Virus record (IMG/VR): IMGVR_UViG_3300028372_000002
Coordinates: 34,617-98,616 of that record
Direction: 5' to 3' (one strand)
DNA: 64,000 nt
DNA from: a virus
The notes below the pieces were generated by a model. That model was given only the letters and a program-made list of their open reading frames with translations, made no database searches and was not told the origin of the DNA. The first letter of the stretch is position 1; each line of letters opens with the position of its first letter. This document shows, piece by piece, positions 1 to 64,000 of this stretch. The position numbers and the translations under genes are program-made.

Positions 1-1
1 G

Positions 2-556
2 TCCCTAAACCAAGCCGAAAAACTTCAAGTCTGGAGCCTCCCTAACTTTGACGCCTACTCGGGACATATCGTTGCAGGACGTATTGTTGATACCGTCTCT
101 CCGTGCTCAGGTGATGTTGTAGCAAGCAGTCGATTGAAGAGGGCTCTCATATACTGCGGCGAGTTCAGGGGCGAATGGGTCCTATGTGAGATTGGGGACG
201 ATGAGGGAAGGTATGTGTTCAGTAAGCCCCATCCTGTCGACGTTATTGATGTCGAAGTCGTAAAGGAATTTGCTGACAAGGTTTTTAGTAGCATCCAAAA
301 ACAACCACTGCCGGGGGCTTCTGTTCACTTCGGAAGCGGCAAAAGAGCCATCTATCTTGGTAAAACGAACCGACTGTCGGGCAATCACTTCGTTGCAGTA
401 GAAGGCGACAGCTCTATTGACGGTATAAACTTCTCATTCAAGGAAAAGAGATGGAGAATTCAGACGCTTCTTCCAGAGCTTATGACAGCTCACGAGCTTC
501 CAGAGGACGACGGAGTGGAACTTCTCTTACACATACGTGGATTGCTGTCTCATTAG
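2..556 (+). CDS. Hypothetical protein, 5' end outside the window
   Basis: The frame is open from the first complete codon of the window to the TAG at 554-556, giving at least 184 residues, so the real start lies upstream. An in-frame TTG at 134 has no good ribosome binding site and is probably not the start. I recognise no family. The visible part is mixed alpha/beta with no membrane segment. The last 106 bases overlap the next gene in another frame. Seen: the open frame. Inferred: truncation by the window edge. Confidence 0.6.
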   Translation, partial: SLNQAEKLQVWSLPNFDAYSGHIVAGRIVDTVSPCSGDVVASSRLKRALIYCGEFRGEWVLCEIGDDEGRYVFSKPHPVDVIDVEVVKEFADKVFSSIQKQPLPGASVHFGSGKRAIYLGKTNRLSGNHFVAVEGDSSIDGINFSFKEKRWRIQTLLPELMTAHELPEDDGVELLLHIRGLLSH

Positions 557-1035
557 TCATCGCACTCGTGTGCACGCCAGCGTGTGCGACCACGTCTAAA
601 AAAGAAGATACTAAAAGGCCGGAGGTCGGACTAAGCGAGATAAATCCTCCCCCCGATAAGGGCGAGGGCGCAGTTCTCGGCGTAACGGCTACCACTGATG
701 AGGATGTAGCTTGCTTACGTCATCTTGAGCTTCCCGTAGAGGGGGGATATTTCCTGTCCGACGCCAAGCTAAAGGCCGCTGTAGAGCTTCGCCTGTACGC
801 CGAGGATACCTACGTTGATGCGACCTTAAACAACAAGCTGTGTAAAATGAACGCTAGTATTGTCTGGGATAAGCTCGCTATCGCGGACGAAAAGCTCAAA
901 GAGGTTGAAGATGAGCGATCAAGCTGGTGGTATCAAAACAAAGGGACTGTGTTTACCGGTCTCGGGTTCATTTTAGGCGCTTCTACGACCATCCTCATTG
1001 TGTACGGCGTCAATAAGGTCAGCGACACACCCTAA
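451..1035 (+). CDS. Candidate unimolecular spanin (lipoprotein with C-terminal TM)
   Basis: 194 residues. Residues 1-29 form a long Arg/Ser-rich leader, followed by a hydrophobic stretch (about 30-44) ending in TPAC, a plausible lipobox with Cys45 as the lipidated residue. A periplasmic stretch follows, and then one strong membrane helix at about 166-187 with a short tail. An outer-membrane lipoprotein anchor plus a C-terminal inner-membrane helix is the architecture of unimolecular spanins such as T1 gp11, which link the two membranes and disrupt the outer one at lysis. The ATG at 451 has a good AAGGA seven bases upstream, supporting a start 106 bases inside the previous gene. The lipobox is not perfect, and the endolysin is 14 kb away. 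A different membrane-anchored lipoprotein remains possible. Confidence 0.55.
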   Translation: MENSDASSRAYDSSRASRGRRSGTSLTHTWIAVSLVIALVCTPACATTSKKEDTKRPEVGLSEINPPPDKGEGAVLGVTATTDEDVACLRHLELPVEGGYFLSDAKLKAAVELRLYAEDTYVDATLNNKLCKMNASIVWDKLAIADEKLKEVEDERSSWWYQNKGTVFTGLGFILGASTTILIVYGVNKVSDTP

Positions 1036-1077
1036 AAAATAAGGGTCAATCACTTTGTCTCAGACAATACAGGCACC

Positions 1078-1323
1078 ATGAGCAAGCCAGAACTTACAGA
1101 ACGTCAGTCGGAAGTCCTAGAGGCTATCGGTAATCTAATCGAAGACTTTGGAGAGTCTCCAACGCTTCGAGAAATTGCTGAGTATTTCGGCCAGCCCCGG
1201 GCTTCTTCGGTCAGGTACACGGTGGAAGCACTCAACAAAAAGGGCTATATCCACAGACGAGAAGACCCAAAGCGCGACAGGTATGCCGCCCGGGGAATTT
1301 CTCTTGTGGAAGACTCCGAGTAA
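1078..1323 (+). CDS. LexA-type winged-helix DNA-binding protein
   Basis: 81 residues that match the N-terminal DNA-binding domain of LexA almost end to end: LTERQSEVLEAI, then SPTLREIAEYFG for the first helices of the fold, then a recognition-helix region and the basic wing (RREDPKRDR). The self-cleaving peptidase half of LexA is absent, so it cannot be inactivated by RecA-stimulated autolysis in the usual way. It probably acts as a small transcription regulator. It lies upstream of an HU-like gene in the same direction with an 89-base gap. The domain call is secure; the target is unknown. Confidence 0.8.
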   Translation: MSKPELTERQSEVLEAIGNLIEDFGESPTLREIAEYFGQPRASSVRYTVEALNKKGYIHRREDPKRDRYAARGISLVEDSE

Positions 1324-1418
1324 GAGAGGGTGTTGCAGTATCGGATCCGGAGCTATACCCTTCTTTGTGCTAGGTGTATTCAATCTAGCGTAGGGATGAT
1401 CCTAACGAGGGTATGAAT

Positions 1419-1694
1419 ATGACAAAAAATGATATTGCAAAGCACATTTCCACCACCTTTGGCTTTACGGAGAAGCAGGCCAAGGAAGTAGTAGGGGAGA
1501 CCCTAGACTTCATCGTGGGTAAAGTTCAGGAAGGCAAAGAGGTTCGCCTGAACGACTTTGGTGTTTTTGAGCCAAGGGAAAGAAGTGCGCGTACGGCGTA
1601 CCACCCCGGAAGCGGTGAGCCAATCGATGTCCCCAAGCGAACTGTTCCTTATTTCCGACCCTTCAAGTATTTCAAAGAAGCAGTTGATCAATAA
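1419..1694 (+). CDS. HU/IHF-family histone-like DNA-binding protein
   Basis: About 91 residues with the HU/IHF fold: MTKNDIAKHIS at the start, the dimerisation helices, then the conserved VRLNDFGVFEPRER beta segment and the DNA-bending arm, where the usual Pro at the tip lies near SGEPIDVPKRTVPYF. The ATG at 1419 is preferred over 1413 because GAGG at 1407-1410 is eight bases upstream and family members normally begin near this residue. It would bend or compact phage DNA and could assist the origin or packaging. Its end overlaps the convergent downstream gene by 23 bases. Confidence 0.9.
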   Translation: MTKNDIAKHISTTFGFTEKQAKEVVGETLDFIVGKVQEGKEVRLNDFGVFEPRERSARTAYHPGSGEPIDVPKRTVPYFRPFKYFKEAVDQ

Positions 1695-2388
1695 TATTAT
1701 GAGCTGAGGGGGCTTCCCTCTCAGCTTTCTCTGATGCCCTAGACTCATGCACCCCACCCCTATCCCGCGTCGGGATGTTGTTCACGACCATAAACTTCCG
1801 AACGGCTTCATAGCTTACGTTGAACACGTGACCCACTTCCTCAAGCGTTAGGTTAAGGTCCCAATACATACGCCTAATCTGCTCAGGATCAGCGCTCTTT
1901 AGTGAACCAATATGGGATTTCTTCCGGACCCCTAGTCTGTTCGCCCGTCCAGACACACTCATCCTAGACCTATTAAGCGACGAGGCTACATCCATACCCT
2001 CTTCAGGATACCTTTCTCTAATGACATCGTCCTCTTCGGGGGTGTATGGCTTCCTGCTTCTGCTTTTTAATGGCGTGAGAGTTATGAGAGCCTTCCTGCA
2101 AAAATCCACGATGTACTCAACACCAAACTCGCCATCTAACTCTTCTGATATTTCTCTGGCGTCTAGACCCTTCTCTGCTAAACCCTTAACTTCCTCCACC
2201 AACTCCCTCCGACGCTCCCTTTGATAATCCCTCCTACTCAACCCTAACTGCTTAGACCGGTAATATATTGAGCTGTCTGACTTGTCTTTGAGCAGCCCTT
2301 TCTCCCTCACGCTTGGGAGGCCACCCTTTAGGAATACCTCTCGCATAATTTCATCATCCTCTTCCGTCCATTCTGACTGATTCGGCAT
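1672..2388 (-). CDS. Myb/SANT-like DNA-binding protein with repeated domains
   Basis: 238 residues. Two Myb/SANT-like helical units are visible. One is at the N-terminus (WTEEDDEIMREVF, then SIYYRSKQLGL). The second starts near residue 114 (YTPEEDDVIRERYPEEG, then VSGRANRLGV). A helix-turn-helix-like segment follows near residues 165-200 (DPEQIRRMYWDLNLTLEEVG). Proteins of this kind in large phages are DNA-binding and possibly regulatory. It is transcribed against the HU gene and divergently from the dNMP kinase gene. The minus-strand start has AGGAG upstream. The specific target is unknown. Confidence 0.65.
   Translation of the reverse strand: MPNQSEWTEEDDEIMREVFLKGGLPSVREKGLLKDKSDSSIYYRSKQLGLSRRDYQRERRRELVEEVKGLAEKGLDAREISEELDGEFGVEYIVDFCRKALITLTPLKSRSRKPYTPEEDDVIRERYPEEGMDVASSLNRSRMSVSGRANRLGVRKKSHIGSLKSADPEQIRRMYWDLNLTLEEVGHVFNVSYEAVRKFMVVNNIPTRDRGGVHESRASEKAEREAPSAHNIIDQLLL
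1702..1728 (+). terminator. Stem-loop terminator after the HU gene
   Basis: AGCTGAGGGG and CCCTCTCAGCT can form a stem of about ten pairs with one bulged T and a short loop, followed by TTTCTC. It lies just after the HU stop and inside the 3' end of the minus-strand gene, so it could stop transcription coming from the plus strand. Confidence 0.5.
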
Positions 2389-2437
2389 CGTTATCTCCTG
2401 ATGTCGGGTTATTATTACAGTGACAGTACAAAACTGG

Positions 2438-2466
2438 TTGGCGGATCGTCAATAATTGTGTAGGAT
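2438..2466 (+). promoter_or_regulatory. Possible sigma70-like promoter before the dNMP kinase operon
   Basis: TTGGCG (2438-2443) and TAGGAT (2461-2466) are separated by 17 bases in the divergent intergenic region, 45 bases before the ATG at 2511. Each box matches four of six consensus bases. The upstream ten bases ACAAAACTGG (2428-2437) recur before the terminase operon at 40371. Confidence 0.35.
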
Positions 2467-2510
2467 CCTTGCGTGTTTAGATAGGTAACAACATATCTTT
2501 CGAGAATGCT

Positions 2511-3251
2511 ATGTCGGATAAAAAAGGAACCTTAATATTATTGTCTGGGAAAGCTAGGAGCGGAAAGGATACCGCTGGGGAGGTTCTCGTAGATGTCATA
2601 GATGGGCACACAGAGATCTTAGCGTTTGCAAAGCCCCTCAAAGACGCAGCGAGGCTCATATACGATCTGAGCGATGAGCAACTGTACGGGGACCTCAAGG
2701 AGACTAAGATTGAGGATATGTACCAAGACAATACTGTTCGTCTCTCCAGAAACGCCCGGACAGATGAAGAATCGCTGACTGCCTTCGCAATCTTTATTAA
2801 CCCCTCCTACAAAAGATTCGTTGATGCTGGGCTTTTCGAAATCGTCGACCTGCGTGACGAAAGGGTGACTTTCAGAAAATACGCAAGCCCGAGGACCATT
2901 CTTCAGGACTTGGGGGAGGCCGCAAGGGACATCTATATTGAAACTTGGGTTCGAAAAGCGTGGAATCACGCCGTCTCGCTTCTAGAGCAGGGTCATAACG
3001 CTGTCATCACAGACTGCCGCCACGGAAACGAAGCCGAGCTTCTCCGGAAAGCCCGAGCCATGGGGCATAAGGCGATCGGCTTATACATGAAAAGAGATCA
3101 GGCTCAATCCGTCGCGTCGCACATCTCTGAAAAACATGAGTGGCTACCTGACTATGAAGACGTCTTCGTTGAAATGGATAATAACGGCGTCGGGGAAGAG
3201 GGCTTAAAGGACCTCAAAGTAAGACTCGAAGAGGTCCTAGGCAATGCCTGA
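2511..3251 (+). CDS. Deoxynucleoside monophosphate kinase
   Basis: 246 residues, similar to the T4 gp1-type dNMP kinases. A P-loop sits at residues 13-21 (GKARSGKDT), followed by a lid and base-binding region, and the stretch ending ITDCRHGNEAELL fits the later nucleotide-binding strand. These enzymes phosphorylate dNMPs to dNDPs for phage DNA synthesis, which fits the thymidylate synthase and dCTP deaminase genes further on. The gene starts a plus-strand operon after the divergent promoter region and overlaps the next gene by eight bases. Confidence 0.8.
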   Translation: MSDKKGTLILLSGKARSGKDTAGEVLVDVIDGHTEILAFAKPLKDAARLIYDLSDEQLYGDLKETKIEDMYQDNTVRLSRNARTDEESLTAFAIFINPSYKRFVDAGLFEIVDLRDERVTFRKYASPRTILQDLGEAARDIYIETWVRKAWNHAVSLLEQGHNAVITDCRHGNEAELLRKARAMGHKAIGLYMKRDQAQSVASHISEKHEWLPDYEDVFVEMDNNGVGEEGLKDLKVRLEEVLGNA

Positions 3252-3540
3252 TGAAAGGCTTGAAGTCATCGAGATTGCCCTGAGGCTCCCTTCGAGTGGA
3301 ACAGAAGCCTACCTGCCTATCCGCCTGAACATCGATTGGGCGGCAGACGAGTTTAACCCGGACAAGAACCACTCTGGCATAGAGGCTAACGTAGCTCTTT
3401 TGAGTGAGATCAGGCGTCATCTCGAAACAGCACTGGAAGAGCGATCAATACTGTTCACGCTACTGTCTTGCTGCGAGATGCTTCCAGATGGGAAGTCGGC
3501 TGACATTACACCGGCCCTAGAAGAATACGAGAAAAGCTGA
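3244..3540 (+). CDS. Hypothetical protein, 98 aa
   Basis: A small acidic protein with no recognised family. It starts eight bases before the stop of the dNMP kinase gene, with GAGG nine bases upstream, so it is probably translated by coupling. The sequence suggests beta strands at the N-terminus and a helix near residues 50-70. It is followed by an intergenic palindrome. Confidence 0.6.
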   Translation: MPDERLEVIEIALRLPSSGTEAYLPIRLNIDWAADEFNPDKNHSGIEANVALLSEIRRHLETALEERSILFTLLSCCEMLPDGKSADITPALEEYEKS

Positions 3541-3553
3541 GTCTGACTCAGAC
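3541..3553. promoter_or_regulatory. 13-bp perfect palindrome between operons
   Basis: GTCTGA-C-TCAGAC is an exact inverted repeat immediately after the stop codon at 3540 and 61 bases before the next gene. It could be an operator or a small RNA hairpin. No T tract follows, so it is unlikely to be a terminator. Confidence 0.3.
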
Positions 3554-3613
3554 TTGGTCTACGGTCGATTAAGTGACAACTACACTAGTGCATAGATAAC
3601 GGACGAGATCAGT

Positions 3614-5158
3614 ATGAAGAAACGGTATGATGGCTACCTTGCTTATATCTCCGAGCACTATCCTGAGAAGAGCGTCCCAGAGATTGCTCAGCTATACAAT
3701 GAGAACGAGGACGCGGAAGTCAGCCTCAGCACTATCGAGAGGGACCTGTACCGGGTCACATCTGAGATGGAAGAGCAAGAGGCTACTCAGGAGAGCAAGG
3801 GTACGCCGGAAGAGGGCTCTGGATCCGAAGATCCCGACTGGACATGGGGTAAGGAATCCAGCGTTCCTCCGACCATGGATCCCGGGATGGAAGAGCCGCC
3901 GGAGCAAGCCATCGGGCTAACGGAGATCAAGCGGTCCTATTTCTACAACAAGGAAGACGACGTATACATTGTCTTTCTTCGCGGCCGAAAAAAGAATATT
4001 CAGGTCGATGGTAAAACTGTCCGGGAAATGAAGACGGCTTACTCAGATCATGTTGATAAGGGTGAGACCATCAACAAAGTCTGTCATCGATTCGGATGGA
4101 GGCGAGAAGACTTCATCGATTTCAAGGTAGCTCTAGGATGGACACACGATGAAGATCCCTTCACAGACGAAGAACACGTATTACGTTCCACTCCAGACCT
4201 CGTCAGCGATATGGCGATGCAACAGCGGGGTGTCTTCGAGCGAGAATGGAACCGAAAAAAGTGGAAGCTCACAGTAGAGGACGCTCACAAGTGGAGAAAC
4301 TTCAACCGAGGCGTCATTGAGCCTCTATTTGATCATGTATCTCACCACCCTCCCCGCAAAGACGTCCAAAAATTAGACCTTCCTCAGAAGCATTTCCTAG
4401 CCGTATTTGCCCCTCAGGACCTTCACATCGATAAGCTGAACGTCGATGGGACTGGCATTAAAGAAACGAGAGAGCACCTGCTGGAGACCACAAGTCGCCT
4501 AATCTCTCAGATAACCAAAAGGGGGCGACCAGAGAGAGTCCAGCTAATATTGGGATCGGACTGGTGGAATAGTGACAACGACCACGCACAAACTCACTCG
4601 GGCACGCCCCAAGATAACGACGGACTACCTCTGACTGGTCTAATCGCAGGCTATGAGCTTCAAATTGAGCTTATTGATATGCTCAGGTGCCTTGGCCATG
4701 TAGAGGTCCGAGTGGTTCCGGGAAATCATGATTGGAGGACGAGTCAAGTTGCTTGGTGCGGACTTCGGCACGGCTACTCCAAGGATGACGACGTAAGTAT
4801 CGTCAATACGATCCTGCCATACCAATACGACCAGTTCGGCGACGTTGCCATAGGGTTTCACCACGGTCACGGCATCAGGGGATCTAGATCATCACGTCCA
4901 CTAAAATACGGCATGATGATGGCCAAACATCGCCCTGACCTGTGGGGATCAACTAGGTTCAGGTACTGGATCGTGGGCCACCTCCACGGCATAGATGAAG
5001 TTGATGACGGCATCACGATCCTACAGACCCCCTCGCTTGCTGGAGACGACCGCTGGCACTACCTCAATGGGTACACTACCAGAGACAGGGGTCAGGCTGC
5101 CTACATCTTCGATCGAGACTTTGGTCTTGTGTCGAGGGAGCTTGCTCTCATTCGTTAA
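3614..5158 (+). CDS. Calcineurin-like metallophosphoesterase with N-terminal helical domain
   Basis: 514 residues. The C-terminal half has the metallophosphoesterase signature: DLHIDK near residue 270, GSDWWNSDN near 314, PGNHDW near 369, HHGHG near 417 and GHLHG near 454. These supply the Asp, Asn and His ligands of a two-metal centre. The first 60 residues look like a helix-turn-helix (YDGYLAYISEHYPEKSVPEIAQLY), followed by an acidic linker and a second helical domain. Related phage proteins are annotated as DNA-repair exonucleases or phosphatases. The substrate cannot be told here, but the position among replication genes favours nucleic acid. Confidence 0.8.
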   Translation: MKKRYDGYLAYISEHYPEKSVPEIAQLYNENEDAEVSLSTIERDLYRVTSEMEEQEATQESKGTPEEGSGSEDPDWTWGKESSVPPTMDPGMEEPPEQAIGLTEIKRSYFYNKEDDVYIVFLRGRKKNIQVDGKTVREMKTAYSDHVDKGETINKVCHRFGWRREDFIDFKVALGWTHDEDPFTDEEHVLRSTPDLVSDMAMQQRGVFEREWNRKKWKLTVEDAHKWRNFNRGVIEPLFDHVSHHPPRKDVQKLDLPQKHFLAVFAPQDLHIDKLNVDGTGIKETREHLLETTSRLISQITKRGRPERVQLILGSDWWNSDNDHAQTHSGTPQDNDGLPLTGLIAGYELQIELIDMLRCLGHVEVRVVPGNHDWRTSQVAWCGLRHGYSKDDDVSIVNTILPYQYDQFGDVAIGFHHGHGIRGSRSSRPLKYGMMMAKHRPDLWGSTRFRYWIVGHLHGIDEVDDGITILQTPSLAGDDRWHYLNGYTTRDRGQAAYIFDRDFGLVSRELALIR

Positions 5159-5214
5159 ACCCATTCTTGCGTGCGCGAGGGCGCGTGCGCGTACTCCCGA
5201 GAGGACCATAGCAT

Positions 5215-5523
5215 ATGTCGCTAAATGTACGGCTAGAGAAGGCTCTTAAGGAAGCCCACAAGAGAATATCGAAAGACAAGGATCTTCTCAGAACTATCAG
5301 AAAAAAGAACTTCGATGAGCCTGAGACTTGGGATCTGAGGCGCGTGATCTACGACGAAGCCGTGGGAATGAAGTGGGACAGGCGCGTGAAACGTCCTTTC
5401 ATAGATAATGCCGCATCGTCGTACAAGTCACGTGCCCTAAAAGTAGCTGAATACCTTATCAAGAAACCCAATCACGTGATCAAACTTCTAGAGCAATCTA
5501 AGGATTTCAGAAAAGGATCCTAG
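5215..5523 (+). CDS. Hypothetical basic protein, 102 aa
   Basis: A Lys/Arg-rich, mostly helical protein without a recognised family. The 56-base gap before it contains a GCG-rich run with GCGTGCGCG twice. The start at 5215 has AGAGGA about ten bases upstream. The basic composition suggests nucleic-acid contact, but no motif supports that. Confidence 0.6.
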   Translation: MSLNVRLEKALKEAHKRISKDKDLLRTIRKKNFDEPETWDLRRVIYDEAVGMKWDRRVKRPFIDNAASSYKSRALKVAEYLIKKPNHVIKLLEQSKDFRKGS

Positions 5524-5569
5524 TGCTTGCTAATTTAACGCGATGCCTTTAGGCTCGCCTGAGGTAATT

Positions 5570-5977
5570 ATGTATGACCAACGATCTATTGTGAATCTAA
5601 CCCTGTTCACCCCTTCTAGGGAGATGAGAAAGCAGGGCGTGTTCGAGCTACCAACCAATCAAAGATTTCGATTGCGACAACTCCTTGAATGCGTGCCTGA
5701 AGAGCCGCCGCCGCCAGAAGAAATTGCTGGCCTAGCGAAGGCTTTATCGGAATTAGCAGAATATTCGGGTGCTAGAGAAGCCATTGTATCAGCCCCACCT
5801 TACCTCATCTCATCGATCGAGCATGAGCTTAGAGAGAAGGACATCCAGCCGGTATATCCGTATGGCTCTGCGAAGAGATATGAGATAGAGACCGAGGTGG
5901 AGGGAGTTTCCGCCGTGAGATGCGGTTACTGCCTGAAGGGGTTTATCAGTCCACCAGCTCCCGGATCGATCACATGA
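5570..5977 (+). CDS. Hypothetical protein, 135 aa, with C-terminal Cys pair
   Basis: The ATG at 5570 is chosen over an upstream ATG at 5543 because GAGGT lies just before it and nothing resembling a ribosome site precedes 5543. The middle part (IVSAPPYLISSIEHEL, then IQPVYPYG) looks like an alpha/beta unit. The C-terminus has RCGYC. No family is recognised. The stop overlaps the next gene as ATGA. Confidence 0.55.
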   Translation: MYDQRSIVNLTLFTPSREMRKQGVFELPTNQRFRLRQLLECVPEEPPPPEEIAGLAKALSELAEYSGAREAIVSAPPYLISSIEHELREKDIQPVYPYGSAKRYEIETEVEGVSAVRCGYCLKGFISPPAPGSIT

Positions 5978-6291
5978 CTTCAACCCAGATACCCTTAACC
6001 AGTGAGATGTGCAGACTAATGATGCACCTTGCTTACCATAAAGCTGAGAGGGGTGTGAGGGGTCTGGTTTTGAATAAGCTAGAGGACTTTTCCAAAGCCA
6101 CAATCGATGGATGCCTGAGCCGTGGCGTCATCACTGCTGGAGAACGTAAAAGCCAGAGGACTTACTTTCTGTCCTCTGAAGGTCGCCGGAAGGTGGAGTC
6201 TTGGGTTAACTCAGGGCTAGACGAATCCGGGCTCCCCTTATCCTCTCAGTGGCGGGCCAGACTAAGGCCCCGTTATTGGAATGAAGATTAA
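5974..6291 (+). CDS. Hypothetical winged-helix-like protein, 105 aa
   Basis: The start ATG at 5974 overlaps the stop of the previous gene by four bases, the pattern of a coupled pair. A longer frame from 5920 would overlap more and lacks a ribosome site. The sequence has three helices followed by a basic turn (AGERKSQRTYFLSSEGRRKVE), resembling a winged-helix unit of a small regulator. The function is unknown. Confidence 0.55.
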   Translation: MTSTQIPLTSEMCRLMMHLAYHKAERGVRGLVLNKLEDFSKATIDGCLSRGVITAGERKSQRTYFLSSEGRRKVESWVNSGLDESGLPLSSQWRARLRPRYWNED

Positions 6292-6307
6292 GTGCACCTG
6301 TGTGCAT
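6292..6307. promoter_or_regulatory. Dispersed dyad GTGCA-N6-TGCAY, variant copy
   Basis: GTGCACCTGTGTGCAT has the same five-base arms and six-base centre as the better copy 36 bases downstream. The pair sits in the leader of the initiator-like gene. Confidence 0.4.
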
Positions 6308-6327
6308 TAAGCTAGAAGACCTATATC

Positions 6328-6343
6328 GTGCAATCGTGTGCAC
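6328..6343. promoter_or_regulatory. Dispersed dyad GTGCA-N6-TGCAC, main copy
   Basis: GTGCAATCGTGTGCAC has arms GTGCA and TGCAC around a six-base centre. It lies 25 bases before the ATG at 6369. The identical 16-mer is at 10643-10658, and one- or two-base variants are at 24417, 16129 and 54438. A reverse-orientation variant precedes thyA at 32417. Placement in leaders suggests an operator, but several copies lie inside genes. Confidence 0.5.
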
Positions 6344-6368
6344 GCTCGTAACGCCAAAGGAGACTGAT

Positions 6369-7784
6369 ATGCTCATCATACATGAGCTAGACAATTACGT
6401 TGTTCAGAAGCACCTCAATGGGTATGGCCCAGCCTTTTCATTACTAAGTGCCATCTCACGGGTAACCGAAGCTAATGGCTTCTGTACGCTTCGAGCTGAA
6501 AAGATTGAACAGCTGGGAGGCATCTCGAAAGACCAGCGCATCAAGGCCACGAAGAGGCTTGCTAGCATCGGCTACATCGATGTCAAAGAGCGCTGGGACC
6601 CTAAGGCTCACGGCCAGCTACCTAATGTCATCTGGCGATGTAAAATCACTAAGAGCTTGCTTCAGGAGTTTGCTGATAACAGATTCGTGCCTGACTATAA
6701 CAACACGATCGTGATCAGGGACAAGGATGGTAAGCTCGCCCCCGGTCTTCACGAGGACATGATCGCCGACGATGTCCCTGATCGAATCGAGGGTCGGCCA
6801 AATGAGATTGACGTGCCCTTTATCGATACGAAGGCCCAGCAGCCCAGACCTGACCGGCCGTCTCGCGGAATCTCGCGAGTAGAGATTTACCCCACCCCAG
6901 AGGACGCCGTTTTTGAGGGGGGTTCGAGGTCCTTTTCTAGGGGGGTCGATAAACCCCGACAGAATATATACAATAAAAGAAGAGATAAGGATGATATGTC
7001 CGATCGTCTCTCAGACCCTCGCTCCGCTCGTGTCTTCGTTCCTTCGGACTCAAAGAAGGAGGGCAAGAGCCTCCGGCCCGCCTTCGGCGGCCCTCCGGCT
7101 TCGCCTTCGGAGATTCCGGCTTCGCCGGGGAGGAATAAGGTTGGGGGAGTGATTTCGAGAAAGACGTCTGGATCTGAAATTAAATCGAACGCCAAATTTG
7201 AAGATCTAGACAACCTGACGGTTGTGACGACCGAGTCAGAGACTCAGTCGTTTGTTGCCCCAACCTCCCTAATCCCTCCCTCCCCGATTGATGGGTCGAA
7301 TCGCGAGGCGTATTTGTTCTCGTGCGTCCAGTACCATCATCGTGAGCAGGCGTATGCCATCATGGCCGAGGACACGCCGGACGCTTGGAGGGAGTATGAA
7401 GTGCTTCTGGAGCTGCAAGTTCATGTGTATGGGCTCGCCAGACGCCATGACCGTGGTGTCGCCAGCGTGAAGCCGCTGCCTAGGGATACGGGACGCCTGA
7501 ACAACATGATGGCAGCTGTCGATCACCTCGGTGGCATTGATGGCGCAAAAGAGTACCTAGAAATGGCATTTGAGCGCGGTCTTAGCTGGATCCAGACAAA
7601 GATCAAGCACTGGAATGACCTCGACATATGGACGCTTCTGGTGTCCGGATGCCGAAACGAATACCTCACCCCTAACGATGGTTTCGAGAAGCCTGCGCAC
7701 TTGCTTGCGGGTGAATGGAACGAGCCCAGCGCTGAGGAAAGTGACTACCAAGGACCGTCTTGGGCGTCGGGTTACCTTACTTAA
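6369..7784 (+). CDS. Replication-initiator-like protein with N-terminal winged helix
   Basis: About 471 residues from the ATG at 6369, which has AAAGGAG eight bases upstream; the frame extends back to 6300 without a ribosome site. Residues 15-95 look like a winged-helix unit (PAFSLLSAISRVTEANGF, then LRAEKIEQLGG, then KATKRLASIGYIDV). Residues about 170-310 form a Pro/Ser/Arg-rich linker, and the last 160 residues form a folded helical domain. Lambda O has the same layout: DNA-binding domain, linker whose DNA holds the origin, then a partner-binding domain. Here the linker DNA carries direct repeats, an AT-rich stretch and hairpins. The clamp and RNase HII follow. The role as initiator is inferred from layout and context. 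Confidence 0.55.
   Translation: MLIIHELDNYVVQKHLNGYGPAFSLLSAISRVTEANGFCTLRAEKIEQLGGISKDQRIKATKRLASIGYIDVKERWDPKAHGQLPNVIWRCKITKSLLQEFADNRFVPDYNNTIVIRDKDGKLAPGLHEDMIADDVPDRIEGRPNEIDVPFIDTKAQQPRPDRPSRGISRVEIYPTPEDAVFEGGSRSFSRGVDKPRQNIYNKRRDKDDMSDRLSDPRSARVFVPSDSKKEGKSLRPAFGGPPASPSEIPASPGRNKVGGVISRKTSGSEIKSNAKFEDLDNLTVVTTESETQSFVAPTSLIPPSPIDGSNREAYLFSCVQYHHREQAYAIMAEDTPDAWREYEVLLELQVHVYGLARRHDRGVASVKPLPRDTGRLNNMMAAVDHLGGIDGAKEYLEMAFERGLSWIQTKIKHWNDLDIWTLLVSGCRNEYLTPNDGFEKPAHLLAGEWNEPSAEESDYQGPSWASGYLT
6911..7000. other. Origin-like core: two 17-bp direct repeats and AT-rich tract
   Basis: TTTTGAGGGGGGTTCGA (6911-6927) and TTTTCTAGGGGGGTCGA (6933-6949) are near-identical direct repeats 22 bases apart, about two helical turns. 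They are followed by a 40-base tract at 6961-7000 that is about 75 percent A+T in a region otherwise G+C rich. Iterons plus an AT-rich unwinding element inside an initiator gene is the lambda ori arrangement. Confidence 0.45.
7078..7128. repeat. Cluster of three TTC-loop hairpins inside the initiator-like gene
   Basis: Three short inverted repeats with TTC loops follow one another: CCGCC/GGCGG (7078-7090), GGC/GCC nested in CTCCG/CGGAG (7093-7112) and CCGGC/GCCGG (7116-7128). They encode a Pro/Ser-rich linker and could fold on single-stranded DNA or in the message. Confidence 0.5.
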
Positions 7785-7802
7785 TTCAAGGACGATATAA
7801 CG

Positions 7803-8966
7803 ATGAAATTCAGCGCAAAACTGCCGGTATTCTTGGAAGCAGCCTCCAAAGCCAAGAGAGCTGTGGGGTCCAAAGACCTTAACGAAATCATGCGTTCCAT
7901 GCTTGTAGACGCAAGAGAGGACGGCACCGTGGTGCTTGCTGGAACGAACACCAGCGAGACCGTAGTCGTCGAGATCGAGGCTGACGTCCACACTCCCGGA
8001 GCTTCCGCACTGATGGGCGACGATTTGTATGCACTTATCAGCCGGTTCCCAAAAGGCGAGAGCCGTGACATTAACTTCGAGCTAGATCACAAGGGCTGGT
8101 GCAACATTCAGTGCGGAAAAATCAAGAGCCGTGTCGCCGGACTGGACCCCGAAATGTACCCCAAGATTCACGACGGTTACGAGAGTGATGCAAAGTTCAA
8201 GGTCACCTGTGAGACGATCACGCGCCTCTTCGGGAAGACGATCTTCTGCATCGACAAAAAGGACACCCGGGTCCAGCTAACAGGCGTGTATTTTCAGCTC
8301 GATGAAGAGAACGAGCGGATCTTGGCCACAACAACAGATGGCCATCGTCTTGCCCTGTGTTATGCCGAGCATGAGTTTCTCTTCGACGTCACGCCAGAGG
8401 CGAGGGAGTGGATCAAAGAGGGCGTGATCATCCCGGGCAATGTCGTTCAGGATATGCTTTCCTTTATTTCCGGATACGATCCTGAAACCGTCATCAATTT
8501 CAGCAGGTTTCGCACATCAGGCATCACCCTCCAGCATGATAAATGGAGGATGACCTCTATGCTTATTGACGCTAAGTACCCGAACCTCTTGGACGTGCTC
8601 CCTAAGGAATGGAAGCGGAAGCTTCAGTTCGATCGCGGCCAGTTCTTGGAGGCTGTCAGGTTGGTGTCACTTTTCGCCGAGGACAAGTCAAACAAGTGCC
8701 GACTTCACATCAGTGGGTCTAAAGTTTTGCTGGAGGCTACCGACAAAGGTCGTGGAGAGGTCGAGCAGGAACTGGACATCATGGAAGGGGAGCATACCGG
8801 AGATGAGGTCGTCATGGGCTATCAGGTTCACTATCTCAAGGATGCTCTGTCGAACGTCGATGGAGCTTCTATCGAGCTTAGGTACATCGACAACACCATG
8901 CCTTCGCTTATTCAGGACACCGACGATCTGATGCTTCAGATGATCGTCATGCCTATGCGCGTCTGA
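7803..8966 (+). CDS. dnaN: DNA polymerase III beta subunit-like sliding clamp
   Basis: 387 residues, close to the usual length of bacterial beta clamps (about 366). Signatures include TTDGHRLALC in the middle domain, the region YPNLLDVLPKEW before domain three, and the C-terminal IVMPMRV, where bacterial clamps end in MPMRL. The protein would form a dimeric ring of three-domain subunits and tether the polymerase. T4-type phages instead use a gp45-like trimer, so a bacterial-type clamp is notable. It sits directly after the initiator-like gene and before RNase HII. Confidence 0.93.
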   Translation: MKFSAKLPVFLEAASKAKRAVGSKDLNEIMRSMLVDAREDGTVVLAGTNTSETVVVEIEADVHTPGASALMGDDLYALISRFPKGESRDINFELDHKGWCNIQCGKIKSRVAGLDPEMYPKIHDGYESDAKFKVTCETITRLFGKTIFCIDKKDTRVQLTGVYFQLDEENERILATTTDGHRLALCYAEHEFLFDVTPEAREWIKEGVIIPGNVVQDMLSFISGYDPETVINFSRFRTSGITLQHDKWRMTSMLIDAKYPNLLDVLPKEWKRKLQFDRGQFLEAVRLVSLFAEDKSNKCRLHISGSKVLLEATDKGRGEVEQELDIMEGEHTGDEVVMGYQVHYLKDALSNVDGASIELRYIDNTMPSLIQDTDDLMLQMIVMPMRV

Positions 8967-8982
8967 CAACGAGAAAGCAACC

Positions 8983-9741
8983 ATGGATGCTTGGAACATT
9001 TATCCACCCTACTGCCCGCCATATGATATGGAAGACAATATCAATTCCTACACGCTTCAAATCGAAGATCGCTACGTCGGCGTCGTCGAGGACCTTCTCA
9101 TCGAACAAGGTGCCAGATACATCATCGGCGTCGATGAGGTCGGCATGGGGCCTCTGGCTGGTCCCGTGACAGCAGCCGCTGTGATGATTGACTGTGACAA
9201 TCTTGACGCCGAGTGGCTCTCCCGCGTCAATGACTCAAAGAAGCTTTCTGAGTCGAAGCGTGACAGCATCGTCGAGGATATTCGAGCCAATGTCGTTGAC
9301 AGGAGCGTTGCCAGTCGAAGCCCAGCCGCTATCGACGCCAAGGGCCTGTCAAAGTGCCTCGAAGAGGTCATGACGCAAGTTGTGTGCGAAATCATGTCCA
9401 GCTCTGGGATTCATCCCGATGTTGTTGTTATCGATGGTACGGGCTCGAATCTTCCGGTCGATGTGCATCAGATAAGGATCAAAAAGGGTGATGGGCTCAG
9501 CTACCATATCGGCGCAGCTAGCATCCTTGCCAAGGTGAGCCGGGATAGCCATATGTACGATATGCACGCACGCTGGCCCGAGTATGGTTTCTGTAGCCAC
9601 AAGGGTTACGGCACCAAGCAACACATCGAAGCGATTGAACGACACGGCCCTTGCTCGGTGCATCGGCTGACATTCGGTAAGGTGCGCCAGCACAAAGAGC
9701 GACTACGAACTTCTCCACGACCCCCAAACACAAAGGTGTAA
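8983..9741 (+). CDS. rnhB: Ribonuclease HII
   Basis: 252 residues. The conserved type-2 RNase H motifs are all present: VDEVGMGPLAGPV with the first Asp/Glu pair near residues 48-49, NDSKKLSESKR, the strand VVVIDGTG with the third acidic residue, and KVSRD with the fourth. The C-terminal block with HKGYGTKQH is also conserved. It would remove RNA primers from RNA/DNA hybrids during phage replication, next to the clamp gene. About 40 extra residues precede the core. Confidence 0.93.
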   Translation: MDAWNIYPPYCPPYDMEDNINSYTLQIEDRYVGVVEDLLIEQGARYIIGVDEVGMGPLAGPVTAAAVMIDCDNLDAEWLSRVNDSKKLSESKRDSIVEDIRANVVDRSVASRSPAAIDAKGLSKCLEEVMTQVVCEIMSSSGIHPDVVVIDGTGSNLPVDVHQIRIKKGDGLSYHIGAASILAKVSRDSHMYDMHARWPEYGFCSHKGYGTKQHIEAIERHGPCSVHRLTFGKVRQHKERLRTSPRPPNTKV

Positions 9742-9742
9742 T

Positions 9743-10318
9743 ATGCCGCTATTGGACAGAATATTAGTTGTTGATCTCGAAGCGACCTGCTGGCCGCATG
9801 AGACCCCCGAGGACGAGCAACAGGAAACTATCGAGGTTGGCCTGTGCGAAGTCAGACTCGATAGCGGCACTGTTGCACTCGGGGACCGCATCAGCTATTT
9901 GGTGGCCCCACAGCAGTCCACTGTGAGCGAGTTCTGCACATCACTCACCACACTTACTCAAGAGGATGTTGAGCAAGGTCTCCCGCTCGATGAAGTTCTA
10001 TCTGAAATTAAAGAAACCCACCTTTCTTCTGAGGTCCCTTGGGCAAGCTGGGGGGCATGGGACAGGTATTTCCTACAGGGTGAGTGTGACAGAAAGGGCA
10101 TCCACTTCCCGTTTCACCACTTCCACTATAACGTCAAAGCCCTGTTCGGCCTGATGACCGGTAAGATGGATACCAACTTCAACGTGAAGTCAGCTACAAA
10201 GGAGCTGGGTATGGAGTTCGATGGCACGCTACACAGGGGCCATGATGACGCCTACAACATCGCTAGGATCCTCAAAAAGCTTGTGGTAGGCTCTAGGCCG
10301 AACTTTACCTCTACGTGA
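9743..10318 (+). CDS. DEDDh-type 3'-5' exonuclease
   Basis: 191 residues of the RNase T/DnaQ superfamily. Motif I is VDLEATCW with Asp/Glu near residues 11-13. Motif II lies around the WASWGAWDRYFL segment. Motif III is HRGHDDAYNIA, where the His five residues before the last Asp defines the DEDDh group. It resembles ERI-1-like exonucleases more than proofreading subunits. It follows RNase HII with one base between stop and start, so the two may act together in primer or RNA removal. Confidence 0.85.
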   Translation: MPLLDRILVVDLEATCWPHETPEDEQQETIEVGLCEVRLDSGTVALGDRISYLVAPQQSTVSEFCTSLTTLTQEDVEQGLPLDEVLSEIKETHLSSEVPWASWGAWDRYFLQGECDRKGIHFPFHHFHYNVKALFGLMTGKMDTNFNVKSATKELGMEFDGTLHRGHDDAYNIARILKKLVVGSRPNFTST

Positions 10319-10329
10319 CGGAGTGAATC

Positions 10330-10608
10330 ATGGATGCAGGTGTAAAAGAGCTTTTCAAACTAGCTGGACGTTTTCTGGTTTTTGGGACACAGCGGTTTCC
10401 ATCAATTGAGGTGGATGCTTACGGCATGAGAAAGGTAGAAGGTCAACCGTTGGGAATATATCTAGCCATGACACCAGAGTATCGGGAGGCGCATCCGACC
10501 ATGTCCATTCCGATTATTGATTTTGATTCTGAAGAGGATGTCGCGGAGGGCCTGAAGAGGCTAGACTCACTATTTGTTGGCATCCGAAGAAGCATGGAAT
10601 GCCGTTGA
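10330..10608 (+). CDS. Hypothetical protein, 92 aa
   Basis: A small protein of no recognised family, the last plus-strand gene of the first replication block. It starts 12 bases after the exonuclease gene with GAGTGA upstream. A hairpin terminator follows it directly. Confidence 0.6.
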   Translation: MDAGVKELFKLAGRFLVFGTQRFPSIEVDAYGMRKVEGQPLGIYLAMTPEYREAHPTMSIPIIDFDSEEDVAEGLKRLDSLFVGIRRSMECR

Positions 10609-10617
10609 TCACTAAAT

Positions 10618-10639
10618 GCCCCCGATCCTCTTCGGGGGC
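10618..10639 (+). terminator. Hairpin terminator closing the first replication block
   Basis: GCCCCCGA and TCGGGGGC form a perfect eight-pair stem with a six-base loop between the plus-strand gene ending at 10608 and the minus-strand gene ending near 10663. The T tract is weak. It could work for both strands. Confidence 0.6.
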
Positions 10640-10642
10640 TTA

Positions 10643-10658
10643 GTGCAATCGTGTGCAC
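10643..10658. promoter_or_regulatory. Dispersed dyad GTGCA-N6-TGCAC, second exact copy
   Basis: GTGCAATCGTGTGCAC, identical to the copy at 6328-6343. It lies between the terminator and the minus-strand stop codon, in a convergent gap where an upstream operator is not expected. Confidence 0.5.
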
Positions 10659-10662
10659 TCGC

Positions 10663-10989
10663 CTAGAAATCCTCGCTCCACTCCACTTCCGCCGACACGA
10701 CTGTTGCACTGCCAGTATCTGGACGTGCCCAGATGACGACTGGTGTGTCCGGTGTCAATGTAGCTTTTGCCCTTATGTTTGACGAAGACATATTTTTGAC
10801 CCTGTTCGAGCCTGCCGAAAGTCTTTCTAAGGGAGGTATCCTGAGGCCATCCGTGTCCATGGAAAAGCTAGCTGCCTTAGAAATCTCCGACGCAGATTCA
10901 GAGCCTACATACCCGTCAGGAAGACTAAATGTCGCTCCACTCCCAACATCTCCTGCAATGGTGGTCTTGAACGAACAGTCCTCGTTCGA
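10663..10989 (-). pseudogene. C-terminal part of interrupted virion-type protein, after an in-frame TAA
   Basis: Directly after the TAA at 10990-10992 the same minus-strand frame stays open for 108 codons to the stop at 10663. No ATG, GTG or TTG occurs before codon 44, and that ATG (10860) has no ribosome site. The segment ends in VVSAEVEWSEDF, which looks like the beta-rich C-terminal end of the family to which the upstream part belongs. It is therefore probably the separated tail of one gene, reached by readthrough, lost by nonsense mutation, or split by a sequence error. Confidence 0.55.
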
Positions 10990-11859
10990 TTAGAAAGAGG
11001 CACCCTCTAGCCTTACGTTCACGGGGTTTGGGATGCCATTGAAAAAGTCGCGTGGCCTTAACGCGAGAATAGGCTCCCACTCGCCTTGCGAGACAGTTAG
11101 AGAATACCCCTCGACCGTATCGGCTACATTTCTTCGGGAGGATTCCCTGAAGCCGCCGATGATGCTGAATTTACTGCCTCCCATGAATAGACTTAAATCA
11201 CCACCAGAGTTTCCATTTTCAACCTCCGCACGTATCGGGAGGTTTGCAGATTCAAGCGAAGCACCTGAGAAGTTATCGTCTTCGGCCGGGTCGTACAGGT
11301 GTGCGATGTGTCGGCACATATAAGACTCGAATTCCGAGATCTTTATCTGCTTTTGTATGATCCAGTTGAAACTCCCGTACCCGTACCATGTGAAGTCTAT
11401 GAGAAATATGTGACCGCCAAGAAGATCTGCCTGAACACCATAAGCCCCAGACCCATCGAGCTTGTTTTCCGAGAAAAAGCTTTGGTAGGTCTTGTGTACG
11501 ATTTGTCCTGCTCGCCTCACGAAAACGAACAGGCCCGTACTGTCAACACCCCACCCCATCCCGTTTCTTTCGTCGAAGTAACCCCACCGAGCGACCTGAT
11601 CGTCAACAGGAAGTCCGGATAGACGAACGCCCATACCGGTCTCACCCTGAGTACCAGCTTGGTATCGCCCCTTCTCGTTTGTGGTGATACTAATCGATGA
11701 TAACGCATCAGCCCCGGTGGATAGGGCTATCTCCCCCTCAAACATGGAGTGATCAGCAGTACCACTCTTTACTACAGTGTCCCTCAATCGAGACACACCC
11801 ATAAAGGATTCTAGCTCGAAAGTCGGTTGGTTCGTGGCAACCACCGACTCATCGAACAT
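10990..11859 (-). CDS. Virion structural protein of a phage family with a conserved central domain
   Basis: 289 residues before an in-frame TAA. The central part resembles a domain seen in virion proteins of T4-like cyanophages and other large phages: VARWGYFDERNG, then GLFVFVRRAG, LDGSGAYGVQADL, HIFLIDFTWYGYGSF and NLPIRAEVENG. From memory of that family, the protein should continue about 100 residues beyond this stop, as the open frame downstream would allow. A host-contact or fibre role is only a guess. The 82-base gap to the preceding minus-strand gene has no strong ribosome site. Confidence 0.6.
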   Translation of the reverse strand: MFDESVVATNQPTFELESFMGVSRLRDTVVKSGTADHSMFEGEIALSTGADALSSISITTNEKGRYQAGTQGETGMGVRLSGLPVDDQVARWGYFDERNGMGWGVDSTGLFVFVRRAGQIVHKTYQSFFSENKLDGSGAYGVQADLLGGHIFLIDFTWYGYGSFNWIIQKQIKISEFESYMCRHIAHLYDPAEDDNFSGASLESANLPIRAEVENGNSGGDLSLFMGGSKFSIIGGFRESSRRNVADTVEGYSLTVSQGEWEPILALRPRDFFNGIPNPVNVRLEGASF

Positions 11860-11941
11860 CGTTTTCTGGCCAGAGATAGACCTCTGTGGCGAATTATCTT
11901 ATCAATCATGCCTCTTATGAAGCTTGTCATAGTGTTTCCTA

Positions 11942-12628
11942 TCAGGGCCGCCAGAATCCTCGGAACCTAACGTTCCAGACAAGCTCGAACGCTACGGCTA
12001 TCATCTTGTCGCTTACCTTGCTTTTCTTTTTAAGGAGCTTGGGGGTATTGAGCCTGAGATCGAAATCCCTCTTTCCTGTTTCTTCCCGAAGAAGTTCCAG
12101 CACTTTCTTTTCTAGCGCCTCTCCAAGCCTCCCCCGGTGATACTCTTCTTGCAGGATGGAGATGAATACCTCTTCTGCATGTTCGCTCGTCACACCTTTG
12201 AGCATTTGCCGTCTCACGTCCCTGTCATTAAGGGCGTCTGTGACAAGATCGGCCAGATGCCTGTCTGTTCTCTCTGCCAGTCTTTTTTCAAACTCCTGCC
12301 AATCGATAACGATGGCTATCTTACCTCGAACGTACAGCGGGGTCTTGCCGGGGTCATGCCAGTCATCTCCGGTGTTATGACGTTTGAATGCTCTATCTGA
12401 AAACCCGGGCTTGCTGCCCTTCTTTCCTCGGAGCAGTTCAAGCTCGTGGATTTTTCTAGTACGTGATAGGGAGTCTTCGATGGCGTCAAACAGAGCCCAA
12501 TTAATGTCTTGAGGCACTACCTCATCGTCACTTCCTCCCTTGAATTTTCCAACGATGAAGTCGCCAACCTTCTTTGCAAACTTAAGGCTTTTCAAAAGGG
12601 CTTTAGGTATCAGATTAAGCATGGACAT
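11942..12628 (-). CDS. Hypothetical protein, 228 aa, probably virion-associated
   Basis: No family is recognised with confidence. It has a basic helical N-terminus (LIPKALLKSLKFAKKVGDFI), a central region with a conserved-looking strand (PLYVRGKIAIVIDWQEFE), and helices with many charged residues. The start at 12628 has GGGAG six bases upstream on the minus strand. It heads the minus-strand island and is followed by the virion-type protein, which suggests a virion role. Confidence 0.5.
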   Translation of the reverse strand: MSMLNLIPKALLKSLKFAKKVGDFIVGKFKGGSDDEVVPQDINWALFDAIEDSLSRTRKIHELELLRGKKGSKPGFSDRAFKRHNTGDDWHDPGKTPLYVRGKIAIVIDWQEFEKRLAERTDRHLADLVTDALNDRDVRRQMLKGVTSEHAEEVFISILQEEYHRGRLGEALEKKVLELLREETGKRDFDLRLNTPKLLKKKSKVSDKMIAVAFELVWNVRFRGFWRP

Positions 12629-12695
12629 CTCCCGGGCATCCTAGTGTCTTAAGGAATACTCCCTTGCTTTGCACTCAGATTCAACTCATGCATCG

Positions 12696-12725
12696 TTGAC
12701 GTTGGGGTCGGTTTGCGAATAGAAT
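12696..12725 (+). promoter_or_regulatory. Sigma70-like promoter
   Basis: TTGACG (12696-12701) and TAGAAT (12720-12725) match five of six consensus bases each, with an 18-base spacer. It lies 24 bases before the ATG at 12750, at the divergent boundary between the minus-strand island and the next plus-strand operon. Confidence 0.6.
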
Positions 12726-12749
12726 ACCCAGCGAGCCGCAAGGATCTAT

Positions 12750-13505
12750 ATGAATAAGAAACCTATACATAAAGAGAAGCGTAACCCTCTTTACAGTTGG
12801 CTATACACGCCATCTTGTACGGGGATGGTCGTAAGGAGTACCGGAAAAACGAGAGAGAGGGCTTTGAATATCATTTCGAAGCGACACATCTTCTGGTTTA
12901 GGCCATCTCACAATCGCGTCGACGCCGTTGTGAGAGGGTCAGAGAAGGACTATCTGGTCAATCTGGACTTTGAACACCATCACTTTGGCGACTTCGTGGA
13001 CGGTAGTATGCTTTGTGATTGCGAAGCCTTTACCTTCAGGGATGGGCCTTGTAAGCACATTGTTGCTGTCGCTGCCGAAGCTATAACGCGCATCGAGGGT
13101 GGTGACGCCACCACTTGGATGCGAGAGGTGTGTTCAGAGTCTAGAAATAGTGGCGAGCAGTACAAGCCGTGGGAACGCAAGCCTCAGATTGATGAGGAAA
13201 TAGCAAAAGTGCACAATGCTACCGTGGAGGTGGTTAAGAAGCATCGAAAGGAAATTCGATGCTACTCCCTCAAGAGCGGCATGTTTTGGACAGGATCCCT
13301 GCCCTTGCCTGAGATAGGAGAGAGCATAAAGGCCAAGCTCCCTACCGGTGACGAGATCGATGCAGAGGTTCTGCGTGAATTCAGTGAGGACGAGAACAGT
13401 ATGTTGGGCTATTGGGTTCGGCTAGAAGACGCCCCTGATATTTACAAAAACGACGAGATCGTGTTGTATGGATCCGAGATGATCAGGAGGGCCTCCGATG
13501 ATTGA
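12750..13505 (+). CDS. SWIM zinc-finger protein
   Basis: 251 residues. The SWIM motif CxCx(n)CxH is clear at CDCEAFTFRDGPCKHIVAV around residues 88-106. SWIM domains bind zinc and act in DNA or protein contacts. The C-terminal half looks beta-rich (MFWTGSLPLPEIGESIKAKL, then a VLREFSEDENS strand). It is the first gene behind a good promoter. The start has AAGGA seven bases upstream, and the end overlaps the next gene by eight bases. The specific role is unknown. Confidence 0.75.
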   Translation: MNKKPIHKEKRNPLYSWLYTPSCTGMVVRSTGKTRERALNIISKRHIFWFRPSHNRVDAVVRGSEKDYLVNLDFEHHHFGDFVDGSMLCDCEAFTFRDGPCKHIVAVAAEAITRIEGGDATTWMREVCSESRNSGEQYKPWERKPQIDEEIAKVHNATVEVVKKHRKEIRCYSLKSGMFWTGSLPLPEIGESIKAKLPTGDEIDAEVLREFSEDENSMLGYWVRLEDAPDIYKNDEIVLYGSEMIRRASDD

Positions 13506-13710
13506 GGTTCCCAAAAACCCCCGATCGTCTCTTAGTGAAGATGCATGGCGCACACTGATGTCTGTATCTTTAGATGAGGGGAAAAGCATGAAGGCGGTCG
13601 TGAGTGAGCTTATCTGCTCAACCTATCCTGAGCATGTACCGCCCCCAAAGTTAGTTGAAGGTCAGATTGAAATGCTCCCGGAAAACGAAAAGGATGGAGA
13701 TGAAAGATAA
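13498..13710 (+). CDS. Hypothetical protein, 70 aa
   Basis: A short protein with a helix-rich middle (SEDAWRTLMSVSLDEG) that faintly resembles a ribbon-helix-helix or small HTH unit. It overlaps the SWIM gene by eight bases and the next gene by eleven, so it is a coupled operon member. Confidence 0.5.
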   Translation: MIEVPKNPRSSLSEDAWRTLMSVSLDEGKSMKAVVSELICSTYPEHVPPPKLVEGQIEMLPENEKDGDER

Positions 13711-13924
13711 CCAAAAGTTAGTTTTCCCGGGGACAGCTGATGGAGAGTACAAGTTTCTCAAATGCCCCCTACTAGGGGAGTTGAGATGCACACTACTGTG
13801 CGAGACAGTCTGCGCCGATACCGGCTGGGCAGACAACAAGTCCAAGCGGGTTCGTTCTGAATGCGAGAGCTGGAAGAAATATAGAGAACTCCAACAAGAG
13901 GAAGAAGATGTCGAGAATAGCTAG
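13700..13924 (+). CDS. Cys-rich small protein, 74 aa, possible zinc binder
   Basis: The start at 13700 is chosen because AAGG ends six bases upstream; ATGs at 13655 and 13694 lack that spacing. Five Cys lie between about residues 22 and 54 (KCP, LRCTLLCETVC, SECESW), a density that suggests metal binding. No family is recognised. Confidence 0.5.
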   Translation: MKDNQKLVFPGTADGEYKFLKCPLLGELRCTLLCETVCADTGWADNKSKRVRSECESWKKYRELQQEEEDVENS

Positions 13925-14198
13925 CATGTCCGCCACCAAGCTCAAAAAAGACACCGTTGAAGGGATGAGGGTAATCAAAAGAGCCCATCAGCTCGACGAG
14001 AAAGCCACAGAACGTGTTGGTCGAGCTGTATATAAGACTCTTGAGACGGCTCCATCAAGACTGACAATCAGCCAGACCCTGTATGACGTTGTCGATATGG
14101 ACGGCACTCATCGAGAGATGACCAAGCGGCAGGCAAAGAAAGCCTACTCGCCGAGGCAGGTCCGAAGAGCGCTCAAGCAAACCCGTAGGAATGCATGA
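13908..14198 (+). CDS. Hypothetical basic protein, 96 aa
   Basis: A very basic protein that overlaps the previous gene by 17 bases, with GAGGAAGAAG directly upstream. The C-terminal third is Lys/Arg rich (TKRQAKKAYSPRQVRRALK), suggesting nucleic-acid binding. No family is recognised. Confidence 0.55.
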   Translation: MSRIASMSATKLKKDTVEGMRVIKRAHQLDEKATERVGRAVYKTLETAPSRLTISQTLYDVVDMDGTHREMTKRQAKKAYSPRQVRRALKQTRRNA

Positions 14199-14281
14199 CT
14201 TTTGTTTTGGTCACGGGTAGTAATGCATAGTGCTGATCAACTGCTTGATCTCCATGCGGGATCAACACAAGGAGGTAGGTG

Positions 14282-14521
14282 ATGGAAAACACCATCAACG
14301 ACAATCAAGATGAAGCTTTCGATCGTCTGGTCGAGATGGGCGGGGAGGACAAGTGGATCCCTAGAGACAACCTGTCTGTCCATCACAATACGGTAAAAGC
14401 TCTCGCTCGCCGCAAGCTTGTCCAGCTGAGGGAGTTTGATGGCAAAGAGTACGTAGCCGTAGCAGGTGTCATTTTACCTCCACTCATGGAGAGTGGACGG
14501 GATGAGGCGTGCTCTGCCTGA
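14282..14521 (+). CDS. Small winged-helix-like protein, 79 aa
   Basis: The ATG at 14282 has a perfect AGGAGGT five bases upstream, which decides against a GTG at 14279. The middle (HHNTVKALARRKLVQLREFDG) reads like a recognition helix followed by a wing, typical of short phage HTH proteins. The function is unknown. The 83-base leader holds TTGATC/GATCAA, a small inverted repeat. Confidence 0.55.
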   Translation: MENTINDNQDEAFDRLVEMGGEDKWIPRDNLSVHHNTVKALARRKLVQLREFDGKEYVAVAGVILPPLMESGRDEACSA

Positions 14522-14599
14522 TGTTACAGTTAGCCTTATGCGTTATGTCACTTGCTTATCTTGTAGCGCTCTATCTTCGAGCGCGATAGTGAGGTTTTT

Positions 14600-15487
14600 A
14601 TGAGTCCGGAAAAGTACAACGCAAAATTTGTCCCGATATTTGCTCCAGATGGTTTTCCGGATACTTGGAAGCATGACGCCAAGGCGCTCTACGGTGATGA
14701 TCCGTCTGATGCCCTATTTACCGCAGCCCTGAAAGAGGTTCAGCATAAGCTTGGCCTGAAGGTAGACGGATACTGCGGACCCGCTACAATCGATGCCATG
14801 GCCGATTTCGATCGTGGCCTAATGTGCCGTGACCCCAATACGAACGGAAGTATTGTAGTAGGGCCTAAGAGTTACCGTGTGCCTTTTCCCGTAGTTACGT
14901 ACTTTGATGATTTTACCATCGGAGACACCGTAAGTAGGGTGAGGAAAACCCCTGTCAGCTCTATCGTGACCCACTACGATGTTAGCTATAGCGCTCGAAG
15001 CACTGAGGAAATACTCCAGAACCGTGGGTACTCCACTCACTTCATTATAGATGGTGATGATAAGGGTACGATCTATCAGTGCCATAACCCTACCACGCGA
15101 GTGGCTGTTCATGCTGGTTCATTTAATAGCCGCTCGATAGGCGTCGACCTGAATAATCCAGCCTCACCGAAGTATCAAAAGGCTGATGCGAAGAGGCGCG
15201 GCCGAGAGCGTCAAATCGTCGAGCTTCAGATCAACGAATCAGGCTATCGCCGCCTGTCCTATTTCCCAGAGCAAATTCAATCCTTCAACGCTTTACTTGA
15301 TGTCCTGTGCAAGTCTACGTCCGTACCTCGGATGTGTCCCCGGGATGACCAAGGCAAACCTATCGTAGGTGTATTTCTGAACGCCGACAGTTTCGAAGGC
15401 ATCCTCGGGCACTATCACCTGACCCGAAGAAAGTCGGACCCAGCTCCACTGGATTGGGATGCTGTCTGCCCGAACGCTAATACTTGA
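14600..15487 (+). CDS. Endolysin: N-acetylmuramoyl-L-alanine amidase with peptidoglycan-binding domain
   Basis: 295 residues. Residues about 38-68 fit a peptidoglycan-binding domain (ALKEVQHKLGLKVDGYCGPA). The rest is a type-2 amidase of the PGRP fold: THYDVS with His125, VAVHAGSFNSRSIGVDLNNP around 168-187, and GHYHLTRRKSDPAP with His271/273 and Asp280 as zinc ligands. It cuts the bond between N-acetylmuramic acid and the stem peptide at lysis. There is no signal peptide, so it would need a holin. The start has GAGG five bases upstream. Confidence 0.88.
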   Translation: MSPEKYNAKFVPIFAPDGFPDTWKHDAKALYGDDPSDALFTAALKEVQHKLGLKVDGYCGPATIDAMADFDRGLMCRDPNTNGSIVVGPKSYRVPFPVVTYFDDFTIGDTVSRVRKTPVSSIVTHYDVSYSARSTEEILQNRGYSTHFIIDGDDKGTIYQCHNPTTRVAVHAGSFNSRSIGVDLNNPASPKYQKADAKRRGRERQIVELQINESGYRRLSYFPEQIQSFNALLDVLCKSTSVPRMCPRDDQGKPIVGVFLNADSFEGILGHYHLTRRKSDPAPLDWDAVCPNANT

Positions 15488-15543
15488 ATATGTGCACTGG
15501 TCATGATTATTTTTATATGAACCTAACTAAACAAGGAGACGTT

Positions 15544-15780
15544 ATGAGCGATCAAAAAAATAACGAAGTGCAGGAGCGGCCACTATGTCTAGGTGGCTTC
15601 ACCAGCAAAGAGCAGGCTCAGGCTGAGAGAGCCCTCGGTAAATCAGGATTTCTAACCGAAGAGCTTCCCGCCGGTGGTCTTACCCAAGAATCCTTTGACG
15701 GCCCTCCGCCTGCTGGCGACGAGTCGGATTCCGAGGAAGAAGGAGAGTCGGATTCAGGTACTGAGGAAGATGACGAGTGA
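15544..15780 (+). CDS. Small acidic-tailed protein, 78 aa
   Basis: The start at 15544 has AAGGAG seven bases upstream; the frame extends to 15484 without one. The last third is almost all Asp, Glu, Ser and Gly, and a low-complexity acidic tail of this sort often contacts basic proteins. Its stop overlaps the GTG start of the next gene. Confidence 0.55.
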   Translation: MSDQKNNEVQERPLCLGGFTSKEQAQAERALGKSGFLTEELPAGGLTQESFDGPPPAGDESDSEEEGESDSGTEEDDE

Positions 15781-16478
15781 GCTTAGACGAGTTCGGCGAC
15801 CTCATTGTTTGCTCTAGCTTGAAGTGTGCCTCATGTGAGCTGGGTCGTAAGTCTAGGTTCGATCCGCCACTCAAGCACATCAATCGCTTCTCTGAAGATG
15901 AGATTGAAGAAGGCAAGCACCTCCAACGGGTCATGGGGTTTGGTTACGAGGGATGCCCCATAATCTTAGTTGGCGAGTATCCTCGGGATATTGAGGATGA
16001 CTCAGCAAATCACGGTGCGTTCGGGGTTGCAGAGGCCGAGTTTTTGAGCAAGACGTCTGGCCCCCTTAAGCCGGTTTTACGGGCGGTTCAGCGAGTAGGT
16101 ATTCCATCTAGGGCTGTTTACAGCACAAGTGCAATCAAGTGCGCAGTACCCAAAGGCGCTGAAGCAGAGGCTAGGCATAAGTCCTCGTGCCTAGTGAACC
16201 ATCTAGGGGTTGAGATCGAGCATATCGAACCCGCTGTAATTTGGGTGACAGGTGCAGTGGGCATGGATATGGTACGAAGACATTTCAAGCCATCTGACGT
16301 ACCAAAATTATCGCCCGGTCAATTTCACATTTTCAAAGCGCCCAAGATATGGAGATTCCAGACAATAATGATCTTGAGAACCCATCACCCCTCTCAAGTG
16401 AAGATAGGTACGGCGAGTTACGAAGGTATCGAGATGGGTTGCCTGAAGATGATGGATTACCTCGCGAACGCACTTTAG
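15777..16478 (+). CDS. Uracil-DNA glycosylase superfamily protein, family 4-like
   Basis: 233 residues starting at a GTG that overlaps the previous stop. Two Cys pairs (Cys17/Cys20 and the pair around IKCAVPKG and KSSC) fit the 4Fe-4S cluster of family 4/5 enzymes. GEYPRDIEDD matches the uracil-binding motif region, and THHPSQV contains the conserved His-Pro-Ser of the catalytic loop. It should excise uracil, or another base, from DNA. The motif residues differ from the textbook GEAPG form, so substrate choice is uncertain. Confidence 0.75.
   Translation: MSLDEFGDLIVCSSLKCASCELGRKSRFDPPLKHINRFSEDEIEEGKHLQRVMGFGYEGCPIILVGEYPRDIEDDSANHGAFGVAEAEFLSKTSGPLKPVLRAVQRVGIPSRAVYSTSAIKCAVPKGAEAEARHKSSCLVNHLGVEIEHIEPAVIWVTGAVGMDMVRRHFKPSDVPKLSPGQFHIFKAPKIWRFQTIMILRTHHPSQVKIGTASYEGIEMGCLKMMDYLANAL
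16129..16144. promoter_or_regulatory. Dispersed dyad, two-base variant inside the glycosylase gene
   Basis: GTGCAATCAAGTGCGC differs from GTGCAATCGAGTGCAC at two positions. It lies inside coding sequence, which argues that not all copies are promoters. Confidence 0.3.
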
Positions 16479-16771
16479 ACGGCCGACAAATTCATCGTAT
16501 ACCAGAGAGTGGTATACCTCTAAAGCCCTTGTCTAGGCGTCAGATTATCTACGGACGGTGGCACTCCTTTTGTGCTTGGTTGTTTTACTGGCTGTACGGA
16601 TGGTTGCTCTGGAAGGGTCTGAGGAAGCTTGGCGCGAAGCATCTCAAGAAAGCATTTTTCTTCACAGATGGAAAAGTGCCCCTCACTGATGAGTCGATAA
16701 GAAGGAATGGAGTGAATGCCGATCACAGGCACCTTGATAGGGAGGTGTCTATTACGGATGATTCTGGTTGA
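16349..16771 (+). CDS. Small single-pass membrane protein, possible holin-like
   Basis: Up to 140 residues. The only clear feature is a strongly hydrophobic, Trp-rich segment at about 71-89 (WHSFCAWLFYWLYGWLLW) between basic flanks. The ATG at 16349 implies a 130-base overlap with the glycosylase gene. Downstream there is no ATG or GTG in frame, only a TTG at about 16528. A membrane protein near the endolysin raises the idea of a holin, but the position is loose and the start uncertain. Confidence 0.45.
   Translation: MEIPDNNDLENPSPLSSEDRYGELRRYRDGLPEDDGLPRERTLDGRQIHRIPESGIPLKPLSRRQIIYGRWHSFCAWLFYWLYGWLLWKGLRKLGAKHLKKAFFFTDGKVPLTDESIRRNGVNADHRHLDREVSITDDSG
16497..16517. repeat. 8-bp perfect inverted repeat GTATACCA/TGGTATAC
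   Basis: GTATACCA and TGGTATAC are separated by GAGAG, starting 19 bases after the glycosylase stop and inside the membrane-protein frame. It could be an operator or an RNA hairpin that controls the TTG start downstream. Confidence 0.4.
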
Positions 16772-16830
16772 CCTAATATGACCTATCGAGCACAATGCCG
16801 ACGACAATAAAAAGGGCAAAGGAATCATTC

Positions 16831-18708
16831 ATGGATGACTCAAAGACCCTTTCGTCCCTAGATCCAGATCAGCGCACTGTTGTCACACATGATGGCAGTG
16901 ATTGCCTTGTTCTTGCTGGGGCCGGAAGTGGTAAAACTAGATCTCTGGAAAGTCGCGTAGCTTGGCTTATTGAGCAGGGGCAATCACCTCACAGAATTGT
17001 TGCCTTCTCCTTCACTAGGCGAGCAAGCAGCGAGCTAAAGGAAAGGGTGGCGCGTACTCACCCGCGTGCTCACGAGGTGCACATAGGAACCTTTCATTCG
17101 CTGTGTCTCGGCTTCCTTAAGGAGTACATGGGGCATCTTACGCCCTTGCACCCGTCAGACGCGAGGCGGATCATCAGGCGGCAGTTCTCTGACGTCAGGT
17201 GGAATAGCGAGCTGCCAGCAGGATATGTTCTTGCGTTATTTGACGCCGCAAAGAGCAAGGGGCTTGAAGAGACGGAGTTTTACGAATTCTTCGCGGAGGC
17301 CAACAGTAAGCAAGCCTCAAAGATGATGCAGATATTAGCCTCCTATGAGACCTACAAGCAGGCTAATTCGCTAGTCGACTTTGCGGATATGATATGGAGG
17401 TTCTGGAGGATGCTCCGGGGCGATGACAGGGTAAGGAACAGCACTAGAGAGCGATTTGATCATGTGCTGGTGGATGAGGTGCAGGATCTGAACCCTGTTC
17501 AGATCTACGTTGCTGATCTGATGACAGCCCCTGAGTCATCGCTGTTCATGGTGGGCGACCAAAGACAAAGTATTTACGGATTCAGAGGCGTAAATCTAGA
17601 CGTGCTGGACGAGGTCGCTGACAAGAGGGACATGAAGAGGCTTTCGCTTACGCGGAACTACAGATGTGCAAAGGGCATTGTTACTGTATCCAACTCTCTC
17701 ATCGAATATGCAGATCGCGCTTTCCCGCCTATGGATAGTCAGCGAGATGATTGGGGGGAGGTCAGGAGTTATGTGTTTGAGGACTCCAATGCAGAAGCTC
17801 TGTTTGTGGCTAATTCCATCAAAAAAGATGTTGAGGGCGGTACATCACCGGACGAGATTGCCTGTATTTACAGGACGAATGCTCAGTCCCAATACCTAGA
17901 GGCATCCCTGAACGGCGTGGCCATCCCCTACGAGGTGAGTGGCCATAATAACTTCTTTCAGTCCCGAGAAGTGATGGATGCAATAGCCTACCTCAAGATT
18001 GCATCTAACCCCCGAGATCTTGAAGCTCTCCTAAGGGTTTACAGCAGCCCATCGAGGTACTTGGGAAGAAAGTTCGCTGAGGCCGCTAAGGATGTATGGG
18101 AGGAATCCCCAAGCATAGACGTCTATGATGCACTAGATGTCGTTGCCTCTCGCATCTATCGCTCAAGAAGATCTATTCTCACGCTTAAGAGCGACATCGC
18201 AGACTTAGCAAAAATGATAGCATCGGGTGCCAACACTCAGAGAGTCCTTCAGGATGTGTACGCGGTTAGGTCTTTGGTGGATACATCTAAGACGTTCTAT
18301 GACGTATATGCGGATTGGGAGGACCACAGGGGAGAGAACCTCGATGCCCTCCTAGATCTGTCTCATGTAATTCCAAGTGTGGAGGACATGATTTCTTTCG
18401 CTGAGGTCAATGCCCAGAGCCGAAGTGATGCAGATGGAGAGCGCGTCAAGCTTCTCACTATTCATCGCTCGAAAGGTCTGGAGTTCAAGAAGGTCTATTT
18501 CGTAGGATGTACTGAGCGCATCGTTCCTCACCAGCTGGGTGAGGTTTCCGAGGAAAGAAGATGCGCCTATGTGGCGATGACCCGCGCAAAGGACGAACTT
18601 GTTATCACATCGTCTCGAAACGCGTTCGGGAAACGAGCAGGTCCTAGCCGATTCTTTGCGGAACTTGGATCCACACCAGCCCCTCCCTCCATAGATGACG
18701 TATCATGA
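16831..18708 (+). CDS. UvrD/PcrA-like superfamily 1 DNA helicase
   Basis: About 625 residues. Motif order is complete: Q-motif (LDPDQRTVVTH), Walker A (LAGAGSGKT), Ia (FSFTRRASSELKER), II (VLVDEVQDLN), III (VGDQRQSIYGFRG), IV (LTRNYR), V (LTIHRSKGLEF) and VI (YVAMTRAK). These place it in the 3'-5' UvrD/Rep group. The ATG at 16831 is preferred because AAAGGA precedes it; the longer frame from 16795 lacks a site. It may clear forks or reverse recombination intermediates, and it overlaps the next helicase gene by ATGA. Confidence 0.92.
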   Translation: MDDSKTLSSLDPDQRTVVTHDGSDCLVLAGAGSGKTRSLESRVAWLIEQGQSPHRIVAFSFTRRASSELKERVARTHPRAHEVHIGTFHSLCLGFLKEYMGHLTPLHPSDARRIIRRQFSDVRWNSELPAGYVLALFDAAKSKGLEETEFYEFFAEANSKQASKMMQILASYETYKQANSLVDFADMIWRFWRMLRGDDRVRNSTRERFDHVLVDEVQDLNPVQIYVADLMTAPESSLFMVGDQRQSIYGFRGVNLDVLDEVADKRDMKRLSLTRNYRCAKGIVTVSNSLIEYADRAFPPMDSQRDDWGEVRSYVFEDSNAEALFVANSIKKDVEGGTSPDEIACIYRTNAQSQYLEASLNGVAIPYEVSGHNNFFQSREVMDAIAYLKIASNPRDLEALLRVYSSPSRYLGRKFAEAAKDVWEESPSIDVYDALDVVASRIYRSRRSILTLKSDIADLAKMIASGANTQRVLQDVYAVRSLVDTSKTFYDVYADWEDHRGENLDALLDLSHVIPSVEDMISFAEVNAQSRSDADGERVKLLTIHRSKGLEFKKVYFVGCTERIVPHQLGEVSEERRCAYVAMTRAKDELVITSSRNAFGKRAGPSRFFAELGSTPAPPSIDDVS

Positions 18709-21700
18709 GTAAGTCCATATCACCCTCGGATCTTGTCTCGTTCATTTCCGAGCTGTTTGAGTTTAATGACAGGCCCGGATCCCTTGTTGCTTTTCCGGCG
18801 GCCAAGCCTGAGTGGCTAGATGGCATACCATCTAACCATGATGTCATCTGTGTTTCTGAGCACGTCCAGTCAGAGTCTCAAGACGGTCGCGTTTTAGTTG
18901 GGCGTTCTTTTTACAGGGCCGTTCCATTTAGCGCGGACTTCTATATAGCCATAGGGAAGTCCGGCGTCATCGAGGCTCCGATGCTGAGCTTGCAGTCTGC
19001 TCGGTTCGGGCCATTTGGTCCTTCGAGCCGCTCAGACATAGAGCCAGCACTGATCGAAACCTGTCTATCTGGGGCTAGGCGCTTTGCCTGTGCTTTGGTC
19101 CCGCGACGATTCATTGTCGGCGATGCGTTTGCAAAGGTTCGGGCGTGGGTGAGAGCCAGCTCGGCCGCTGAGGCGCTCCGGGTGTCCATTGATTCCGGTG
19201 TAATCGACGGTTTTGGTGACCACATGATGCTGATGGTATGGCATGTGGGTCAGTCCTCGAAGAGAGACAAGCCCGTATGGGCGAGGGTTCAGAAGCCGGA
19301 TGACTTCGACGACGTGATTGTTGACTGGCAACGATCGAACTGGAGAGCTGCACTTTTCGATGAATACAAGCGAATCAGACTCTCCGGTAAGTGCTCAATG
19401 CCTGAGGATTTCATGCGGGATGAGCCTGATTTCCGGGTGGAATTCAGGTCTGACGATTCGCCCGTGGCGTCTGAGAGGCTCAAGGTGTGTGTCGACGGCA
19501 ACGGTGGGGCGCTACGTCTGGTAGCCCAAGACGATGGCGCTCTTGCTTCCCTGAGAGCTGCAAAGAGGATGCTTGGGACCAAACGAGACCAAGTAAGCAA
19601 GCAACGAGTACCAACGTTAGACTTTCGCCTGCGCGCAAGGTGGCTTGTCAGACAGGATAACGGCCTCGACAAGATAGTAGATGTCCTTGAGAGCTTCGGG
19701 TTTGACGTCGAGATCTCCGACGACGTACCGGGATGGCTTCAAAGCATCAACAACCGATACCGGCGAGAGATAGCTCCCTTCGAACAGAACATTCAGGTAG
19801 ATGATGGCTGGGAATGCCTTCATCAAGAGAGGGGTGTAGAGAGTGCTCTCTCAGATCTCTATCAGAACAACCTGAAGCGGCTAGACACTGATCTTCCGTG
19901 GCCACTGTGGAAGTTTCAGGAGAGGGACGTCGCCAGAATGCTGTGTAAACCGAACTCGATGTATGCTGCTTTTATGGGTGCCGGAAAAGCCTCTACTCTG
20001 GACGCTAAAATCCTGACCCCTTCTGGCTGGGTCAGGATGGGCGACATCACTATAGGTGATCACGTAACTGGACGAGACGGTAAGCCTCATAAAGTCGTCG
20101 GCGTGTACCCGCAAGGAAAAAAAGAGGTTTATCGAGTTACCTTCTCTGATGGCGCATCAACGGAGTGCTGCGACGAGCATTTGTGGAACGTAATGTCACC
20201 TCAGTTGAAGAATCAAAGCAAAGGAGGCTACGAGAGATGGCAAACTAAGTCCCTTCGACAGATCATGGATGAGGGCCTTAGAGATAGGTGGGGCAATCTC
20301 AAGAACTTCATCCCAATGGTGGAGCCCGTTGAGTTTACCCCTGAAAGAGATCTTCCTGTCGATCCTTATCTCCTTGGTCTTCTTCTGGGAGATGGTTATC
20401 TCGGTAAAACCACGCCATCAATCTCAACGGCTGACGAGGCTATTATAAAGGAGGTAGCTAGACTCATCCCATCCGGTATGGAGGTTGTCTATTCTTCTGG
20501 ATATGACTACCGACTCGTTAACTATGGGGAGCGCGTAAACCCACTCTATGAGCATCTTGATGATTTGGGCGTTGCTGGGAAGCTAGCTCAGGATAAATCT
20601 GTTCCGGAAAGATACCTCTATGCCTCTATCGAAGACAGGCTTTCACTCCTTCATGGGCTGATGGACTCTGATGGTACACCATCTCGACTAGCAGCTACTT
20701 TCTGTAGCGTTAGCAAAAAGCTAGCGGAGGATATGACCCACTTAGCAAGGAGTCTTGGTGGTACAGCTACTATCAAATCCCGACAAACATCCTATACCCA
20801 CAATGGACACAAGCGAAAAGGGCGTATGTCTTGGAGGGTTAGGGTTCGCCTTCCAGAGGGGATTCCTCTTTTCAGACTCAAGAGAAAACTGGATCTTGTC
20901 GAAGGCAAAGGTAAGCCAGACCCCACTAGATCTATCACGTCTATAGAAGCCGTGGGCGAAAAGGAGTGCCAGTGCATACAGGTAGATGCGGACGATCAAC
21001 TATATGTAACCGATGACTTTATTGTAACTCACAACACCCGCCTATCGATGTCTTACATCTGGATGCGCGGAGGCCGAAGAAATTTGGTGGTTCTTCAGTC
21101 CAGATTGATTGATGAGTTCATTGAGGAAGCTGAGAAGATTGGATTTCCCCTCGAAGACATACATGTCATCGAGCAGATCGAAGACGCTGAGCCCGAAAAC
21201 CTAAAGAGACTCAACCTCATCTCCTACTCCAAGGTCTGGAAGCAGGTAGGTAACAGTGTCAGACCGCTTCCGGAGGACGCACCCAAGTCTGCCAAGCCAG
21301 ATGCCTGCAAGACAATAGCGCACGTCTTGAGGAAGACTAGGTTCAACAGCCTCATATTTGACGAGGCTCACTATCTCAAGGGTGGACCGTCAACGATGCA
21401 AGCGCGCTACTCTATGCTTTTCAGATCTAAGCACGTCTTGCTGATGTCAGGAACGGTAGCCAGAAACTATCCAAGAAACCTGTATCCGCTCATGGTCCGG
21501 GCATTCGGGTCTTCCTCGACGTCATGTCAGTGGGCATACGGCATCCCGGTCGAACATCCAGACAAAGCAGACTCGTGCACTTCTGGCACAAGGGTTTTCA
21601 GCGATAAGTTCGTCGAAACCACCTATGTGAGTTCGCAATTCTCAGAGACATCAGAGGGACCCAAGGGCCGGGAGCTACCAAAGGTGCCGGATGATGCTTT

Positions 21701-22598
21701 GGAGGACTGGTACTCGATGCTTGAGCACAAGGTCCTCAGGCGGCAGCGGAAAGAGCCTGAGGTACTCCGAGATATTCCACTCCCGGAAGCTGATGAAAGG
21801 GATGTCGAGTTTGCTATCGATCGCCAGCACGCCGAGTTCTACTATTGGTGGCTTGAGAACTTCTTTGAGTGGATGGAGACGGAGATTGCCAAGGAAGAGT
21901 CCTCCGGAAGCTACAGCATGAATAACGGCGCGATTTTGGCTCAGCTTCAGAAGCTCCAATTTGCAGCTACCATCCCTCAGTCCCCGAAGGTCAATGAAGG
22001 CGTGCCTGTGAAGTGGCCCGGGGGATTAACTACAAAACAAGAGGGTGTGGTTGACAGCGTAACTGAATCCGTCATCGCTGGTGGAGAGAAGGTCATCGTC
22101 TTCTCAAAAAGGCCCGAGCTTTTGGATCTTCTGGACGAAGAGTTCTACAAACGAGGTGTGTCTTCGGCGGTTTTTCATGGCGGCGTGACCATTTCCAATA
22201 GAAATAAGAAGCTCAAGAATTTCCGATCTCAGGACGGCCCCGATGTTCTTCTTATGTCGCTGGGATCTGGCAATACGGGATACAACATACCTGAAGCAGA
22301 CGCGGTATGGCTGTGCGACTACGATTGGGTCCCTTCAACTATGAAGCAGGCCGCAGCGCGTATGCTGCGGGCTGAATGGCTCACCGAGGAACGCAAAGAG
22401 TCTGGCGCTCAACCTAAGATTCGTCAGGCTGTGCAGATGGGCACCATCGACGAATACATGAGGCAGTTGGTTAACCTGAAAATGGATGGCTTGGATCAGG
22501 CCCTTGACCGTCAGAATGCTGATTTTGACCCGGATAAATGGATGACTTATCGAGATTTCTCCGTAAAAATGTTCCGCGATCTAGGCTTTGAGCTGTAG
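18705..22598 (+). CDS. SNF2-like superfamily 2 helicase interrupted by an intein
   Basis: 1297 residues as translated, 948 after removal of the intein at 429-777. The extein joins FMGAGK to TRLSMSY, rebuilding Walker A. Motif II is FDEAHYLKG, motif III MSGTVARN. The second helicase domain has KVIVFSKRPELLDLL, then LLMSLGSGNTGYN and the arginine-finger region QAAARMLR, as in SNF2 enzymes. The first 400 residues are unlike usual helicases. Residues about 120-185 faintly resemble the end of a type I methyltransferase domain (FACALVPRRFIV, then VRAWVRAS). It would be an ATP-driven DNA translocase. It overlaps the UvrD-like gene by four bases. Confidence 0.85.
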   Translation: MSKSISPSDLVSFISELFEFNDRPGSLVAFPAAKPEWLDGIPSNHDVICVSEHVQSESQDGRVLVGRSFYRAVPFSADFYIAIGKSGVIEAPMLSLQSARFGPFGPSSRSDIEPALIETCLSGARRFACALVPRRFIVGDAFAKVRAWVRASSAAEALRVSIDSGVIDGFGDHMMLMVWHVGQSSKRDKPVWARVQKPDDFDDVIVDWQRSNWRAALFDEYKRIRLSGKCSMPEDFMRDEPDFRVEFRSDDSPVASERLKVCVDGNGGALRLVAQDDGALASLRAAKRMLGTKRDQVSKQRVPTLDFRLRARWLVRQDNGLDKIVDVLESFGFDVEISDDVPGWLQSINNRYRREIAPFEQNIQVDDGWECLHQERGVESALSDLYQNNLKRLDTDLPWPLWKFQERDVARMLCKPNSMYAAFMGAGKASTLDAKILTPSGWVRMGDITIGDHVTGRDGKPHKVVGVYPQGKKEVYRVTFSDGASTECCDEHLWNVMSPQLKNQSKGGYERWQTKSLRQIMDEGLRDRWGNLKNFIPMVEPVEFTPERDLPVDPYLLGLLLGDGYLGKTTPSISTADEAIIKEVARLIPSGMEVVYSSGYDYRLVNYGERVNPLYEHLDDLGVAGKLAQDKSVPERYLYASIEDRLSLLHGLMDSDGTPSRLAATFCSVSKKLAEDMTHLARSLGGTATIKSRQTSYTHNGHKRKGRMSWRVRVRLPEGIPLFRLKRKLDLVEGKGKPDPTRSITSIEAVGEKECQCIQVDADDQLYVTDDFIVTHNTRLSMSYIWMRGGRRNLVVLQSRLIDEFIEEAEKIGFPLEDIHVIEQIEDAEPENLKRLNLISYSKVWKQVGNSVRPLPEDAPKSAKPDACKTIAHVLRKTRFNSLIFDEAHYLKGGPSTMQARYSMLFRSKHVLLMSGTVARNYPRNLYPLMVRAFGSSSTSCQWAYGIPVEHPDKADSCTSGTRVFSDKFVETTYVSSQFSETSEGPKGRELPKVPDDALEDWYSMLEHKVLRRQRKEPEVLRDIPLPEADERDVEFAIDRQHAEFYYWWLENFFEWMETEIAKEESSGSYSMNNGAILAQLQKLQFAATIPQSPKVNEGVPVKWPGGLTTKQEGVVDSVTESVIAGGEKVIVFSKRPELLDLLDEEFYKRGVSSAVFHGGVTISNRNKKLKNFRSQDGPDVLLMSLGSGNTGYNIPEADAVWLCDYDWVPSTMKQAAARMLRAEWLTEERKESGAQPKIRQAVQMGTIDEYMRQLVNLKMDGLDQALDRQNADFDPDKWMTYRDFSVKMFRDLGFEL
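19989..21035 (+). mobile_element. Class 3-type intein with LAGLIDADG homing endonuclease
   Basis: 349 residues inserted between Lys and Thr of the GAGK/T P-loop. The intein starts with Ala and ends THN before Thr+1, so the usual Cys/Ser first nucleophile is missing. It carries the three residues that define class 3 inteins: Trp66 two residues after the block B His64 (DEHLW), Cys329 at block F (QCIQVD) and Thr347 just before His-Asn. Two dodecapeptide motifs, LLGLLLGDGY near 128-137 and LLHGLMDSDG at 220-229, mark a homing endonuclease. The boundaries are fixed by the extein motif on both sides. Confidence 0.9.
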
Positions 22599-22607
22599 GG
22601 GGATAGG

Positions 22608-23978
22608 ATGCCGGTCGAGGTTGCACTTTCAGGAAAGGGGAATGTGTTCGTATTTATGACGCCATCTGGCGATCCTACGGTTGGTGCCGTAAGGGCTGAG
22701 CCAGATTATCTGTACATGGTGTCAAAGCGAAGGCGTGCTGGGACGATTGCTGGAATCGTCATGGCTCAATTTCCCTTCAGGATGTCCAAGAAGGAATGGT
22801 TTGCCTATGCACCAACCGCAGGCTTAGCGGGAAGGTATGAGATATACCCAACCGATAGTTCTACGTTGGTGGTCCATACTGGAGTTATTGGCGCGCAGAC
22901 GACGGAATCCGCCTATCTTGAGCTAATACCCCTGATAGATTTTGAGTATGCCTACTCTAGGGCGGTGCTGACGAGGTCTATTGATGATTCTCGGTACGAT
23001 ATACCCACTAAGCTCTTCAAGGGCATTGATTCGAAGAACCTAGCCAAGATGGAGTCGGACTGCCTCTCGGGTAAGTCGGAGGTCATGCAGCCTGCGTTCG
23101 ATTTGACGGGGAGCAGAAAGCCGGTGTGGTTAGTCAACCATAAGCCCTTGCTCCGAAAGCTGACGTTGAAGAGCGATGCGTCTGAAGATGATGTCAGGCT
23201 GGCTGCCATGCGCATCGCTAGATCGGCTCGTGGTGGAGCGCCGGAGCTTCCCTCGGAAGACCCGATAGAAAGGGCTACTTACTTCGACGTCAGGTATATT
23301 GAGACAATTGGCCGAGCATCATCGTCACGTCGGAGCGAAAACGTTGACTTCACGAAGCTGGAGGGGGATAGCTTCGACTACAAAGGCGATAGCTGGACTA
23401 TAGGCACCGTCTATCCTCCAATGGACGACAAGCACGGCTGCGTGGCGGAGGTGCGTTCTGAGGGTGGGTTTGTGTCGGGGATCTCCCAAAAGGACATGCA
23501 GAAACTCCTTCTTGGTCAAAAAGAGGTTCAGCCCGAATGGACCTCTTTGCACCGGCGCAACTTCTTCGAGTCTCGGATCAGGGATCAGGAACTTGGTAAG
23601 AAGTTAACTAACAAGGAGTTTACATCAGATGAGTACATGATCTCTGTGTACGAAGTCGTAGAGCACGAGGGGAATAGGCGCTTCAAGCGATTACAGCGGT
23701 GTACTTGGGAGGCTTGGAAGCGTAAAAGAGCTGCGAGTAGATTAAGCAAGCTCCACAAAAAGAAGAGAGAAAAGAGGATAGGCAATCTATCTAGTCTTAA
23801 GAAGGCGTCAAATACATCGATAAAGAAGACCCCAGAAAACCCCATGTCTAAGCTGGCGCATCTGAAGCGAAAGTCCGCCGCCATCAACGTTGAGAAAAAA
23901 GAGGATAAGACACAGGAAGATAAAAAGAAGCGGTTGAAAATAGGTCGATTAAGGAGGCTTAGCGATGCCAGCGAATAA
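22608..23978 (+). CDS. Hypothetical protein, 456 aa, with basic C-terminal tail
   Basis: No family is recognised. The first 330 residues are mixed alpha/beta. The last 90 are very rich in Lys and Arg (RKRAASRLSKLHKKKREKR, then further KR-rich stretches), likely disordered and nucleic-acid binding. It begins ten bases after the SNF2-like helicase with GGGGG upstream, so it may work with it. The stop overlaps the next gene by 14 bases. Confidence 0.6.
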   Translation: MPVEVALSGKGNVFVFMTPSGDPTVGAVRAEPDYLYMVSKRRRAGTIAGIVMAQFPFRMSKKEWFAYAPTAGLAGRYEIYPTDSSTLVVHTGVIGAQTTESAYLELIPLIDFEYAYSRAVLTRSIDDSRYDIPTKLFKGIDSKNLAKMESDCLSGKSEVMQPAFDLTGSRKPVWLVNHKPLLRKLTLKSDASEDDVRLAAMRIARSARGGAPELPSEDPIERATYFDVRYIETIGRASSSRRSENVDFTKLEGDSFDYKGDSWTIGTVYPPMDDKHGCVAEVRSEGGFVSGISQKDMQKLLLGQKEVQPEWTSLHRRNFFESRIRDQELGKKLTNKEFTSDEYMISVYEVVEHEGNRRFKRLQRCTWEAWKRKRAASRLSKLHKKKREKRIGNLSSLKKASNTSIKKTPENPMSKLAHLKRKSAAINVEKKEDKTQEDKKKRLKIGRLRRLSDASE

Positions 23979-24246
23979 AAACCCCATACCACCTCTTGCC
24001 GGTGAGAGAATCTCTACGAAGGATGGCGATGGGTACGTCATCGAGTCTTTTTCATTTTCCGATGAAGAAGACCTTCAAGACAGGGAGTTCCGGAATCGTC
24101 TGTCGGCTAAAATAGGAATGGACTACGAGAGTAAGTATTTCAGAGTTGTAGTAGAACTGATTGAGTCAAGAAATGTTAAGTCCTATCACAGCTGGGAGGT
24201 AGAGTATGATGCTGACAGAGACGTTGAGAAAGCTCCTTGGAGATGA
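23965..24246 (+). CDS. Hypothetical protein, 93 aa
   Basis: A small acidic alpha/beta protein without a recognised family. AAGGAGG sits eight bases before its ATG. It overlaps the upstream gene by 14 bases and the downstream gene by 41 bases. Confidence 0.5.
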   Translation: MPANKNPIPPLAGERISTKDGDGYVIESFSFSDEEDLQDREFRNRLSAKIGMDYESKYFRVVVELIESRNVKSYHSWEVEYDADRDVEKAPWR

Positions 24247-25249
24247 GGCTAAGGCCGTCAGGGAAATTGGTCCGAAGCCTTTTGTTTTGTATCTTCTCAT
24301 TAGGGCCGAAGCAGAAGAGGGCAGGTATGAGCGTGTCGATGATTGGGATTGGCGCGGTCGAGAAGAGATTCCCGGCGACGTTCTTTTTGTTGAGGGGACA
24401 GTGCCATCGGCAGCGCGTGCAATCGAGTGCACTCAGAAAGAGGTCCCGAACTATCTTCAAGCCCTTATGCACAGCGGGTGGTTGTATGACTATTACGTAG
24501 ACGGAAAAGATTACACGGCCGTAGTAGCTACTGCCACGCGCTCTGTGCCGATTTACGCCGTAGAAGAGAAGGTCGCTACACTCGAATCTGAGCGCGTCTC
24601 TAGGAGCGCGCACCCAACCTCCATACCCTCTCGACGTAATCCCGGAGTCACAGCAAGAACCAAGGCACGCATGGCGGGGTTCAAAAAGAAGGCCAAAGAG
24701 GTCAAAGCTCACACCGACAAGCTCCATGAGGCTAACGCAAAGAAGTTCCTGAAGAGAGATCAAGAGAAGACCAAGAAACAGTTCGGTTACACGGGAGCAT
24801 CATCTCATGGTGCGATGACATCTAGGTTTATGAACGAGGATGGCTCCTACAAGGCCAACGATATTGGCCTGCTCAAGATGTATGAACACGAATTTATCCA
24901 CGCGTACTCTATGGATCCTCCCAAGGTCCTTACAGGCACGATGTCGCCCACCGCTAAAGGTAGGAAGCTTACCGCTATCGCCAGTGAGTTCACGCCAGAA
25001 GAGGCTATGAAAGCTGTCGAATATGCGATAAGACATTGGTCGGCGATCAAGGAGTATTGCCGCACGGATGAGTACCCCGGACCAGAGGCTATTTGGCGAC
25101 TTAGATCAGACTTGTGTATGAGTATTAGGGCTGATGAGGATCCCCTTTCTGCACTCGAACGAAAAAACAACAACTCCAATAGCAACGCAGATGCTGGCGA
25201 GTGGACCCAATCAGGCGAGGATGATTCGTGGTGCAACCCTCTCACATAA
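24206..25249 (+). CDS. Winged-helix replication protein preceding the helicase loader
   Basis: 347 residues. The N-terminal 110 residues resemble a winged-helix unit (KPFVLYLLIRAEAEEG, then VPSAARAIECTQKEVPNYL). A Lys/Arg-rich linker follows, then a helical C-terminal domain. In many phages such a protein (replisome organiser or DnaD-like) stands immediately before a DnaC-like ATPase, exactly as here. GGAGG lies six bases before the ATG at 24206. The role is inferred from domain layout and neighbour. Confidence 0.6.
   Translation: MMLTETLRKLLGDEAKAVREIGPKPFVLYLLIRAEAEEGRYERVDDWDWRGREEIPGDVLFVEGTVPSAARAIECTQKEVPNYLQALMHSGWLYDYYVDGKDYTAVVATATRSVPIYAVEEKVATLESERVSRSAHPTSIPSRRNPGVTARTKARMAGFKKKAKEVKAHTDKLHEANAKKFLKRDQEKTKKQFGYTGASSHGAMTSRFMNEDGSYKANDIGLLKMYEHEFIHAYSMDPPKVLTGTMSPTAKGRKLTAIASEFTPEEAMKAVEYAIRHWSAIKEYCRTDEYPGPEAIWRLRSDLCMSIRADEDPLSALERKNNNSNSNADAGEWTQSGEDDSWCNPLT
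24417..24432. promoter_or_regulatory. Dispersed dyad, one-base variant inside a gene
   Basis: GTGCAATCGAGTGCAC differs by one base from the two exact copies at 6328 and 10643, and lies in the coding sequence of the winged-helix gene. Confidence 0.4.
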
Positions 25250-25260
25250 GAAGACCTTGG

Positions 25261-25899
25261 ATGCCTATGCGGGAGCTGGATGAGGTTGATTATAACCACA
25301 TACATCTCCCCGATAGGTACAGGTGTGCAGATTTCGGCCTGATTCAAGACGAAAAGGTAAAGAGCTACATAAAGACCTACCTCCTAAACATCAGAAGGAT
25401 GCGAGAGGAAGGAAATGGTTTTTTGCTATACGGGAAGAACGGCGTAGGCAAGACCATGGCTCTATCTGTGATACTGAGAGCCTTTCGAATGCATGGCCAG
25501 TCATGCCTCTATATCTTAGCACCGGACATAGCCGAGGCTGCGATTGAAGGCACCATTATGGAAGAGCTTGGCTGTAAGCTATGGGATTACATGAGGGGTG
25601 TAGACGTACTCCTGATAGATGAGCTTGGTAAGGAGCATGACTCTAAGAGTGGTTGGTCGGCCACAAAGATGGAAAACCTCTTTAGATCTCGATACAGCAA
25701 CAATTTAGTTACGCTAGTATCCACCAACCTACGACCCCAAAGACTCAAGAATAAGCCGAGTATCGACGCAATGGATAAGAGATACAAGCACTCCATGCTC
25801 AACGTTATCGGATCCTGCATGTACGTAATGCAAATGGATGGCGTGGATTTAAGGCAGGGTAAATTACCCGATCTCAAAAAGCCCGACACTGACAATTGA
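25261..25899 (+). CDS. DnaC/IstB-like AAA+ ATPase, helicase loader
   Basis: About 212 residues. Walker A is YGKNGVGKT (residues 57-65), Walker B is VLLIDELGKE, and sensor 1 is VSTNL, the layout of DnaC-type loaders. It would load the DnaB-like helicase encoded two genes later. The start is uncertain. The ATG at 25261 has AAGAAG upstream. A GTG at 25228 would add 11 residues and overlap the previous gene. Confidence 0.85.
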   Translation: MPMRELDEVDYNHIHLPDRYRCADFGLIQDEKVKSYIKTYLLNIRRMREEGNGFLLYGKNGVGKTMALSVILRAFRMHGQSCLYILAPDIAEAAIEGTIMEELGCKLWDYMRGVDVLLIDELGKEHDSKSGWSATKMENLFRSRYSNNLVTLVSTNLRPQRLKNKPSIDAMDKRYKHSMLNVIGSCMYVMQMDGVDLRQGKLPDLKKPDTDN

Positions 25900-25920
25900 T
25901 TTTGACTCAAAAGGACCCCC

Positions 25921-26616
25921 ATGTTTGGACTCATAAAGCAGCAGGTAAGTGAGCTATCTGAGAGCCAGAGCGCTTCGTTTAAGCTGTTCCGGCAACCGGT
26001 TGATGAGCTTAATTTTTCTGAGATGGTTTCGGTATCTTCATTCTTGCAGGCGTTGTCGAAGATAATTGATAAAAGACGCACTAAGATTGGCAATCTTCTA
26101 GACGAAAGAATCAATAGCGGTGACGTTGATGAGCGACCGCTGGTCGAGTCCGAAACAGGCAAGAGTGTAAGCGTAGAGATGCCCGGGTTTTCGGTGCAGC
26201 AAGTCCGTAAGGGTGGTGACAAGAAGCCAAGCGTCGGCAACCTCAAGAGGCTTATGAAGGGGAAGGGTCTCGAAGATCAAGTAAATAACCTTCTCAAGCC
26301 CAAGAAGAAATCTCTGAACAAAAAGAAGCTGGCGTCTGTCCTGAAGGAGGCGGAAGAGGCCGGTATCGATACCTCAGAGGTCTATGAGGTCAAGGAGTAT
26401 GAGGTCGACACCGCCAAGCTATCCGCGTTTGCAGCAGTGACGCAAGAGCAAGACCTCGGCTTTGTTATCACCGAAGAGGACGTCGACTCTGTTTACGAAG
26501 AGGTCAAGGTGTCTTCGTACGTCAAGTGCACCCTCGACAAAGACATCCAGAAGAGTGTTATCGAGGCTGTGAATGGTGAGACCAGCTCCTTTATCCTTCC
26601 TGAGAACCTCGGTTAA
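25921..26616 (+). CDS. Hypothetical protein, 231 aa, between loader and helicase
   Basis: No family is recognised. It is helix-rich with a Lys-rich centre (RLMKGKGL, then PKKKSLNKKKLA) and an acidic C-terminal half. AAAAGGA precedes the ATG. Its place between loader and helicase suggests a replisome accessory role. Confidence 0.55.
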   Translation: MFGLIKQQVSELSESQSASFKLFRQPVDELNFSEMVSVSSFLQALSKIIDKRRTKIGNLLDERINSGDVDERPLVESETGKSVSVEMPGFSVQQVRKGGDKKPSVGNLKRLMKGKGLEDQVNNLLKPKKKSLNKKKLASVLKEAEEAGIDTSEVYEVKEYEVDTAKLSAFAAVTQEQDLGFVITEEDVDSVYEEVKVSSYVKCTLDKDIQKSVIEAVNGETSSFILPENLG

Positions 26617-26622
26617 TAAAAG

Positions 26623-27921
26623 ATGTCCAATAACGGTTTGACAATTGATCAGATCGTCATCAGGAAGGCGCTTCGTCACGAGAAGGGACTCTGGAGCATA
26701 AACGAGCACGGAGTCCGCAGGGAGTATCTACAAAGCGACGGCCGTAAGGGCTGGGACTTCATAGAAACTTACCAAGCCAAAAACGACGGACAGCGTCCGG
26801 GTGACGAAGTTCTGGTCTTTGAGATGGGGTGGCCAAAGGTCAGGTTCGAAGATCTTCCTGACATGACGATAAGTCATGTCTGCAATATCATCCTCGGCCG
26901 AACGATTGAGAACATTAGCCTTCGATCGCTCGCCAACATCGAGACCACGTTTGCGCAGAAAGGAAATGAGTCGCGCTTTGAGGCTAGAGAGCAAATCCTT
27001 CATCTTGCTGAGGAACTAAAAGAGGTAGACACTGTCAGTCAAGCTGCTGTTGAGCTTATGTCGCTCTACCCGGATGTGGGCGTCAATTACGAACTCTACA
27101 AGCAGGGTAAGCTTGGCGCTAGTACGCCGTGGCCGACGATTACAAAGCATATCGCAGGTTACCAAGATGGTCACGTCGTCTACTTTGTTGCGCGCCCAAA
27201 GACGGGCAAGACGTGGGTATTGCTATATAACTGCCTGCATCTCTTCAATGAAGGCCAGAAGGTTCTATTAGTAAGCCCGGAGCTGACACACATCGAGGCT
27301 GCCGAGAGGATGGCGTGTATCCACCTAGAGATACCCTATGAGATGTTCACGGACGGGCAGCTAGGGAACGCGCACGAGGCGAGGCTGAAAGCCGGTATTG
27401 AGGATTTTCAAGACAGGAAGGGCTTCAAAATACTCGACAAGAAGGGTTTGTCGAAGCAGCAAATAGAGTCCGCCATCGACCAGTATGACCCCGATGTATT
27501 GGCTGTTGACTCGATGTATAAGGTTGGTGAAGGGTACAACACCAAGGAGAAGATTTCTGACGCCGCAGACTGGCTCAGTAGAGTCGTAGAGCGAGGACGC
27601 CCGAGAAAAGGCTTTGCCACTAGCCAGATGAACAGAGATGCCATCTCCGCTGAGACCACAGTTATGGAGAACATCTACGGTTCTGACGCAATCGGTCAAG
27701 ACGCTCATCTCATTTACGGACTCTTTCAGGACCACCAGATGAGGAAGGATAATCAGATTGGCTGGAAGCAGCTGGCTGTGCGTCGAGGAAAGTGGCACCC
27801 TCCCTTCTTCGCAAACATAGATCTCATATCGATGAACTTTGGTGAGATTAACGAGAGCGCCTACGATCGAGATGAAGATGATGACATGAAGACAGATGAC
27901 GAGTTCGAGATCCTTTACTAG
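26623..27921 (+). CDS. dnaB: DnaB-like replicative DNA helicase
   Basis: 432 residues. The RecA-like ATPase core of the DnaB family is clear: STPWPTITKHIAGYQDGHV entering Walker A (ARPKTGKTW), then LLVSPEL, Walker B (PDVLAVDSMY) and a motif with KGFATSQMNRD in place of the usual VIALSQLNR. The N-terminal 150 residues are shorter and less typical than in bacterial DnaB. It unwinds DNA ahead of the fork as a hexamer, with the loader and primase encoded nearby. Confidence 0.87.
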   Translation: MSNNGLTIDQIVIRKALRHEKGLWSINEHGVRREYLQSDGRKGWDFIETYQAKNDGQRPGDEVLVFEMGWPKVRFEDLPDMTISHVCNIILGRTIENISLRSLANIETTFAQKGNESRFEAREQILHLAEELKEVDTVSQAAVELMSLYPDVGVNYELYKQGKLGASTPWPTITKHIAGYQDGHVVYFVARPKTGKTWVLLYNCLHLFNEGQKVLLVSPELTHIEAAERMACIHLEIPYEMFTDGQLGNAHEARLKAGIEDFQDRKGFKILDKKGLSKQQIESAIDQYDPDVLAVDSMYKVGEGYNTKEKISDAADWLSRVVERGRPRKGFATSQMNRDAISAETTVMENIYGSDAIGQDAHLIYGLFQDHQMRKDNQIGWKQLAVRRGKWHPPFFANIDLISMNFGEINESAYDRDEDDDMKTDDEFEILY

Positions 27922-27930
27922 GAGGGCCGC

Positions 27931-28269
27931 ATGAAATCCATCAATGAGATGTACGGCGAAGTAATTGCTGAGCTTCGTAGAAGGAAGTTTACCGCTGAGC
28001 TACGACCCAACGGGGTCTTGGTTGGAGTAGGAAACGTGTCACTCATCATCTTTGAGATCGTTAGATCTGATCTTGAGAGGACAGTCTCAGACATCTGTGA
28101 TGAGGTCGTGCTGAAGTTGAATGAGTATCTGGATATGGAAAAGAACGATGATCTGGATATTCACGAAGAGAAAATGAACTCCTTGCACTCGAAGCGGATC
28201 AGGCAGAACAATGTTTTGCAGAGGTCTAATCGACTTCTTAACCCGAAGACAAAAAAGGATCGAGGATGA
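27931..28269 (+). CDS. Hypothetical protein, 112 aa
   Basis: A small protein with an alpha/beta N-terminus and a long charged helix. AGGAGG lies directly upstream. The stop overlaps the dCTP deaminase start (ATGA). No family is recognised. Confidence 0.55.
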   Translation: MKSINEMYGEVIAELRRRKFTAELRPNGVLVGVGNVSLIIFEIVRSDLERTVSDICDEVVLKLNEYLDMEKNDDLDIHEEKMNSLHSKRIRQNNVLQRSNRLLNPKTKKDRG

Positions 28270-28922
28270 GCGTTCTAACTGGCCCGGAGATCGAGAAAGC
28301 TATCGAGGAAGGTGAAATCCTCGTACGGCCCTACGTGCAGTCAAACGTTGGCTCTAATTCTCTGGACCTTCGCATGGGGAATGAGGTTAAGCTTTATGTG
28401 GATAACGAGGGTCGACCGCTAGACGTGGTTTACCGAGAGGGTATGCGTCTTCTTCAGGCTGGCTTTCTTGGCAAGATCTGCGAAGAGAACCTGATCGAGT
28501 ATCTCAGGGGTAAAGGAGCTATCCTTGATATTCGCAAAGAGAACAAGATCAAGGTGTTTGAGGTCCCGGAAGAGGGGATTGTTCTGCTGCCCGGTAGAGG
28601 TTACCTGCCAGCGACAATCGAATACATGGGGAGCGATCACTATGTGCCTGTACTACACGGCCGTTCGAGCGTCGGACGCCTCTTTGTAAGTATTCACCAC
28701 ACTGCTGGCTTTGGAGATACAGGCTTCGAGGGTACGTGGACTCTTGAGGTGACAGTAGAGCATCCCATCACGGTGTATCCCGGCGACCGCCTTTGTCAGG
28801 TAGCATTCCAGACCTGCAAGGGGGAGAAGAGGCTTTATGGAGACCGAAAAGGCTCCAAATATAATGGACAGAAGTCTCCCGGCGAGTCGAAGTTCTGGAA
28901 AGACTTTGGAAGTGACTCATGA
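28266..28922 (+). CDS. dcd: dCTP deaminase (dUTPase superfamily)
   Basis: 218 residues. The signature HGRSSVGRLFVSIHHTAGF followed by GDTGFEGTWTLEV matches dCTP deaminase, including the catalytic Glu of the GFEG...TLE block. NSLDLRMG near the N-terminus is the other conserved strand. The middle has an insertion of about 25 residues relative to bacterial Dcd. It would convert dCTP to dUTP, feeding thymidylate synthesis by ThyA. Whether it also hydrolyses dUTP cannot be told. Confidence 0.87.
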   Translation: MSVLTGPEIEKAIEEGEILVRPYVQSNVGSNSLDLRMGNEVKLYVDNEGRPLDVVYREGMRLLQAGFLGKICEENLIEYLRGKGAILDIRKENKIKVFEVPEEGIVLLPGRGYLPATIEYMGSDHYVPVLHGRSSVGRLFVSIHHTAGFGDTGFEGTWTLEVTVEHPITVYPGDRLCQVAFQTCKGEKRLYGDRKGSKYNGQKSPGESKFWKDFGSDS

Positions 28923-29341
28923 CATCCAGAGGAAGCTTGATACGGGCCGGAGATCACATTTGGGTTGATGATGAGGTTTGTCAGGTCACGTCGGTGGGCG
29001 GAAGTGACGACAGAGACGGGTATGTCAGAGTTGAGCTAGAGGGCAAAAAGCGCGCCAGACATGTTCCTGTCTCACGCGTCAGGGAAGTCCTTGTAGCAAG
29101 AGAAGAAGATCTTAGATCCATGCAAATTCTTGAGCTTCGCGTCATGGAGGCTGGTCTTCTCGCAAAGATTCGAATGCTAGATAGGCTAAGTGATTCCGGC
29201 CTAGAAATAAAAGGCGATGAGGATGTTGAGCTTGAGCTTCGGCGCGCACTGTACGCTGTTCGCTATCGGCTCAGAGTCAAAGACGCCAGACCCGGACATT
29301 CTGGTGACGCGTTTGCTATTGAAGTAGAGGAACTTCGATGA
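28919..29341 (+). CDS. Hypothetical protein, 140 aa
   Basis: It overlaps both neighbours by ATGA. The first 60 residues look like a small beta barrel (GDHIWVDDEVCQVTSVGG), the rest a charged helical hairpin. No family is recognised. Its place between dcd and primase suggests nucleotide or replication work, but nothing in the sequence shows which. Confidence 0.55.
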   Translation: MTSRGSLIRAGDHIWVDDEVCQVTSVGGSDDRDGYVRVELEGKKRARHVPVSRVREVLVAREEDLRSMQILELRVMEAGLLAKIRMLDRLSDSGLEIKGDEDVELELRRALYAVRYRLRVKDARPGHSGDAFAIEVEELR

Positions 29342-30504
29342 ACGAGGGTGACATCTACACTCTCTGTGGGATGGCAGGAATCCAAAGCCCGAGGCGACAA
29401 GGCGATTGGGTGATGGGTTCCTGTCCTTTTTCTCCTTGGAAGCACAAGGGTGGTAGTGACTCTACGCCGTCTTTTGGGATTAAAATATCCGAGGCCGAGC
29501 CATCCGGCTTCAATTGTTTTTCATGTCAGGAGAAAGGTTCCCTTAGATCTCTTGCCGCAAAGCTTGAGGGCTATGGCGTCGGCGACATGTCGAGGCTCAG
29601 AAAATTCGTTATCGCTAACGATTCTAGACGCTTCGGCGACAATGTCCGGAACGATTATGATGGTGGATGGGGCATGAACACGTCTGACGTAGCTGGCCTC
29701 AACGAGAATGAGATTGAAGACCTGCCCGAACCTACCCGCGACTTTCTCGACGAGAACGACATACGGAGGTTCTCAGCGCTTCCTCACGACTACATTCTTC
29801 GAAGGGGGCTGACTCAGGAGACATGTAAGGCGTGGGACATACGAACCGATAGAACATCTAGGTCTCCACGAATCGTGTTCCCAATCAGGAATATTGAGGG
29901 AAAGCTCTTAGCCTACAGCAAACGTGTGGTCTGGGATCAACCCACCTGCCATTGGTGTGGCTACAGCCATCAACGTCTGAGCTTCGGCTCAAGGCGAAAG
30001 CCGCACGAAAAGAAACACGATGGCGGCTGCCCGATGTGCCCTAATAGGTACATATGGCCCAAGTATCAGCACTCCAAGGGGTTCAAAAGAAACCTTCTTT
30101 TGTACGGCGAGCATATGATCGATACCTCCATCAAGACGTGCGTTCTGGTGGAGGGCAATATCGACCCGGTATGGCTATGGCAGTGTGGGGTTAGAAACCC
30201 TATGGCAACTTTTGGGTCGAAGCCCGGAACAAAGATTCCAGACAAAAAGAGAGGTCAGCCCGGAGAGCAGTTATATCTTTTGGAGAAGTATGGCTTCGAT
30301 TGCATTGTGCTTTTGCCAGATGATGACAAGGCAGGCCATCAGTGGGTCGATACAATCAAGAAGTTCTTTAAGGGAAAAATACCAAGGACTGAAGTGAAGG
30401 TTCGATCCATGCCTTCAGGCAAAGACCCCGCCGAGCTTACGCCCGACGAGATCAGGGAAATTCTTAGACCCTATCCGGAAGTCTTTGGGGAACCTACCAA
30501 GTAA
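29338..30504 (+). CDS. DNA primase with two zinc-binding modules
   Basis: 388 residues. The N-terminal CHC2-type zinc site uses Cys29, His36, Cys60 and Cys63. The Toprim domain has LVEGNID (Glu274) and LLPDDDKAG (Asp330-332). Between them a second zinc ribbon lies at Cys206/Cys209 and Cys233/Cys236 (CHWCG, CPMCP), which is not part of standard DnaG. No helicase domain follows, unlike T7 gp4, but a separate DnaB-like gene is present. It would make RNA primers for lagging-strand synthesis. Confidence 0.9.
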   Translation: MNEGDIYTLCGMAGIQSPRRQGDWVMGSCPFSPWKHKGGSDSTPSFGIKISEAEPSGFNCFSCQEKGSLRSLAAKLEGYGVGDMSRLRKFVIANDSRRFGDNVRNDYDGGWGMNTSDVAGLNENEIEDLPEPTRDFLDENDIRRFSALPHDYILRRGLTQETCKAWDIRTDRTSRSPRIVFPIRNIEGKLLAYSKRVVWDQPTCHWCGYSHQRLSFGSRRKPHEKKHDGGCPMCPNRYIWPKYQHSKGFKRNLLLYGEHMIDTSIKTCVLVEGNIDPVWLWQCGVRNPMATFGSKPGTKIPDKKRGQPGEQLYLLEKYGFDCIVLLPDDDKAGHQWVDTIKKFFKGKIPRTEVKVRSMPSGKDPAELTPDEIREILRPYPEVFGEPTK

Positions 30505-30799
30505 ATCCCTCTAAGCCCCCATGCTCACGCCATTTCTCAACTGCCTTATCACTACCCCAGCAACCCGGTATCTTGGATTGAAGGAATGTCACTATGGACT
30601 TCAGCGCCTTCATGCTTTCTGAGTCCGCGTAGGCGCACGAGCCCGCGAGGTCATTTCTCAGCAAGCATGACATGAAGTGCCCCGGTTCATCAGCAAACCG
30701 GATCCAATTAATCATCGCCGAGAACACCAGTGGCGGAATATCCTTGTATTCGTCCGACAGGTCTTCCGGAAGCTCCACCAACTTAATTCTTTTTGGCAT
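30494..30799 (-). CDS. Hypothetical minus-strand protein, 101 aa
   Basis: A single small gene on the minus strand whose end overlaps the primase stop by 11 bases. Its composition is ordinary, with a helical, Trp-containing C-terminal half. The minus-strand start has AAAGGATATGAC just upstream. No family is recognised. Isolated opposed genes of this size in large phages are often host-takeover genes, but that is a guess. Confidence 0.5.
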   Translation of the reverse strand: MPKRIKLVELPEDLSDEYKDIPPLVFSAMINWIRFADEPGHFMSCLLRNDLAGSCAYADSESMKALKSIVTFLQSKIPGCWGSDKAVEKWREHGGLEGFTW

Positions 30800-30894
30800 G
30801 TCATATCCTTTAGGGGGAAGTGCGGGTTATCTGGATCTCCTTCTTAAAGCATCACTTTAGGTCTTGCCAAGGATCCATATCATCTGTACGTTAA

Positions 30895-30919
30895 TTTCTG
30901 CCTCGATGGAGGCGAGAAA
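30895..30919 (+). promoter_or_regulatory. Hairpin in the leader of the ssb gene
   Basis: TTTCT-GCCTC and GAGGC-G-AGAAA form a ten-pair stem with one bulged G and a GATG tetraloop, 88 bases before the SSB start, in a 208-base gap with no gene. No T tract follows, so a terminator is unlikely. T4 gp32 is controlled by a structured leader, so regulation is possible. Confidence 0.35.
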
Positions 30920-31007
30920 AATAATCCTCAATAGAGAGATTAGGCAACGGACCAAGGCAAAAGATAAGTGTCCAAAGGCATATCTCTAAAGCGAGAAGGA
31001 GAAAGTA

Positions 31008-31793
31008 ATGTCAGAATGGTTTACAGTAGGCGCAGAGCAGAATGCGGAAGAATCCAAAAAGTTCGGCGGCGGTGGAGGCGGAGGCGGATTTGACCCTCGA
31101 AATATTTTTCGATGGTACATCCCCAAGTCTGCTATCGGTGAAGAAAAGGAACTCATTTTCCTAGATGATTCAGCCTTCAACTGCTGGATGCATCACTACG
31201 CTGTGAACGGCCGCTGGGGAAATTGGGAGACCTGCATCAAGCGAGCTGGCATCTCGGACACCTGCCCGCTATGCGAGCGGGACTCGAACGTTAGCACCAT
31301 GTATATCGGCCACTATACAGTGCTGGATGCAACGGGCTGGATGAAAGATGGGGAGCACAAAATGTCCCTTAAAATCTTTCCCGCCAAGAGCGAGAGGGTT
31401 CAGCTTCTCGATAAGGAGCGTGCCCGAAGAGGTACGCTCATCGGTGCGAAGTTCGCCGTCGAGCGAACTCCGGACTCCAAGGACAACACGGGCAACTACT
31501 TCTCCTTCATTGAGCGTGTCGACCTCAAAGAGTTTTTGAACGAGAACATCGACAAGCTCAAGAGCCAGCTCGACTACTTCCCTGAAGAATGGGGGTATTG
31601 GAAAGGCGAAGGCGACAACAAAACGTACGCACTCCCCGGCGGTCTTCCTTTCAAGGAAATCCTTGAGCCTCTCTCCCTTGAGGCTCTTACCGCCAACCTC
31701 GGCGGCGGTGGCGGTGGAGGAAGCTCATCCAGCAGCGGAAGCTTCGGGTACGACCCGGATAGCGCCACGGATGACGGTGACGTCCCGTACTAG
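31008..31793 (+). CDS. Single-stranded DNA-binding protein
   Basis: 261 residues. A glycine run (residues 20-27) follows the N-terminus, the OB-like core contains CPLC and a nearby Cys suggestive of a zinc site as in T4 gp32-type proteins, and a second glycine/serine linker leads to an acidic tail ending DDGDVPY, which resembles the acidic C-terminal tip of bacterial SSB that recruits partner proteins. AGAAGGAG precedes the ATG. It would coat single strands at forks and recombination sites. A strong leader gap and a terminator flank it, so it can be expressed alone. Confidence 0.78.
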   Translation: MSEWFTVGAEQNAEESKKFGGGGGGGGFDPRNIFRWYIPKSAIGEEKELIFLDDSAFNCWMHHYAVNGRWGNWETCIKRAGISDTCPLCERDSNVSTMYIGHYTVLDATGWMKDGEHKMSLKIFPAKSERVQLLDKERARRGTLIGAKFAVERTPDSKDNTGNYFSFIERVDLKEFLNENIDKLKSQLDYFPEEWGYWKGEGDNKTYALPGGLPFKEILEPLSLEALTANLGGGGGGGSSSSSGSFGYDPDSATDDGDVPY

Positions 31794-31807
31794 GTCGCTT
31801 TGATTGC

Positions 31808-31832
31808 GCCGGGGGACTAGACCTCCCCCGGC
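31808..31832 (+). terminator. GC-rich hairpin after ssb
   Basis: GCCGGGGGA and TCCCCCGGC form a perfect nine-pair stem with a seven-base loop, 15 bases after the SSB stop. Only TT follows, so termination may be partial. Confidence 0.55.
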
Positions 31833-31869
31833 TTCAAGACCTCCTTAAGAACCCCATCAGAGGAACACC

Positions 31870-32415
31870 ATGGCCAGCAACAACATCCACGGCCTCACCG
31901 ATATGCAGAAGAGGGTGTCCCTCTTCAGGCAAGCTGTAGAAGCAAATATTAACAACACCAAGCTGAGCCCCCTGCCTGATCAAGTCCACCTTCAGGTAAT
32001 GCCGGAGGCCGAGCAAATTGGGAACATCTTGACCCTCCAGACAAAGGCGAAGATCACCGACAACCCAATGCGGTATGGGACCGTCTTGAATGTTGGTGAA
32101 AACGTTAAGCATCTCAAACCGGGTGATGATGTCATCTTCGAGCACAAGTGGGGCCGAAGATTCGGAGGCATGTACAACCCACTGCAAACCGGGACCGATC
32201 ACGATTGGGAGGATGAGCTTCGAATCATCAATGGTCACGAGATCATTGGTGTTGTCGAATACGAGCTGACGGGAAAGGAGGTCTCTTTTTTCGACCAGCA
32301 AGGCGCTGAGTTAACGGGAGTGGTGGAAGATGAGTGCCCTGCTTTTGGGGGACTTGTGTCCGTCCGAGTCGAGGAAGGCGTTTATTGGGTTAAGCCAGAA
32401 GATATTCTGGACTGA
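31870..32415 (+). CDS. GroES-like co-chaperonin with extra C-terminal domain
   Basis: 181 residues. [20 protein letters not shown], then [19 protein letters not shown] and the closing [11 protein letters not shown] follow the GroES fold in order, including the mobile-loop region between them. T4 gp31 is the known phage co-chaperonin that lets host GroEL fold the large capsid protein, and this phage has a gp23-type capsid. About 50 residues beyond GroES form an extra small beta unit ([20 protein letters not shown]). AGAGGA precedes the ATG. No GroEL gene is in the window. Confidence 0.75.
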
Positions 32416-32416
32416 C

Positions 32417-32432
32417 GTGCACTCGATTGCAT
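32417..32432. promoter_or_regulatory. Dispersed dyad in reverse orientation before thyA
   Basis: GTGCACTCGATTGCAT is the reverse complement of ATGCAATCGAGTGCAC, one base different from the copy at 24417. It directly precedes the ribosome site of thyA. Confidence 0.45.
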
Positions 32433-32450
32433 AAAAAGGAGACAAACCCA

Positions 32451-33371
32451 ATGAAGCAATACCTCGAAATGCTCCGGGATATTCTGGAGAACGGCACCAA
32501 AAAGGGCGATCGAACCGGTACTGGCACGCTTAGTGTATTCGGCCGTCAGCTCCGGTTTGATCTTGGCGACGGCTTCCCGGCCGTGACAACGAAGAAGCTT
32601 TTCTTCAACTCCATGAAGGTTGAGTTGGCTTGGTTCCTGAAGGGAATGACAAATACGTCTTATCTTCACGACCACAACGTCAACATCTGGGACGAATGGG
32701 CGGATGCTGATGGCGAACTAGGGCCTGTGTATGGTTCTCAGTGGCGAAACTGGACTCACCATTATGACGATGGAAGCTTCGACGAGATAGACCAGCTCAC
32801 CGGCGTTGTGGAGGGTCTGAAGTACAAGCCCTTTAGCCGACGTCATATCGTCAGCGCTTGGAATGTAGGCGAGATTGACGAGATGGCCCTCCCTCCCTGT
32901 CATCTTCTCTATCAGTTCAACGCCAGACCACTCTCGCCGCTGGGCAGGCTTGAGCATTACAGGAGAACTCACGGCAAGGAACTGGAGGGATGTGATAACC
33001 ACAACCCAGATATGTCTATCATGGATGCGGCTGGGGTTCCTCGCTACTTTTTGGATTGCCAGATGTATCAGCGATCCGCCGATATGTTTTTGGGAGTCCC
33101 CTTCAACATTGCTTCATACGCCCTTCTGACGCACATCATTGCACGCGCCACCGGAATGGCACCGGGCCACTTCATTCACACGTTTGGCGATGCCCATATC
33201 TATCTCAATCACATCGATCAGGTGACTAAGCAGTTGTCTCGCGATCGATACCCTCTTCCGAAGCTATCCCTAGATCCCGCCTGCACTGGCATCGATGACT
33301 TCGAGCCCGAGCACGCCGAGCTAGAGGGGTACGAACATCATCCCGCCATCAAAGCGCCAATTGCCGTTTAA
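32451..33371 (+). CDS. thyA: Thymidylate synthase
   Basis: 306 residues from the ATG at 32451, which has AAAAAGGAG upstream; a longer frame from 32427 lacks one. Family blocks: [20 protein letters not shown] with the folate/phosphate Arg, the active-site PPCHLLYQF with the catalytic Cys, and the block with [17 protein letters not shown] 24-residue insert follows the active site ([16 protein letters not shown] onward), absent from E. coli ThyA. It methylates dUMP to dTMP, following dCTP deaminase in the same pathway. Confidence 0.93.
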
Positions 33372-33380
33372 GGAGAGAGC

Positions 33381-34859
33381 ATGACGCTCAAGAGTGAAGT
33401 CAAGATCGACGGAATGGCATGGTTGCCTAAGCCAGCAATACCGGCTGATATTCTAGATCAAATCCGGAAGGATAATACCGTCAGGCTCAAAGCAGGGCCT
33501 TACGATGATGGCCCTACTAAGGTCGAGATGTTTCGAGAGAGGGACTTCCACCTAGGAATCCCCCGAGGGTTCTACCAGAGAACCTCCAACGGCAAGATGC
33601 CATCAGTCCTCGATGTCACTAAAGAGACACGGGACATGATTACTGGAGTAGGGCCTCGTGATGATATGCAGCGAGACGGAATCTCGACAGTTACCGCCTC
33701 GCTTCTTGAGGACACCGTTGCAGGCTCGATTCTTTGTGCTGCAACCGGCGTAGGCAAGACCGTGATGGGCCTTCTTATAGCTGCCGAGCTGGGCTATACC
33801 ACGACGGTAATCGTCCATAAGACCAACCTTCTCACGCAATGGATTGAAAGGATTGAAGAAGATCCGGGCGTCATTCCGGGCGCACGCGTGGGCGTATTTC
33901 AGGGTGATAGAGAAGAGTTTGGCGATGACTACGATATTGTTGTCGCCATGGTCCAAACCCTATCGAACCGGGACCCGGACCACCCATTCTTTAGCTGGCC
34001 GGGACTTGTCATTGTCGACGAGTGTCACCGACTTGGCGCACCGACATTTAACGAGGTTATCCACCACTTCAAGGCAGCCAAGCGGCTTGGTCTCACGGCT
34101 ACGCCAAGACGTCGAGACGGCGGAGAGCAACTCTTCTTCGATGCCATTGGACCTATCTCATGGCAGGGAAGTGCGCCCATGCTTACCCCGAAGGTCAGGA
34201 AGGTGGAGACATCTCTGGCCTTCAAAAAGGACTATCCGAAGTGGATAGAGGACAAGATCATCGCGAGGAACATCCCTCGAAACGAGACGATTGTCCGGGA
34301 GCTTACGCTTGCCAGAAAGAAAGGTCGTCAGATCCTTGTCTTGACCAAGCGACTATCTCAACTGCTTCTCATAAAGAAGCTTGCAGCTGAATACGTGCCG
34401 GAGACGACCTTCGGAGTCTGTACGGGGTCTTGGTATGTCGATGAAGATGACGCCTACAGCTACCTGCGAGATCGCAGCTATCAGAAGAAGTTTCGGCCTG
34501 AAGGTGTGTTCAATGCCAAAAAGGTCGATGGCGACATCCACGACGTCAACGAGCAGAACAAGGTTACCCCGAAGCGCCGAAGGCTGAAGACTGAGCAGTT
34601 CGAGGCCGGTAAGGACGCAGACGTCATCTTGGCCACCTATGGGGCCGTTGAGGAAGGCTTTGATGTCAAGCGCCTAGACACACTCTTTCTGGCCGCCCCA
34701 ACATGGGACCCAGAGCAGGCCACAGGAAGAATCCTCAGGAAGGCTGACGACAAAAGGGATCCCATTGTCGTTCATTTTGTCGACTCGCAGATACCTAAAT
34801 TACAGGCTGCTTGGAACGCCTGTAAGAAGCGGTATATCGATCTCGGTGCACCTTTGTAA
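33381..34859 (+). CDS. Superfamily 2 DNA helicase, UvsW/XPB-like
   Basis: 492 residues. Motif I is AATGVGKTVMG, Ia VIVHKTNLLTQW, II VIVDECHRLG, III LGLTATPRRRDG, then a second domain with QILVLTKRLSQ, V ATYGAVEEGFDV and VI QATGRILRK. The DECH box and the order fit the UvsW/XPB/RadD-like helicases that remodel branched recombination intermediates. It begins nine bases after thyA with AAGGAG upstream. Confidence 0.88.
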   Translation: MTLKSEVKIDGMAWLPKPAIPADILDQIRKDNTVRLKAGPYDDGPTKVEMFRERDFHLGIPRGFYQRTSNGKMPSVLDVTKETRDMITGVGPRDDMQRDGISTVTASLLEDTVAGSILCAATGVGKTVMGLLIAAELGYTTTVIVHKTNLLTQWIERIEEDPGVIPGARVGVFQGDREEFGDDYDIVVAMVQTLSNRDPDHPFFSWPGLVIVDECHRLGAPTFNEVIHHFKAAKRLGLTATPRRRDGGEQLFFDAIGPISWQGSAPMLTPKVRKVETSLAFKKDYPKWIEDKIIARNIPRNETIVRELTLARKKGRQILVLTKRLSQLLLIKKLAAEYVPETTFGVCTGSWYVDEDDAYSYLRDRSYQKKFRPEGVFNAKKVDGDIHDVNEQNKVTPKRRRLKTEQFEAGKDADVILATYGAVEEGFDVKRLDTLFLAAPTWDPEQATGRILRKADDKRDPIVVHFVDSQIPKLQAAWNACKKRYIDLGAPL

Positions 34860-34871
34860 TAGGGAGGCGGT

Positions 34872-35255
34872 TTGTCCAAGGAAGGCAAGGATAGAGGGAA
34901 GTCTGGACGGTTTTGGGAGCACGTGACCTTTGTTGGGAGCGGTGTCCCTATTTACCCAGAGTATTCTGGAGAAGGAGAGCTTCCATACAAGGTCGAGGAT
35001 GGGCCAAACATGGCCAAGGTGAAGGTCTCTTACGGCAGAACCGTTAACCTCGGCAACTATAACAGCGTTCGAGTTGACGTCGGCGTCGAGCTTCCATGCA
35101 TGGTCGATGAGGTCGAGAAGGCGTATGACGCCGCCAGCGAGTTTGTCGGACCCAAATTCGCCAAGCTGGTCAACGGCGTGATTCAGAAGCGCAAGTCCAT
35201 CAACAAAGGTGGAGCCATCGTCGATGACGGCACGAATAAAGGCTACGGATATTAA
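34872..35255 (+). CDS. Hypothetical protein, 127 aa, upstream of recombinase
   Basis: Starts at TTG with GGGAGG four bases upstream, the only reasonable start. The centre (VNLGNYNSVRVDVGVELPC) resembles a short conserved protein found next to phage recombination genes, but I cannot name a family. It lies ten bases before the RecA-like gene, suggesting linked function. Confidence 0.6.
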   Translation: MSKEGKDRGKSGRFWEHVTFVGSGVPIYPEYSGEGELPYKVEDGPNMAKVKVSYGRTVNLGNYNSVRVDVGVELPCMVDEVEKAYDAASEFVGPKFAKLVNGVIQKRKSINKGGAIVDDGTNKGYGY

Positions 35256-35265
35256 GGAGTAAAAA

Positions 35266-36675
35266 ATGAATAGACGCCTAACTATAAGCCCTGAAAGGGC
35301 AAAGAAGATTGGAAGCATCAAGAAAGACATGACTAAGACCTATGGCGGCGAAGAGCACCTAGTCTTAGCGAGTGATATACCTGCTATGCGCAGGATACCA
35401 ACGGGATGTATCCAGCTAGATGTCCTCACTGGAGGCGGCTATCCGCTCGGTGGAAACTATCTCTTTTGGGGATGGCAATCGGCAGGTAAAACGACAACCG
35501 TCCTAAAGGCTGTAGGTCACGCTCAGAAAATCTGTGCTCAGTGCGATACCTACATGGAGCCTCAGTTTCTCCTTCCCCCGGAAGATGAAAAGAAGGCCGA
35601 TAAGTGGAGGGAGCGAAGGATGACATGCCTTCATTGCGGATCCCCCTACCATAAGGATGACCGCCCGCCCATGAAGGCCAAAGATTATTGGGGCAAGGAT
35701 CTCCCGGATGGGATCAAGGCTTCTGACACCATCTGCGATGACTGCGGGTCTACAGACGGCCTAGTGGACGTCGAGCCAGATGAGGAATGGGCGCGGCCAG
35801 ACGGTGGATTCACGTGCAAATGCGGAGCGTGCGAGCCACGAGTTGTCCTTTGGATTAATTACGAGGGTCACTTCGATCCCGAGTGGGCAGAAGCGTGCGG
35901 AGTGAATCTGGACGCGTTGTTGGTTGAAGATCCTCACTACGGTGAGGCTGGCATTGATATTGCCGAAGAGGCTATCACCGCTGGCGCGGTCGACATTGTC
36001 GTGGTCGATTCTATCGCGCAAATCGCAACCACCGAAGAGCTTAATAAGTCTTCCGAGAAATCCTCTGTAGCCTCGGCTGCAAAGAAGGTTAATGAGTTCC
36101 TGCGGGGACTTCCGAGTCGTGTTGCTAAAGCCAAATCTGAGCACGGAGTGAAGGTAACGACCTTTTTGGTTAACCAAGTAAGACACACAATTGGAGGGTT
36201 TGGAAACCCTGACACGATGTTCGGCGGACACGGTCAGGTGTTTGTTTCTTCGATTACCCTGAAGTTCACAAGCTCGAAAGCTGACGTTGACGAGGTTCAG
36301 GTCGGCGCTAAGACGCGCAAGGAGTTTATCGGTGTCACTGAGTCCGTTGAGGTTCGAGTACAGTGCGACAAGAATCGGACGGCTAACACACAGGACCGTA
36401 AGGCTACCTTCCGCCTCATGACCAGCAACGATGGCGACGGGATCCTGAACAAGGGCGATGTCGACGATTACGACCTCACGTATAAATACGGAAGGGCTAC
36501 AAAGATTATCGAAAACAATACCGATTGGGAGGTAAAGGGTTGGCCCATCACGTATGCAAATGCTGGAGATCTCAAGCTGGACATCCACAACAGGCCACAC
36601 CTGCGCCGACACCTCCACTACATGATCTCTCGTGAGATCGTCGATAATTGGGCTAAAGTCAAAAAGCATCTCTGA
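35266..36675 (+). CDS. RecA/UvsX-like recombinase with inserted zinc ribbons
   Basis: 469 residues. Walker A is GWQSAGKTT (69-77). The catalytic-Glu strand is INYEGHFDPEWAEACGVN with Glu200, in the place of RecA DAEHALDP. Walker B is DIVVVDS (243-249), followed by the loop regions and VNQVRHTIGG. Between Walker A and the Glu strand lies an insertion of about 100 residues with nine Cys: C90/C93, C121/C124, C157/C160 and C184/C186/C189, the spacing of zinc ribbons. RecA and UvsX lack this. It would catalyse strand exchange; the insert probably binds DNA or partner proteins. AAGGAG precedes the ATG. Confidence 0.85.
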   Translation: MNRRLTISPERAKKIGSIKKDMTKTYGGEEHLVLASDIPAMRRIPTGCIQLDVLTGGGYPLGGNYLFWGWQSAGKTTTVLKAVGHAQKICAQCDTYMEPQFLLPPEDEKKADKWRERRMTCLHCGSPYHKDDRPPMKAKDYWGKDLPDGIKASDTICDDCGSTDGLVDVEPDEEWARPDGGFTCKCGACEPRVVLWINYEGHFDPEWAEACGVNLDALLVEDPHYGEAGIDIAEEAITAGAVDIVVVDSIAQIATTEELNKSSEKSSVASAAKKVNEFLRGLPSRVAKAKSEHGVKVTTFLVNQVRHTIGGFGNPDTMFGGHGQVFVSSITLKFTSSKADVDEVQVGAKTRKEFIGVTESVEVRVQCDKNRTANTQDRKATFRLMTSNDGDGILNKGDVDDYDLTYKYGRATKIIENNTDWEVKGWPITYANAGDLKLDIHNRPHLRRHLHYMISREIVDNWAKVKKHL

Positions 36676-36688
36676 GTAAGGTTCTTAA

Positions 36689-37171
36689 ATGCCGCTACCA
36701 AGCGACGACAAAAAGTTTGGCAAGAAGGGGAAGGGCAATACCGGCCATGCTAGCAAGTTCAAGCGCAAGCGCTCTATCGAGCAAGAAGACCGCCTAGCTA
36801 AGAAGTTCGGAGGCTTCCGGATCAAGGGAAGCGGCGGTGGCGGAAGGACGTCCATGCATGGTGACGGGAGATCTAAGTATGACAGCTCTCGTAGGAAAGG
36901 TGACGTCCAGACTCCAGATGTTAAGGAGTTTCTTGGCTTCAAATTCGAGGCTAAGTCCACAACCAAGAAGTCCTTCTCTGTCAGCCAGAGGCTGATCGCC
37001 AAGTCTTATGCTGAGGCTCAGCAGGACCTTAAGGAATTCGCCCTTGCTATCGAGGTCCTAGGTATCGAAGACCCTAATCTTCCGAAGCGATTTGTGATAC
37101 TTGAAGAGGATACCCTTCAGCAACTCATGGAACTCGCCGGTATTATCGGCGAAGACGACAAGGAGGTCTGA
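36689..37171 (+). CDS. Candidate PD-(D/E)XK nuclease, possible Holliday junction resolvase
   Basis: 160 residues. After a basic, glycine-rich N-terminus come EQEDRLAKKFGG, then GDVQ with Asp72, then FEAKSTTKK with Glu87 and Lys89 as the ExK pair, then SVSQRLIAKSYAEAQQ. Order and spacing fit small phage and archaeal Holliday-junction-resolvase-type endonucleases. The gene stands directly behind the recombinase and its stop abuts the next start. The nuclease call rests on motif order only. Confidence 0.55.
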   Translation: MPLPSDDKKFGKKGKGNTGHASKFKRKRSIEQEDRLAKKFGGFRIKGSGGGGRTSMHGDGRSKYDSSRRKGDVQTPDVKEFLGFKFEAKSTTKKSFSVSQRLIAKSYAEAQQDLKEFALAIEVLGIEDPNLPKRFVILEEDTLQQLMELAGIIGEDDKEV

Positions 37172-37648
37172 TTGAATTACGTGACAAGAGAGCCCTCGTA
37201 TGAAGAGCTGTGGGATGAGAAACTCAATGACTCTCAGCGCCGACGCGCCCTTCAAGACTGGAGCAAGATCAAGGAGTGGGTGTCTAACCTGAACGACAGG
37301 GGTATTATCCCTTCATCATCTGAGATCGATGACAAGCTTCGCCGCTTCATGGACGATCTCAGGAATCGACATCGAGTCCCTGAGCCATTTTTGGTCACTT
37401 TCTACATGGCCACAAGGGTCGACCCGCTACCATCCACTGAGCAGTCAGATCAGCTGCTTGTTCGTCTCATTGACACGATGAGTGTCCTCAGCCTCTTCAA
37501 AGAGTGCAGGTTCTACAGCAACCACCTCGACACATCTGGATACGGTGGTCCGCCTCGCACCCTCTGGGAGAGTGACAGGAATCTTGATAGTGGCGAGGCT
37601 CGTCTTGAGTACGCTCGCTTTCAGCTCAAAGTTCGCCGACTGCTATAA
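37172..37648 (+). CDS. Hypothetical helical protein, 158 aa
   Basis: Starts at TTG with AAGGAGG five bases upstream, immediately after the previous stop. The protein is helix-rich and charged, without recognised motifs. It lies inside the recombination cluster. Confidence 0.55.
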   Translation: MNYVTREPSYEELWDEKLNDSQRRRALQDWSKIKEWVSNLNDRGIIPSSSEIDDKLRRFMDDLRNRHRVPEPFLVTFYMATRVDPLPSTEQSDQLLVRLIDTMSVLSLFKECRFYSNHLDTSGYGGPPRTLWESDRNLDSGEARLEYARFQLKVRRLL

Positions 37649-37659
37649 GGAGTTTTGTT

Positions 37660-38604
37660 TTGGATATTGATTGGACGCTTATTGCCTCGAAGATACCCCT
37701 TACCGAGGCGCTGATAAGAAGAGGCTCTTCCTTCAAGGCTATACCTCCCCGTGAGGTTGGAACGCCGTTTCGAGGCAGCCAGCTAAAAGACCTATGCCCA
37801 CGACAAGAGGCTTTGTGTTCGTTTCATGAGGTCTGGAGAGAAGACGAGATCCGCCCGGACTTGGAGCTTATTTTCGCCATTGGGTCGGGCATTCATGAGG
37901 GGCTTCAGCAGCGCCTGCTAAAAGACTTTCTCGTGGGCTCTTGGAGATGCAATGGATGTGGGGCGACCTACGGCAGCATGGATCGCCTCGCTGCAATCCC
38001 GGAAAGGTGCAAGGGCAAGATTTATGATTGGGAAGCGGATGAACTCAAGCCGTGCCCCAACCACAATTATGTAGAAGACGTTGTAGAGGATTGGCATCTC
38101 CCGGGCTTCGATTACAAGGAGATCGATTTATCTCACTCGGACCCAACTCTGTACAGCCATCCGGATGGTATTTTGTGGCGTGGTGAGGGAGAGCCGCCCG
38201 ATGTTATCACCGTGGACGACCCTCTTCTGGAAGTTCTGGAGATCAAATCCGCCTCGGAACGAGCACTCAAGTATGGGTACGGCAGTTCACCGCCACTCAG
38301 AGATGAACCATACGCACCCCATAAAGATCAGCTGATGCTGTACATGTATGTCCTCGGCATCAAGTTCGGAAGGATCCTTTACTACGACAAGGCTGCTTTT
38401 GGCTTGAGATCTTCTCTTTGTGAACATACAATCATCCTCGATCAAGAGTACGTGGAAGAAAGTATTCTCGCTGGCCCCCTCGCTGTAGAGAAGGCGATCA
38501 GAGAAAAGGATCCCACGCTGGCTCCGAAAGTGTGCACATCCGCTAACTGCTCGAAAGCTAGAGCGTGTCCCGTTCAAGAGTATTGCTGGGCTAACGATGA
38601 ATGA
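37660..38604 (+). CDS. RecB/Cas4-like PD-(D/E)XK exonuclease with Fe-S cysteines
   Basis: 314 residues from a TTG with AAGGAG seven bases upstream. Nuclease motifs: GSGIHEGL with His79, HPDGIL with the Asp, LEIKSAS with the E-x-K pair, and QLMLYMYVLG as the trailing helix. Cys46 (LCPRQ) and the C-terminal cluster CTSANCSKARACPVQEYC fit the four-Cys iron-sulfur site of Cas4/AddB-type nucleases. An extra zinc ribbon (CNGCG...C...CP) sits near residues 105-130. It probably resects DNA ends for recombination. Confidence 0.8.
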   Translation: MDIDWTLIASKIPLTEALIRRGSSFKAIPPREVGTPFRGSQLKDLCPRQEALCSFHEVWREDEIRPDLELIFAIGSGIHEGLQQRLLKDFLVGSWRCNGCGATYGSMDRLAAIPERCKGKIYDWEADELKPCPNHNYVEDVVEDWHLPGFDYKEIDLSHSDPTLYSHPDGILWRGEGEPPDVITVDDPLLEVLEIKSASERALKYGYGSSPPLRDEPYAPHKDQLMLYMYVLGIKFGRILYYDKAAFGLRSSLCEHTIILDQEYVEESILAGPLAVEKAIREKDPTLAPKVCTSANCSKARACPVQEYCWANDE

Positions 38605-39409
38605 ATTTATAGAGAAGGCTAGGTGCTCCGACCATCAGGATTATAATTCTTCTAGACCTCCAACAGATGGCTGTGGGGGTTGTTGGGAGGAATATAATCT
38701 CACTCACGATCTACCCGAAGGTAACCGCGTCGCTCGGAGCAGCCTAGACAAGTCGGTTAGGCTGAGCAGGTGGATTCCGATGATGTACCGGGTAGACCTT
38801 CCGGACAAAGGTAAACTTGGAGATAACATCTCTTCAGTGATGGAGTCCCGAAAAGACGTTGTCCCGGTGTGCATGGGTATCGATGTCTCCCTAGACTCCA
38901 GCGCTGTAGCCATGATCGGGTATGATGTTGTTGCCAAGAGATGGCTCATAATCACGTCAACAGAGGGATTTGGTCTACCCCAGAACGCCTCTTCGGATAG
39001 CCGCGAGAACCGAAAGCTGGTTATCGTGAAAATGATTATGTCGGCCTACAGGTCCTTCACCAGAAGGGCTGACAGAATCCCCGTGTTCATTGAAGATCAC
39101 GCCTACTCCCGAGGCAACACCAATAGAGCTACTGAGATCCATGAACTTCACGGCGTAATCAAAAGCCAGTTGTATCTGGAGACAGGCAAGCCGGTAGAAC
39201 CGGTTAATATTTCCACCGCACGTAGCGAGGTTTTCTGTCACGGAAGCCCCAGAGGCAAGGTGAAGAAGAAGCTCGCAGCGGCGCTCAAGGTGGCAGGTCA
39301 TCGGTGGGCTGAAGACCTCACAGACGATGAAGTAGACGCGTGGGCTGTTGCGGCAGTGCACGTCAAAAGCAATTATGCATTCGGTATTTTCAACCAAAAA
39401 GGAGCCTAA
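38597..39409 (+). CDS. RuvC-like Holliday junction resolvase candidate
   Basis: 270 residues. RNase H-fold acidic residues are at CMGIDVSLDSSA (Asp96), VFIEDHAY (Glu166) and DDEVDAWAVA (Asp243/244/247), the order of RuvC-type resolvases. The N-terminal 30 residues have Cys10, His13, Cys26 and Cys29, a possible zinc site. It overlaps the Cas4-like gene by eight bases and would cut four-way junctions before packaging. Confidence 0.72.
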   Translation: MNEFIEKARCSDHQDYNSSRPPTDGCGGCWEEYNLTHDLPEGNRVARSSLDKSVRLSRWIPMMYRVDLPDKGKLGDNISSVMESRKDVVPVCMGIDVSLDSSAVAMIGYDVVAKRWLIITSTEGFGLPQNASSDSRENRKLVIVKMIMSAYRSFTRRADRIPVFIEDHAYSRGNTNRATEIHELHGVIKSQLYLETGKPVEPVNISTARSEVFCHGSPRGKVKKKLAAALKVAGHRWAEDLTDDEVDAWAVAAVHVKSNYAFGIFNQKGA

Positions 39410-39411
39410 CC

Positions 39412-40299
39412 ATGGCCGAAACAGCAGTAGCAACTGAAGTCGATAACGATAGCGCTTTGAACTTGGTCGGAGACGGCGGCGAGATTGTTCCTGACGTGAA
39501 GAAGGAAGCCGAAAGGCGCGTTCAGCATGTCCGAGAGCTTCGAGAGCGTTCAAACGAGCTGTACCTGCATTACGCGGAAGAGATGTTTCACATCAACCGC
39601 AACAGCCTATTTCACTATGTAGATAATCCAGATACTGGAAAAAAGTACACATCCTTCAAGGATTTCGTCGAATCCGAAACTGACTACCAGCACAGAACCG
39701 CCTGCTACATGGTTCAGATCTGGGAGTATTACGCCGAAGGATTCAGTCGAGATTTTCTCGAAAACATCCAGCATCACGGATGGACAAAGCTTGCGAGGCT
39801 GGTCGGTCACCTGACTCCGAAGAGCTACGAGTCGGAGTGGGGCGACAAGATTGATGAGATCAGTGTTCGAGACCTTGAAAAGCTTCTCAAGGATGATTCT
39901 GACGAGGGTGGCGGAGACAGGGATCCCGAAATCCAGAACGACCCCTCATCTGAAGATCTTCGAACCAACCCTACGAAGCGGGTAACCTTCGAGCTGTTCG
40001 ACACACAAGAGGCAAACCTCAGCTCAGCTATGGAGGCGGCTCAGAGCATCAAGCAGACCAACGCAAAGGGTGAACTCCTTGAGCTTATTTGCTTGGACTT
40101 CCTCGCTAAGCACAACAAGTCGTTCGAGCACGATCGCCCGCTCAATGAGTATTTCAAGGGAATCGAGGAATCCCTTGGCGTTGAGGTCCTCGTGTTCGAG
40201 CCCTCCCCGAGTGGCGCTGAGATCATCTATGGTGCCGCGTACATCGATCAGTACGGTGCTGTCGAGGTCGAAGAGGAAGACGAAGTAGAGGAGCTGTAA
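39412..40299 (+). CDS. Hypothetical protein, 295 aa, possible DNA-binding
   Basis: The ATG at 39412 has AAGGAG upstream; the open frame extends back into the RuvC-like gene. The N-terminal half (ELYLHYAEEMFHINRN, then TSFKDFVESETDYQHRTACYM) resembles helical DNA-binding modules of plasmid and phage regulators. The C-terminus is acidic. It ends the replication/recombination half and is followed by a strong terminator. Confidence 0.55.
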   Translation: MAETAVATEVDNDSALNLVGDGGEIVPDVKKEAERRVQHVRELRERSNELYLHYAEEMFHINRNSLFHYVDNPDTGKKYTSFKDFVESETDYQHRTACYMVQIWEYYAEGFSRDFLENIQHHGWTKLARLVGHLTPKSYESEWGDKIDEISVRDLEKLLKDDSDEGGGDRDPEIQNDPSSEDLRTNPTKRVTFELFDTQEANLSSAMEAAQSIKQTNAKGELLELICLDFLAKHNKSFEHDRPLNEYFKGIEESLGVEVLVFEPSPSGAEIIYGAAYIDQYGAVEVEEEDEVEEL

Positions 40300-40320
40300 G
40301 TCTGTCCGTAATCTCTTGAA

Positions 40321-40354
40321 AAAAGGGGCGCTCCTTCAATGGGGTGCCCCTTTT
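40321..40354 (+). terminator. Strong intrinsic terminator at the replication/structure boundary
   Basis: AAAAGGGGCGCTCC pairs with GGGGTGCCCCTTTT over 14 positions including G-T pairs, loop TTCAAT, ending in a T run. It separates the early/replication genes from the terminase operon. Confidence 0.9.
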
Positions 40355-40370
40355 CTCTATCCAGTGGTGA

Positions 40371-40407
40371 ACAAAACTGGAACGCCGGAGCGCATAGGCC
40401 CTAAAAT
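40371..40407 (+). promoter_or_regulatory. Possible promoter of the terminase/structural operon
   Basis: ACAAAACTGG (40371-40380) also occurs at 2428-2437, and TAAAAT at 40402-40407 resembles a -10 box at nearly the same distance as TAGGAT from the other copy. The region lies between the terminator and the gene at 40457. Confidence 0.35.
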
Positions 40408-40456
40408 AGCCTCGATACCGGAGTCTTTTCGCGGTGTCTGGAGATAGGAGACGTTT

Positions 40457-41191
40457 ATGGATGCACCCGGCGAAAGCACAAATCATAGGGAAGAGGGCGC
40501 AAAGAAGTTCATGCGCCTCAAGGCTCTTGATTGCTTCGAGAAAGTCCTACAGATGATTCGACACGGCTATCCTTATGCAAGGATCGCTGAGTTCATACAA
40601 GTCGAGCAGGACGAGTATGAGGACATCACGCGGGACAGCCTTATAAAGACTATTCGCCGATTTGTGGATCAAGAGTTTCACCGCTATGAGGAAACCGTGG
40701 ATCGTACGCTGCCTCAGCAGGAGGAATTACCCCCCAAAGATGAGGAAGACGCGCTGGTACGCGCTGAGAAGTCAGAGGCCATCGATGTGCTCAACGAGTA
40801 CGGACGCTTGTACCAGCTTCAGGAGCGCAGGATCAATATGGGGATGAAGGCCGAGAAGAAAGCGGGCACCCTCATGAAGGAGGTCGGACAGCAGATTGAG
40901 ATCGCTGCACGCCTCCTAGATCATATTGGTGGTTACCAGCAGGACATCGGTATGCTGCCAAAGCAGTCTCAAAAGGTTGATGTAAGCGTTCGCCCTGTTC
41001 GTGAGGGAATGTCTGAGCCGGTCACCGCTAAGATAGCAGGGGACCCAGCAAGCAGGGCTAGGGTATTGAAGTTTATGAAGCTCGCTGGTCGGTTTGACCC
41101 AAAGCTTATCGAGGATATGAAGGAAGACGAGCTTGATGAAGACATTCTCGACGCTGAGTTTGTAGAGTCAGGAGGGGACACCAATGATTGA
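40457..41191 (+). CDS. Candidate terminase small subunit
   Basis: 244 residues. Helix-turn-helix-like N-terminus (RLKALDCFEKVLQMIRHGYP, then ARIAEFIQ), a long charged coiled region in the middle, and a helical acidic C-terminus. It lies directly before the large subunit with an eight-base overlap, the normal place of the small subunit that recognises the genome end. AGGAG lies seven bases before the ATG. The call rests on position and helical make-up. Confidence 0.55.
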   Translation: MDAPGESTNHREEGAKKFMRLKALDCFEKVLQMIRHGYPYARIAEFIQVEQDEYEDITRDSLIKTIRRFVDQEFHRYEETVDRTLPQQEELPPKDEEDALVRAEKSEAIDVLNEYGRLYQLQERRINMGMKAEKKAGTLMKEVGQQIEIAARLLDHIGGYQQDIGMLPKQSQKVDVSVRPVREGMSEPVTAKIAGDPASRARVLKFMKLAGRFDPKLIEDMKEDELDEDILDAEFVESGGDTND

Positions 41192-43178
41192 GGAAGAAGG
41201 AGGAAGGGCGAGGACAGTAAAGACGGATAAGGAGAAGAAACAAGAGGCCGTCAAATTACTTGAATCAATGGATGATGATGAGCGTGCACTGGTTACTCGT
41301 TTTCTTCTGGGCGACGAAAATGCCATAGAGGATATGGAGAGTATCGAGGACCTGCACTATAAGCGAAAGCCTCTGCCCTTCCATGAGTGGGTCGAAGACG
41401 AGTATTTCAGCGACCCCGCCTCTAAAAACCTATACAAGGTCCTCAAGGAGGATCTGGCTGTCATTTTCGAAGAGGGTTACTTTGAAATCCTTGAGACAGG
41501 GTCGATTGGTTGGGGTAAGTCTTTCTCGGCCGTCACCGGGATGCTTTACTCCATCTACCTTCTTACGTGTCTCAAAGACCCCCATCAGACGTATGGCCTA
41601 GCGGCGGGTGCACCCGTCTACTTTATATTCCTTTCGACAACCAAGCTTCAGGCATCCAGAACAATATTTGAGGACTTCAAGAACAGAATGCAGTCCATCG
41701 AGTATTTTCAGGATCTAGAAGAAGAGATGAACTTTCACAGCTACTCCGGAAGCTTTGGAGACTGGATGAAGTTTATCTGCATCTCACCCAACTCCACAGA
41801 TGCGATTGGACTAAACGTCTTTGGGGGAATTATGGACGAGGTTAACTACGGATCCAACGCGAGGATACTCAAGGGAGAGGACTCCATTAATTCTCGTGGG
41901 AGGCCGGTAACAAAGGTTGAGAAGATTTACGCCAGCATCATTCAGCGTATCAAGTCCAGATTTATGAAGCAGGGGTCCCTCCCCGGGGTCCTGTTCGTTA
42001 TATCCTCAAAGAATAACGAAATGGACTTCACAGCGCAGAGGATTTCCGAGGCAAAGAACGACCCTCGCGTGTACGTGATGGATTATGCCCCTTGGGATGT
42101 TAAGCCTAAGCGGGACTTCTCTGGTAAAAAGTTCAGGGTTTTCTTCGGCGGCAGATCCGCCCCATCTAAGGTCCTAGCTAAAGGTGAAGACCCTCCTTTC
42201 GTAAACGATGACTTAGCTGAAGTTATCGAGATCCCTATCGAGTACCTCAAGGATTTCGAAAGGGACATCGAAACAGCTATCCGAGACATCGCCGGAAAGC
42301 AGGTGCCTAGAATTACCCTCTTCCTTCCTGATAAATCTGTTATTTCTTCGATGTGGAAAGGACGAGAGAATGACGAGCACCCTTACGAGACGGTGGACTG
42401 GATCTGTGGCAATCCAGCAGGCTTTCGCTGGGACATTTTGTGCGATAGAAAAACACAGGTGCTTGCCGGAAACGTAGAGGAAGACTTTACCCCTAAGATC
42501 AATCCTGACTCACCCAGACATATTCATATTGACCCCTCAATTGTTGGTGACGCGACTGGAATCTGCATGGGTCACGTCGAGAGGTGGGTTGATGTTGTTA
42601 TGAGGGACCGCCAGAACGGCGAGGTGTATAAGGAGCTTAGGCCGCTAATTTATATCGACCTAGTCCTCAGGGTGCTACCTCCGAAGAACGGTGAAATTGA
42701 TCAGTCTGAAGTGCGAAGGCTTATATACGAACTTGAGAACCGTGGGTTCATTATCACCTATGTATCCGCCGACTCCTATCAAAGTAGGGGCTCCTTACAG
42801 CAGCTAAAGAAAAAAGGGTACAAGACTGAGATCCGGAGTCTTGATAGAAAACCAGACGGGTATCTATGCCTAAAGGACGCCCTCAGAGAAGAGCGGGTGA
42901 GATCTTACGAGCACGATGTTTTACGTCATGAGTTGGAAAGATTGAAACGAGACAATGCCACGGGCAAGGTGGATCACCCAAAGAAAGGGAGTAAGGATCT
43001 ATCTGACTCCTTGGCTGGTGTAGTATGGTCACTAACAGAGATCAGGACCGCCGCCCCGGGTTATTTCTTCAGCGAGGATGAAAGCAAGTCATCTCACCCG
43101 CTAGAGCAGTGGGAAGATGTTTCTGGGGGAATGGGTGGTGTAGTTAATCTCGGAACGAATAGCTTCCTCAAAGGGTAA
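41184..43178 (+). CDS. Terminase large subunit
   Basis: 664 residues. The ATPase motif GSIGWGKS (106-113) and Walker B GGIMDEV (214-219) drive packaging. The C-terminal nuclease has HIHIDPSIVGDATG, the strand with VSADSYQSRGS, and KDLSDSLAGVV near the end as the acidic triad of the RNase H-like fold. It pumps DNA into the prohead through the portal encoded next and cuts the concatemer. Confidence 0.9.
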   Translation: MIEEEGGRARTVKTDKEKKQEAVKLLESMDDDERALVTRFLLGDENAIEDMESIEDLHYKRKPLPFHEWVEDEYFSDPASKNLYKVLKEDLAVIFEEGYFEILETGSIGWGKSFSAVTGMLYSIYLLTCLKDPHQTYGLAAGAPVYFIFLSTTKLQASRTIFEDFKNRMQSIEYFQDLEEEMNFHSYSGSFGDWMKFICISPNSTDAIGLNVFGGIMDEVNYGSNARILKGEDSINSRGRPVTKVEKIYASIIQRIKSRFMKQGSLPGVLFVISSKNNEMDFTAQRISEAKNDPRVYVMDYAPWDVKPKRDFSGKKFRVFFGGRSAPSKVLAKGEDPPFVNDDLAEVIEIPIEYLKDFERDIETAIRDIAGKQVPRITLFLPDKSVISSMWKGRENDEHPYETVDWICGNPAGFRWDILCDRKTQVLAGNVEEDFTPKINPDSPRHIHIDPSIVGDATGICMGHVERWVDVVMRDRQNGEVYKELRPLIYIDLVLRVLPPKNGEIDQSEVRRLIYELENRGFIITYVSADSYQSRGSLQQLKKKGYKTEIRSLDRKPDGYLCLKDALREERVRSYEHDVLRHELERLKRDNATGKVDHPKKGSKDLSDSLAGVVWSLTEIRTAAPGYFFSEDESKSSHPLEQWEDVSGGMGGVVNLGTNSFLKG

Positions 43179-43184
43179 GTAGCA

Positions 43185-44945
43185 ATGGGACGAATTCAAA
43201 ACGTTTGGAAGCAGGTAAAGGACTTCTTCCAAAAAGACTCGGAGGACATCCGGCAAATCAACAAGGTCCGCTTCCCCCATATGCTTGACAGCCCTTTTAT
43301 GTCAGATCAAGGGTCGATGTCTGACGCTTATGGGGAACAGGTGAGAATCCATCAGGATCTAATCCATAGGTTCAGAGATTATGAACAAATGGATGATTAT
43401 CCGGAGGTCGCCAGTGCATTTGACATATACGCAGATGAGGCAACTCAGCCGGACTTTATTCGAAAAGCTCAGGTCTGGGTCGAGTCGGACAATGACAACG
43501 TCAACGCCGACCTAAATTATGTTCTACACCATCAACTAAAGGTTCAAGATTGGGCGTGGGAGGCGACGCGCTATCTGTGCAAGTACGGAAACGACTACGA
43601 GCGTATATTCGTCAATGAAAACGGAGTGGTAGCTACACAGCCTCTACCGGTTGCGTCGACGAGGCGAGTGCATGATGAGATGGGAGAGCTTGCCGGTTTT
43701 GTTGTTTCTCACCGGTACGCCAACCCGGGTGTGACGACAAGCCAGTTCCGTGGCCTTATCAACCAGAGGGACTCTGGCCATTTCAACAGGGACTTCAGGG
43801 CAACGCGAGGTGCAGGTGACCTCATGGCCTTCGAGAATTGGGAGGTGTCTCACTTTAGGATCGTCGGCAAGAACCGCATGAGCAGGTACGGCTATGGGGT
43901 TGCTGAGAGCGCCAGATGGCCGTTTAAGCGCCTCACCATGATGGAAGACGCGGCCGTGGTTCACAAGCTGACGAGAGCGCCTTCTAGGTATGCATTTTAC
44001 GTGGACACCGGGGAGATGCCGCCACAGCAGGCCATGCAGCAGGTCCGTAAAGTCCGCGACATGTACAAGAAGCAGCGTATCGTCAACCCAAAGACGAACA
44101 AGCTAGACACTACCTTCAACCCGCTTGCGATTGATGAAGACCTCTTCATCCCGGTTCACAGGGAGCGTGGAGAGCAGGTTCGAGTAGATACGCTTCAGGG
44201 TTCCGGATACCAGTCGATGGAAGATGTCGACTACTTTCGGAAAAAGCTAGGTCGTGCGCTAAAAATCCCAAGTTTCGCTCAGGACGATCAGGCTCAAAGA
44301 CAGCCCCTCAGTTTCGAGGACATTCGTTTTGCCTCGGCGATTATGCGCATTCAAGCTGCGATGACCCAAGGTTTCCGAAAGATCTTGGACGTGCACTTGA
44401 TTGCGACCGGCAGGAGCCCATCAGATTTCCCCTACAAGGTTATGATGACGGTGCCTTCAGCCATCCTTGAGTTGGCTAGAATTGAGGTAATGAGCGCCAA
44501 GAGTGACTTCATGAGCAGAATGCAGGAGCACGTAAGCGTCCGCTGGATGCTGGTGAATCTGTTTGGCTTCAGTGAGCAAGAGTCCGTCAACTTGATGGTC
44601 ATGCGCGAGGAAGAACGTGATATGTCTTCGGCCGCACAGACGGAGAGGGAAGTCCAGCGTGAGAAGCTGATGAATAAGCTAAGGGAATCGAAGAACCTCA
44701 GTGAGGCAGAAATTAAGCGCGTTGAGAAAAGGCTTCAAGCCGAGGACGGCCGCGAGAGACTCAAAGAAATGCACGGATCCAAGGGCGTCTCCGAACAGGC
44801 TTACTTCGCAGGGAGGAACGATCTAGATCCAACGAGAGTAATCGAGGATATGCAGAGGCGAGACCCGGAGCTGTTCAATCGACTTAACCAGCTCAGACAA
44901 ATGCTAGAAGAGATCAGGGCACACAGCGCCTTCAGGAGGGGATGA
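43185..44945 (+). CDS. Portal protein, T4 gp20-like
   Basis: 586 residues. The central blocks DDYPEVASAFDIYADEAT, WEATRYLCKYGNDYER, NPLAIDEDLFIPVHRERG and the DVDYFRKKLGRALKIP helix are those of gp20-type portals, which form the twelve-subunit ring at the packaging vertex. It starts six bases after the terminase stop. The C-terminal 80 residues are a charged helical extension. Confidence 0.9.
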   Translation: MGRIQNVWKQVKDFFQKDSEDIRQINKVRFPHMLDSPFMSDQGSMSDAYGEQVRIHQDLIHRFRDYEQMDDYPEVASAFDIYADEATQPDFIRKAQVWVESDNDNVNADLNYVLHHQLKVQDWAWEATRYLCKYGNDYERIFVNENGVVATQPLPVASTRRVHDEMGELAGFVVSHRYANPGVTTSQFRGLINQRDSGHFNRDFRATRGAGDLMAFENWEVSHFRIVGKNRMSRYGYGVAESARWPFKRLTMMEDAAVVHKLTRAPSRYAFYVDTGEMPPQQAMQQVRKVRDMYKKQRIVNPKTNKLDTTFNPLAIDEDLFIPVHRERGEQVRVDTLQGSGYQSMEDVDYFRKKLGRALKIPSFAQDDQAQRQPLSFEDIRFASAIMRIQAAMTQGFRKILDVHLIATGRSPSDFPYKVMMTVPSAILELARIEVMSAKSDFMSRMQEHVSVRWMLVNLFGFSEQESVNLMVMREEERDMSSAAQTEREVQREKLMNKLRESKNLSEAEIKRVEKRLQAEDGRERLKEMHGSKGVSEQAYFAGRNDLDPTRVIEDMQRRDPELFNRLNQLRQMLEEIRAHSAFRRG

Positions 44946-45781
44946 TGAACAAAGACGAGAAGCACATCATACCAAGCAGGCTCGATAAGCTAATGGAGGG
45001 CCGCCTTGAGGACTTTTTATCGCGTGTTGAAGAAAGCGTATATCTGCAAGGTAATGAGATTGGCTCAGACTTGAGAGTCATTGGGACATTCTTAGATCAC
45101 GCGTTGGTATGTACCGAGGACAATCGCGTGTTTCGCCTCGGTCTAGGCTCTGATGGTGAAGTCGCCTCGGTTCAGGAGCAAGACCAGTCGGTATTATTTG
45201 GTGGGTCGAAAGAGTTTTCGAGAGAGATATTAGAGCGTTTGGAGAGTCTGTCCTCTCAAGTGGACTCTGATCCGGAGGCTCTACGGGAGTACAGCAGGCT
45301 GATCGTCAGTGAAGAGCGACGATGGTTCTTTGACGCTCTCTTGAGCGAGGTTGAGGATCTTATGTCAGAGTACCGCAAGTGGAAGACACTTGCCTCTGAG
45401 GTGAGTCGCTCCATGCTTGCTGAGGCTATGGAGTCCCTTCCTCACGACCCTCACCTTCAAGAGGAACGAGAAGCCATACAAAATGCTTCAGCGTACCGTG
45501 ACTGGAAGGCCGTCTTAGAGTCTCTATCAAAAACAGCATATAACTTGATTCCGGAAGATACTTGCGAAATTCTTGAATCTAAGTCGGAGTACGCCGACGC
45601 TTATTCCGAGTTACGGTCTGATGTGATGCGTGTAGAGCAAGTCCTTTCTTCGGTTAGTCGTTTCGCTCGATTCGCACCATCAGATCAACTTAGTCTATTA
45701 AGCGAGCGAACACGTAATGCGCTCACAGAAATTTCCAGAGCGCGTGTGGCGATAGGAGTCAACACCCATGAGTCAAGATAA
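44942..45781 (+). CDS. Hypothetical head-region protein, 279 aa
   Basis: It overlaps the portal gene by ATGA. The first 80 residues include a small beta unit (DLRVIGTFLDHALVC), the rest is long charged helices. No family is recognised. Between portal and protease, T4 has the prohead core genes 67 and 68, so a core or connector role is plausible. Confidence 0.5.
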   Translation: MMNKDEKHIIPSRLDKLMEGRLEDFLSRVEESVYLQGNEIGSDLRVIGTFLDHALVCTEDNRVFRLGLGSDGEVASVQEQDQSVLFGGSKEFSREILERLESLSSQVDSDPEALREYSRLIVSEERRWFFDALLSEVEDLMSEYRKWKTLASEVSRSMLAEAMESLPHDPHLQEEREAIQNASAYRDWKAVLESLSKTAYNLIPEDTCEILESKSEYADAYSELRSDVMRVEQVLSSVSRFARFAPSDQLSLLSERTRNALTEISRARVAIGVNTHESR

Positions 45782-46931
45782 TCTGAAAGAGCAGATCGGC
45801 ATTACCTTCGGTGATCTGTTGAATAACAGTCTGGCTATCAATAGCCATCTCAGCAAGATCAAAGAATCCGAGGACAAGTCGAAAGGCAAGTCCAAAAAGG
45901 ATGAAAAGGATGAAGAGGAAGGCGAAGAGCAGCAGGAGGCCATTGCCGCTGTAGCCAAACCTCTTAAACCTGTCTCTGATCCCCCTGCGTCTAAGACCGT
46001 AGGAACCAAGGGTCAGGAAGGCTCTCCCGGTGGTCACGAGGGTCAGTACGACAGCGAGGACGGCGAGGAAGGCGATGTTGATCACCCGGAGCAGTACGGA
46101 GACTACGAAGGTCTAGATACTCCAGATCCGGACAATCCATCCTATGAAAGCCGCACTGCTATCGATGACTACATTGATTTGTGGCATGAAAGCAAGGACG
46201 AGGAAGAGGAAGAGGAAGACGACGATGATGATGACGATGATGATGACGACGAGGTAGAAGAGTCGTTTGATTACGGCTTTGACGATGACCTTGTCGAAGA
46301 CACTCTCGAAATCAGCATTCAGGAAGCCTACAGTTTTCTGGCTGAGTGCTATGACCTCGGCATCATCGATGATGACCCCGACTTCTTGGATGAAGATGAG
46401 ATCCTAGAAGCCACAAAGACAGTTCGAAGAGTGGTCGGCGGATCTGTCAAAAAGGTCAAACAGAAAAAGTACACCGCCAAGCAGAAGCGAAAAGCGCGTA
46501 CCAGATACAAGAAGAATAAGAGCAAGATCAAGCGCCAACGCAAGAAGCGGAACAAGAAGTCCTCGACTAAGCGACGAAAGAAGAAGCTCAGCCGAAAGGA
46601 GTCGCGTCGTGTCGTCCGAAGAAAGGATGACGTATTGGCTGAAGGTGACGACCTAGAAGAGTCTCGATTCGACTCTCGACCTCGAAGTGAGATCACCACG
46701 GTGAAACCGCTTGGTCGCTCTATCGAGGACCTCCGATCCAGCTCGCGAGTTGCCTCTAAGGCAATCCGCATGTCAGAGGACCGGGTTGTATCTGAAAGCC
46801 TTCGCACCTTTGTCGATCATTGTCGAGATCTTATCGATGAGGCTAATGAGGGAAACTTGGACGAGGCGACGTTGGATCGCCTCTCCAATCAGGCCCTGTC
46901 CATCGCCATGGATGCGACATCGAATCTGTAG
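45768..46931 (+). CDS. Polyampholyte prohead core candidate, zero-frame product (387 aa)
   Basis: 387 residues with extreme composition. Residues about 35-170 are acidic, including a run of 11 Asp after a Glu run (GAC/GAT repeats near 46218-46250). Residues about 220-290 are very basic (KQKRKARTRYKKNKSKIKRQ and more). A helical C-terminal part follows. Its place between portal and protease matches the T4 core protein genes. Near its end lies a GGGAAAC slippery site with a stem-loop, and a second frame continues for 119 codons to 47215, so a longer product of 482 residues is possible. It overlaps the upstream gene by 14 bases. Confidence 0.65.
   Translation: MSQDNLKEQIGITFGDLLNNSLAINSHLSKIKESEDKSKGKSKKDEKDEEEGEEQQEAIAAVAKPLKPVSDPPASKTVGTKGQEGSPGGHEGQYDSEDGEEGDVDHPEQYGDYEGLDTPDPDNPSYESRTAIDDYIDLWHESKDEEEEEEDDDDDDDDDDDEVEESFDYGFDDDLVEDTLEISIQEAYSFLAECYDLGIIDDDPDFLDEDEILEATKTVRRVVGGSVKKVKQKKYTAKQKRKARTRYKKNKSKIKRQRKKRNKKSSTKRRKKKLSRKESRRVVRRKDDVLAEGDDLEESRFDSRPRSEITTVKPLGRSIEDLRSSSRVASKAIRMSEDRVVSESLRTFVDHCRDLIDEANEGNLDEATLDRLSNQALSIAMDATSNL
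46850..46888 (+). promoter_or_regulatory. Candidate -1 ribosomal frameshift signal
   Basis: The heptamer GGGAAAC (46850-46856) is in the correct register, G GGA AAC, in the 387-codon frame. Just downstream TTGGA-C-GAGGCGA (46857-46869) pairs with TCGCCTC-TCCAA (46877-46888): five pairs, one bulged C, seven pairs, loop CGTTGGA. The upper stem starts six bases after the heptamer. The -1 frame has a TGA immediately upstream of GGG AAA and no start codon later. Confidence 0.6.
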
Positions 46932-47215
46932 TCGAGCGCATAACCCGGTTTGTCGAAGAGGCCAAAAAGAAGCGAAAAAAAGAGCCTAAGACAGACCGGG
47001 ACCGTGAGGATGAAAAAGAGAAAGGCGGTGGGAAGCGAAAGCGACGCACTGCCTACTCTTCCGGCCGGAGAGAAAAGCTGGGCTTCCGAACGAAACGACC
47101 TTCAGTCCGTAACAAGGTAAAGAAAGCCCTTGGGACCGGCAACAAGAAGAAGACTAGGAAGAGAGTCATCTCTGGCACGCCGCACGCATCGAATCACCGA
47201 TGGCGTAAACACTAG
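46856..47215 (+). CDS. -1 frame basic extension of the core-like protein (119 codons, no start)
   Basis: After the slippery site the -1 frame runs open to TAG at 47213-47215. It contains no ATG, GTG or TTG, so it cannot be translated alone by normal initiation. From about codon 22 it reads as coherent protein: a helix (ESVVERITRFVEEAKKK), then Lys/Arg-rich disorder, ending NHRWRKH. The first 20 codons, which overlap the zero frame, look like a shadow of it. An ancient or recent one-base change near 46929 would also join the frames. Either way this 284-base stretch beyond 46931 is coding. Confidence 0.55.
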   Translation, partial: LGRGDVGSPLQSGPVHRHGCDIESVVERITRFVEEAKKKRKKEPKTDRDREDEKEKGGGKRKRRTAYSSGRREKLGFRTKRPSVRNKVKKALGTGNKKKTRKRVISGTPHASNHRWRKH

Positions 47216-47240
47216 AAACAACTGATCGCTTAATACCTTT

Positions 47241-47272
47241 GAAGAGGGGCCATCCGGCCCCTCTTCCTTTTT
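47241..47272 (+). terminator. Strong intrinsic terminator after the core-like gene
   Basis: GAAGAGGGGCC and GGCCCCTCTTC form a perfect 11-pair stem with loop ATCC, followed by CTTTTT. It separates the terminase/portal operon from the protease/capsid operon. Confidence 0.92.
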
Positions 47273-47281
47273 ACCCTCCTA

Positions 47282-47294
47282 AAAGTTGTTTCAG
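47282..47294 (+). promoter_or_regulatory. Shared leader element AAAGTTGTTTCAG, first copy
   Basis: AAAGTTGTTTCAG, followed by AGTTCCGACCC, lies just after a terminator and 98 bases before the protease start. The same 13 bases, followed by GTCCGAGACCC, occur at 58941 before the sheath gene. A phage-specific late promoter element is the simplest idea. No clear -10 box follows. Confidence 0.45.
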
Positions 47295-47392
47295 AGTTCC
47301 GACCCGTGTTTCCTCGATGAGTATCGCCCTGTGAAGTGGGCGTGAGTTTGCACTTTCGAGTCGACTACGTTTGACCGACACGGGAAGGTCCT

Positions 47393-49459
47393 ATGTCCCA
47401 CAGAAAAGTTTTACATGACGGCTTCGCTCCGCTGAAGCTGAAAATTCAAGAGAGTACAGGCGACCGCCTGATCGCAACCGGCGAATTTGGCCGATGCGGA
47501 GACCCCACTGCTAACGGCAGGGTCTATCCGCGTAACCTGATGGAGCGTGAAGTCAAGCGCCTGTCGAACAAGCTCGAAGGCAGAGCGCTTTATGGGGAGC
47601 TGGACCATCCTGATGATGGCAAAACCCTCTTAAAACGAGTCAGCCACATTATCACGGGCCTAACCATCGAAAATGATGGTCGAGTTATTGGCACCCTAGA
47701 GGTCCTTGAGGATACCGAGAACGGACGACAGCTCAAAGGCTTGGTTGAGTCAGGAGTTGCCCTTGGTGTTAGCTCCAGAGGCTTGGGGTCCGTTAAGAAA
47801 ATGAACGGCAAATCTGTGGTTCAAGAGGACTTTCGTCTTCTTACCTACGATGTCGTTGCCGATCCCGCCGTTGCAACAGCACAGCCAGATTACACCCGAG
47901 AAGAAGAAGAGTACGGCGACGAGGGAGAGGTCGTCCTTGCTGCCGAGTCAGATGACGCGGCCAGTAAAGAAGACGCTTCTTCAGAAGCTACCAGCGAGGA
48001 TACCAAAATGGATCTTGATACTTTCAAGGCAGATAATCCTGAGATCGTATCTCAGCTCGAAGAGGACTTCCGAAGTAAAGCTGAGAGCCAAGAGGAACCC
48101 GCTTCCACGGACAGCTTGTCAGAGCGCTTCCAGAAGGAGCTTCAGTCAGCAAGAGAAGAGATTGAGGCAAGATTTGCGGATGGCCTCGAACAGGCTATCG
48201 CTGAGGCCCGAGAGGAAGAGCGCAATAAGCTAGCCAAGAAGGTTTCGGAGTCATCTGGCGAGGCTTCTGTCGAGAAGATTAAGGCGATTGCCGCTGATCT
48301 GGTTACTCCAGACCAAATCTCGGAGAGCCACAAAAAGGAGCTTGGTGCTCTACAGAAGAGTATCTCCGAGCTTAGGTCTGAGACTGAATCAAAGGATCTT
48401 TACATCGAAGAGCTTCAGGATTCCCTTCTGGAGAGTGGGATGGCTTATGCGCTTCTCACACACATGCCACATATCTCTGAAGAGCATCAAGAGCACTTTG
48501 TCGAAATGGTAGGGGACCTATCCACCTACAATACTGTCGAAAGTCTTGAGAAGCGGGCTGATGCTGTCGCCGAGGAATTTAGGCGTACGGGACGATACCT
48601 CGATAGTTCCGCATCTCTCTCTAAGAAGTTGGACGAAGCTCAGGCGAGGGTTGAAGAGGCTGAGGGCACGCAGGAAAGCCTACAACTTAGGCTTGAGGAA
48701 TATGAAAGCGTTCTTCTGGATGCTCAGGATGAAATTACCTCCCTTAGAGAGTCCAATGAAGCCGCAGAATTGGAGCTAGAGTCTCTGGCCGAGGCCCTCG
48801 AAGAATCTGAGGACGAACTAATCGCTGAACGTGCAGAAGTAGATGAGCTTTATGAGCTTCTCGCGGAAGCTGATGAAGAGGTCGAAGAGTATGTCGACAT
48901 GCTCGACGAAGCCAAAGAGGCCATTGCCCAGAGGGAGGTACTCATCGAGCAGCGTGACGACCTAATCATAAAGCAAAGAGACGCCATTAATGAGAGCGAG
49001 AAGATCGTATCCGATCTTCAGGTCCGCCTCGAAGAGACTGAGCTTGATAAATATAGGGTGGAGAGCGCCATCGGGGCACGCAATCCCAATGAGACAATCC
49101 GACAGCTCAAAGAAGCGAATTCCTTCGAAGAGGTAGACAATCTTTTGGAAGGCCGCCGCAGCAACCGAACAGCTAAGCCAGCCCCGGTAGGATCCACAAG
49201 CAACACAGGCGCGGATCCTATTATGGAGGAAAACGTCCGAGACAGCATCATGAGTGTCGTCGAGGGTGAATTCCCTAAGGTCTCTGGGATTATCAAAAAT
49301 GGCTCCGAGGCGGGATTGATCTCAGAAAATGAAAAAAAATTGGAATCTGAAAATTCAAGACCAAACAATGGTCTTCGAAGCAACGGGACAGCTAGCCAAA
49401 AAGCCAGCATCCCGGGAATAGACCCCGCTACGATGAACCGAATTCTGAGCGGAAGTTAA
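47393..49459 (+). CDS. Prohead protease fused to a coiled-coil scaffold
   Basis: 688 residues. Residues about 10-165 match gp21-type prohead proteases: GRVYPRNLMEREVKRL, GELDHPDD with catalytic His72, GVALGVSSRGLGSV with Ser127/128, and EDFRLLTYDVVADPAV. Residues about 170-690 are acidic and almost wholly coiled coil, the character of a scaffold. An ATG at 48008 (residue 206) has GAGGA seven bases upstream and could start a separate scaffold. Residues 337-396 are related to modules in two downstream genes. It would shape the prohead and then cleave core proteins. Confidence 0.85.
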   Translation: MSHRKVLHDGFAPLKLKIQESTGDRLIATGEFGRCGDPTANGRVYPRNLMEREVKRLSNKLEGRALYGELDHPDDGKTLLKRVSHIITGLTIENDGRVIGTLEVLEDTENGRQLKGLVESGVALGVSSRGLGSVKKMNGKSVVQEDFRLLTYDVVADPAVATAQPDYTREEEEYGDEGEVVLAAESDDAASKEDASSEATSEDTKMDLDTFKADNPEIVSQLEEDFRSKAESQEEPASTDSLSERFQKELQSAREEIEARFADGLEQAIAEAREEERNKLAKKVSESSGEASVEKIKAIAADLVTPDQISESHKKELGALQKSISELRSETESKDLYIEELQDSLLESGMAYALLTHMPHISEEHQEHFVEMVGDLSTYNTVESLEKRADAVAEEFRRTGRYLDSSASLSKKLDEAQARVEEAEGTQESLQLRLEEYESVLLDAQDEITSLRESNEAAELELESLAEALEESEDELIAERAEVDELYELLAEADEEVEEYVDMLDEAKEAIAQREVLIEQRDDLIIKQRDAINESEKIVSDLQVRLEETELDKYRVESAIGARNPNETIRQLKEANSFEEVDNLLEGRRSNRTAKPAPVGSTSNTGADPIMEENVRDSIMSVVEGEFPKVSGIIKNGSEAGLISENEKKLESENSRPNNGLRSNGTASQKASIPGIDPATMNRILSGS
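48008..49459 (+). CDS. Possible nested scaffold protein from an internal start
   Basis: In frame within the protease-scaffold gene. The ATG at 48008 follows GAGGA with a seven-base gap and falls exactly at the border between the protease and the coiled coil. It would give a 483-residue scaffold without protease, as lambda Nu3 is made inside gene C. The prediction rests on the ribosome site and domain border only. Confidence 0.4.
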   Translation: MDLDTFKADNPEIVSQLEEDFRSKAESQEEPASTDSLSERFQKELQSAREEIEARFADGLEQAIAEAREEERNKLAKKVSESSGEASVEKIKAIAADLVTPDQISESHKKELGALQKSISELRSETESKDLYIEELQDSLLESGMAYALLTHMPHISEEHQEHFVEMVGDLSTYNTVESLEKRADAVAEEFRRTGRYLDSSASLSKKLDEAQARVEEAEGTQESLQLRLEEYESVLLDAQDEITSLRESNEAAELELESLAEALEESEDELIAERAEVDELYELLAEADEEVEEYVDMLDEAKEAIAQREVLIEQRDDLIIKQRDAINESEKIVSDLQVRLEETELDKYRVESAIGARNPNETIRQLKEANSFEEVDNLLEGRRSNRTAKPAPVGSTSNTGADPIMEENVRDSIMSVVEGEFPKVSGIIKNGSEAGLISENEKKLESENSRPNNGLRSNGTASQKASIPGIDPATMNRILSGS

Positions 49460-49508
49460 ACAACCGATAATGCTCCGTAGGGAGCTTGTCATAGATGGGA
49501 GCAAGACC

Positions 49509-51026
49509 ATGACGTACGAGGCTCGCAGCATGGAGATCCAAGAGGGACAGAACATTCACAACCGAAAGTTTGTGGATAGTCTGGAAGAGAAATGGGATCC
49601 ATATCTTCAGCATATTGATAAGTCGCCGAACCCGTTCGACTATCGTCGAAAAACCACCGCGATGGTGCTGGAAAACACCGTCAAGGAAATGCCGCGTCAA
49701 CTCAAACGCGACTCGATGCTTCAGGAGGCTGACGCCGCGTCGACTACGACCGGCGGAGTTGCCGACTACGCAAGCACGATTTTTCCTGTTCTCATGAGGG
49801 TCTTCCCGAACCTGATCGCACATGAGCTGGTCTCCATCCAGCCAATGGGCGGACCTGTAGGAGCGGTCTTTTACATGGAGTACAAGCATGGCACCAACAA
49901 GGGTGCCACGACTAAGGGCTCCAACCTGATCGAGAACTTCGACGAGAACTACACCTCGTCTGAAGTCACCAACGAGCACATCGCGACCGGTAACGGCTCC
50001 GACTATGGTGGCGCTGGTTCTGCAATGACGGCTTCGCTGTCGTTCGCTCCCGTGTTTCCGCTGAACGCCGGACTTTCTTCTCCGGAATTCAAGGTTGTCA
50101 TTCAGGAAGTTGACGCTTCCGGCAACGTGCAGCAGGAAGCTGTCGACGATGGGTCTGGTGGATTCACTGGAAACATCAGCTCTGGTTCAATCGACTACGA
50201 TACCGGTGCTATCACGAACTTTGTGTTCACGGCCGCGCCGTCGAACACCAACAAGATCGTTGCTTCGTACTTCTACGACATGGAGTCCAACTCCAACGTC
50301 CCGAAGGTCTCGCTCGACGTCTCCGTCAATGAGATCAAGGCGAAGTCTCGCAAGCTCAACGTCATCTGGAGTTCTGAGGCTGCTGACGACCTTCGCGCCC
50401 TGCACGGCATCGAAGGTGAAGCTCAGCTTCTCGCAGGTGTCTCGAACGAGATTGGTCTCGAAATCGATCGTGAGATCCTCAAGGACCTCCGACAGAACGC
50501 CGACACCACTGACACGTTCGACCTCTCGACGCCGCCGACCGGTGTTGCGCAGATCGACTTCCTTCGTGAGCTGATCACCAAGATTCACCAGACTAGCTCC
50601 AAGATTCACAAGAAGTCGAAGCGTGCACAGGCGAACTGGATCGTCACTAGCCCGGAAGTCTCGGCGCTGCTGAACCAGTTCCAAGGCCACAGCGACTACA
50701 CCATGCTTGGATCGGCTCCTGACCGCTCACCCAGCTACGGTGAGATGACCTCCGATTACGGAATCTATCAGGTTGGACTACTGATGGGCCGCATGAAGGT
50801 CTACGTGGATCCTTTCTTCCAGAGCGATGAGCTTCTTCTGGGAATCAAGGGGAAAAACTACCTTGATGCAGGTATGGTATACTCTCCATATGTGCCGCTT
50901 CAGATGACTCAGACCTTCCTCGACCCCGAGGACCAGACCTACAAGAAGGGTCTTCGCACTAGGTACGCGAAGAAGCTTCTTCGTCCGTCGCACTACGGTC
51001 GAATCAAGGTGCTCGGTCTAGCGTAA
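49509..51026 (+). CDS. Major capsid protein, T4 gp23-like
   Basis: 505 residues from the ATG at 49509, which has GGGAG seven bases upstream; an ATG at 49470 lacks one. VLMRVFPNLIAHELVSIQPM and GPVGAVFYMEYKHG are hallmark gp23 blocks, and RKLNVIWSSEAADDLRALHG lies in the core. Between them is an inserted beta unit (DDGSGGFTGNISSGSIDYDT, then TGAITN) that recurs in the sheath. The N-terminal helical region may be removed by the protease, as in T4. It is followed by its own terminator, as expected for the most abundant virion protein. Confidence 0.93.
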   Translation: MTYEARSMEIQEGQNIHNRKFVDSLEEKWDPYLQHIDKSPNPFDYRRKTTAMVLENTVKEMPRQLKRDSMLQEADAASTTTGGVADYASTIFPVLMRVFPNLIAHELVSIQPMGGPVGAVFYMEYKHGTNKGATTKGSNLIENFDENYTSSEVTNEHIATGNGSDYGGAGSAMTASLSFAPVFPLNAGLSSPEFKVVIQEVDASGNVQQEAVDDGSGGFTGNISSGSIDYDTGAITNFVFTAAPSNTNKIVASYFYDMESNSNVPKVSLDVSVNEIKAKSRKLNVIWSSEAADDLRALHGIEGEAQLLAGVSNEIGLEIDREILKDLRQNADTTDTFDLSTPPTGVAQIDFLRELITKIHQTSSKIHKKSKRAQANWIVTSPEVSALLNQFQGHSDYTMLGSAPDRSPSYGEMTSDYGIYQVGLLMGRMKVYVDPFFQSDELLLGIKGKNYLDAGMVYSPYVPLQMTQTFLDPEDQTYKKGLRTRYAKKLLRPSHYGRIKVLGLA

Positions 51027-51053
51027 GCAGTATGGCCATAGGCCAACCGAATT

Positions 51054-51095
51054 AAGAGGGAGGCGCGTGGGGGTTCTCACGTCCTCCCTCTTTTT
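51054..51095 (+). terminator. Strong intrinsic terminator after the capsid gene
   Basis: AAGAGGGAGG pairs with CCTCCCTCTT (ten pairs), extended by an inner CGTG/CACG stem, and runs into TTTTT. Confidence 0.92.
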
Positions 51096-51123
51096 CTTTC
51101 ACTAGGACCAAAGGAGATGTATC

Positions 51124-51684
51124 ATGGCTGACAAGATGAAGCGTTTCAAACTGAAAAACGAATTCCTCAATGGTGGCGAAGTGTGGCTTGGCGGCCACCG
51201 AGCCGGTGAACCAGAAAGGGTATGCCTAACCAAAGCGGCCCCTTATGTCGACGGTGATGAGTACGGCATTTATGAGGGCACTGTCCTTCGAGAGGTTCCA
51301 CCAGTACCCTCGGTAGAGGAAAAGTCTAGCGGGCTCGCAGCTCTGAAGGCTAAGAAGGATTCAGGAGAGCCCCTAAAGGCCACTGAGGTTGTTGAAGAGG
51401 CTGAGCCCGAGTCTGATGTCCTCGAAGATGACATGGAGATGTCTGAGGCTCCTGAACCGCCCGAGCCGGAAGATCTCACACTAGACTCTGATACCGAAGA
51501 GGAAGGTGATTCCGTCAAACTTCCCAGCGCTAAGGAACTGGAAGAGATGACACGATCCGAGCTTGAGAGGTTAGCCCTTCAGCTTGGAGTTCTCGATGAA
51601 ATCGACGGCACGGGCAGCGGTCAGTATAAGACTGTCCCTGATTTCCGAGACTACCTCACTGATTTGCTAGAAGAAGACGAGTAA
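51124..51684 (+). CDS. Head-region protein with acidic linker and SAP-like C-terminus
   Basis: 186 residues. The N-terminal 60 form a compact beta unit, residues about 62-135 are an acidic, Pro-containing linker, and the last 50 (LPSAKELEEMTRSELERLAL onward) resemble a SAP/HeH-type helix-extension-helix motif that often binds DNA. AAAGGAG lies upstream. Probably a head completion or decoration protein. The same design recurs at 58400. Confidence 0.55.
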   Translation: MADKMKRFKLKNEFLNGGEVWLGGHRAGEPERVCLTKAAPYVDGDEYGIYEGTVLREVPPVPSVEEKSSGLAALKAKKDSGEPLKATEVVEEAEPESDVLEDDMEMSEAPEPPEPEDLTLDSDTEEEGDSVKLPSAKELEEMTRSELERLALQLGVLDEIDGTGSGQYKTVPDFRDYLTDLLEEDE

Positions 51685-51706
51685 TAAACCCACTAAAGGA
51701 GCACTG

Positions 51707-52015
51707 ATGGACACGCACTCTGCTTACGATGTAGTGAATGCCCTATTCGAGTTCGCGGGAGCTATTATTTTATGGCTCAACGTTCGAAGGCTGCACTTGG
51801 ATAAGCAGGTAAAGGGCGTGTCCGTCGTGCCCTTTATTTTTTACGCCGCATGGGGCATGTGGAATCCCTTTTATTACAACAGTCTTGGTCAGTGGTTTTC
51901 CTGCATTGCTGGGATTGGCGTTCTCACTGCCAACCTTGCATGGCTAGCGCTGTTTTTTCGATACAAACTATATCCAGTTGAGGCTGACGAACCAGCCGAG
52001 AATGGGCCTTCTTGA
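51707..52015 (+). CDS. Three-helix membrane protein, SemiSWEET/PQ-loop-like
   Basis: 102 residues with three membrane segments (about 9-27, 39-56 and 61-87). KQVKGVSVVPFIFYAAWGMW and the conserved Asn/Trp pattern resemble the PQ-loop or SemiSWEET three-helix fold, known in bacteria as small sugar transporters that work as dimers. Similar short membrane proteins occur in other large phages without known role. It sits between two virion genes, so another possibility is an envelope or lysis-related function. AAAGGAG is upstream. Confidence 0.6.
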   Translation: MDTHSAYDVVNALFEFAGAIILWLNVRRLHLDKQVKGVSVVPFIFYAAWGMWNPFYYNSLGQWFSCIAGIGVLTANLAWLALFFRYKLYPVEADEPAENGPS

Positions 52016-52036
52016 AACATCACGGGGTAGCCTGCC

Positions 52037-53101
52037 ATGGCACTAATATTTGAGGCCCTTGAGCCAACCTTTGCACTCTCTGGCTCATCTCCGCAGTACA
52101 GGGTTAGATTTTTCGAAGAAAGCACAGGCGACCTTACCGATCCTGACAACGTAGATGCTCTTGAAGTCATGGATTCAGGGGGCAACCTTCTACGCACCTT
52201 TATCCCGCCGGACATCGTTCAGGAATCCACAGGAGTATATCGTGTAGATGACGACGTAGTTGATGATCCGCAAGTCTTCTTCCTTAGATGGACTTACACG
52301 GAAGGCGGAGATCAAAGGACAGTGTCCGTAGCCTACGAAGTCGTCGACAACCAGAGCGGCCAAGCAAAAAATGCACTGAAGGAATATGTGCTCAGTCGCC
52401 TTGGTAAAGGCGTAATGGTGGTCGAAATACCCGCAGGCACGCTAGACTTCTGCATCGACCAAGCCATGACATGGTACGCGATGCATGTCGGACAGACCAA
52501 GCGTGTTAGACTCAACATGGTTTCAGGCCAGCAGCGATACGACGTCGCAGAGGATTGCTATTACGTGGTTGATGTTGCTCTCCCCGGTAACATGACCCGC
52601 GTGTCCGAAGCCCTCGGTGTGTTCGGCGTCTATGGGTTCTCGCAACTAGGCATGGGGGACATACCTGTTGAGGATATTTTTGGGGGGTCTGGAACGCAGG
52701 GCTTTTATGGAGGACTTGTTCAGTCCTTGCAGTACGCCGAGATGGGTCGAAGGGTCCTAAGCAACGCTCCTTCTTGGGAGTGGCTGCAAATGTCCAAGAA
52801 GCTTGTCCTCTTCCCCCCGCCCGCGAACATTTCCAGCGAAATGGTCGTGGACTATGTATCCACCGAGATAGATCTTGCATCGATGAACCCGCAAGAGAAA
52901 TACTTCATCCGCGAATACGTAACGGCCGAAGCAAAGGAAGCTCTTGGACGAATTCGAGGAAAGTACAGCGGTTATCCATCGGCTGAGGGAGAAAGGATGC
53001 TAGATGCCGACACGCTGCTGGCTGAAGCTAGTGAAAGCAAGCGTACCCTCAATGAGAAGATAGGCTTTTATGCTCCGTCAGGTTGGATCATCACAGGGTA
53101 G
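52037..53101 (+). CDS. Neck or head-tail connector protein, 354 aa
   Basis: The N-terminal 100 residues look like an Ig-like beta domain (RVRFFEESTGDLTDP, then STGVYRVDDDVV), and the remainder is helix and loop with EWLQMSKKLVLFPPP and a C-terminal helical region. Proteins of this type follow the capsid gene in many T4-like marine phages and are listed as structural. The gp13/gp14-like neck role is inferred from position. Confidence 0.55.
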   Translation: MALIFEALEPTFALSGSSPQYRVRFFEESTGDLTDPDNVDALEVMDSGGNLLRTFIPPDIVQESTGVYRVDDDVVDDPQVFFLRWTYTEGGDQRTVSVAYEVVDNQSGQAKNALKEYVLSRLGKGVMVVEIPAGTLDFCIDQAMTWYAMHVGQTKRVRLNMVSGQQRYDVAEDCYYVVDVALPGNMTRVSEALGVFGVYGFSQLGMGDIPVEDIFGGSGTQGFYGGLVQSLQYAEMGRRVLSNAPSWEWLQMSKKLVLFPPPANISSEMVVDYVSTEIDLASMNPQEKYFIREYVTAEAKEALGRIRGKYSGYPSAEGERMLDADTLLAEASESKRTLNEKIGFYAPSGWIITG

Positions 53102-53102
53102 A

Positions 53103-53852
53103 ATGATGGGTAAAAAAAGAGATAGGGTTATAGTTGCCGAGCAGAACGCTCGGGTGTTTTTTGTGAAGGTTGGTAAGTTGTGGGAGGAAGATACGTCTGC
53201 TTGGGCTTCACAACTGTTTCAGGCAGGTCAGAAGGTCCGGAGTATCCGTAAGGTAATGCATGAGTCTAGGGGCGTAATAAGAGTGGAATTCTCGGATCCC
53301 ACGGACATGAGCAGGGCATGTCAACTACTGGAGGCAGACGCTGAGGCGACAGGCTCACCGGTGGAAGGCAAAACCTATAAGGTCACCAAGACCCTAAAGC
53401 TCCGACCTGCACAATCAGGGGATGAAACGCCCCTAGAGGTTACCAAGGGAGCCAGTCTGGTGTTCAAAGGTCAATCTCCTGACCAGTATCTGTTTGACGT
53501 CAAAGGTGGAGATCGAGACGGCCGAACGGTGTCTGTTTCCATGGAGGAATGGGAGGACATGTCCTCTTCTCTTGAAGCGGAGTCAGATGCAAACGTTGAC
53601 AGCTCGAAAGAAGACGAAGAGGGCGAAGAGGGCGCTGATGAGGCTGACTCCGACAAGGACACCGGGGAAGACGAAAAAGACAGAGAGAAGCGACTCAACA
53701 CGCATCTAAGGGTCCGCCGATCTTTTCCTAAATTTCCTCAGAGAAAGAACCTGTCTGACTACCTAACCCCTGACGGAAAGGCTCTGGATAAGAAAGTTAT
53801 CGAGAAGCCTGAAGGCGGCGGCGGTGGCGGTGGCGGGTTCGGAGGGTTTTAA
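53103..53852 (+). CDS. Structural-region protein, 249 aa, with acidic linker and Gly-rich tail
   Basis: The ATG at 53103 is preferred because AGGG precedes it and it lies one base after the previous stop; the frame extends to 53070. The first 130 residues are mixed alpha/beta, then an acidic stretch (SKEDEEGEEGADEADSDKD), a basic helical part and a terminal run of eight Gly ending FGGF. No family is recognised. Confidence 0.5.
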   Translation: MMGKKRDRVIVAEQNARVFFVKVGKLWEEDTSAWASQLFQAGQKVRSIRKVMHESRGVIRVEFSDPTDMSRACQLLEADAEATGSPVEGKTYKVTKTLKLRPAQSGDETPLEVTKGASLVFKGQSPDQYLFDVKGGDRDGRTVSVSMEEWEDMSSSLEAESDANVDSSKEDEEGEEGADEADSDKDTGEDEKDREKRLNTHLRVRRSFPKFPQRKNLSDYLTPDGKALDKKVIEKPEGGGGGGGGFGGF

Positions 53853-53855
53853 TCC

Positions 53856-54779
53856 ATGGCTGGTCTCAAAAGTTCTCTCAAAAATATCGCCAAAAGCATC
53901 AAGAAGAAAATCCCCTTTCTTCGCAAAGGACGTCACTCCAAGGGTAAGGAAGTTTCAGTTAAGCCCTTGTTGGCTTATTTCGTCGTCAAGCACCTCGATG
54001 AATCTGGCAAGTCAATCACTAGGTCTGATGTTCAAAAAGCGTTTAGGGAAGCAACTAGGACGCTTCAGACCGCCGGATACATGAGGAAGGGTAAGCATAC
54101 CCTGACTGATGTTGGCATCAAGGCCCTTGAGGCCGTTCGGCTGCGTGATGATTACAACGAGATACAGGATCGGTACGGTGCGATTCTAGCAATGATAAGA
54201 AGTGGGAAGCCCCGAACGTATAGTGAGTCAGATGCACCTATGTCTACCCCACTTCTCATGGAGGCGGGCGCTGACATCTCATCTAGCTCCACGATGGTTG
54301 CCATTTATCCTCCTTCCTACATAGCAGCGAAGGCATCATCTTACGCCGATGAGGAAATACCTGTTGACGATCTCCACGTGACCCTCGTCTATTTAGGGGA
54401 AACTGAACCTAGCGACTTCGACACTGTGGTCAAATGCGTGCAATCGTGTGCGCAGATGCTCGCGCCCGTGCGCGTGCGTGTGGCTGGCTCGGGGTGCTTT
54501 TACAATGATGAAAGCGCTGTGCGTCATTTTCTGATCGATTCTTCTGGGCTTGCTGAGGTGAGACGAAGAATTGCTGAGATGCTTTCTGATAACGGTCTAG
54601 TCACCCCATCTAAGTTTGGCTGGATTCCCCATATGACGCTAGGATACCACAAGGATCGTGAACTCCCCGACGATTGGGAGAAGGCCGCTGATGGTGATTT
54701 TGATGAGTGGCTTTGCGATAATGTCTGGGTTGTGAGGGGGAATGACCACCGTGTGAGAGTTCCCCTTGGAGGTGTATAA
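53856..54779 (+). CDS. 2H phosphoesterase-like protein with N-terminal winged-helix-like domain
   Basis: 307 residues. Two H-x-T motifs, DDLHVTLVYLG (His174/Thr176) and WIPHMTLGY (His259/Thr261), 85 residues apart, define the 2H phosphoesterase (LigT/2'-5' RNA ligase) fold. The N-terminal 110 residues have a basic start and a winged-helix-like part (SVKPLLAYFVVKHLDESG, then REATRTLQTAGYMRKGKH). Known 2H enzymes cleave 2'-5' or cyclic phosphodiesters; phage Acb1 is one that degrades CBASS signal nucleotides. The function here, immune evasion or virion-linked, is unknown. It overlaps the next gene by one base. Confidence 0.75.
   Translation: MAGLKSSLKNIAKSIKKKIPFLRKGRHSKGKEVSVKPLLAYFVVKHLDESGKSITRSDVQKAFREATRTLQTAGYMRKGKHTLTDVGIKALEAVRLRDDYNEIQDRYGAILAMIRSGKPRTYSESDAPMSTPLLMEAGADISSSSTMVAIYPPSYIAAKASSYADEEIPVDDLHVTLVYLGETEPSDFDTVVKCVQSCAQMLAPVRVRVAGSGCFYNDESAVRHFLIDSSGLAEVRRRIAEMLSDNGLVTPSKFGWIPHMTLGYHKDRELPDDWEKAADGDFDEWLCDNVWVVRGNDHRVRVPLGGV
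54438..54453. promoter_or_regulatory. Dispersed dyad, one-base variant inside the 2H gene
   Basis: GTGCAATCGTGTGCGC differs from the copies at 6328 and 10643 at one position, in coding sequence. Confidence 0.3.
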
Positions 54780-55411
54780 TGGTGGATCAATCCCGAAGAA
54801 TTCTTACCGCCTATCCGACTGAAATTATTTTTCAGATGAACATAGCCCGGGAGCACCTCTTTCACAGCAGCGTACAGCCGCGAGCTGGAGCACTGAGGCT
54901 TTCTGGATCTCCAAATAAGGACACCGTCAGCAATGGAACGGCCCGATCCGACAGGAACGTAGGCTCCGGAATAGACCCCATCGCAAACGTGGGGGCCAGA
55001 ATGTGGTCGGCTGGCGTCGAGGAAGTTGATGATCTGTATGGCGAGCCTATTGGAGATGAGTTCACCAACCCTCCTATTTCCACTGTTTGCGTCCTGAAGT
55101 TCAACGAAGAGTCTGATCGCCAGCTATCGGTCGAGGCTTTCGGTCAGAAGTTTGAGAACAGGGCCAATGTAATAATTCCAGTCATACATCATTTGGAGAA
55201 CGATTATCCCGCTCCAAAAGAAGGGGATATGATGGAATTTTGGGCGGAGTCTTGGCAGGAGTTTGGCATCTTCTACAACGTCACGAAAGTGAACCGAGCG
55301 GGCTTTATAAATGGAACCTCATACCACACCGAATGGAAGCTTGAGATCACTCGTAACGAAGAATACGTGCCCGCCCGAAGACTATTAGGGAAGAGCATAC
55401 ATAACCAGTGA
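54779..55411 (+). CDS. Structural-region protein, 210 aa, possible neck protein
   Basis: Start and previous stop overlap as TAATG, and GGAGG lies six bases upstream. The last 130 residues look like a compact beta domain (ISTVCVLKFNEESDRQL, then PAPKEGDMMEFW). T4-like phages place gp14-type neck genes here. The call is positional. Confidence 0.5.
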   Translation: MVDQSRRILTAYPTEIIFQMNIAREHLFHSSVQPRAGALRLSGSPNKDTVSNGTARSDRNVGSGIDPIANVGARMWSAGVEEVDDLYGEPIGDEFTNPPISTVCVLKFNEESDRQLSVEAFGQKFENRANVIIPVIHHLENDYPAPKEGDMMEFWAESWQEFGIFYNVTKVNRAGFINGTSYHTEWKLEITRNEEYVPARRLLGKSIHNQ

Positions 55412-55419
55412 GATAACCT

Positions 55420-55809
55420 ATGCCTATAGATGCCAAAAGTGTTGCCGACCTCGTTAAAAACAAGGTCGTATTCGGATGCGCCTCATGCAAGAAGATGCAT
55501 CAAGCGCTTAATAAGGGGATGGCCGGGTGTCAGATTAAAGAGTGCGGGTCTCCTTTGAGCGGAGGTACTTTTGAGCAATACGAAGGTCCTATGTCTCCTG
55601 AGTTCTGGCCCAAAGTCTGCTGGGCTTGTGGCGTGCCATCCGTAAGGGCTTTTCATGTGATTAAATCTGCACGCACATTTGGCGTGTGTGACGAACACAA
55701 TGAGCTTCATAGCGCTGGGTTTTCGAAGGATGAGGTTCTTTTGTTGGGCTCTCCCCCAAAAAATACCCAACACAATTTGATTCAGGCGCTCATTGATGAT
55801 GAAAATTAG
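55420..55809 (+). CDS. Zinc-ribbon-like small protein, 129 aa
   Basis: It has a CASC pair with two later Cys (GCQIKECG) and a second CWAC pair with a CDEH segment, two possible zinc-binding knuckles. No family is recognised. It overlaps no strong signal and sits inside the neck gene cluster. Confidence 0.5.
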   Translation: MPIDAKSVADLVKNKVVFGCASCKKMHQALNKGMAGCQIKECGSPLSGGTFEQYEGPMSPEFWPKVCWACGVPSVRAFHVIKSARTFGVCDEHNELHSAGFSKDEVLLLGSPPKNTQHNLIQALIDDEN

Positions 55810-55837
55810 ATGCGACGGTTATTCTCGTGAGGCTGCT

Positions 55838-56599
55838 ATGTCTTTTGCTGGAGAACACAATTCTGAAATCATCTCCGAGAAGGAGAAGAGTAGCTTTGGT
55901 CGAGACTTGGCAATCAAGACCGCAAAGGCTGCTGCGACAACGGCCGCTATTGCAGGAGCTACCGCAATTGCTGGCACTGCCTCGAAGAGAATTGGCACGA
56001 GCATTGGGGATAAGATAGCTGACTTTGTGACGGGCTCTGGCCGAAAAAGTAATAAGCGACGCGGTAGCCGCCGCAATCGCAAGGATGATGATAGTCGTCG
56101 ACGTCATCGCAATAAGAAAACCAAACGTACCGGTAGGCGCGGGAGAGGAAAAATGAGTAGACGAAACGAGAGTTCATCCGTAGAGGGACAGCTCAGGCAG
56201 CAGAACAAGGAGCTTAAAGAAGCTCTGCGGCAGACTGGCGTAGCTTTGGTCCTCTCCAATCATCTTCCAAAGGTTGAGGAATCTAAGCATCGAAGCTTTG
56301 TATCCTCTCTTCGCTCGTATAACGACTTCGAGAGCATGGTCGAATTCGACGAGTATGTCTCTGGAGAGATTCAGGGCTTCCTCAACGAAGACGAAGATAA
56401 GGCTGACGAAGAGGCTAATGAAGAGCCTGTTGAAGAGTCCGCAGAAGGCTCCGAAGAGAGCACTGTTGAGGAAGGTAAAGATGCTGATGCTGGTGCCCTA
56501 GAAGAGAGTGCACCCGCTCAGCCATCGAATGACCCTCTCGGCCTTCTGGGCGGCGTGAACGGATACATGTACGAGCGGATTGTTTTTCCGAAGGCGTAA
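55838..56599 (+). CDS. Structural-region protein with scaffold-like module, 253 aa
   Basis: The ATG at 55838 has GAGG five bases upstream; the longer frame from 55793 overlaps the previous gene. An Ala-rich segment (AKAAATTAAIAGATAIAGTA) near residues 28-47 is followed by a long Arg/Lys-rich stretch, then a module (LKEALRQTGVALVLSNHLPK, then NDFESMVEFDEYV) that aligns with residues 337-396 of the protease-scaffold protein, and an acidic tail. Probably an internal head or connector protein. Confidence 0.5.
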   Translation: MSFAGEHNSEIISEKEKSSFGRDLAIKTAKAAATTAAIAGATAIAGTASKRIGTSIGDKIADFVTGSGRKSNKRRGSRRNRKDDDSRRRHRNKKTKRTGRRGRGKMSRRNESSSVEGQLRQQNKELKEALRQTGVALVLSNHLPKVEESKHRSFVSSLRSYNDFESMVEFDEYVSGEIQGFLNEDEDKADEEANEEPVEESAEGSEESTVEEGKDADAGALEESAPAQPSNDPLGLLGGVNGYMYERIVFPKA

Positions 56600-56606
56600 G
56601 ACCACA

Positions 56607-56969
56607 ATGAAAGACGTTGAGAGATATTCTGAAGAGGCCGAGCTTAGGGCGGAGAATACTGCGCTAAAGAAGGCGCTTAGGCGTACCAGCATGGCACTTG
56701 CCTTGTCTGAAGCCTTCATGTCTCTCGACGAGAGTCTGCATCATCGACTCGTTGTAAGGTTAGAGCCTCAAGACAGGTTTGAGAGCGTGGATGATTTCCG
56801 ATCTCACGTAAAGTCTGTTGCATCTCGGGTGCTTAGAGAAGATGAGCGCCCACCCTCTCAAATAGAGCAGCCTATTCCGGGAACTCAGAGCGAGGCCGAG
56901 GAACGTCCCTTGGCTCGCTCTGAGCTTTTCGAGCGGCTGTGCCCTTCCCTAACCCATGATCTCGGCTGA
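56607..56969 (+). CDS. Small scaffold-module paralogue, 120 aa
   Basis: Residues about 10-75 (LKKALRRTSMALALSEAFMS, then DRFESVDDFRSHV) align with the module in the preceding gene and in the protease-scaffold. It is nearly all module plus a short tail. The ATG at 56607 is chosen over a TTG at 56580. It overlaps the next gene by 14 bases. Confidence 0.5.
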   Translation: MKDVERYSEEAELRAENTALKKALRRTSMALALSEAFMSLDESLHHRLVVRLEPQDRFESVDDFRSHVKSVASRVLREDERPPSQIEQPIPGTQSEAEERPLARSELFERLCPSLTHDLG

Positions 56970-57675
56970 CCTAGAAGGATACGATAAGCTCAAAGGGAAG
57001 CTCTCGTGGATCCGAAAGAACTGGCCCCAAGTTCAGCGCTTCGCAATGATGCGCATGGCTGAGAGTCTGGCCGAAGAGCTTCGCATCCCCTTTACCTACC
57101 TTCACTTCGTACGCGTAGAAGAAAGCTCTGAGAGAACTTGGTACGGCTTGAGTTTGGAGCCGGATTCTTTTGAGGCCCCGTCCGAAGAGCACGGAGATAA
57201 GCTTTTTTATCTATCTCCGCGTCACGACGCTCCTGATGCGATAAAAAAACTAGCCGAACACAACCCCTACACCTCAGATACACTCCCCGCCAAGCTTCAT
57301 CCAGAACACGGTGTTTATTTCATACGTGAGAGCACTCCTGAAGAGCGAGACGAGGTAATGCTTCGATCGATGATTGCCAATGATGAAAGAGGCGTACCTC
57401 CTGTGCCTTCAAACCACCGGCAACCCCTCCAAGATGACGTAAGATACAACCAAGCCCGAGGCGAACTAGGCATCGGGGACGGACCCTCACGTCCAGTATG
57501 GCGCAATGCAGTCAAAAATTTGATTCAAAAGCGCCTGCCGGAGATTGTGGATGAAGTCTCGGATGCAATGATCTCAGGATCCTTGAGAGATAAAGACCTT
57601 CCCGACTTTGAGGAACGTCCCCTTTCATGGCTAGAGGATAACTCCGAGTTCATGATTATCGCTGCTCAGGTCTAA
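56956..57675 (+). CDS. Structural-region protein, 239 aa, possible tail completion
   Basis: Helical start (YDKLKGKLSWIRKNWPQVQR) as in some HK97 gp10-like or tail completion proteins, then a long alpha/beta part. No confident family. It is placed between neck and sheath genes and precedes another structural gene by two bases. Confidence 0.45.
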   Translation: MISADLEGYDKLKGKLSWIRKNWPQVQRFAMMRMAESLAEELRIPFTYLHFVRVEESSERTWYGLSLEPDSFEAPSEEHGDKLFYLSPRHDAPDAIKKLAEHNPYTSDTLPAKLHPEHGVYFIRESTPEERDEVMLRSMIANDERGVPPVPSNHRQPLQDDVRYNQARGELGIGDGPSRPVWRNAVKNLIQKRLPEIVDEVSDAMISGSLRDKDLPDFEERPLSWLEDNSEFMIIAAQV

Positions 57676-57677
57676 AG

Positions 57678-58388
57678 ATGTCCCAGCTCGGGGAAATAGA
57701 TCTCTCCAATTTTGATCGTGCCATATATGAGGCACTCGGCGCAGACTTCTTGCCCTTTCCTAACCCGGATGGTCATGAGCTTCTGAAGAGGAATATGCGT
57801 CAGGCGCGCATCCCGGGCATCCATGGCCCCGGATACACTGATGCCGACGAGCAGGAGGGTCGAGTTCCTGTTGTCTATAACTACCCTGAAGATGTCTACA
57901 ACCGGTACTTGCTGCCCGGGATTCGAGTCAAACGCAACGAGTCCGTAGAGGATGACAACAGCCGAAGGGGAGGATGGCAGGCTGGATATAAGTATAGGGT
58001 TCCTTCTGACAATGGGAGCCCTGTCGAATCAGGCGGCAGGCAGGGCCATACTCACTATGTGATGAGACCCCACGCCGAACCGGTCTTCCTTACCTACGAC
58101 ATTGAAGTTAGGGCAAGGCATCAGCGCGAAGCTCAGATTCTCCGCAAATACGTGCGGAGGAAGATAAAGGACAGATCCTTTATCGAGGTCAGGGATTCTA
58201 TTGAAGAGCCAAGTCATTTCACGGTGTTCCGCCAAAGCGATCAGGAAGTTAGTGAGTTCATTAGCTCTTTGAACAGGTTTCACGGTTATATGCTGAGCTT
58301 TCGAATTGAAGGCGAATTGGATGACCACGAAGAGTATGAGGAACGAGCATTGACCTCATCTCCAACTATTCAGCGCACTAAAAAGTAA
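57678..58388 (+). CDS. Structural-region protein, 236 aa, possible tail terminator or neck
   Basis: A beta-rich centre (HAEPVFLTYDIEVRARHQRE) and the final block (RFHGYMLSFRIEGEL) resemble small neck/terminator proteins that sit before the sheath gene, but no family is certain. It begins two bases after the previous stop. Confidence 0.45.
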   Translation: MSQLGEIDLSNFDRAIYEALGADFLPFPNPDGHELLKRNMRQARIPGIHGPGYTDADEQEGRVPVVYNYPEDVYNRYLLPGIRVKRNESVEDDNSRRGGWQAGYKYRVPSDNGSPVESGGRQGHTHYVMRPHAEPVFLTYDIEVRARHQREAQILRKYVRRKIKDRSFIEVRDSIEEPSHFTVFRQSDQEVSEFISSLNRFHGYMLSFRIEGELDDHEEYEERALTSSPTIQRTKK

Positions 58389-58399
58389 AGGAGCCTCAA

Positions 58400-58942
58400 A
58401 TGGCTAAGAAAGAAATGTGGAAGGTTGTAGGCGCGGGACCCGAAAGGCTTCGTCTGGCAAACGGCGATACTGTCGTGGTCTCTAGGCTTTCGGATCCTTT
58501 TGAACCGGCTAGGGACTCTCTTTTTAGATCCCTGAAGGATACAGGAAGACTTAAGATGGTCATGGTCGACGATGGTCTAGACGACCCCGTCGAGTCACCT
58601 GAGCCCTTTGAGCCTGAAGATGAAACCAGTGAGCCGGAGGTCGAAGAAGCCTCAGAAGAGACTAAGGCCGTAGAGATAGACGAGGAAGAAGACGTCGTCA
58701 TCGGCGACACCGAGGACGCCTCTTGGCCGGAACCAGACGTCGCGCCACTACTCGTATCTGATCTTGGCCTCACTTCGAGAATTGAATCGGCTTTGCTTGA
58801 GAGCGGCGTAGATACCGTTGAGGCTTTATCTGAGCTTTCTGCCGAAGAGCTTCTTTTGATCGACGGCATAGGGGAAGGATCCATACGCGACATCGATGAC
58901 GCGCTGAGACAAATGGATCTTTCTCTACGAATTGATGAGTAA
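58400..58942 (+). CDS. Protein with acidic linker and RNA polymerase alpha-CTD-like domain
   Basis: 180 residues. The N-terminal 55 are a small beta unit, residues about 57-115 a very acidic linker, and residues about 120-176 (DLGLTSRIESALLESGVDTV, then ELLLIDGIGEGSIRDID) match the helix-hairpin-helix pattern of the RpoA C-terminal domain almost position by position. That domain binds DNA and activators in bacteria. Here it could contact DNA in the neck or act on transcription. AAAGGAG is upstream, and the stop directly precedes the shared late leader element. Confidence 0.6.
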   Translation: MAKKEMWKVVGAGPERLRLANGDTVVVSRLSDPFEPARDSLFRSLKDTGRLKMVMVDDGLDDPVESPEPFEPEDETSEPEVEEASEETKAVEIDEEEDVVIGDTEDASWPEPDVAPLLVSDLGLTSRIESALLESGVDTVEALSELSAEELLLIDGIGEGSIRDIDDALRQMDLSLRIDE

Positions 58943-58953
58943 AGTTGTTTCAG
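58941..58953 (+). promoter_or_regulatory. Shared leader element AAAGTTGTTTCAG, second copy
   Basis: The same 13 bases as at 47282, followed by GTCCGAGACCC, start within the stop codon of the previous gene, 111 bases before the sheath start. No strong terminator precedes it, so it would add expression within the structural operon. Confidence 0.45.
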
Positions 58954-58979
58954 GTCCGAGACCCCTAAAGAATTGGAAT

Positions 58980-59009
58980 CGGATTGTTCATCGGCATAAA
59001 ACAAATCCG
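58980..59009 (+). promoter_or_regulatory. Hairpin in the sheath gene leader
   Basis: CGGATTGTT and AACAAATCCG pair over nine positions with one bulged A and a loop of about 11 bases, 42 bases before the sheath ATG. It may affect message stability or translation. Confidence 0.3.
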
Positions 59010-59051
59010 TTAATGACGCAGGCGCTTCGGACAGCTTGAGGGAGACAATCG

Positions 59052-61712
59052 ATGGCAAAGTTCAGTTACCCCGGTGTATACCGTGAGGAAGTAAGGTCGC
59101 AACAACGAGTTGCACAAGCTGCATCCACAGCAAACCTTGCGGTAGTTTCGTTTTTTGAGAGAGGTCCAGTCAATGAGCCTGTCCTTGTGACAGATCTTGA
59201 TGAAGCTTTTCGGGTATTCGGTGATTACACCAGCAAATCACTAGGACCGACTTCTCTTGCTTCTTATTACGCGAATGGCGGCCAGAACGCCTATGTTGTT
59301 CGTGTTGTTGGTGCGGGTGCTGCTGCCGCTAACGGCTCTTTTCAAAAGGATGAGCAACAGGTTGTAGGCACCTCAACAGGCGGTGGCGTAAAGGAGACTA
59401 TTTCCTCCACTCTATTAGAGACCCCGATCGCACCGGGATCTGTGACTGTAGAGTTTACTGATCCGACCGAGTATGACTCGGAGGTCATCGGCACGACTGA
59501 TGGCACCGATTCATTTTCAGGAAGTGTCGCTAACGCTCCGGTTGCTCCGGGAGGCGTGTCGGTCACTGATAGCTCTGGCACCGAAAACTTTACCGACAAT
59601 GCTGACGGCACTCTTACGGGGGCTAACGGTGGATCCGGATTTGTAGATTACAGAACTGGTGCTATTGAATTGACATATGATTCATCTGCAATACCTGTTG
59701 CTGACGAGGATGTTCAGGTCACCTATACTGAATTTCCTAGTGCGTCAGGAACGGCATCGTTAGATGTAGTTGATCTGACTTACATTGGTCGACTCGAAAG
59801 CGCACTGGCACCATTCAATGAATGGCAAGATGCTAGTAGCGACACACATGCATTCATCGAGTTTACGTGGACCGATTTCACGGGGACTGACGCAAAGGCC
59901 ACTGTTGCTTCAGATGGATCCATCTCTGGTGATGCTACGGGAGCTGTAGATCAGGCCACGGGTGACTTCGCGCTGAAAGTAGCCTCCGCATCTGCACCTC
60001 AGCAAGACACCAACATCTTGGTGAGCTATCACTACGCAGTGACAACGCACACCGCCACCGATGATGGTTTGGGAGGGTTCGACACAGGGACTGCTCTGGA
60101 TGACAGTTCAGTTACCCCTGAAATCAACTATGAGACCGGGGAGATCTCGTTTGAGACGGCTGTTATTCAGTCTGCCAGTTCTTCAATCGTCGTATCTTAT
60201 GGCGCTCAGACGCACATCTTTTCTATGAAGGACCCGGGAGCCTTCGGTGATAATTTCGTTGTCACTCTTCAGGCTAACGAGAACTACCTAGATAGCGATA
60301 CTGGAGGCTACAGTCGCTTTGATCTATCTGTATCTGAGGTCGATCCGGACACAGGCTCTGTTTCTGGGCGCGGTAATTTCGAGGCACTCGTTCTAGATGA
60401 CACGTCAGATGCCGATCATGTGGCTCAGGTTATTAATGACCCATTTACGGGATCTGATCTCGTCGAAGTTTCGCCGTCCTTTTCTGGCACTGTCCCTGAA
60501 ACGCTAAAGGGTATTTCTGTAAGCGCGCTTAAGATTGGCGAGTTTGCAGGTGTTTCACCTAGTGAGGTTAGCTTGAAGCTTCCTCGTTACGGTGGACGAG
60601 ACATCATAGAGGGAACCCTAGAGATTACCTACGGTGATTACACCATCACCGATGATGCTCAGGGAGGTCTTGAGGGAGATGTAGCGCTTTCTAGCTCAGC
60701 CTCGATTGATTACGAGACTGGACTTCTCACCTTCACCCCATCTGAAAATGGCTCTTTGGCCTTGGCTATCACGGCCTCCTACAGAGTCACGTCTTCAGCA
60801 ACGGCGGTAGAGCTTTCCCTTGCAGGCGGAAACGATGGCGCTGCTATCACACGCGAAGCCGTTACCGATGTGGGACTGTCTGCCAGCGACGAGGGAATTT
60901 ACGCACTGGATGCTGTTGATGAGCTTCTCATCATGGCTCTTCCTGATTTTGCCGGAGACGCTCAGGCGGAACGAGCTGCCATCGCTTACGCCGAAGAGCG
61001 TGATGATTCGATGGTGATTGTTTCACCTCCAAGGGGCTCGTCTGTAAAGCAGGCTATCAACTACAGGCGCACGGTACTGGCCTCGCAGTCAGATCGTGCC
61101 GCCATGTACTACCCGCACATTCAGATCGAAGATCCCGTGACGCGAAAGACCATGGCAGTTCCGCCTCACGGTCACGTTGCTGGAATCTGGGCCAAGACTG
61201 ACGCAAACCGAAATGTTGGTAAGGCTCCGGCCGGAACCACTGATGGGGCGCTCAATTTCCTCTTGGGCTTTGAGAAGAACCTCAAAGAAGAAGAGGTTGG
61301 TCAGCTCACCCAAGGTTACGTCAACGCCCTATGGCAGCCACCAAGAGCACCACGCGCTGTCTGGGGCGCTCGTACGCTGCAAGTGGGCGGTGAGTTCCGA
61401 TACATCAACAAACGCCGCACGGTCGACTTCACGTCGGTCACAGTCGCCAGAAGCATGTGGTGGACGGTGTTCGAGAATAACGGTCCTCAGCTATGGGTCC
61501 GAATCAACGGACAAGTTCGAGGAATTCTTCGTCGATTCTTCGCAGAGGGCCTCTACAAGGGCACCACCGAAGAGGAAGCGTTCTTCGTGACGGTCGACGG
61601 TAGCAATAACACGCAAGATGTTGTCGAGGCAGGTCAGCTCATTGTTGACTATGGCGTTTCAACAAACACGCCTGCTGAATTCATCCGCTTGCGTCACAGG
61701 CAGATCCTGTAA
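59052..61712 (+). CDS. Tail sheath protein, gp18-like, with repeated beta insertions
   Basis: 886 residues, longer than T4 gp18 (659). The N-terminal SYPGVYREEV and VSFFERGPVNEPVLVTDLDE, and the C-terminal VWGARTLQV, YINKRRTVDFTSVTVARSMW and EAFFVTVDGSNN blocks are typical of contractile sheaths. Between them (residues about 100-540) lie four or five copies of a unit ending IDYETG plus a beta hairpin (for example INYETGEISF, IDYETGLLTF, VDYRTGAIEL), also present once in the capsid protein. These are probably surface domains. The sheath contracts to drive the tube through the envelope. GAGGGAG is upstream. Confidence 0.92.
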   Translation: MAKFSYPGVYREEVRSQQRVAQAASTANLAVVSFFERGPVNEPVLVTDLDEAFRVFGDYTSKSLGPTSLASYYANGGQNAYVVRVVGAGAAAANGSFQKDEQQVVGTSTGGGVKETISSTLLETPIAPGSVTVEFTDPTEYDSEVIGTTDGTDSFSGSVANAPVAPGGVSVTDSSGTENFTDNADGTLTGANGGSGFVDYRTGAIELTYDSSAIPVADEDVQVTYTEFPSASGTASLDVVDLTYIGRLESALAPFNEWQDASSDTHAFIEFTWTDFTGTDAKATVASDGSISGDATGAVDQATGDFALKVASASAPQQDTNILVSYHYAVTTHTATDDGLGGFDTGTALDDSSVTPEINYETGEISFETAVIQSASSSIVVSYGAQTHIFSMKDPGAFGDNFVVTLQANENYLDSDTGGYSRFDLSVSEVDPDTGSVSGRGNFEALVLDDTSDADHVAQVINDPFTGSDLVEVSPSFSGTVPETLKGISVSALKIGEFAGVSPSEVSLKLPRYGGRDIIEGTLEITYGDYTITDDAQGGLEGDVALSSSASIDYETGLLTFTPSENGSLALAITASYRVTSSATAVELSLAGGNDGAAITREAVTDVGLSASDEGIYALDAVDELLIMALPDFAGDAQAERAAIAYAEERDDSMVIVSPPRGSSVKQAINYRRTVLASQSDRAAMYYPHIQIEDPVTRKTMAVPPHGHVAGIWAKTDANRNVGKAPAGTTDGALNFLLGFEKNLKEEEVGQLTQGYVNALWQPPRAPRAVWGARTLQVGGEFRYINKRRTVDFTSVTVARSMWWTVFENNGPQLWVRINGQVRGILRRFFAEGLYKGTTEEEAFFVTVDGSNNTQDVVEAGQLIVDYGVSTNTPAEFIRLRHRQIL

Positions 61713-61723
61713 GGAGCTTATTG

Positions 61724-62365
61724 ATGCCTCGCTTGCTTGAAATGATTGATCGAGCCCTCCTTGGGTTCGGCAGAGGACGGTCGACTGATGTCCGTCAAAC
61801 TGCCGGACCCGGGGGAAGCTTGGAGTCTTCGTCAGAAGAGAGAGTCGATGGCTGGCTCGTCAGCTTCCCCGGTCAGAGCTACGGCGATGGAGGTCCCGCC
61901 GAGATGGGAGGGCCTGTGCCCGTTGCTCTGGTCGGACATGAGGATATGGATGATGCGGCCTTCAGGGACTTTGTCTCTACGCTTTATCAGTCAACTCATC
62001 GCCGACAGGTTTCCGAGCCAGCAGGATTTCAGGCCCCATCATCTCAAGGGGATAGTGGTCACACCATGATTGATCTCAGGCGGGTAACTCAAGCGGGCGA
62101 TCTTTCGCCAGTTGCTAAACGCAGATGTCCTGAGTTGTGCAAGCACGCCACATCTATGGTGAGCGTTCTGGATAGGGTGGCACCGTTTCCTATGGCAACA
62201 GGAATCCTCGACGACTACCGGCGCTCTAAGGACTCTTTTCGCATGTCTGAAGTGATGTCTTACATGGCTGATCTTCTTAGTAAAATGCGGGAACCGGCAA
62301 GCCGACAATCTACTATTGGCGACACCATCGGTCACGTACCGGATACGAATCACTACAGACTGTAA
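61724..62365 (+). CDS. Tail-region protein, 213 aa
   Basis: AAGGAG lies seven bases before the ATG at 61724 (a TTG at 61721 is less likely). The first 120 residues are Gly/Ser rich and probably disordered or beta, the last 80 helical (CPELCKHATSMVSVLDRVA). No family is recognised. It lies between sheath and tube. Confidence 0.5.
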   Translation: MPRLLEMIDRALLGFGRGRSTDVRQTAGPGGSLESSSEERVDGWLVSFPGQSYGDGGPAEMGGPVPVALVGHEDMDDAAFRDFVSTLYQSTHRRQVSEPAGFQAPSSQGDSGHTMIDLRRVTQAGDLSPVAKRRCPELCKHATSMVSVLDRVAPFPMATGILDDYRRSKDSFRMSEVMSYMADLLSKMREPASRQSTIGDTIGHVPDTNHYRL

Positions 62366-62410
62366 GTTGGGTGGCTCTCAATAGGAGCCCAAACAGACGG
62401 AGCACCTAAA

Positions 62411-62935
62411 ATGGCACGAGCGAGCACAGCAGATTTTCTTCAAAACTTCAGGTTCCACGCTAAGGTCAACATCGAAGATGGTGTTGATGCAGATGCGTTG
62501 GGCTTTTCCGCCGAAGGCAAGTACCAGACTGAAGCAGGCTTCAACTCAGTGAGCACCCCTGAGTACAGCATTGAGTCGACTGAGTACCGAGACGGCATTA
62601 CCACATACACCATGAAGCAGCCCGGGTTCCCAACGGTCAACGAGCTGACATTCTCGCGTGGAGTAGTCCTAAAAGACACGACCTTTCTAGATTGGGCGCT
62701 GAGGGTCTGGGACAATCAGGCATACCGAGCTGACATCGACATCTACCACTATGGCAAGCAGGCCGTAGAGTCCAAGAGTGGAGGTTTTGATGCCAGTAAG
62801 GGGCGCATCATCAAAGCGTACAACGCTTATCCAATTCGCGTGAAACCGGCTGCTGATCTGGATGCAACTGGCACCGATATTGCGCTACAGGAAATGGACG
62901 TGGCCTTCGAGTATTTCGAGATCATCAAGCCTTAA
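62411..62935 (+). CDS. Tail tube protein, gp19-like
   Basis: 174 residues, near the T4 gp19 length of 163. The start RASTADFLQNFRFHAKV, the block FNSVSTPEYSIESTEYRDG, LTFSRGVVLKDTTFLDW and the closing ALQEMDVAFEYFE are the pattern of gp19/XkdM-like tubes. It would polymerise into the inner tube inside the sheath. A terminator follows. Confidence 0.88.
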   Translation: MARASTADFLQNFRFHAKVNIEDGVDADALGFSAEGKYQTEAGFNSVSTPEYSIESTEYRDGITTYTMKQPGFPTVNELTFSRGVVLKDTTFLDWALRVWDNQAYRADIDIYHYGKQAVESKSGGFDASKGRIIKAYNAYPIRVKPAADLDATGTDIALQEMDVAFEYFEIIKP

Positions 62936-62946
62936 TGTCCTGAATT

Positions 62947-62968
62947 GGGGGCTTCGGCCCCCTTTTTT
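62947..62968 (+). terminator. UUCG-tetraloop intrinsic terminator
   Basis: GGGGGC-TTCG-GCCCCC followed by six T, 11 bases after the tube stop. A classic strong terminator that would raise the ratio of tube to downstream gene. Confidence 0.94.
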
Positions 62969-62986
62969 GATACCAAGGAGGGTTGT

Positions 62987-63706
62987 ATGGCTAGGGGCCG
63001 TGCTTCCGATCTTTTTCAGAACTACAGATTTCATCTAGTTGACATGCCCTCGGCTGTCGACACGGGTGAGGCCAGCCCTTTTGCGCTCTCACCGCTAATC
63101 GGCTTCAAGAGTATCACTGCACCGTCTGTTCAGGTTGAGACCTTTGAAATCAACGCTGGAAACCAACCGTTTCCTATGCATGTTCCCAAATCCGCCAAGA
63201 CCGAGAACATTACTCTGAGTCGCGGGGTTCGTGTCGGCGATGATGAGTTTTTTCGGTGGATAAAGAAGGCAATTTATGGCCGAGGGACCTATCACAGGGA
63301 CCTCTTGCTTCTACAGATTCATTCTCCTTACGCAAGTGAGGACGTGCATGTAAGACATGCTGAAGTAGCGGCCTATGGTGTCGGTGCTGCAACCATGTTT
63401 TCCAAGCCCTACGGTGGTGCTGTGGCAGCTGCTGCTACCGTTGGCGCGCTTGCTACAGCCGGGTTCTCGAACGCTGTCGTCGCCGCCCGTGCTTGGATGC
63501 TTCATCACTGTATGCCTGTCAGTTACAAGTCCTCCAATGATTTTGACTCTGAGGATATTAGCTTTTCTGTTCAAGAGCTAGAGCTTGAGGTGGAGTATTT
63601 CGAGGAAGTAAGCTTCGGTCCACCAAGTCTTAGTTCAGTTACCAACGCAGGTGTTAACGCCGTAAGCACCGCCGCATTTGCTGGCATATCGAGGGTCCGA
63701 GGATGA
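62987..63706 (+). CDS. Second tail-tube-like protein with Ala-rich insertion
   Basis: 239 residues from the ATG at 62987 (AAGGAGG upstream; the frame from 62945 runs through the terminator). RGRASDLFQNYRFHLVDM, then ENITLSRGVRVGDDEFFRW and the C-terminal SFSVQELELEVEYFEE align with the first tube protein. Residues about 125-165 carry an Ala/Gly-rich insertion that has no match there. It may be a tube initiator or a second tube or tip protein. Confidence 0.72.
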   Translation: MARGRASDLFQNYRFHLVDMPSAVDTGEASPFALSPLIGFKSITAPSVQVETFEINAGNQPFPMHVPKSAKTENITLSRGVRVGDDEFFRWIKKAIYGRGTYHRDLLLLQIHSPYASEDVHVRHAEVAAYGVGAATMFSKPYGGAVAAAATVGALATAGFSNAVVAARAWMLHHCMPVSYKSSNDFDSEDISFSVQELELEVEYFEEVSFGPPSLSSVTNAGVNAVSTAAFAGISRVRG

Positions 63707-63927
63707 GCCGCTTTGACATTGACGAGTCCGCCACCACAACGTCCGCCACTACCACTTCTGGAAACGCAGGGGCGTATACAAAGCCTCTGGGTTACTCTTC
63801 GAAGTCTTTGCCCGTTCTAGTGGATGATTTCGGCAGACGTGCCCAAGAGGCCCTGTCTCACACTCAGACTGGAAGAAAAAATCAAAAAGAGCGTAGAAGA
63901 AAAACTAAATTGATGACCATGATATAA
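63703..63927 (+). CDS. Small protein, 74 aa, downstream of tube genes
   Basis: It overlaps the previous gene by ATGA. The N-terminal 25 residues are almost all Thr, Ser and Ala, the C-terminus is basic (RKNQKERRRKTK). No family is recognised. In this position many phages have small tail assembly or baseplate genes. Confidence 0.5.
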   Translation: MSRFDIDESATTTSATTTSGNAGAYTKPLGYSSKSLPVLVDDFGRRAQEALSHTQTGRKNQKERRRKTKLMTMI

Positions 63928-63959
63928 CCAAATATCATCAACAAAGCTGAAAGTTTTGG

Positions 63960-63982
63960 GTTCTTGTAAGTCCCTCAAGAAC
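63960..63982. repeat. 7-bp inverted repeat near the window end
   Basis: GTTCTTG and CAAGAAC flank a nine-base loop 33 bases after the last stop. No T tract follows. It may be a processing or weak termination structure. Confidence 0.35.
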
Positions 63983-64000
63983 ATTATGGATCCCATCCCG

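Follow-up and report, generated by a model that had tools for sequence, protein, structure and literature searches.

Gene neighbourhood of the core-like gene

The window, a stretch of 64,000 nucleotides, comes from an IMG/VR virus record of 98.6 kb (IMGVR_UViG_3300028372_000002), and its head genes are arranged in the order large terminase, portal, a gene for a 279-aa protein, a core-like gene, head protease and major head protein. On the plus strand, the portal gene lies at 43185-44945 (PHROG portal, E 3e-55), the 279-aa gene, with no assigned role, at 44942-45781, the core-like gene (387 aa, frame 0 in what follows) at 45768-46931, the gene for the head maturation protease at 47393-49459 (PHROG protease, E 2e-46) and the gene for the major head protein at 49470-51026 (PHROG major head protein, E 2e-70). 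The protease has a long coiled C-terminal part, which appears scaffold-like. The first-pass annotation had put the core-like gene between portal and protease, and this holds for the broad position, with the correction that the 279-aa gene separates it from the portal gene. Homologues of the core-like gene were found at the equivalent place in relatives, and at the 27 junctions examined for their neighbours the protease was present at 27, the portal at 24, the head protein at 24 and a relative of the 279-aa gene at 22.

The core-like protein contains stretches of acidic and of basic residues. Its gene lies between the portal and head protease genes, the position of a T4-type prohead-core gene, and the product is presumed to be an inner prohead-core protein. 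In the structure model (mean pLDDT 67, modest confidence) its C-terminal helices were placed at residues 304-335, 339-360 and 366-386.

Some further features of these structural regions were recorded. Inteins that include LAGLIDADG or HNH endonuclease parts are present in the portal genes of four relatives (L039:1078-4113, L021:4096-6987, L041:1-3672 and L057:2-2797; Pfam Intein_splicing, E 4e-12 to 4e-20). In the window, a 307-aa ORF with a 2'-5' RNA ligase/LigT-like phosphoesterase domain (PF13563, E 5e-16) lies among the structural genes at 53856-54779. Past the gene for the head protein, the overlapping ORFs 55793-56599 and 56580-56969 have a module in common (E 2e-12), and one of them resembles residues 339-385, in the long C-terminal part, of the protease gene product (E 2e-6 in a single comparison); a scaffold-like module that is repeated is possible.

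Candidate frameshift signal in the window

The heptamer GGGAAAC was confirmed at 46850-46856 (plus strand, as are all the features below) in the register G GGA AAC, so that, from the coordinates of the ORF, GGA and AAC are codons 362 and 363 of the core-like gene. The -1 frame is closed by a TGA immediately 5' of the heptamer (46847-46849) and is then open from CTT 46856 to a stop ending at 47215. This basic tail frame (46856-47215; 119 codons and a stop) contains no ATG, GTG or TTG and has homologues in relatives, among which its best conserved stretch is KRRTAYSSGRRE (47039-47074). Frame 0 ends at TAG 46929-46931. A stem-loop abuts the 3' side of the heptamer (46857-46888, -17.8 kcal/mol) and folds as the first-pass annotation had drawn it; equally stable shuffles were obtained 1 time in 500 in one run and 1 time in 200 in another. 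For longer stretches of RNA, stability stood out less over 84 nt (z -1.41, 20 of 200 shuffles), and over 75 nt the z value was -2.67. The shifted form of 482 residues that had been proposed is arithmetically correct (363 + 119).

In register, GGGAAAC occurs as a single copy in the 17,087 codons of those plus-strand ORFs in the window that reach 150 aa, and with the background of the other large ORFs of related loci (10 in 190,192 codons) 0.0014 copies would be expected in the 26-codon overlap of the two frames. It is also the sole in-register heptamer of the form XXXYYYZ in that overlap before the core stop. The Shine-Dalgarno-like match upstream is weak (-4.9 kcal/mol), and the 0-frame stretch of the overlap past the heptamer is conserved coding sequence. 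The heptamer lies in a glycine-conserved turn, placed by the model between the predicted helices 339-360 and 366-386, and a shift there would replace the last core-like helix by a 21-residue linker, followed by the tail.

Layout and heptamers in related loci

Relatives were collected from IMG/VR by searches with the tail peptide (the main query), the portal and the head protein; since peptides and not the heptamer were used, the loci were not selected for the heptamer. In two of the searches behind the junction set, at least 80 of 138 stretches and 49 of 138 stretches, respectively, were confirmed. A junction was defined as a distinct 120-nt stretch among all fetched loci, so that near relatives are counted apart (for example L002 and L003, which differ slightly), and a start codon as ATG, GTG or TTG in the region from 60 nt upstream of the last base of the core stop to the tail motif.

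A short tail, basic and carrying RR[TS]AYxSG, lies in these loci between the core-like gene and the protease. Among at least 76 distinct junctions, the tail lies in the -1 frame at 65, follows the stop in frame 0 at 5, is in the +1 frame at 5, and is cut at 1; L048, cut at a contig end, has GGGAAAC and stands outside the 65. Among the matches listed, GGGAAA[ACG] in register before the core stop was found at 47 of the 65 -1 junctions, as GGGAAAC (39), GGGAAAA (7) or GGGAAAG (1), with 0.14 copies of GGGAAAC expected by chance over the 65 and one off-register GGGAAA in the same set. At 38 of the 47 the heptamer abuts the core stop or is separated from it by 3 nt, which gives the core-like protein the C-terminus GN, GNx or, where the heptamer is GGGAAAA, GK. 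At the other nine the distance to the stop is 15 to 72 nt (the window, L023, L203, L140, L202, L200, L154, L069 and L017), the window heptamer being the farthest, at 72 nt. No start codon was found near the junction at 34 of the 47 heptamer junctions, with a possible start at 13. Each of the 10 tails that lie in frame 0 or +1 has a start codon. When 75 tails were clustered at 70% identity, 26 of the 45 clusters had a member with GGGAAA[ACG].

A sequencing or assembly error of one base, which would join or split the frames, had been put forward earlier as an indel near 46929, and the two parts do read smoothly across the stop. Over 17,758 bases, the assembly of a 173-kb IMG/VR contig (L001) differs from the window by 6 substitutions, without any indel, though the two assemblies may share a sample, and the two-frame layout is present at no fewer than 76 distinct junctions. 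An indel artefact is an unlikely source of the window layout, and an error of this kind is given very little probability indeed.

The -1-frame tails 3' of the core stop are under strong purifying selection, with a median dN/dS of 0.07 over 35 close pairs, which are non-independent, include 4 with saturated dS and do not include the window. The RNA after the heptamer is more stable at the 47 heptamer junctions (mean z -1.92) than in 179 control stretches (mean z -0.24), a z of -2 being reached by 22 of the 47 and 12 of the 179, respectively. Stability is enriched over the 47 junctions, but stable RNA is absent after the heptamer at several loci (L018, L020, L023 and L069 in an earlier set of 19). 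L003 and L014 have stable RNA at the tail without a heptamer, so the RNA signal may stem in part from the coding of the tail.

Judged from these sequences, an uncultivated group of T4-related phages seems to have -1 recoding of the core-like gene as a conserved trait, and -1 frameshifting in the family is regarded as highly probable.

A second motif and separate starts

The 18 -1 junctions without GGGAAA[ACG] comprise 10 with C_CCU_WYY, 3 with a start codon only (L093, L199 and L197) and 5 with neither. C_CCU_WYY was seen in register as CCCTACC, CCCTTTC, CCCTTCT and CCCTATC, with 0.19 expected, the motif having been defined after looking and counted on the same junctions where it was first noticed. 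Start-less sites of this form without GGGAAA[ACG] are L125:3474, L123:1532, L100:4729, L187:3474, L193:5935, L114:3471, L113:3435, L139:2893 and L151:3438. L057, the sister of L069, has no heptamer, keeps CCCTACC and has an ATG. C_CCU_WYY may be a second, bacterial class of -1 shift site. Taken together, 43 of the 48 start-less -1 junctions carry GGGAAA[ACG] or C_CCU_WYY. Three start-less loci (L096, L041 and L169) have other runs near the core stop, L144, also start-less, has CCCGGGC only, far upstream, and L198:5854-5989 is the sole start-less -1 junction at which no slippery motif was recognised.

The occurrence of other runs or of C_CCU_WYY at the same junction in relatives would fit a change of frame near the core stop of the window by another route, for instance slippage of the transcript or a slip of a different kind. 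As GGGAAAC is the only in-register XXXYYYZ heptamer there, such a route is considered improbable.

In two more distant relatives, L104:4170-5276 and L105:2885-4132, the profile did not recognise a tail; an in-frame basic stretch closes their core-like proteins and might replace the tail.

Comparison of the window with its nearest relatives

The window was grouped with L003, L014 and L015 (support 100) in a quick tree built from portal, protease and head protein, the inner order being unsure owing to long branches; L093 was found later and is not in the tree. L093 is nearest to the window by head protein (59%), and its tail ATG overlaps the core stop. Its MSEVVARIDAFL resembles IESVVERITRFV of the window, with ATC 46919-46921 in the place of the ATG, by eye, the automatic alignment being a few columns off here. 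All four of these nearest relatives start the tail with an ATG of its own and have no heptamer. In the comparison with homologues suggested by the first-pass annotation, the heptamer and the two-frame layout recur in the family, and the heptamer is missing from the four relatives closest to the window.

The window site is less sure than those of the family because it lies 72 nt before the stop and between the last two helices, and because of the ATG starts in the four nearest relatives. It was probably gained separately; otherwise it would be a match by chance next to a non-AUG start. On the latter account, ribosomes fresh from finishing the core-like gene would start the tail at ATC 46919 as a protein of its own, and the heptamer would be coincidental. 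The ATG of L093 at the matching place, the tail starts of L003, L014 and L015 and the tail model, which opens with a confident helix right at ATC 46919, all speak for such a start. Non-AUG starts are generally weak, no Shine-Dalgarno match was evident by eye before ATC 46919, and the heptamer together with the hairpin would have to be a coincidence, to which the heptamer alone contributes about 0.0014; a start at ATC is accordingly held to be rather unlikely. The ATC where L093 has ATG, by the same reading by eye, would also be expected if the window lineage had lost its tail start by mutation and now made the tail rarely or never. The 119 tail codons contain no stop, the conserved motif is retained, and the tail is identical in the window and L001, their 6 differences falling elsewhere (weak evidence, with two assemblies), so that a lost start has only a slight probability.

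For -1 frameshifting at GGGAAAC in the window itself, a probability of about 0.7 is estimated from the sequence. The proposal of a -1 shift producing a basic-tailed form is thus strongly supported for the family by 47 of 65 junctions, and for the window it is rated as probable only.

Comparison with known systems and databases

The slippery site of lambda G/GT is GGGAAAG. In the tail chaperones of lambda (G/GT) and of the phages KL1 and Colossus, as in the case proposed here, a minority of the molecules of an assembly protein acquire a second domain through a -1 shift of low level; their gene precedes the tape-measure gene, whereas the core-like gene lies between portal and head protease. The position of a tail chaperone does not fit the window gene, which has the portal upstream and the head protease and major head protein downstream. 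For Burkholderia phage KL1 gp18/gp19, GGGAAAC is predicted directly before TGA (PMC3483164), and for the tail-chaperone shift of Caulobacter phage Colossus the predicted site is GGGAAAC (PMC3556154).

Tail chaperones, together with some coat and tail proteins, are the best-known cases of phage frameshifting (PMC5009743), and the same paper covers the head or coat proteins of A2, T3/T7, Listeria A118, A500 and PSA, in which recoding yields a C-terminally extended head protein. In those phages shell (coat) proteins are recoded, unlike the presumed inner-core protein of the window. In the open-access literature, judged by titles, no report of frameshifting in a prohead-core gene was found.

Like the core-like gene, T4 genes 67 and 68 lie between portal (20) and protease (21). 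T4 gp67 ends in an acidic run, and the C-terminus of gp68 is basic; both are inner-core proteins, and gp68 is dispensable, as stated in PMC9958956. T4 gene 68 begins at its own codon, which distinguishes it from the tail frame of the window. Homology of the tail to T4 gp68 was considered and rejected, the hhalign probability against the single gp68 sequence being 0.1 for the tails and 1.3 for the core-like proteins.

In the databases, no match was obtained for three tails by tblastn over 50,697 records of named phages, or for one core-like protein searched likewise, and no tail turned up when eight loci taken from named collections (L079-L081 and L087-L091) were scanned for the motif in their three plus-strand frames. 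Two scans of bacterial and archaeal genomes returned 8 stretches each, none of which was confirmed. There was no match among solved structures at E 1, and none in Pfam for 17 tails or for the window core-like protein. Against PHROGs, two of 17 tails matched one family each (E 0.18-0.23) and 20 core-like proteins gave seven families with one member each (best E 0.004), all taken as chance.

Proposed mechanism and meaning

The DNA itself shows the signal and its register, the conservation of the tail and a layout that recurs in relatives, and from them we infer slippage, its frequency and its purpose as follows. Most ribosomes would stop at TAG 46929-46931 and produce the 387-aa core-like protein. 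A minority would be stalled by the stem-loop at 46857-46888 with GGA in the P site and AAC in the A site, would slip one base back on GGGAAAC and, once re-paired with GGG AAA, continue in the -1 frame as far as 47215, yielding a protein of 482 aa with a basic tail. Slipping and re-pairing of this kind is the mechanism of -1 frameshifting in general. In the favoured role, a fixed minority of tail-bearing core proteins would be built into the prohead core at a low set ratio, and the basic tail would touch the portal, the shell or the DNA before the protease matures the head. The lineages with a tail ATG of their own suggest that a set dose of the tail matters more than the fusion itself.

With somewhat less assurance than for the window signal, we favour on balance a wider picture, in which a large uncultivated T4-related group would routinely recode its prohead-core gene, GGGAAAN, C_CCU_WYY and separate starts would have been repeatedly exchanged at one junction while one basic tail was kept at a set minority dose, and the window would be a fresh, displaced gain beside ATG-using relatives. 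Since many copies of the tail have no start codon, the tail family is probably easily missed by gene calling. If the recoding is real, it would be a conserved recoding of the head core, by which the composition of the core, too, would be set, and the at least 76 junctions would constitute a natural experiment in which frameshifting has been swapped for separate starts.
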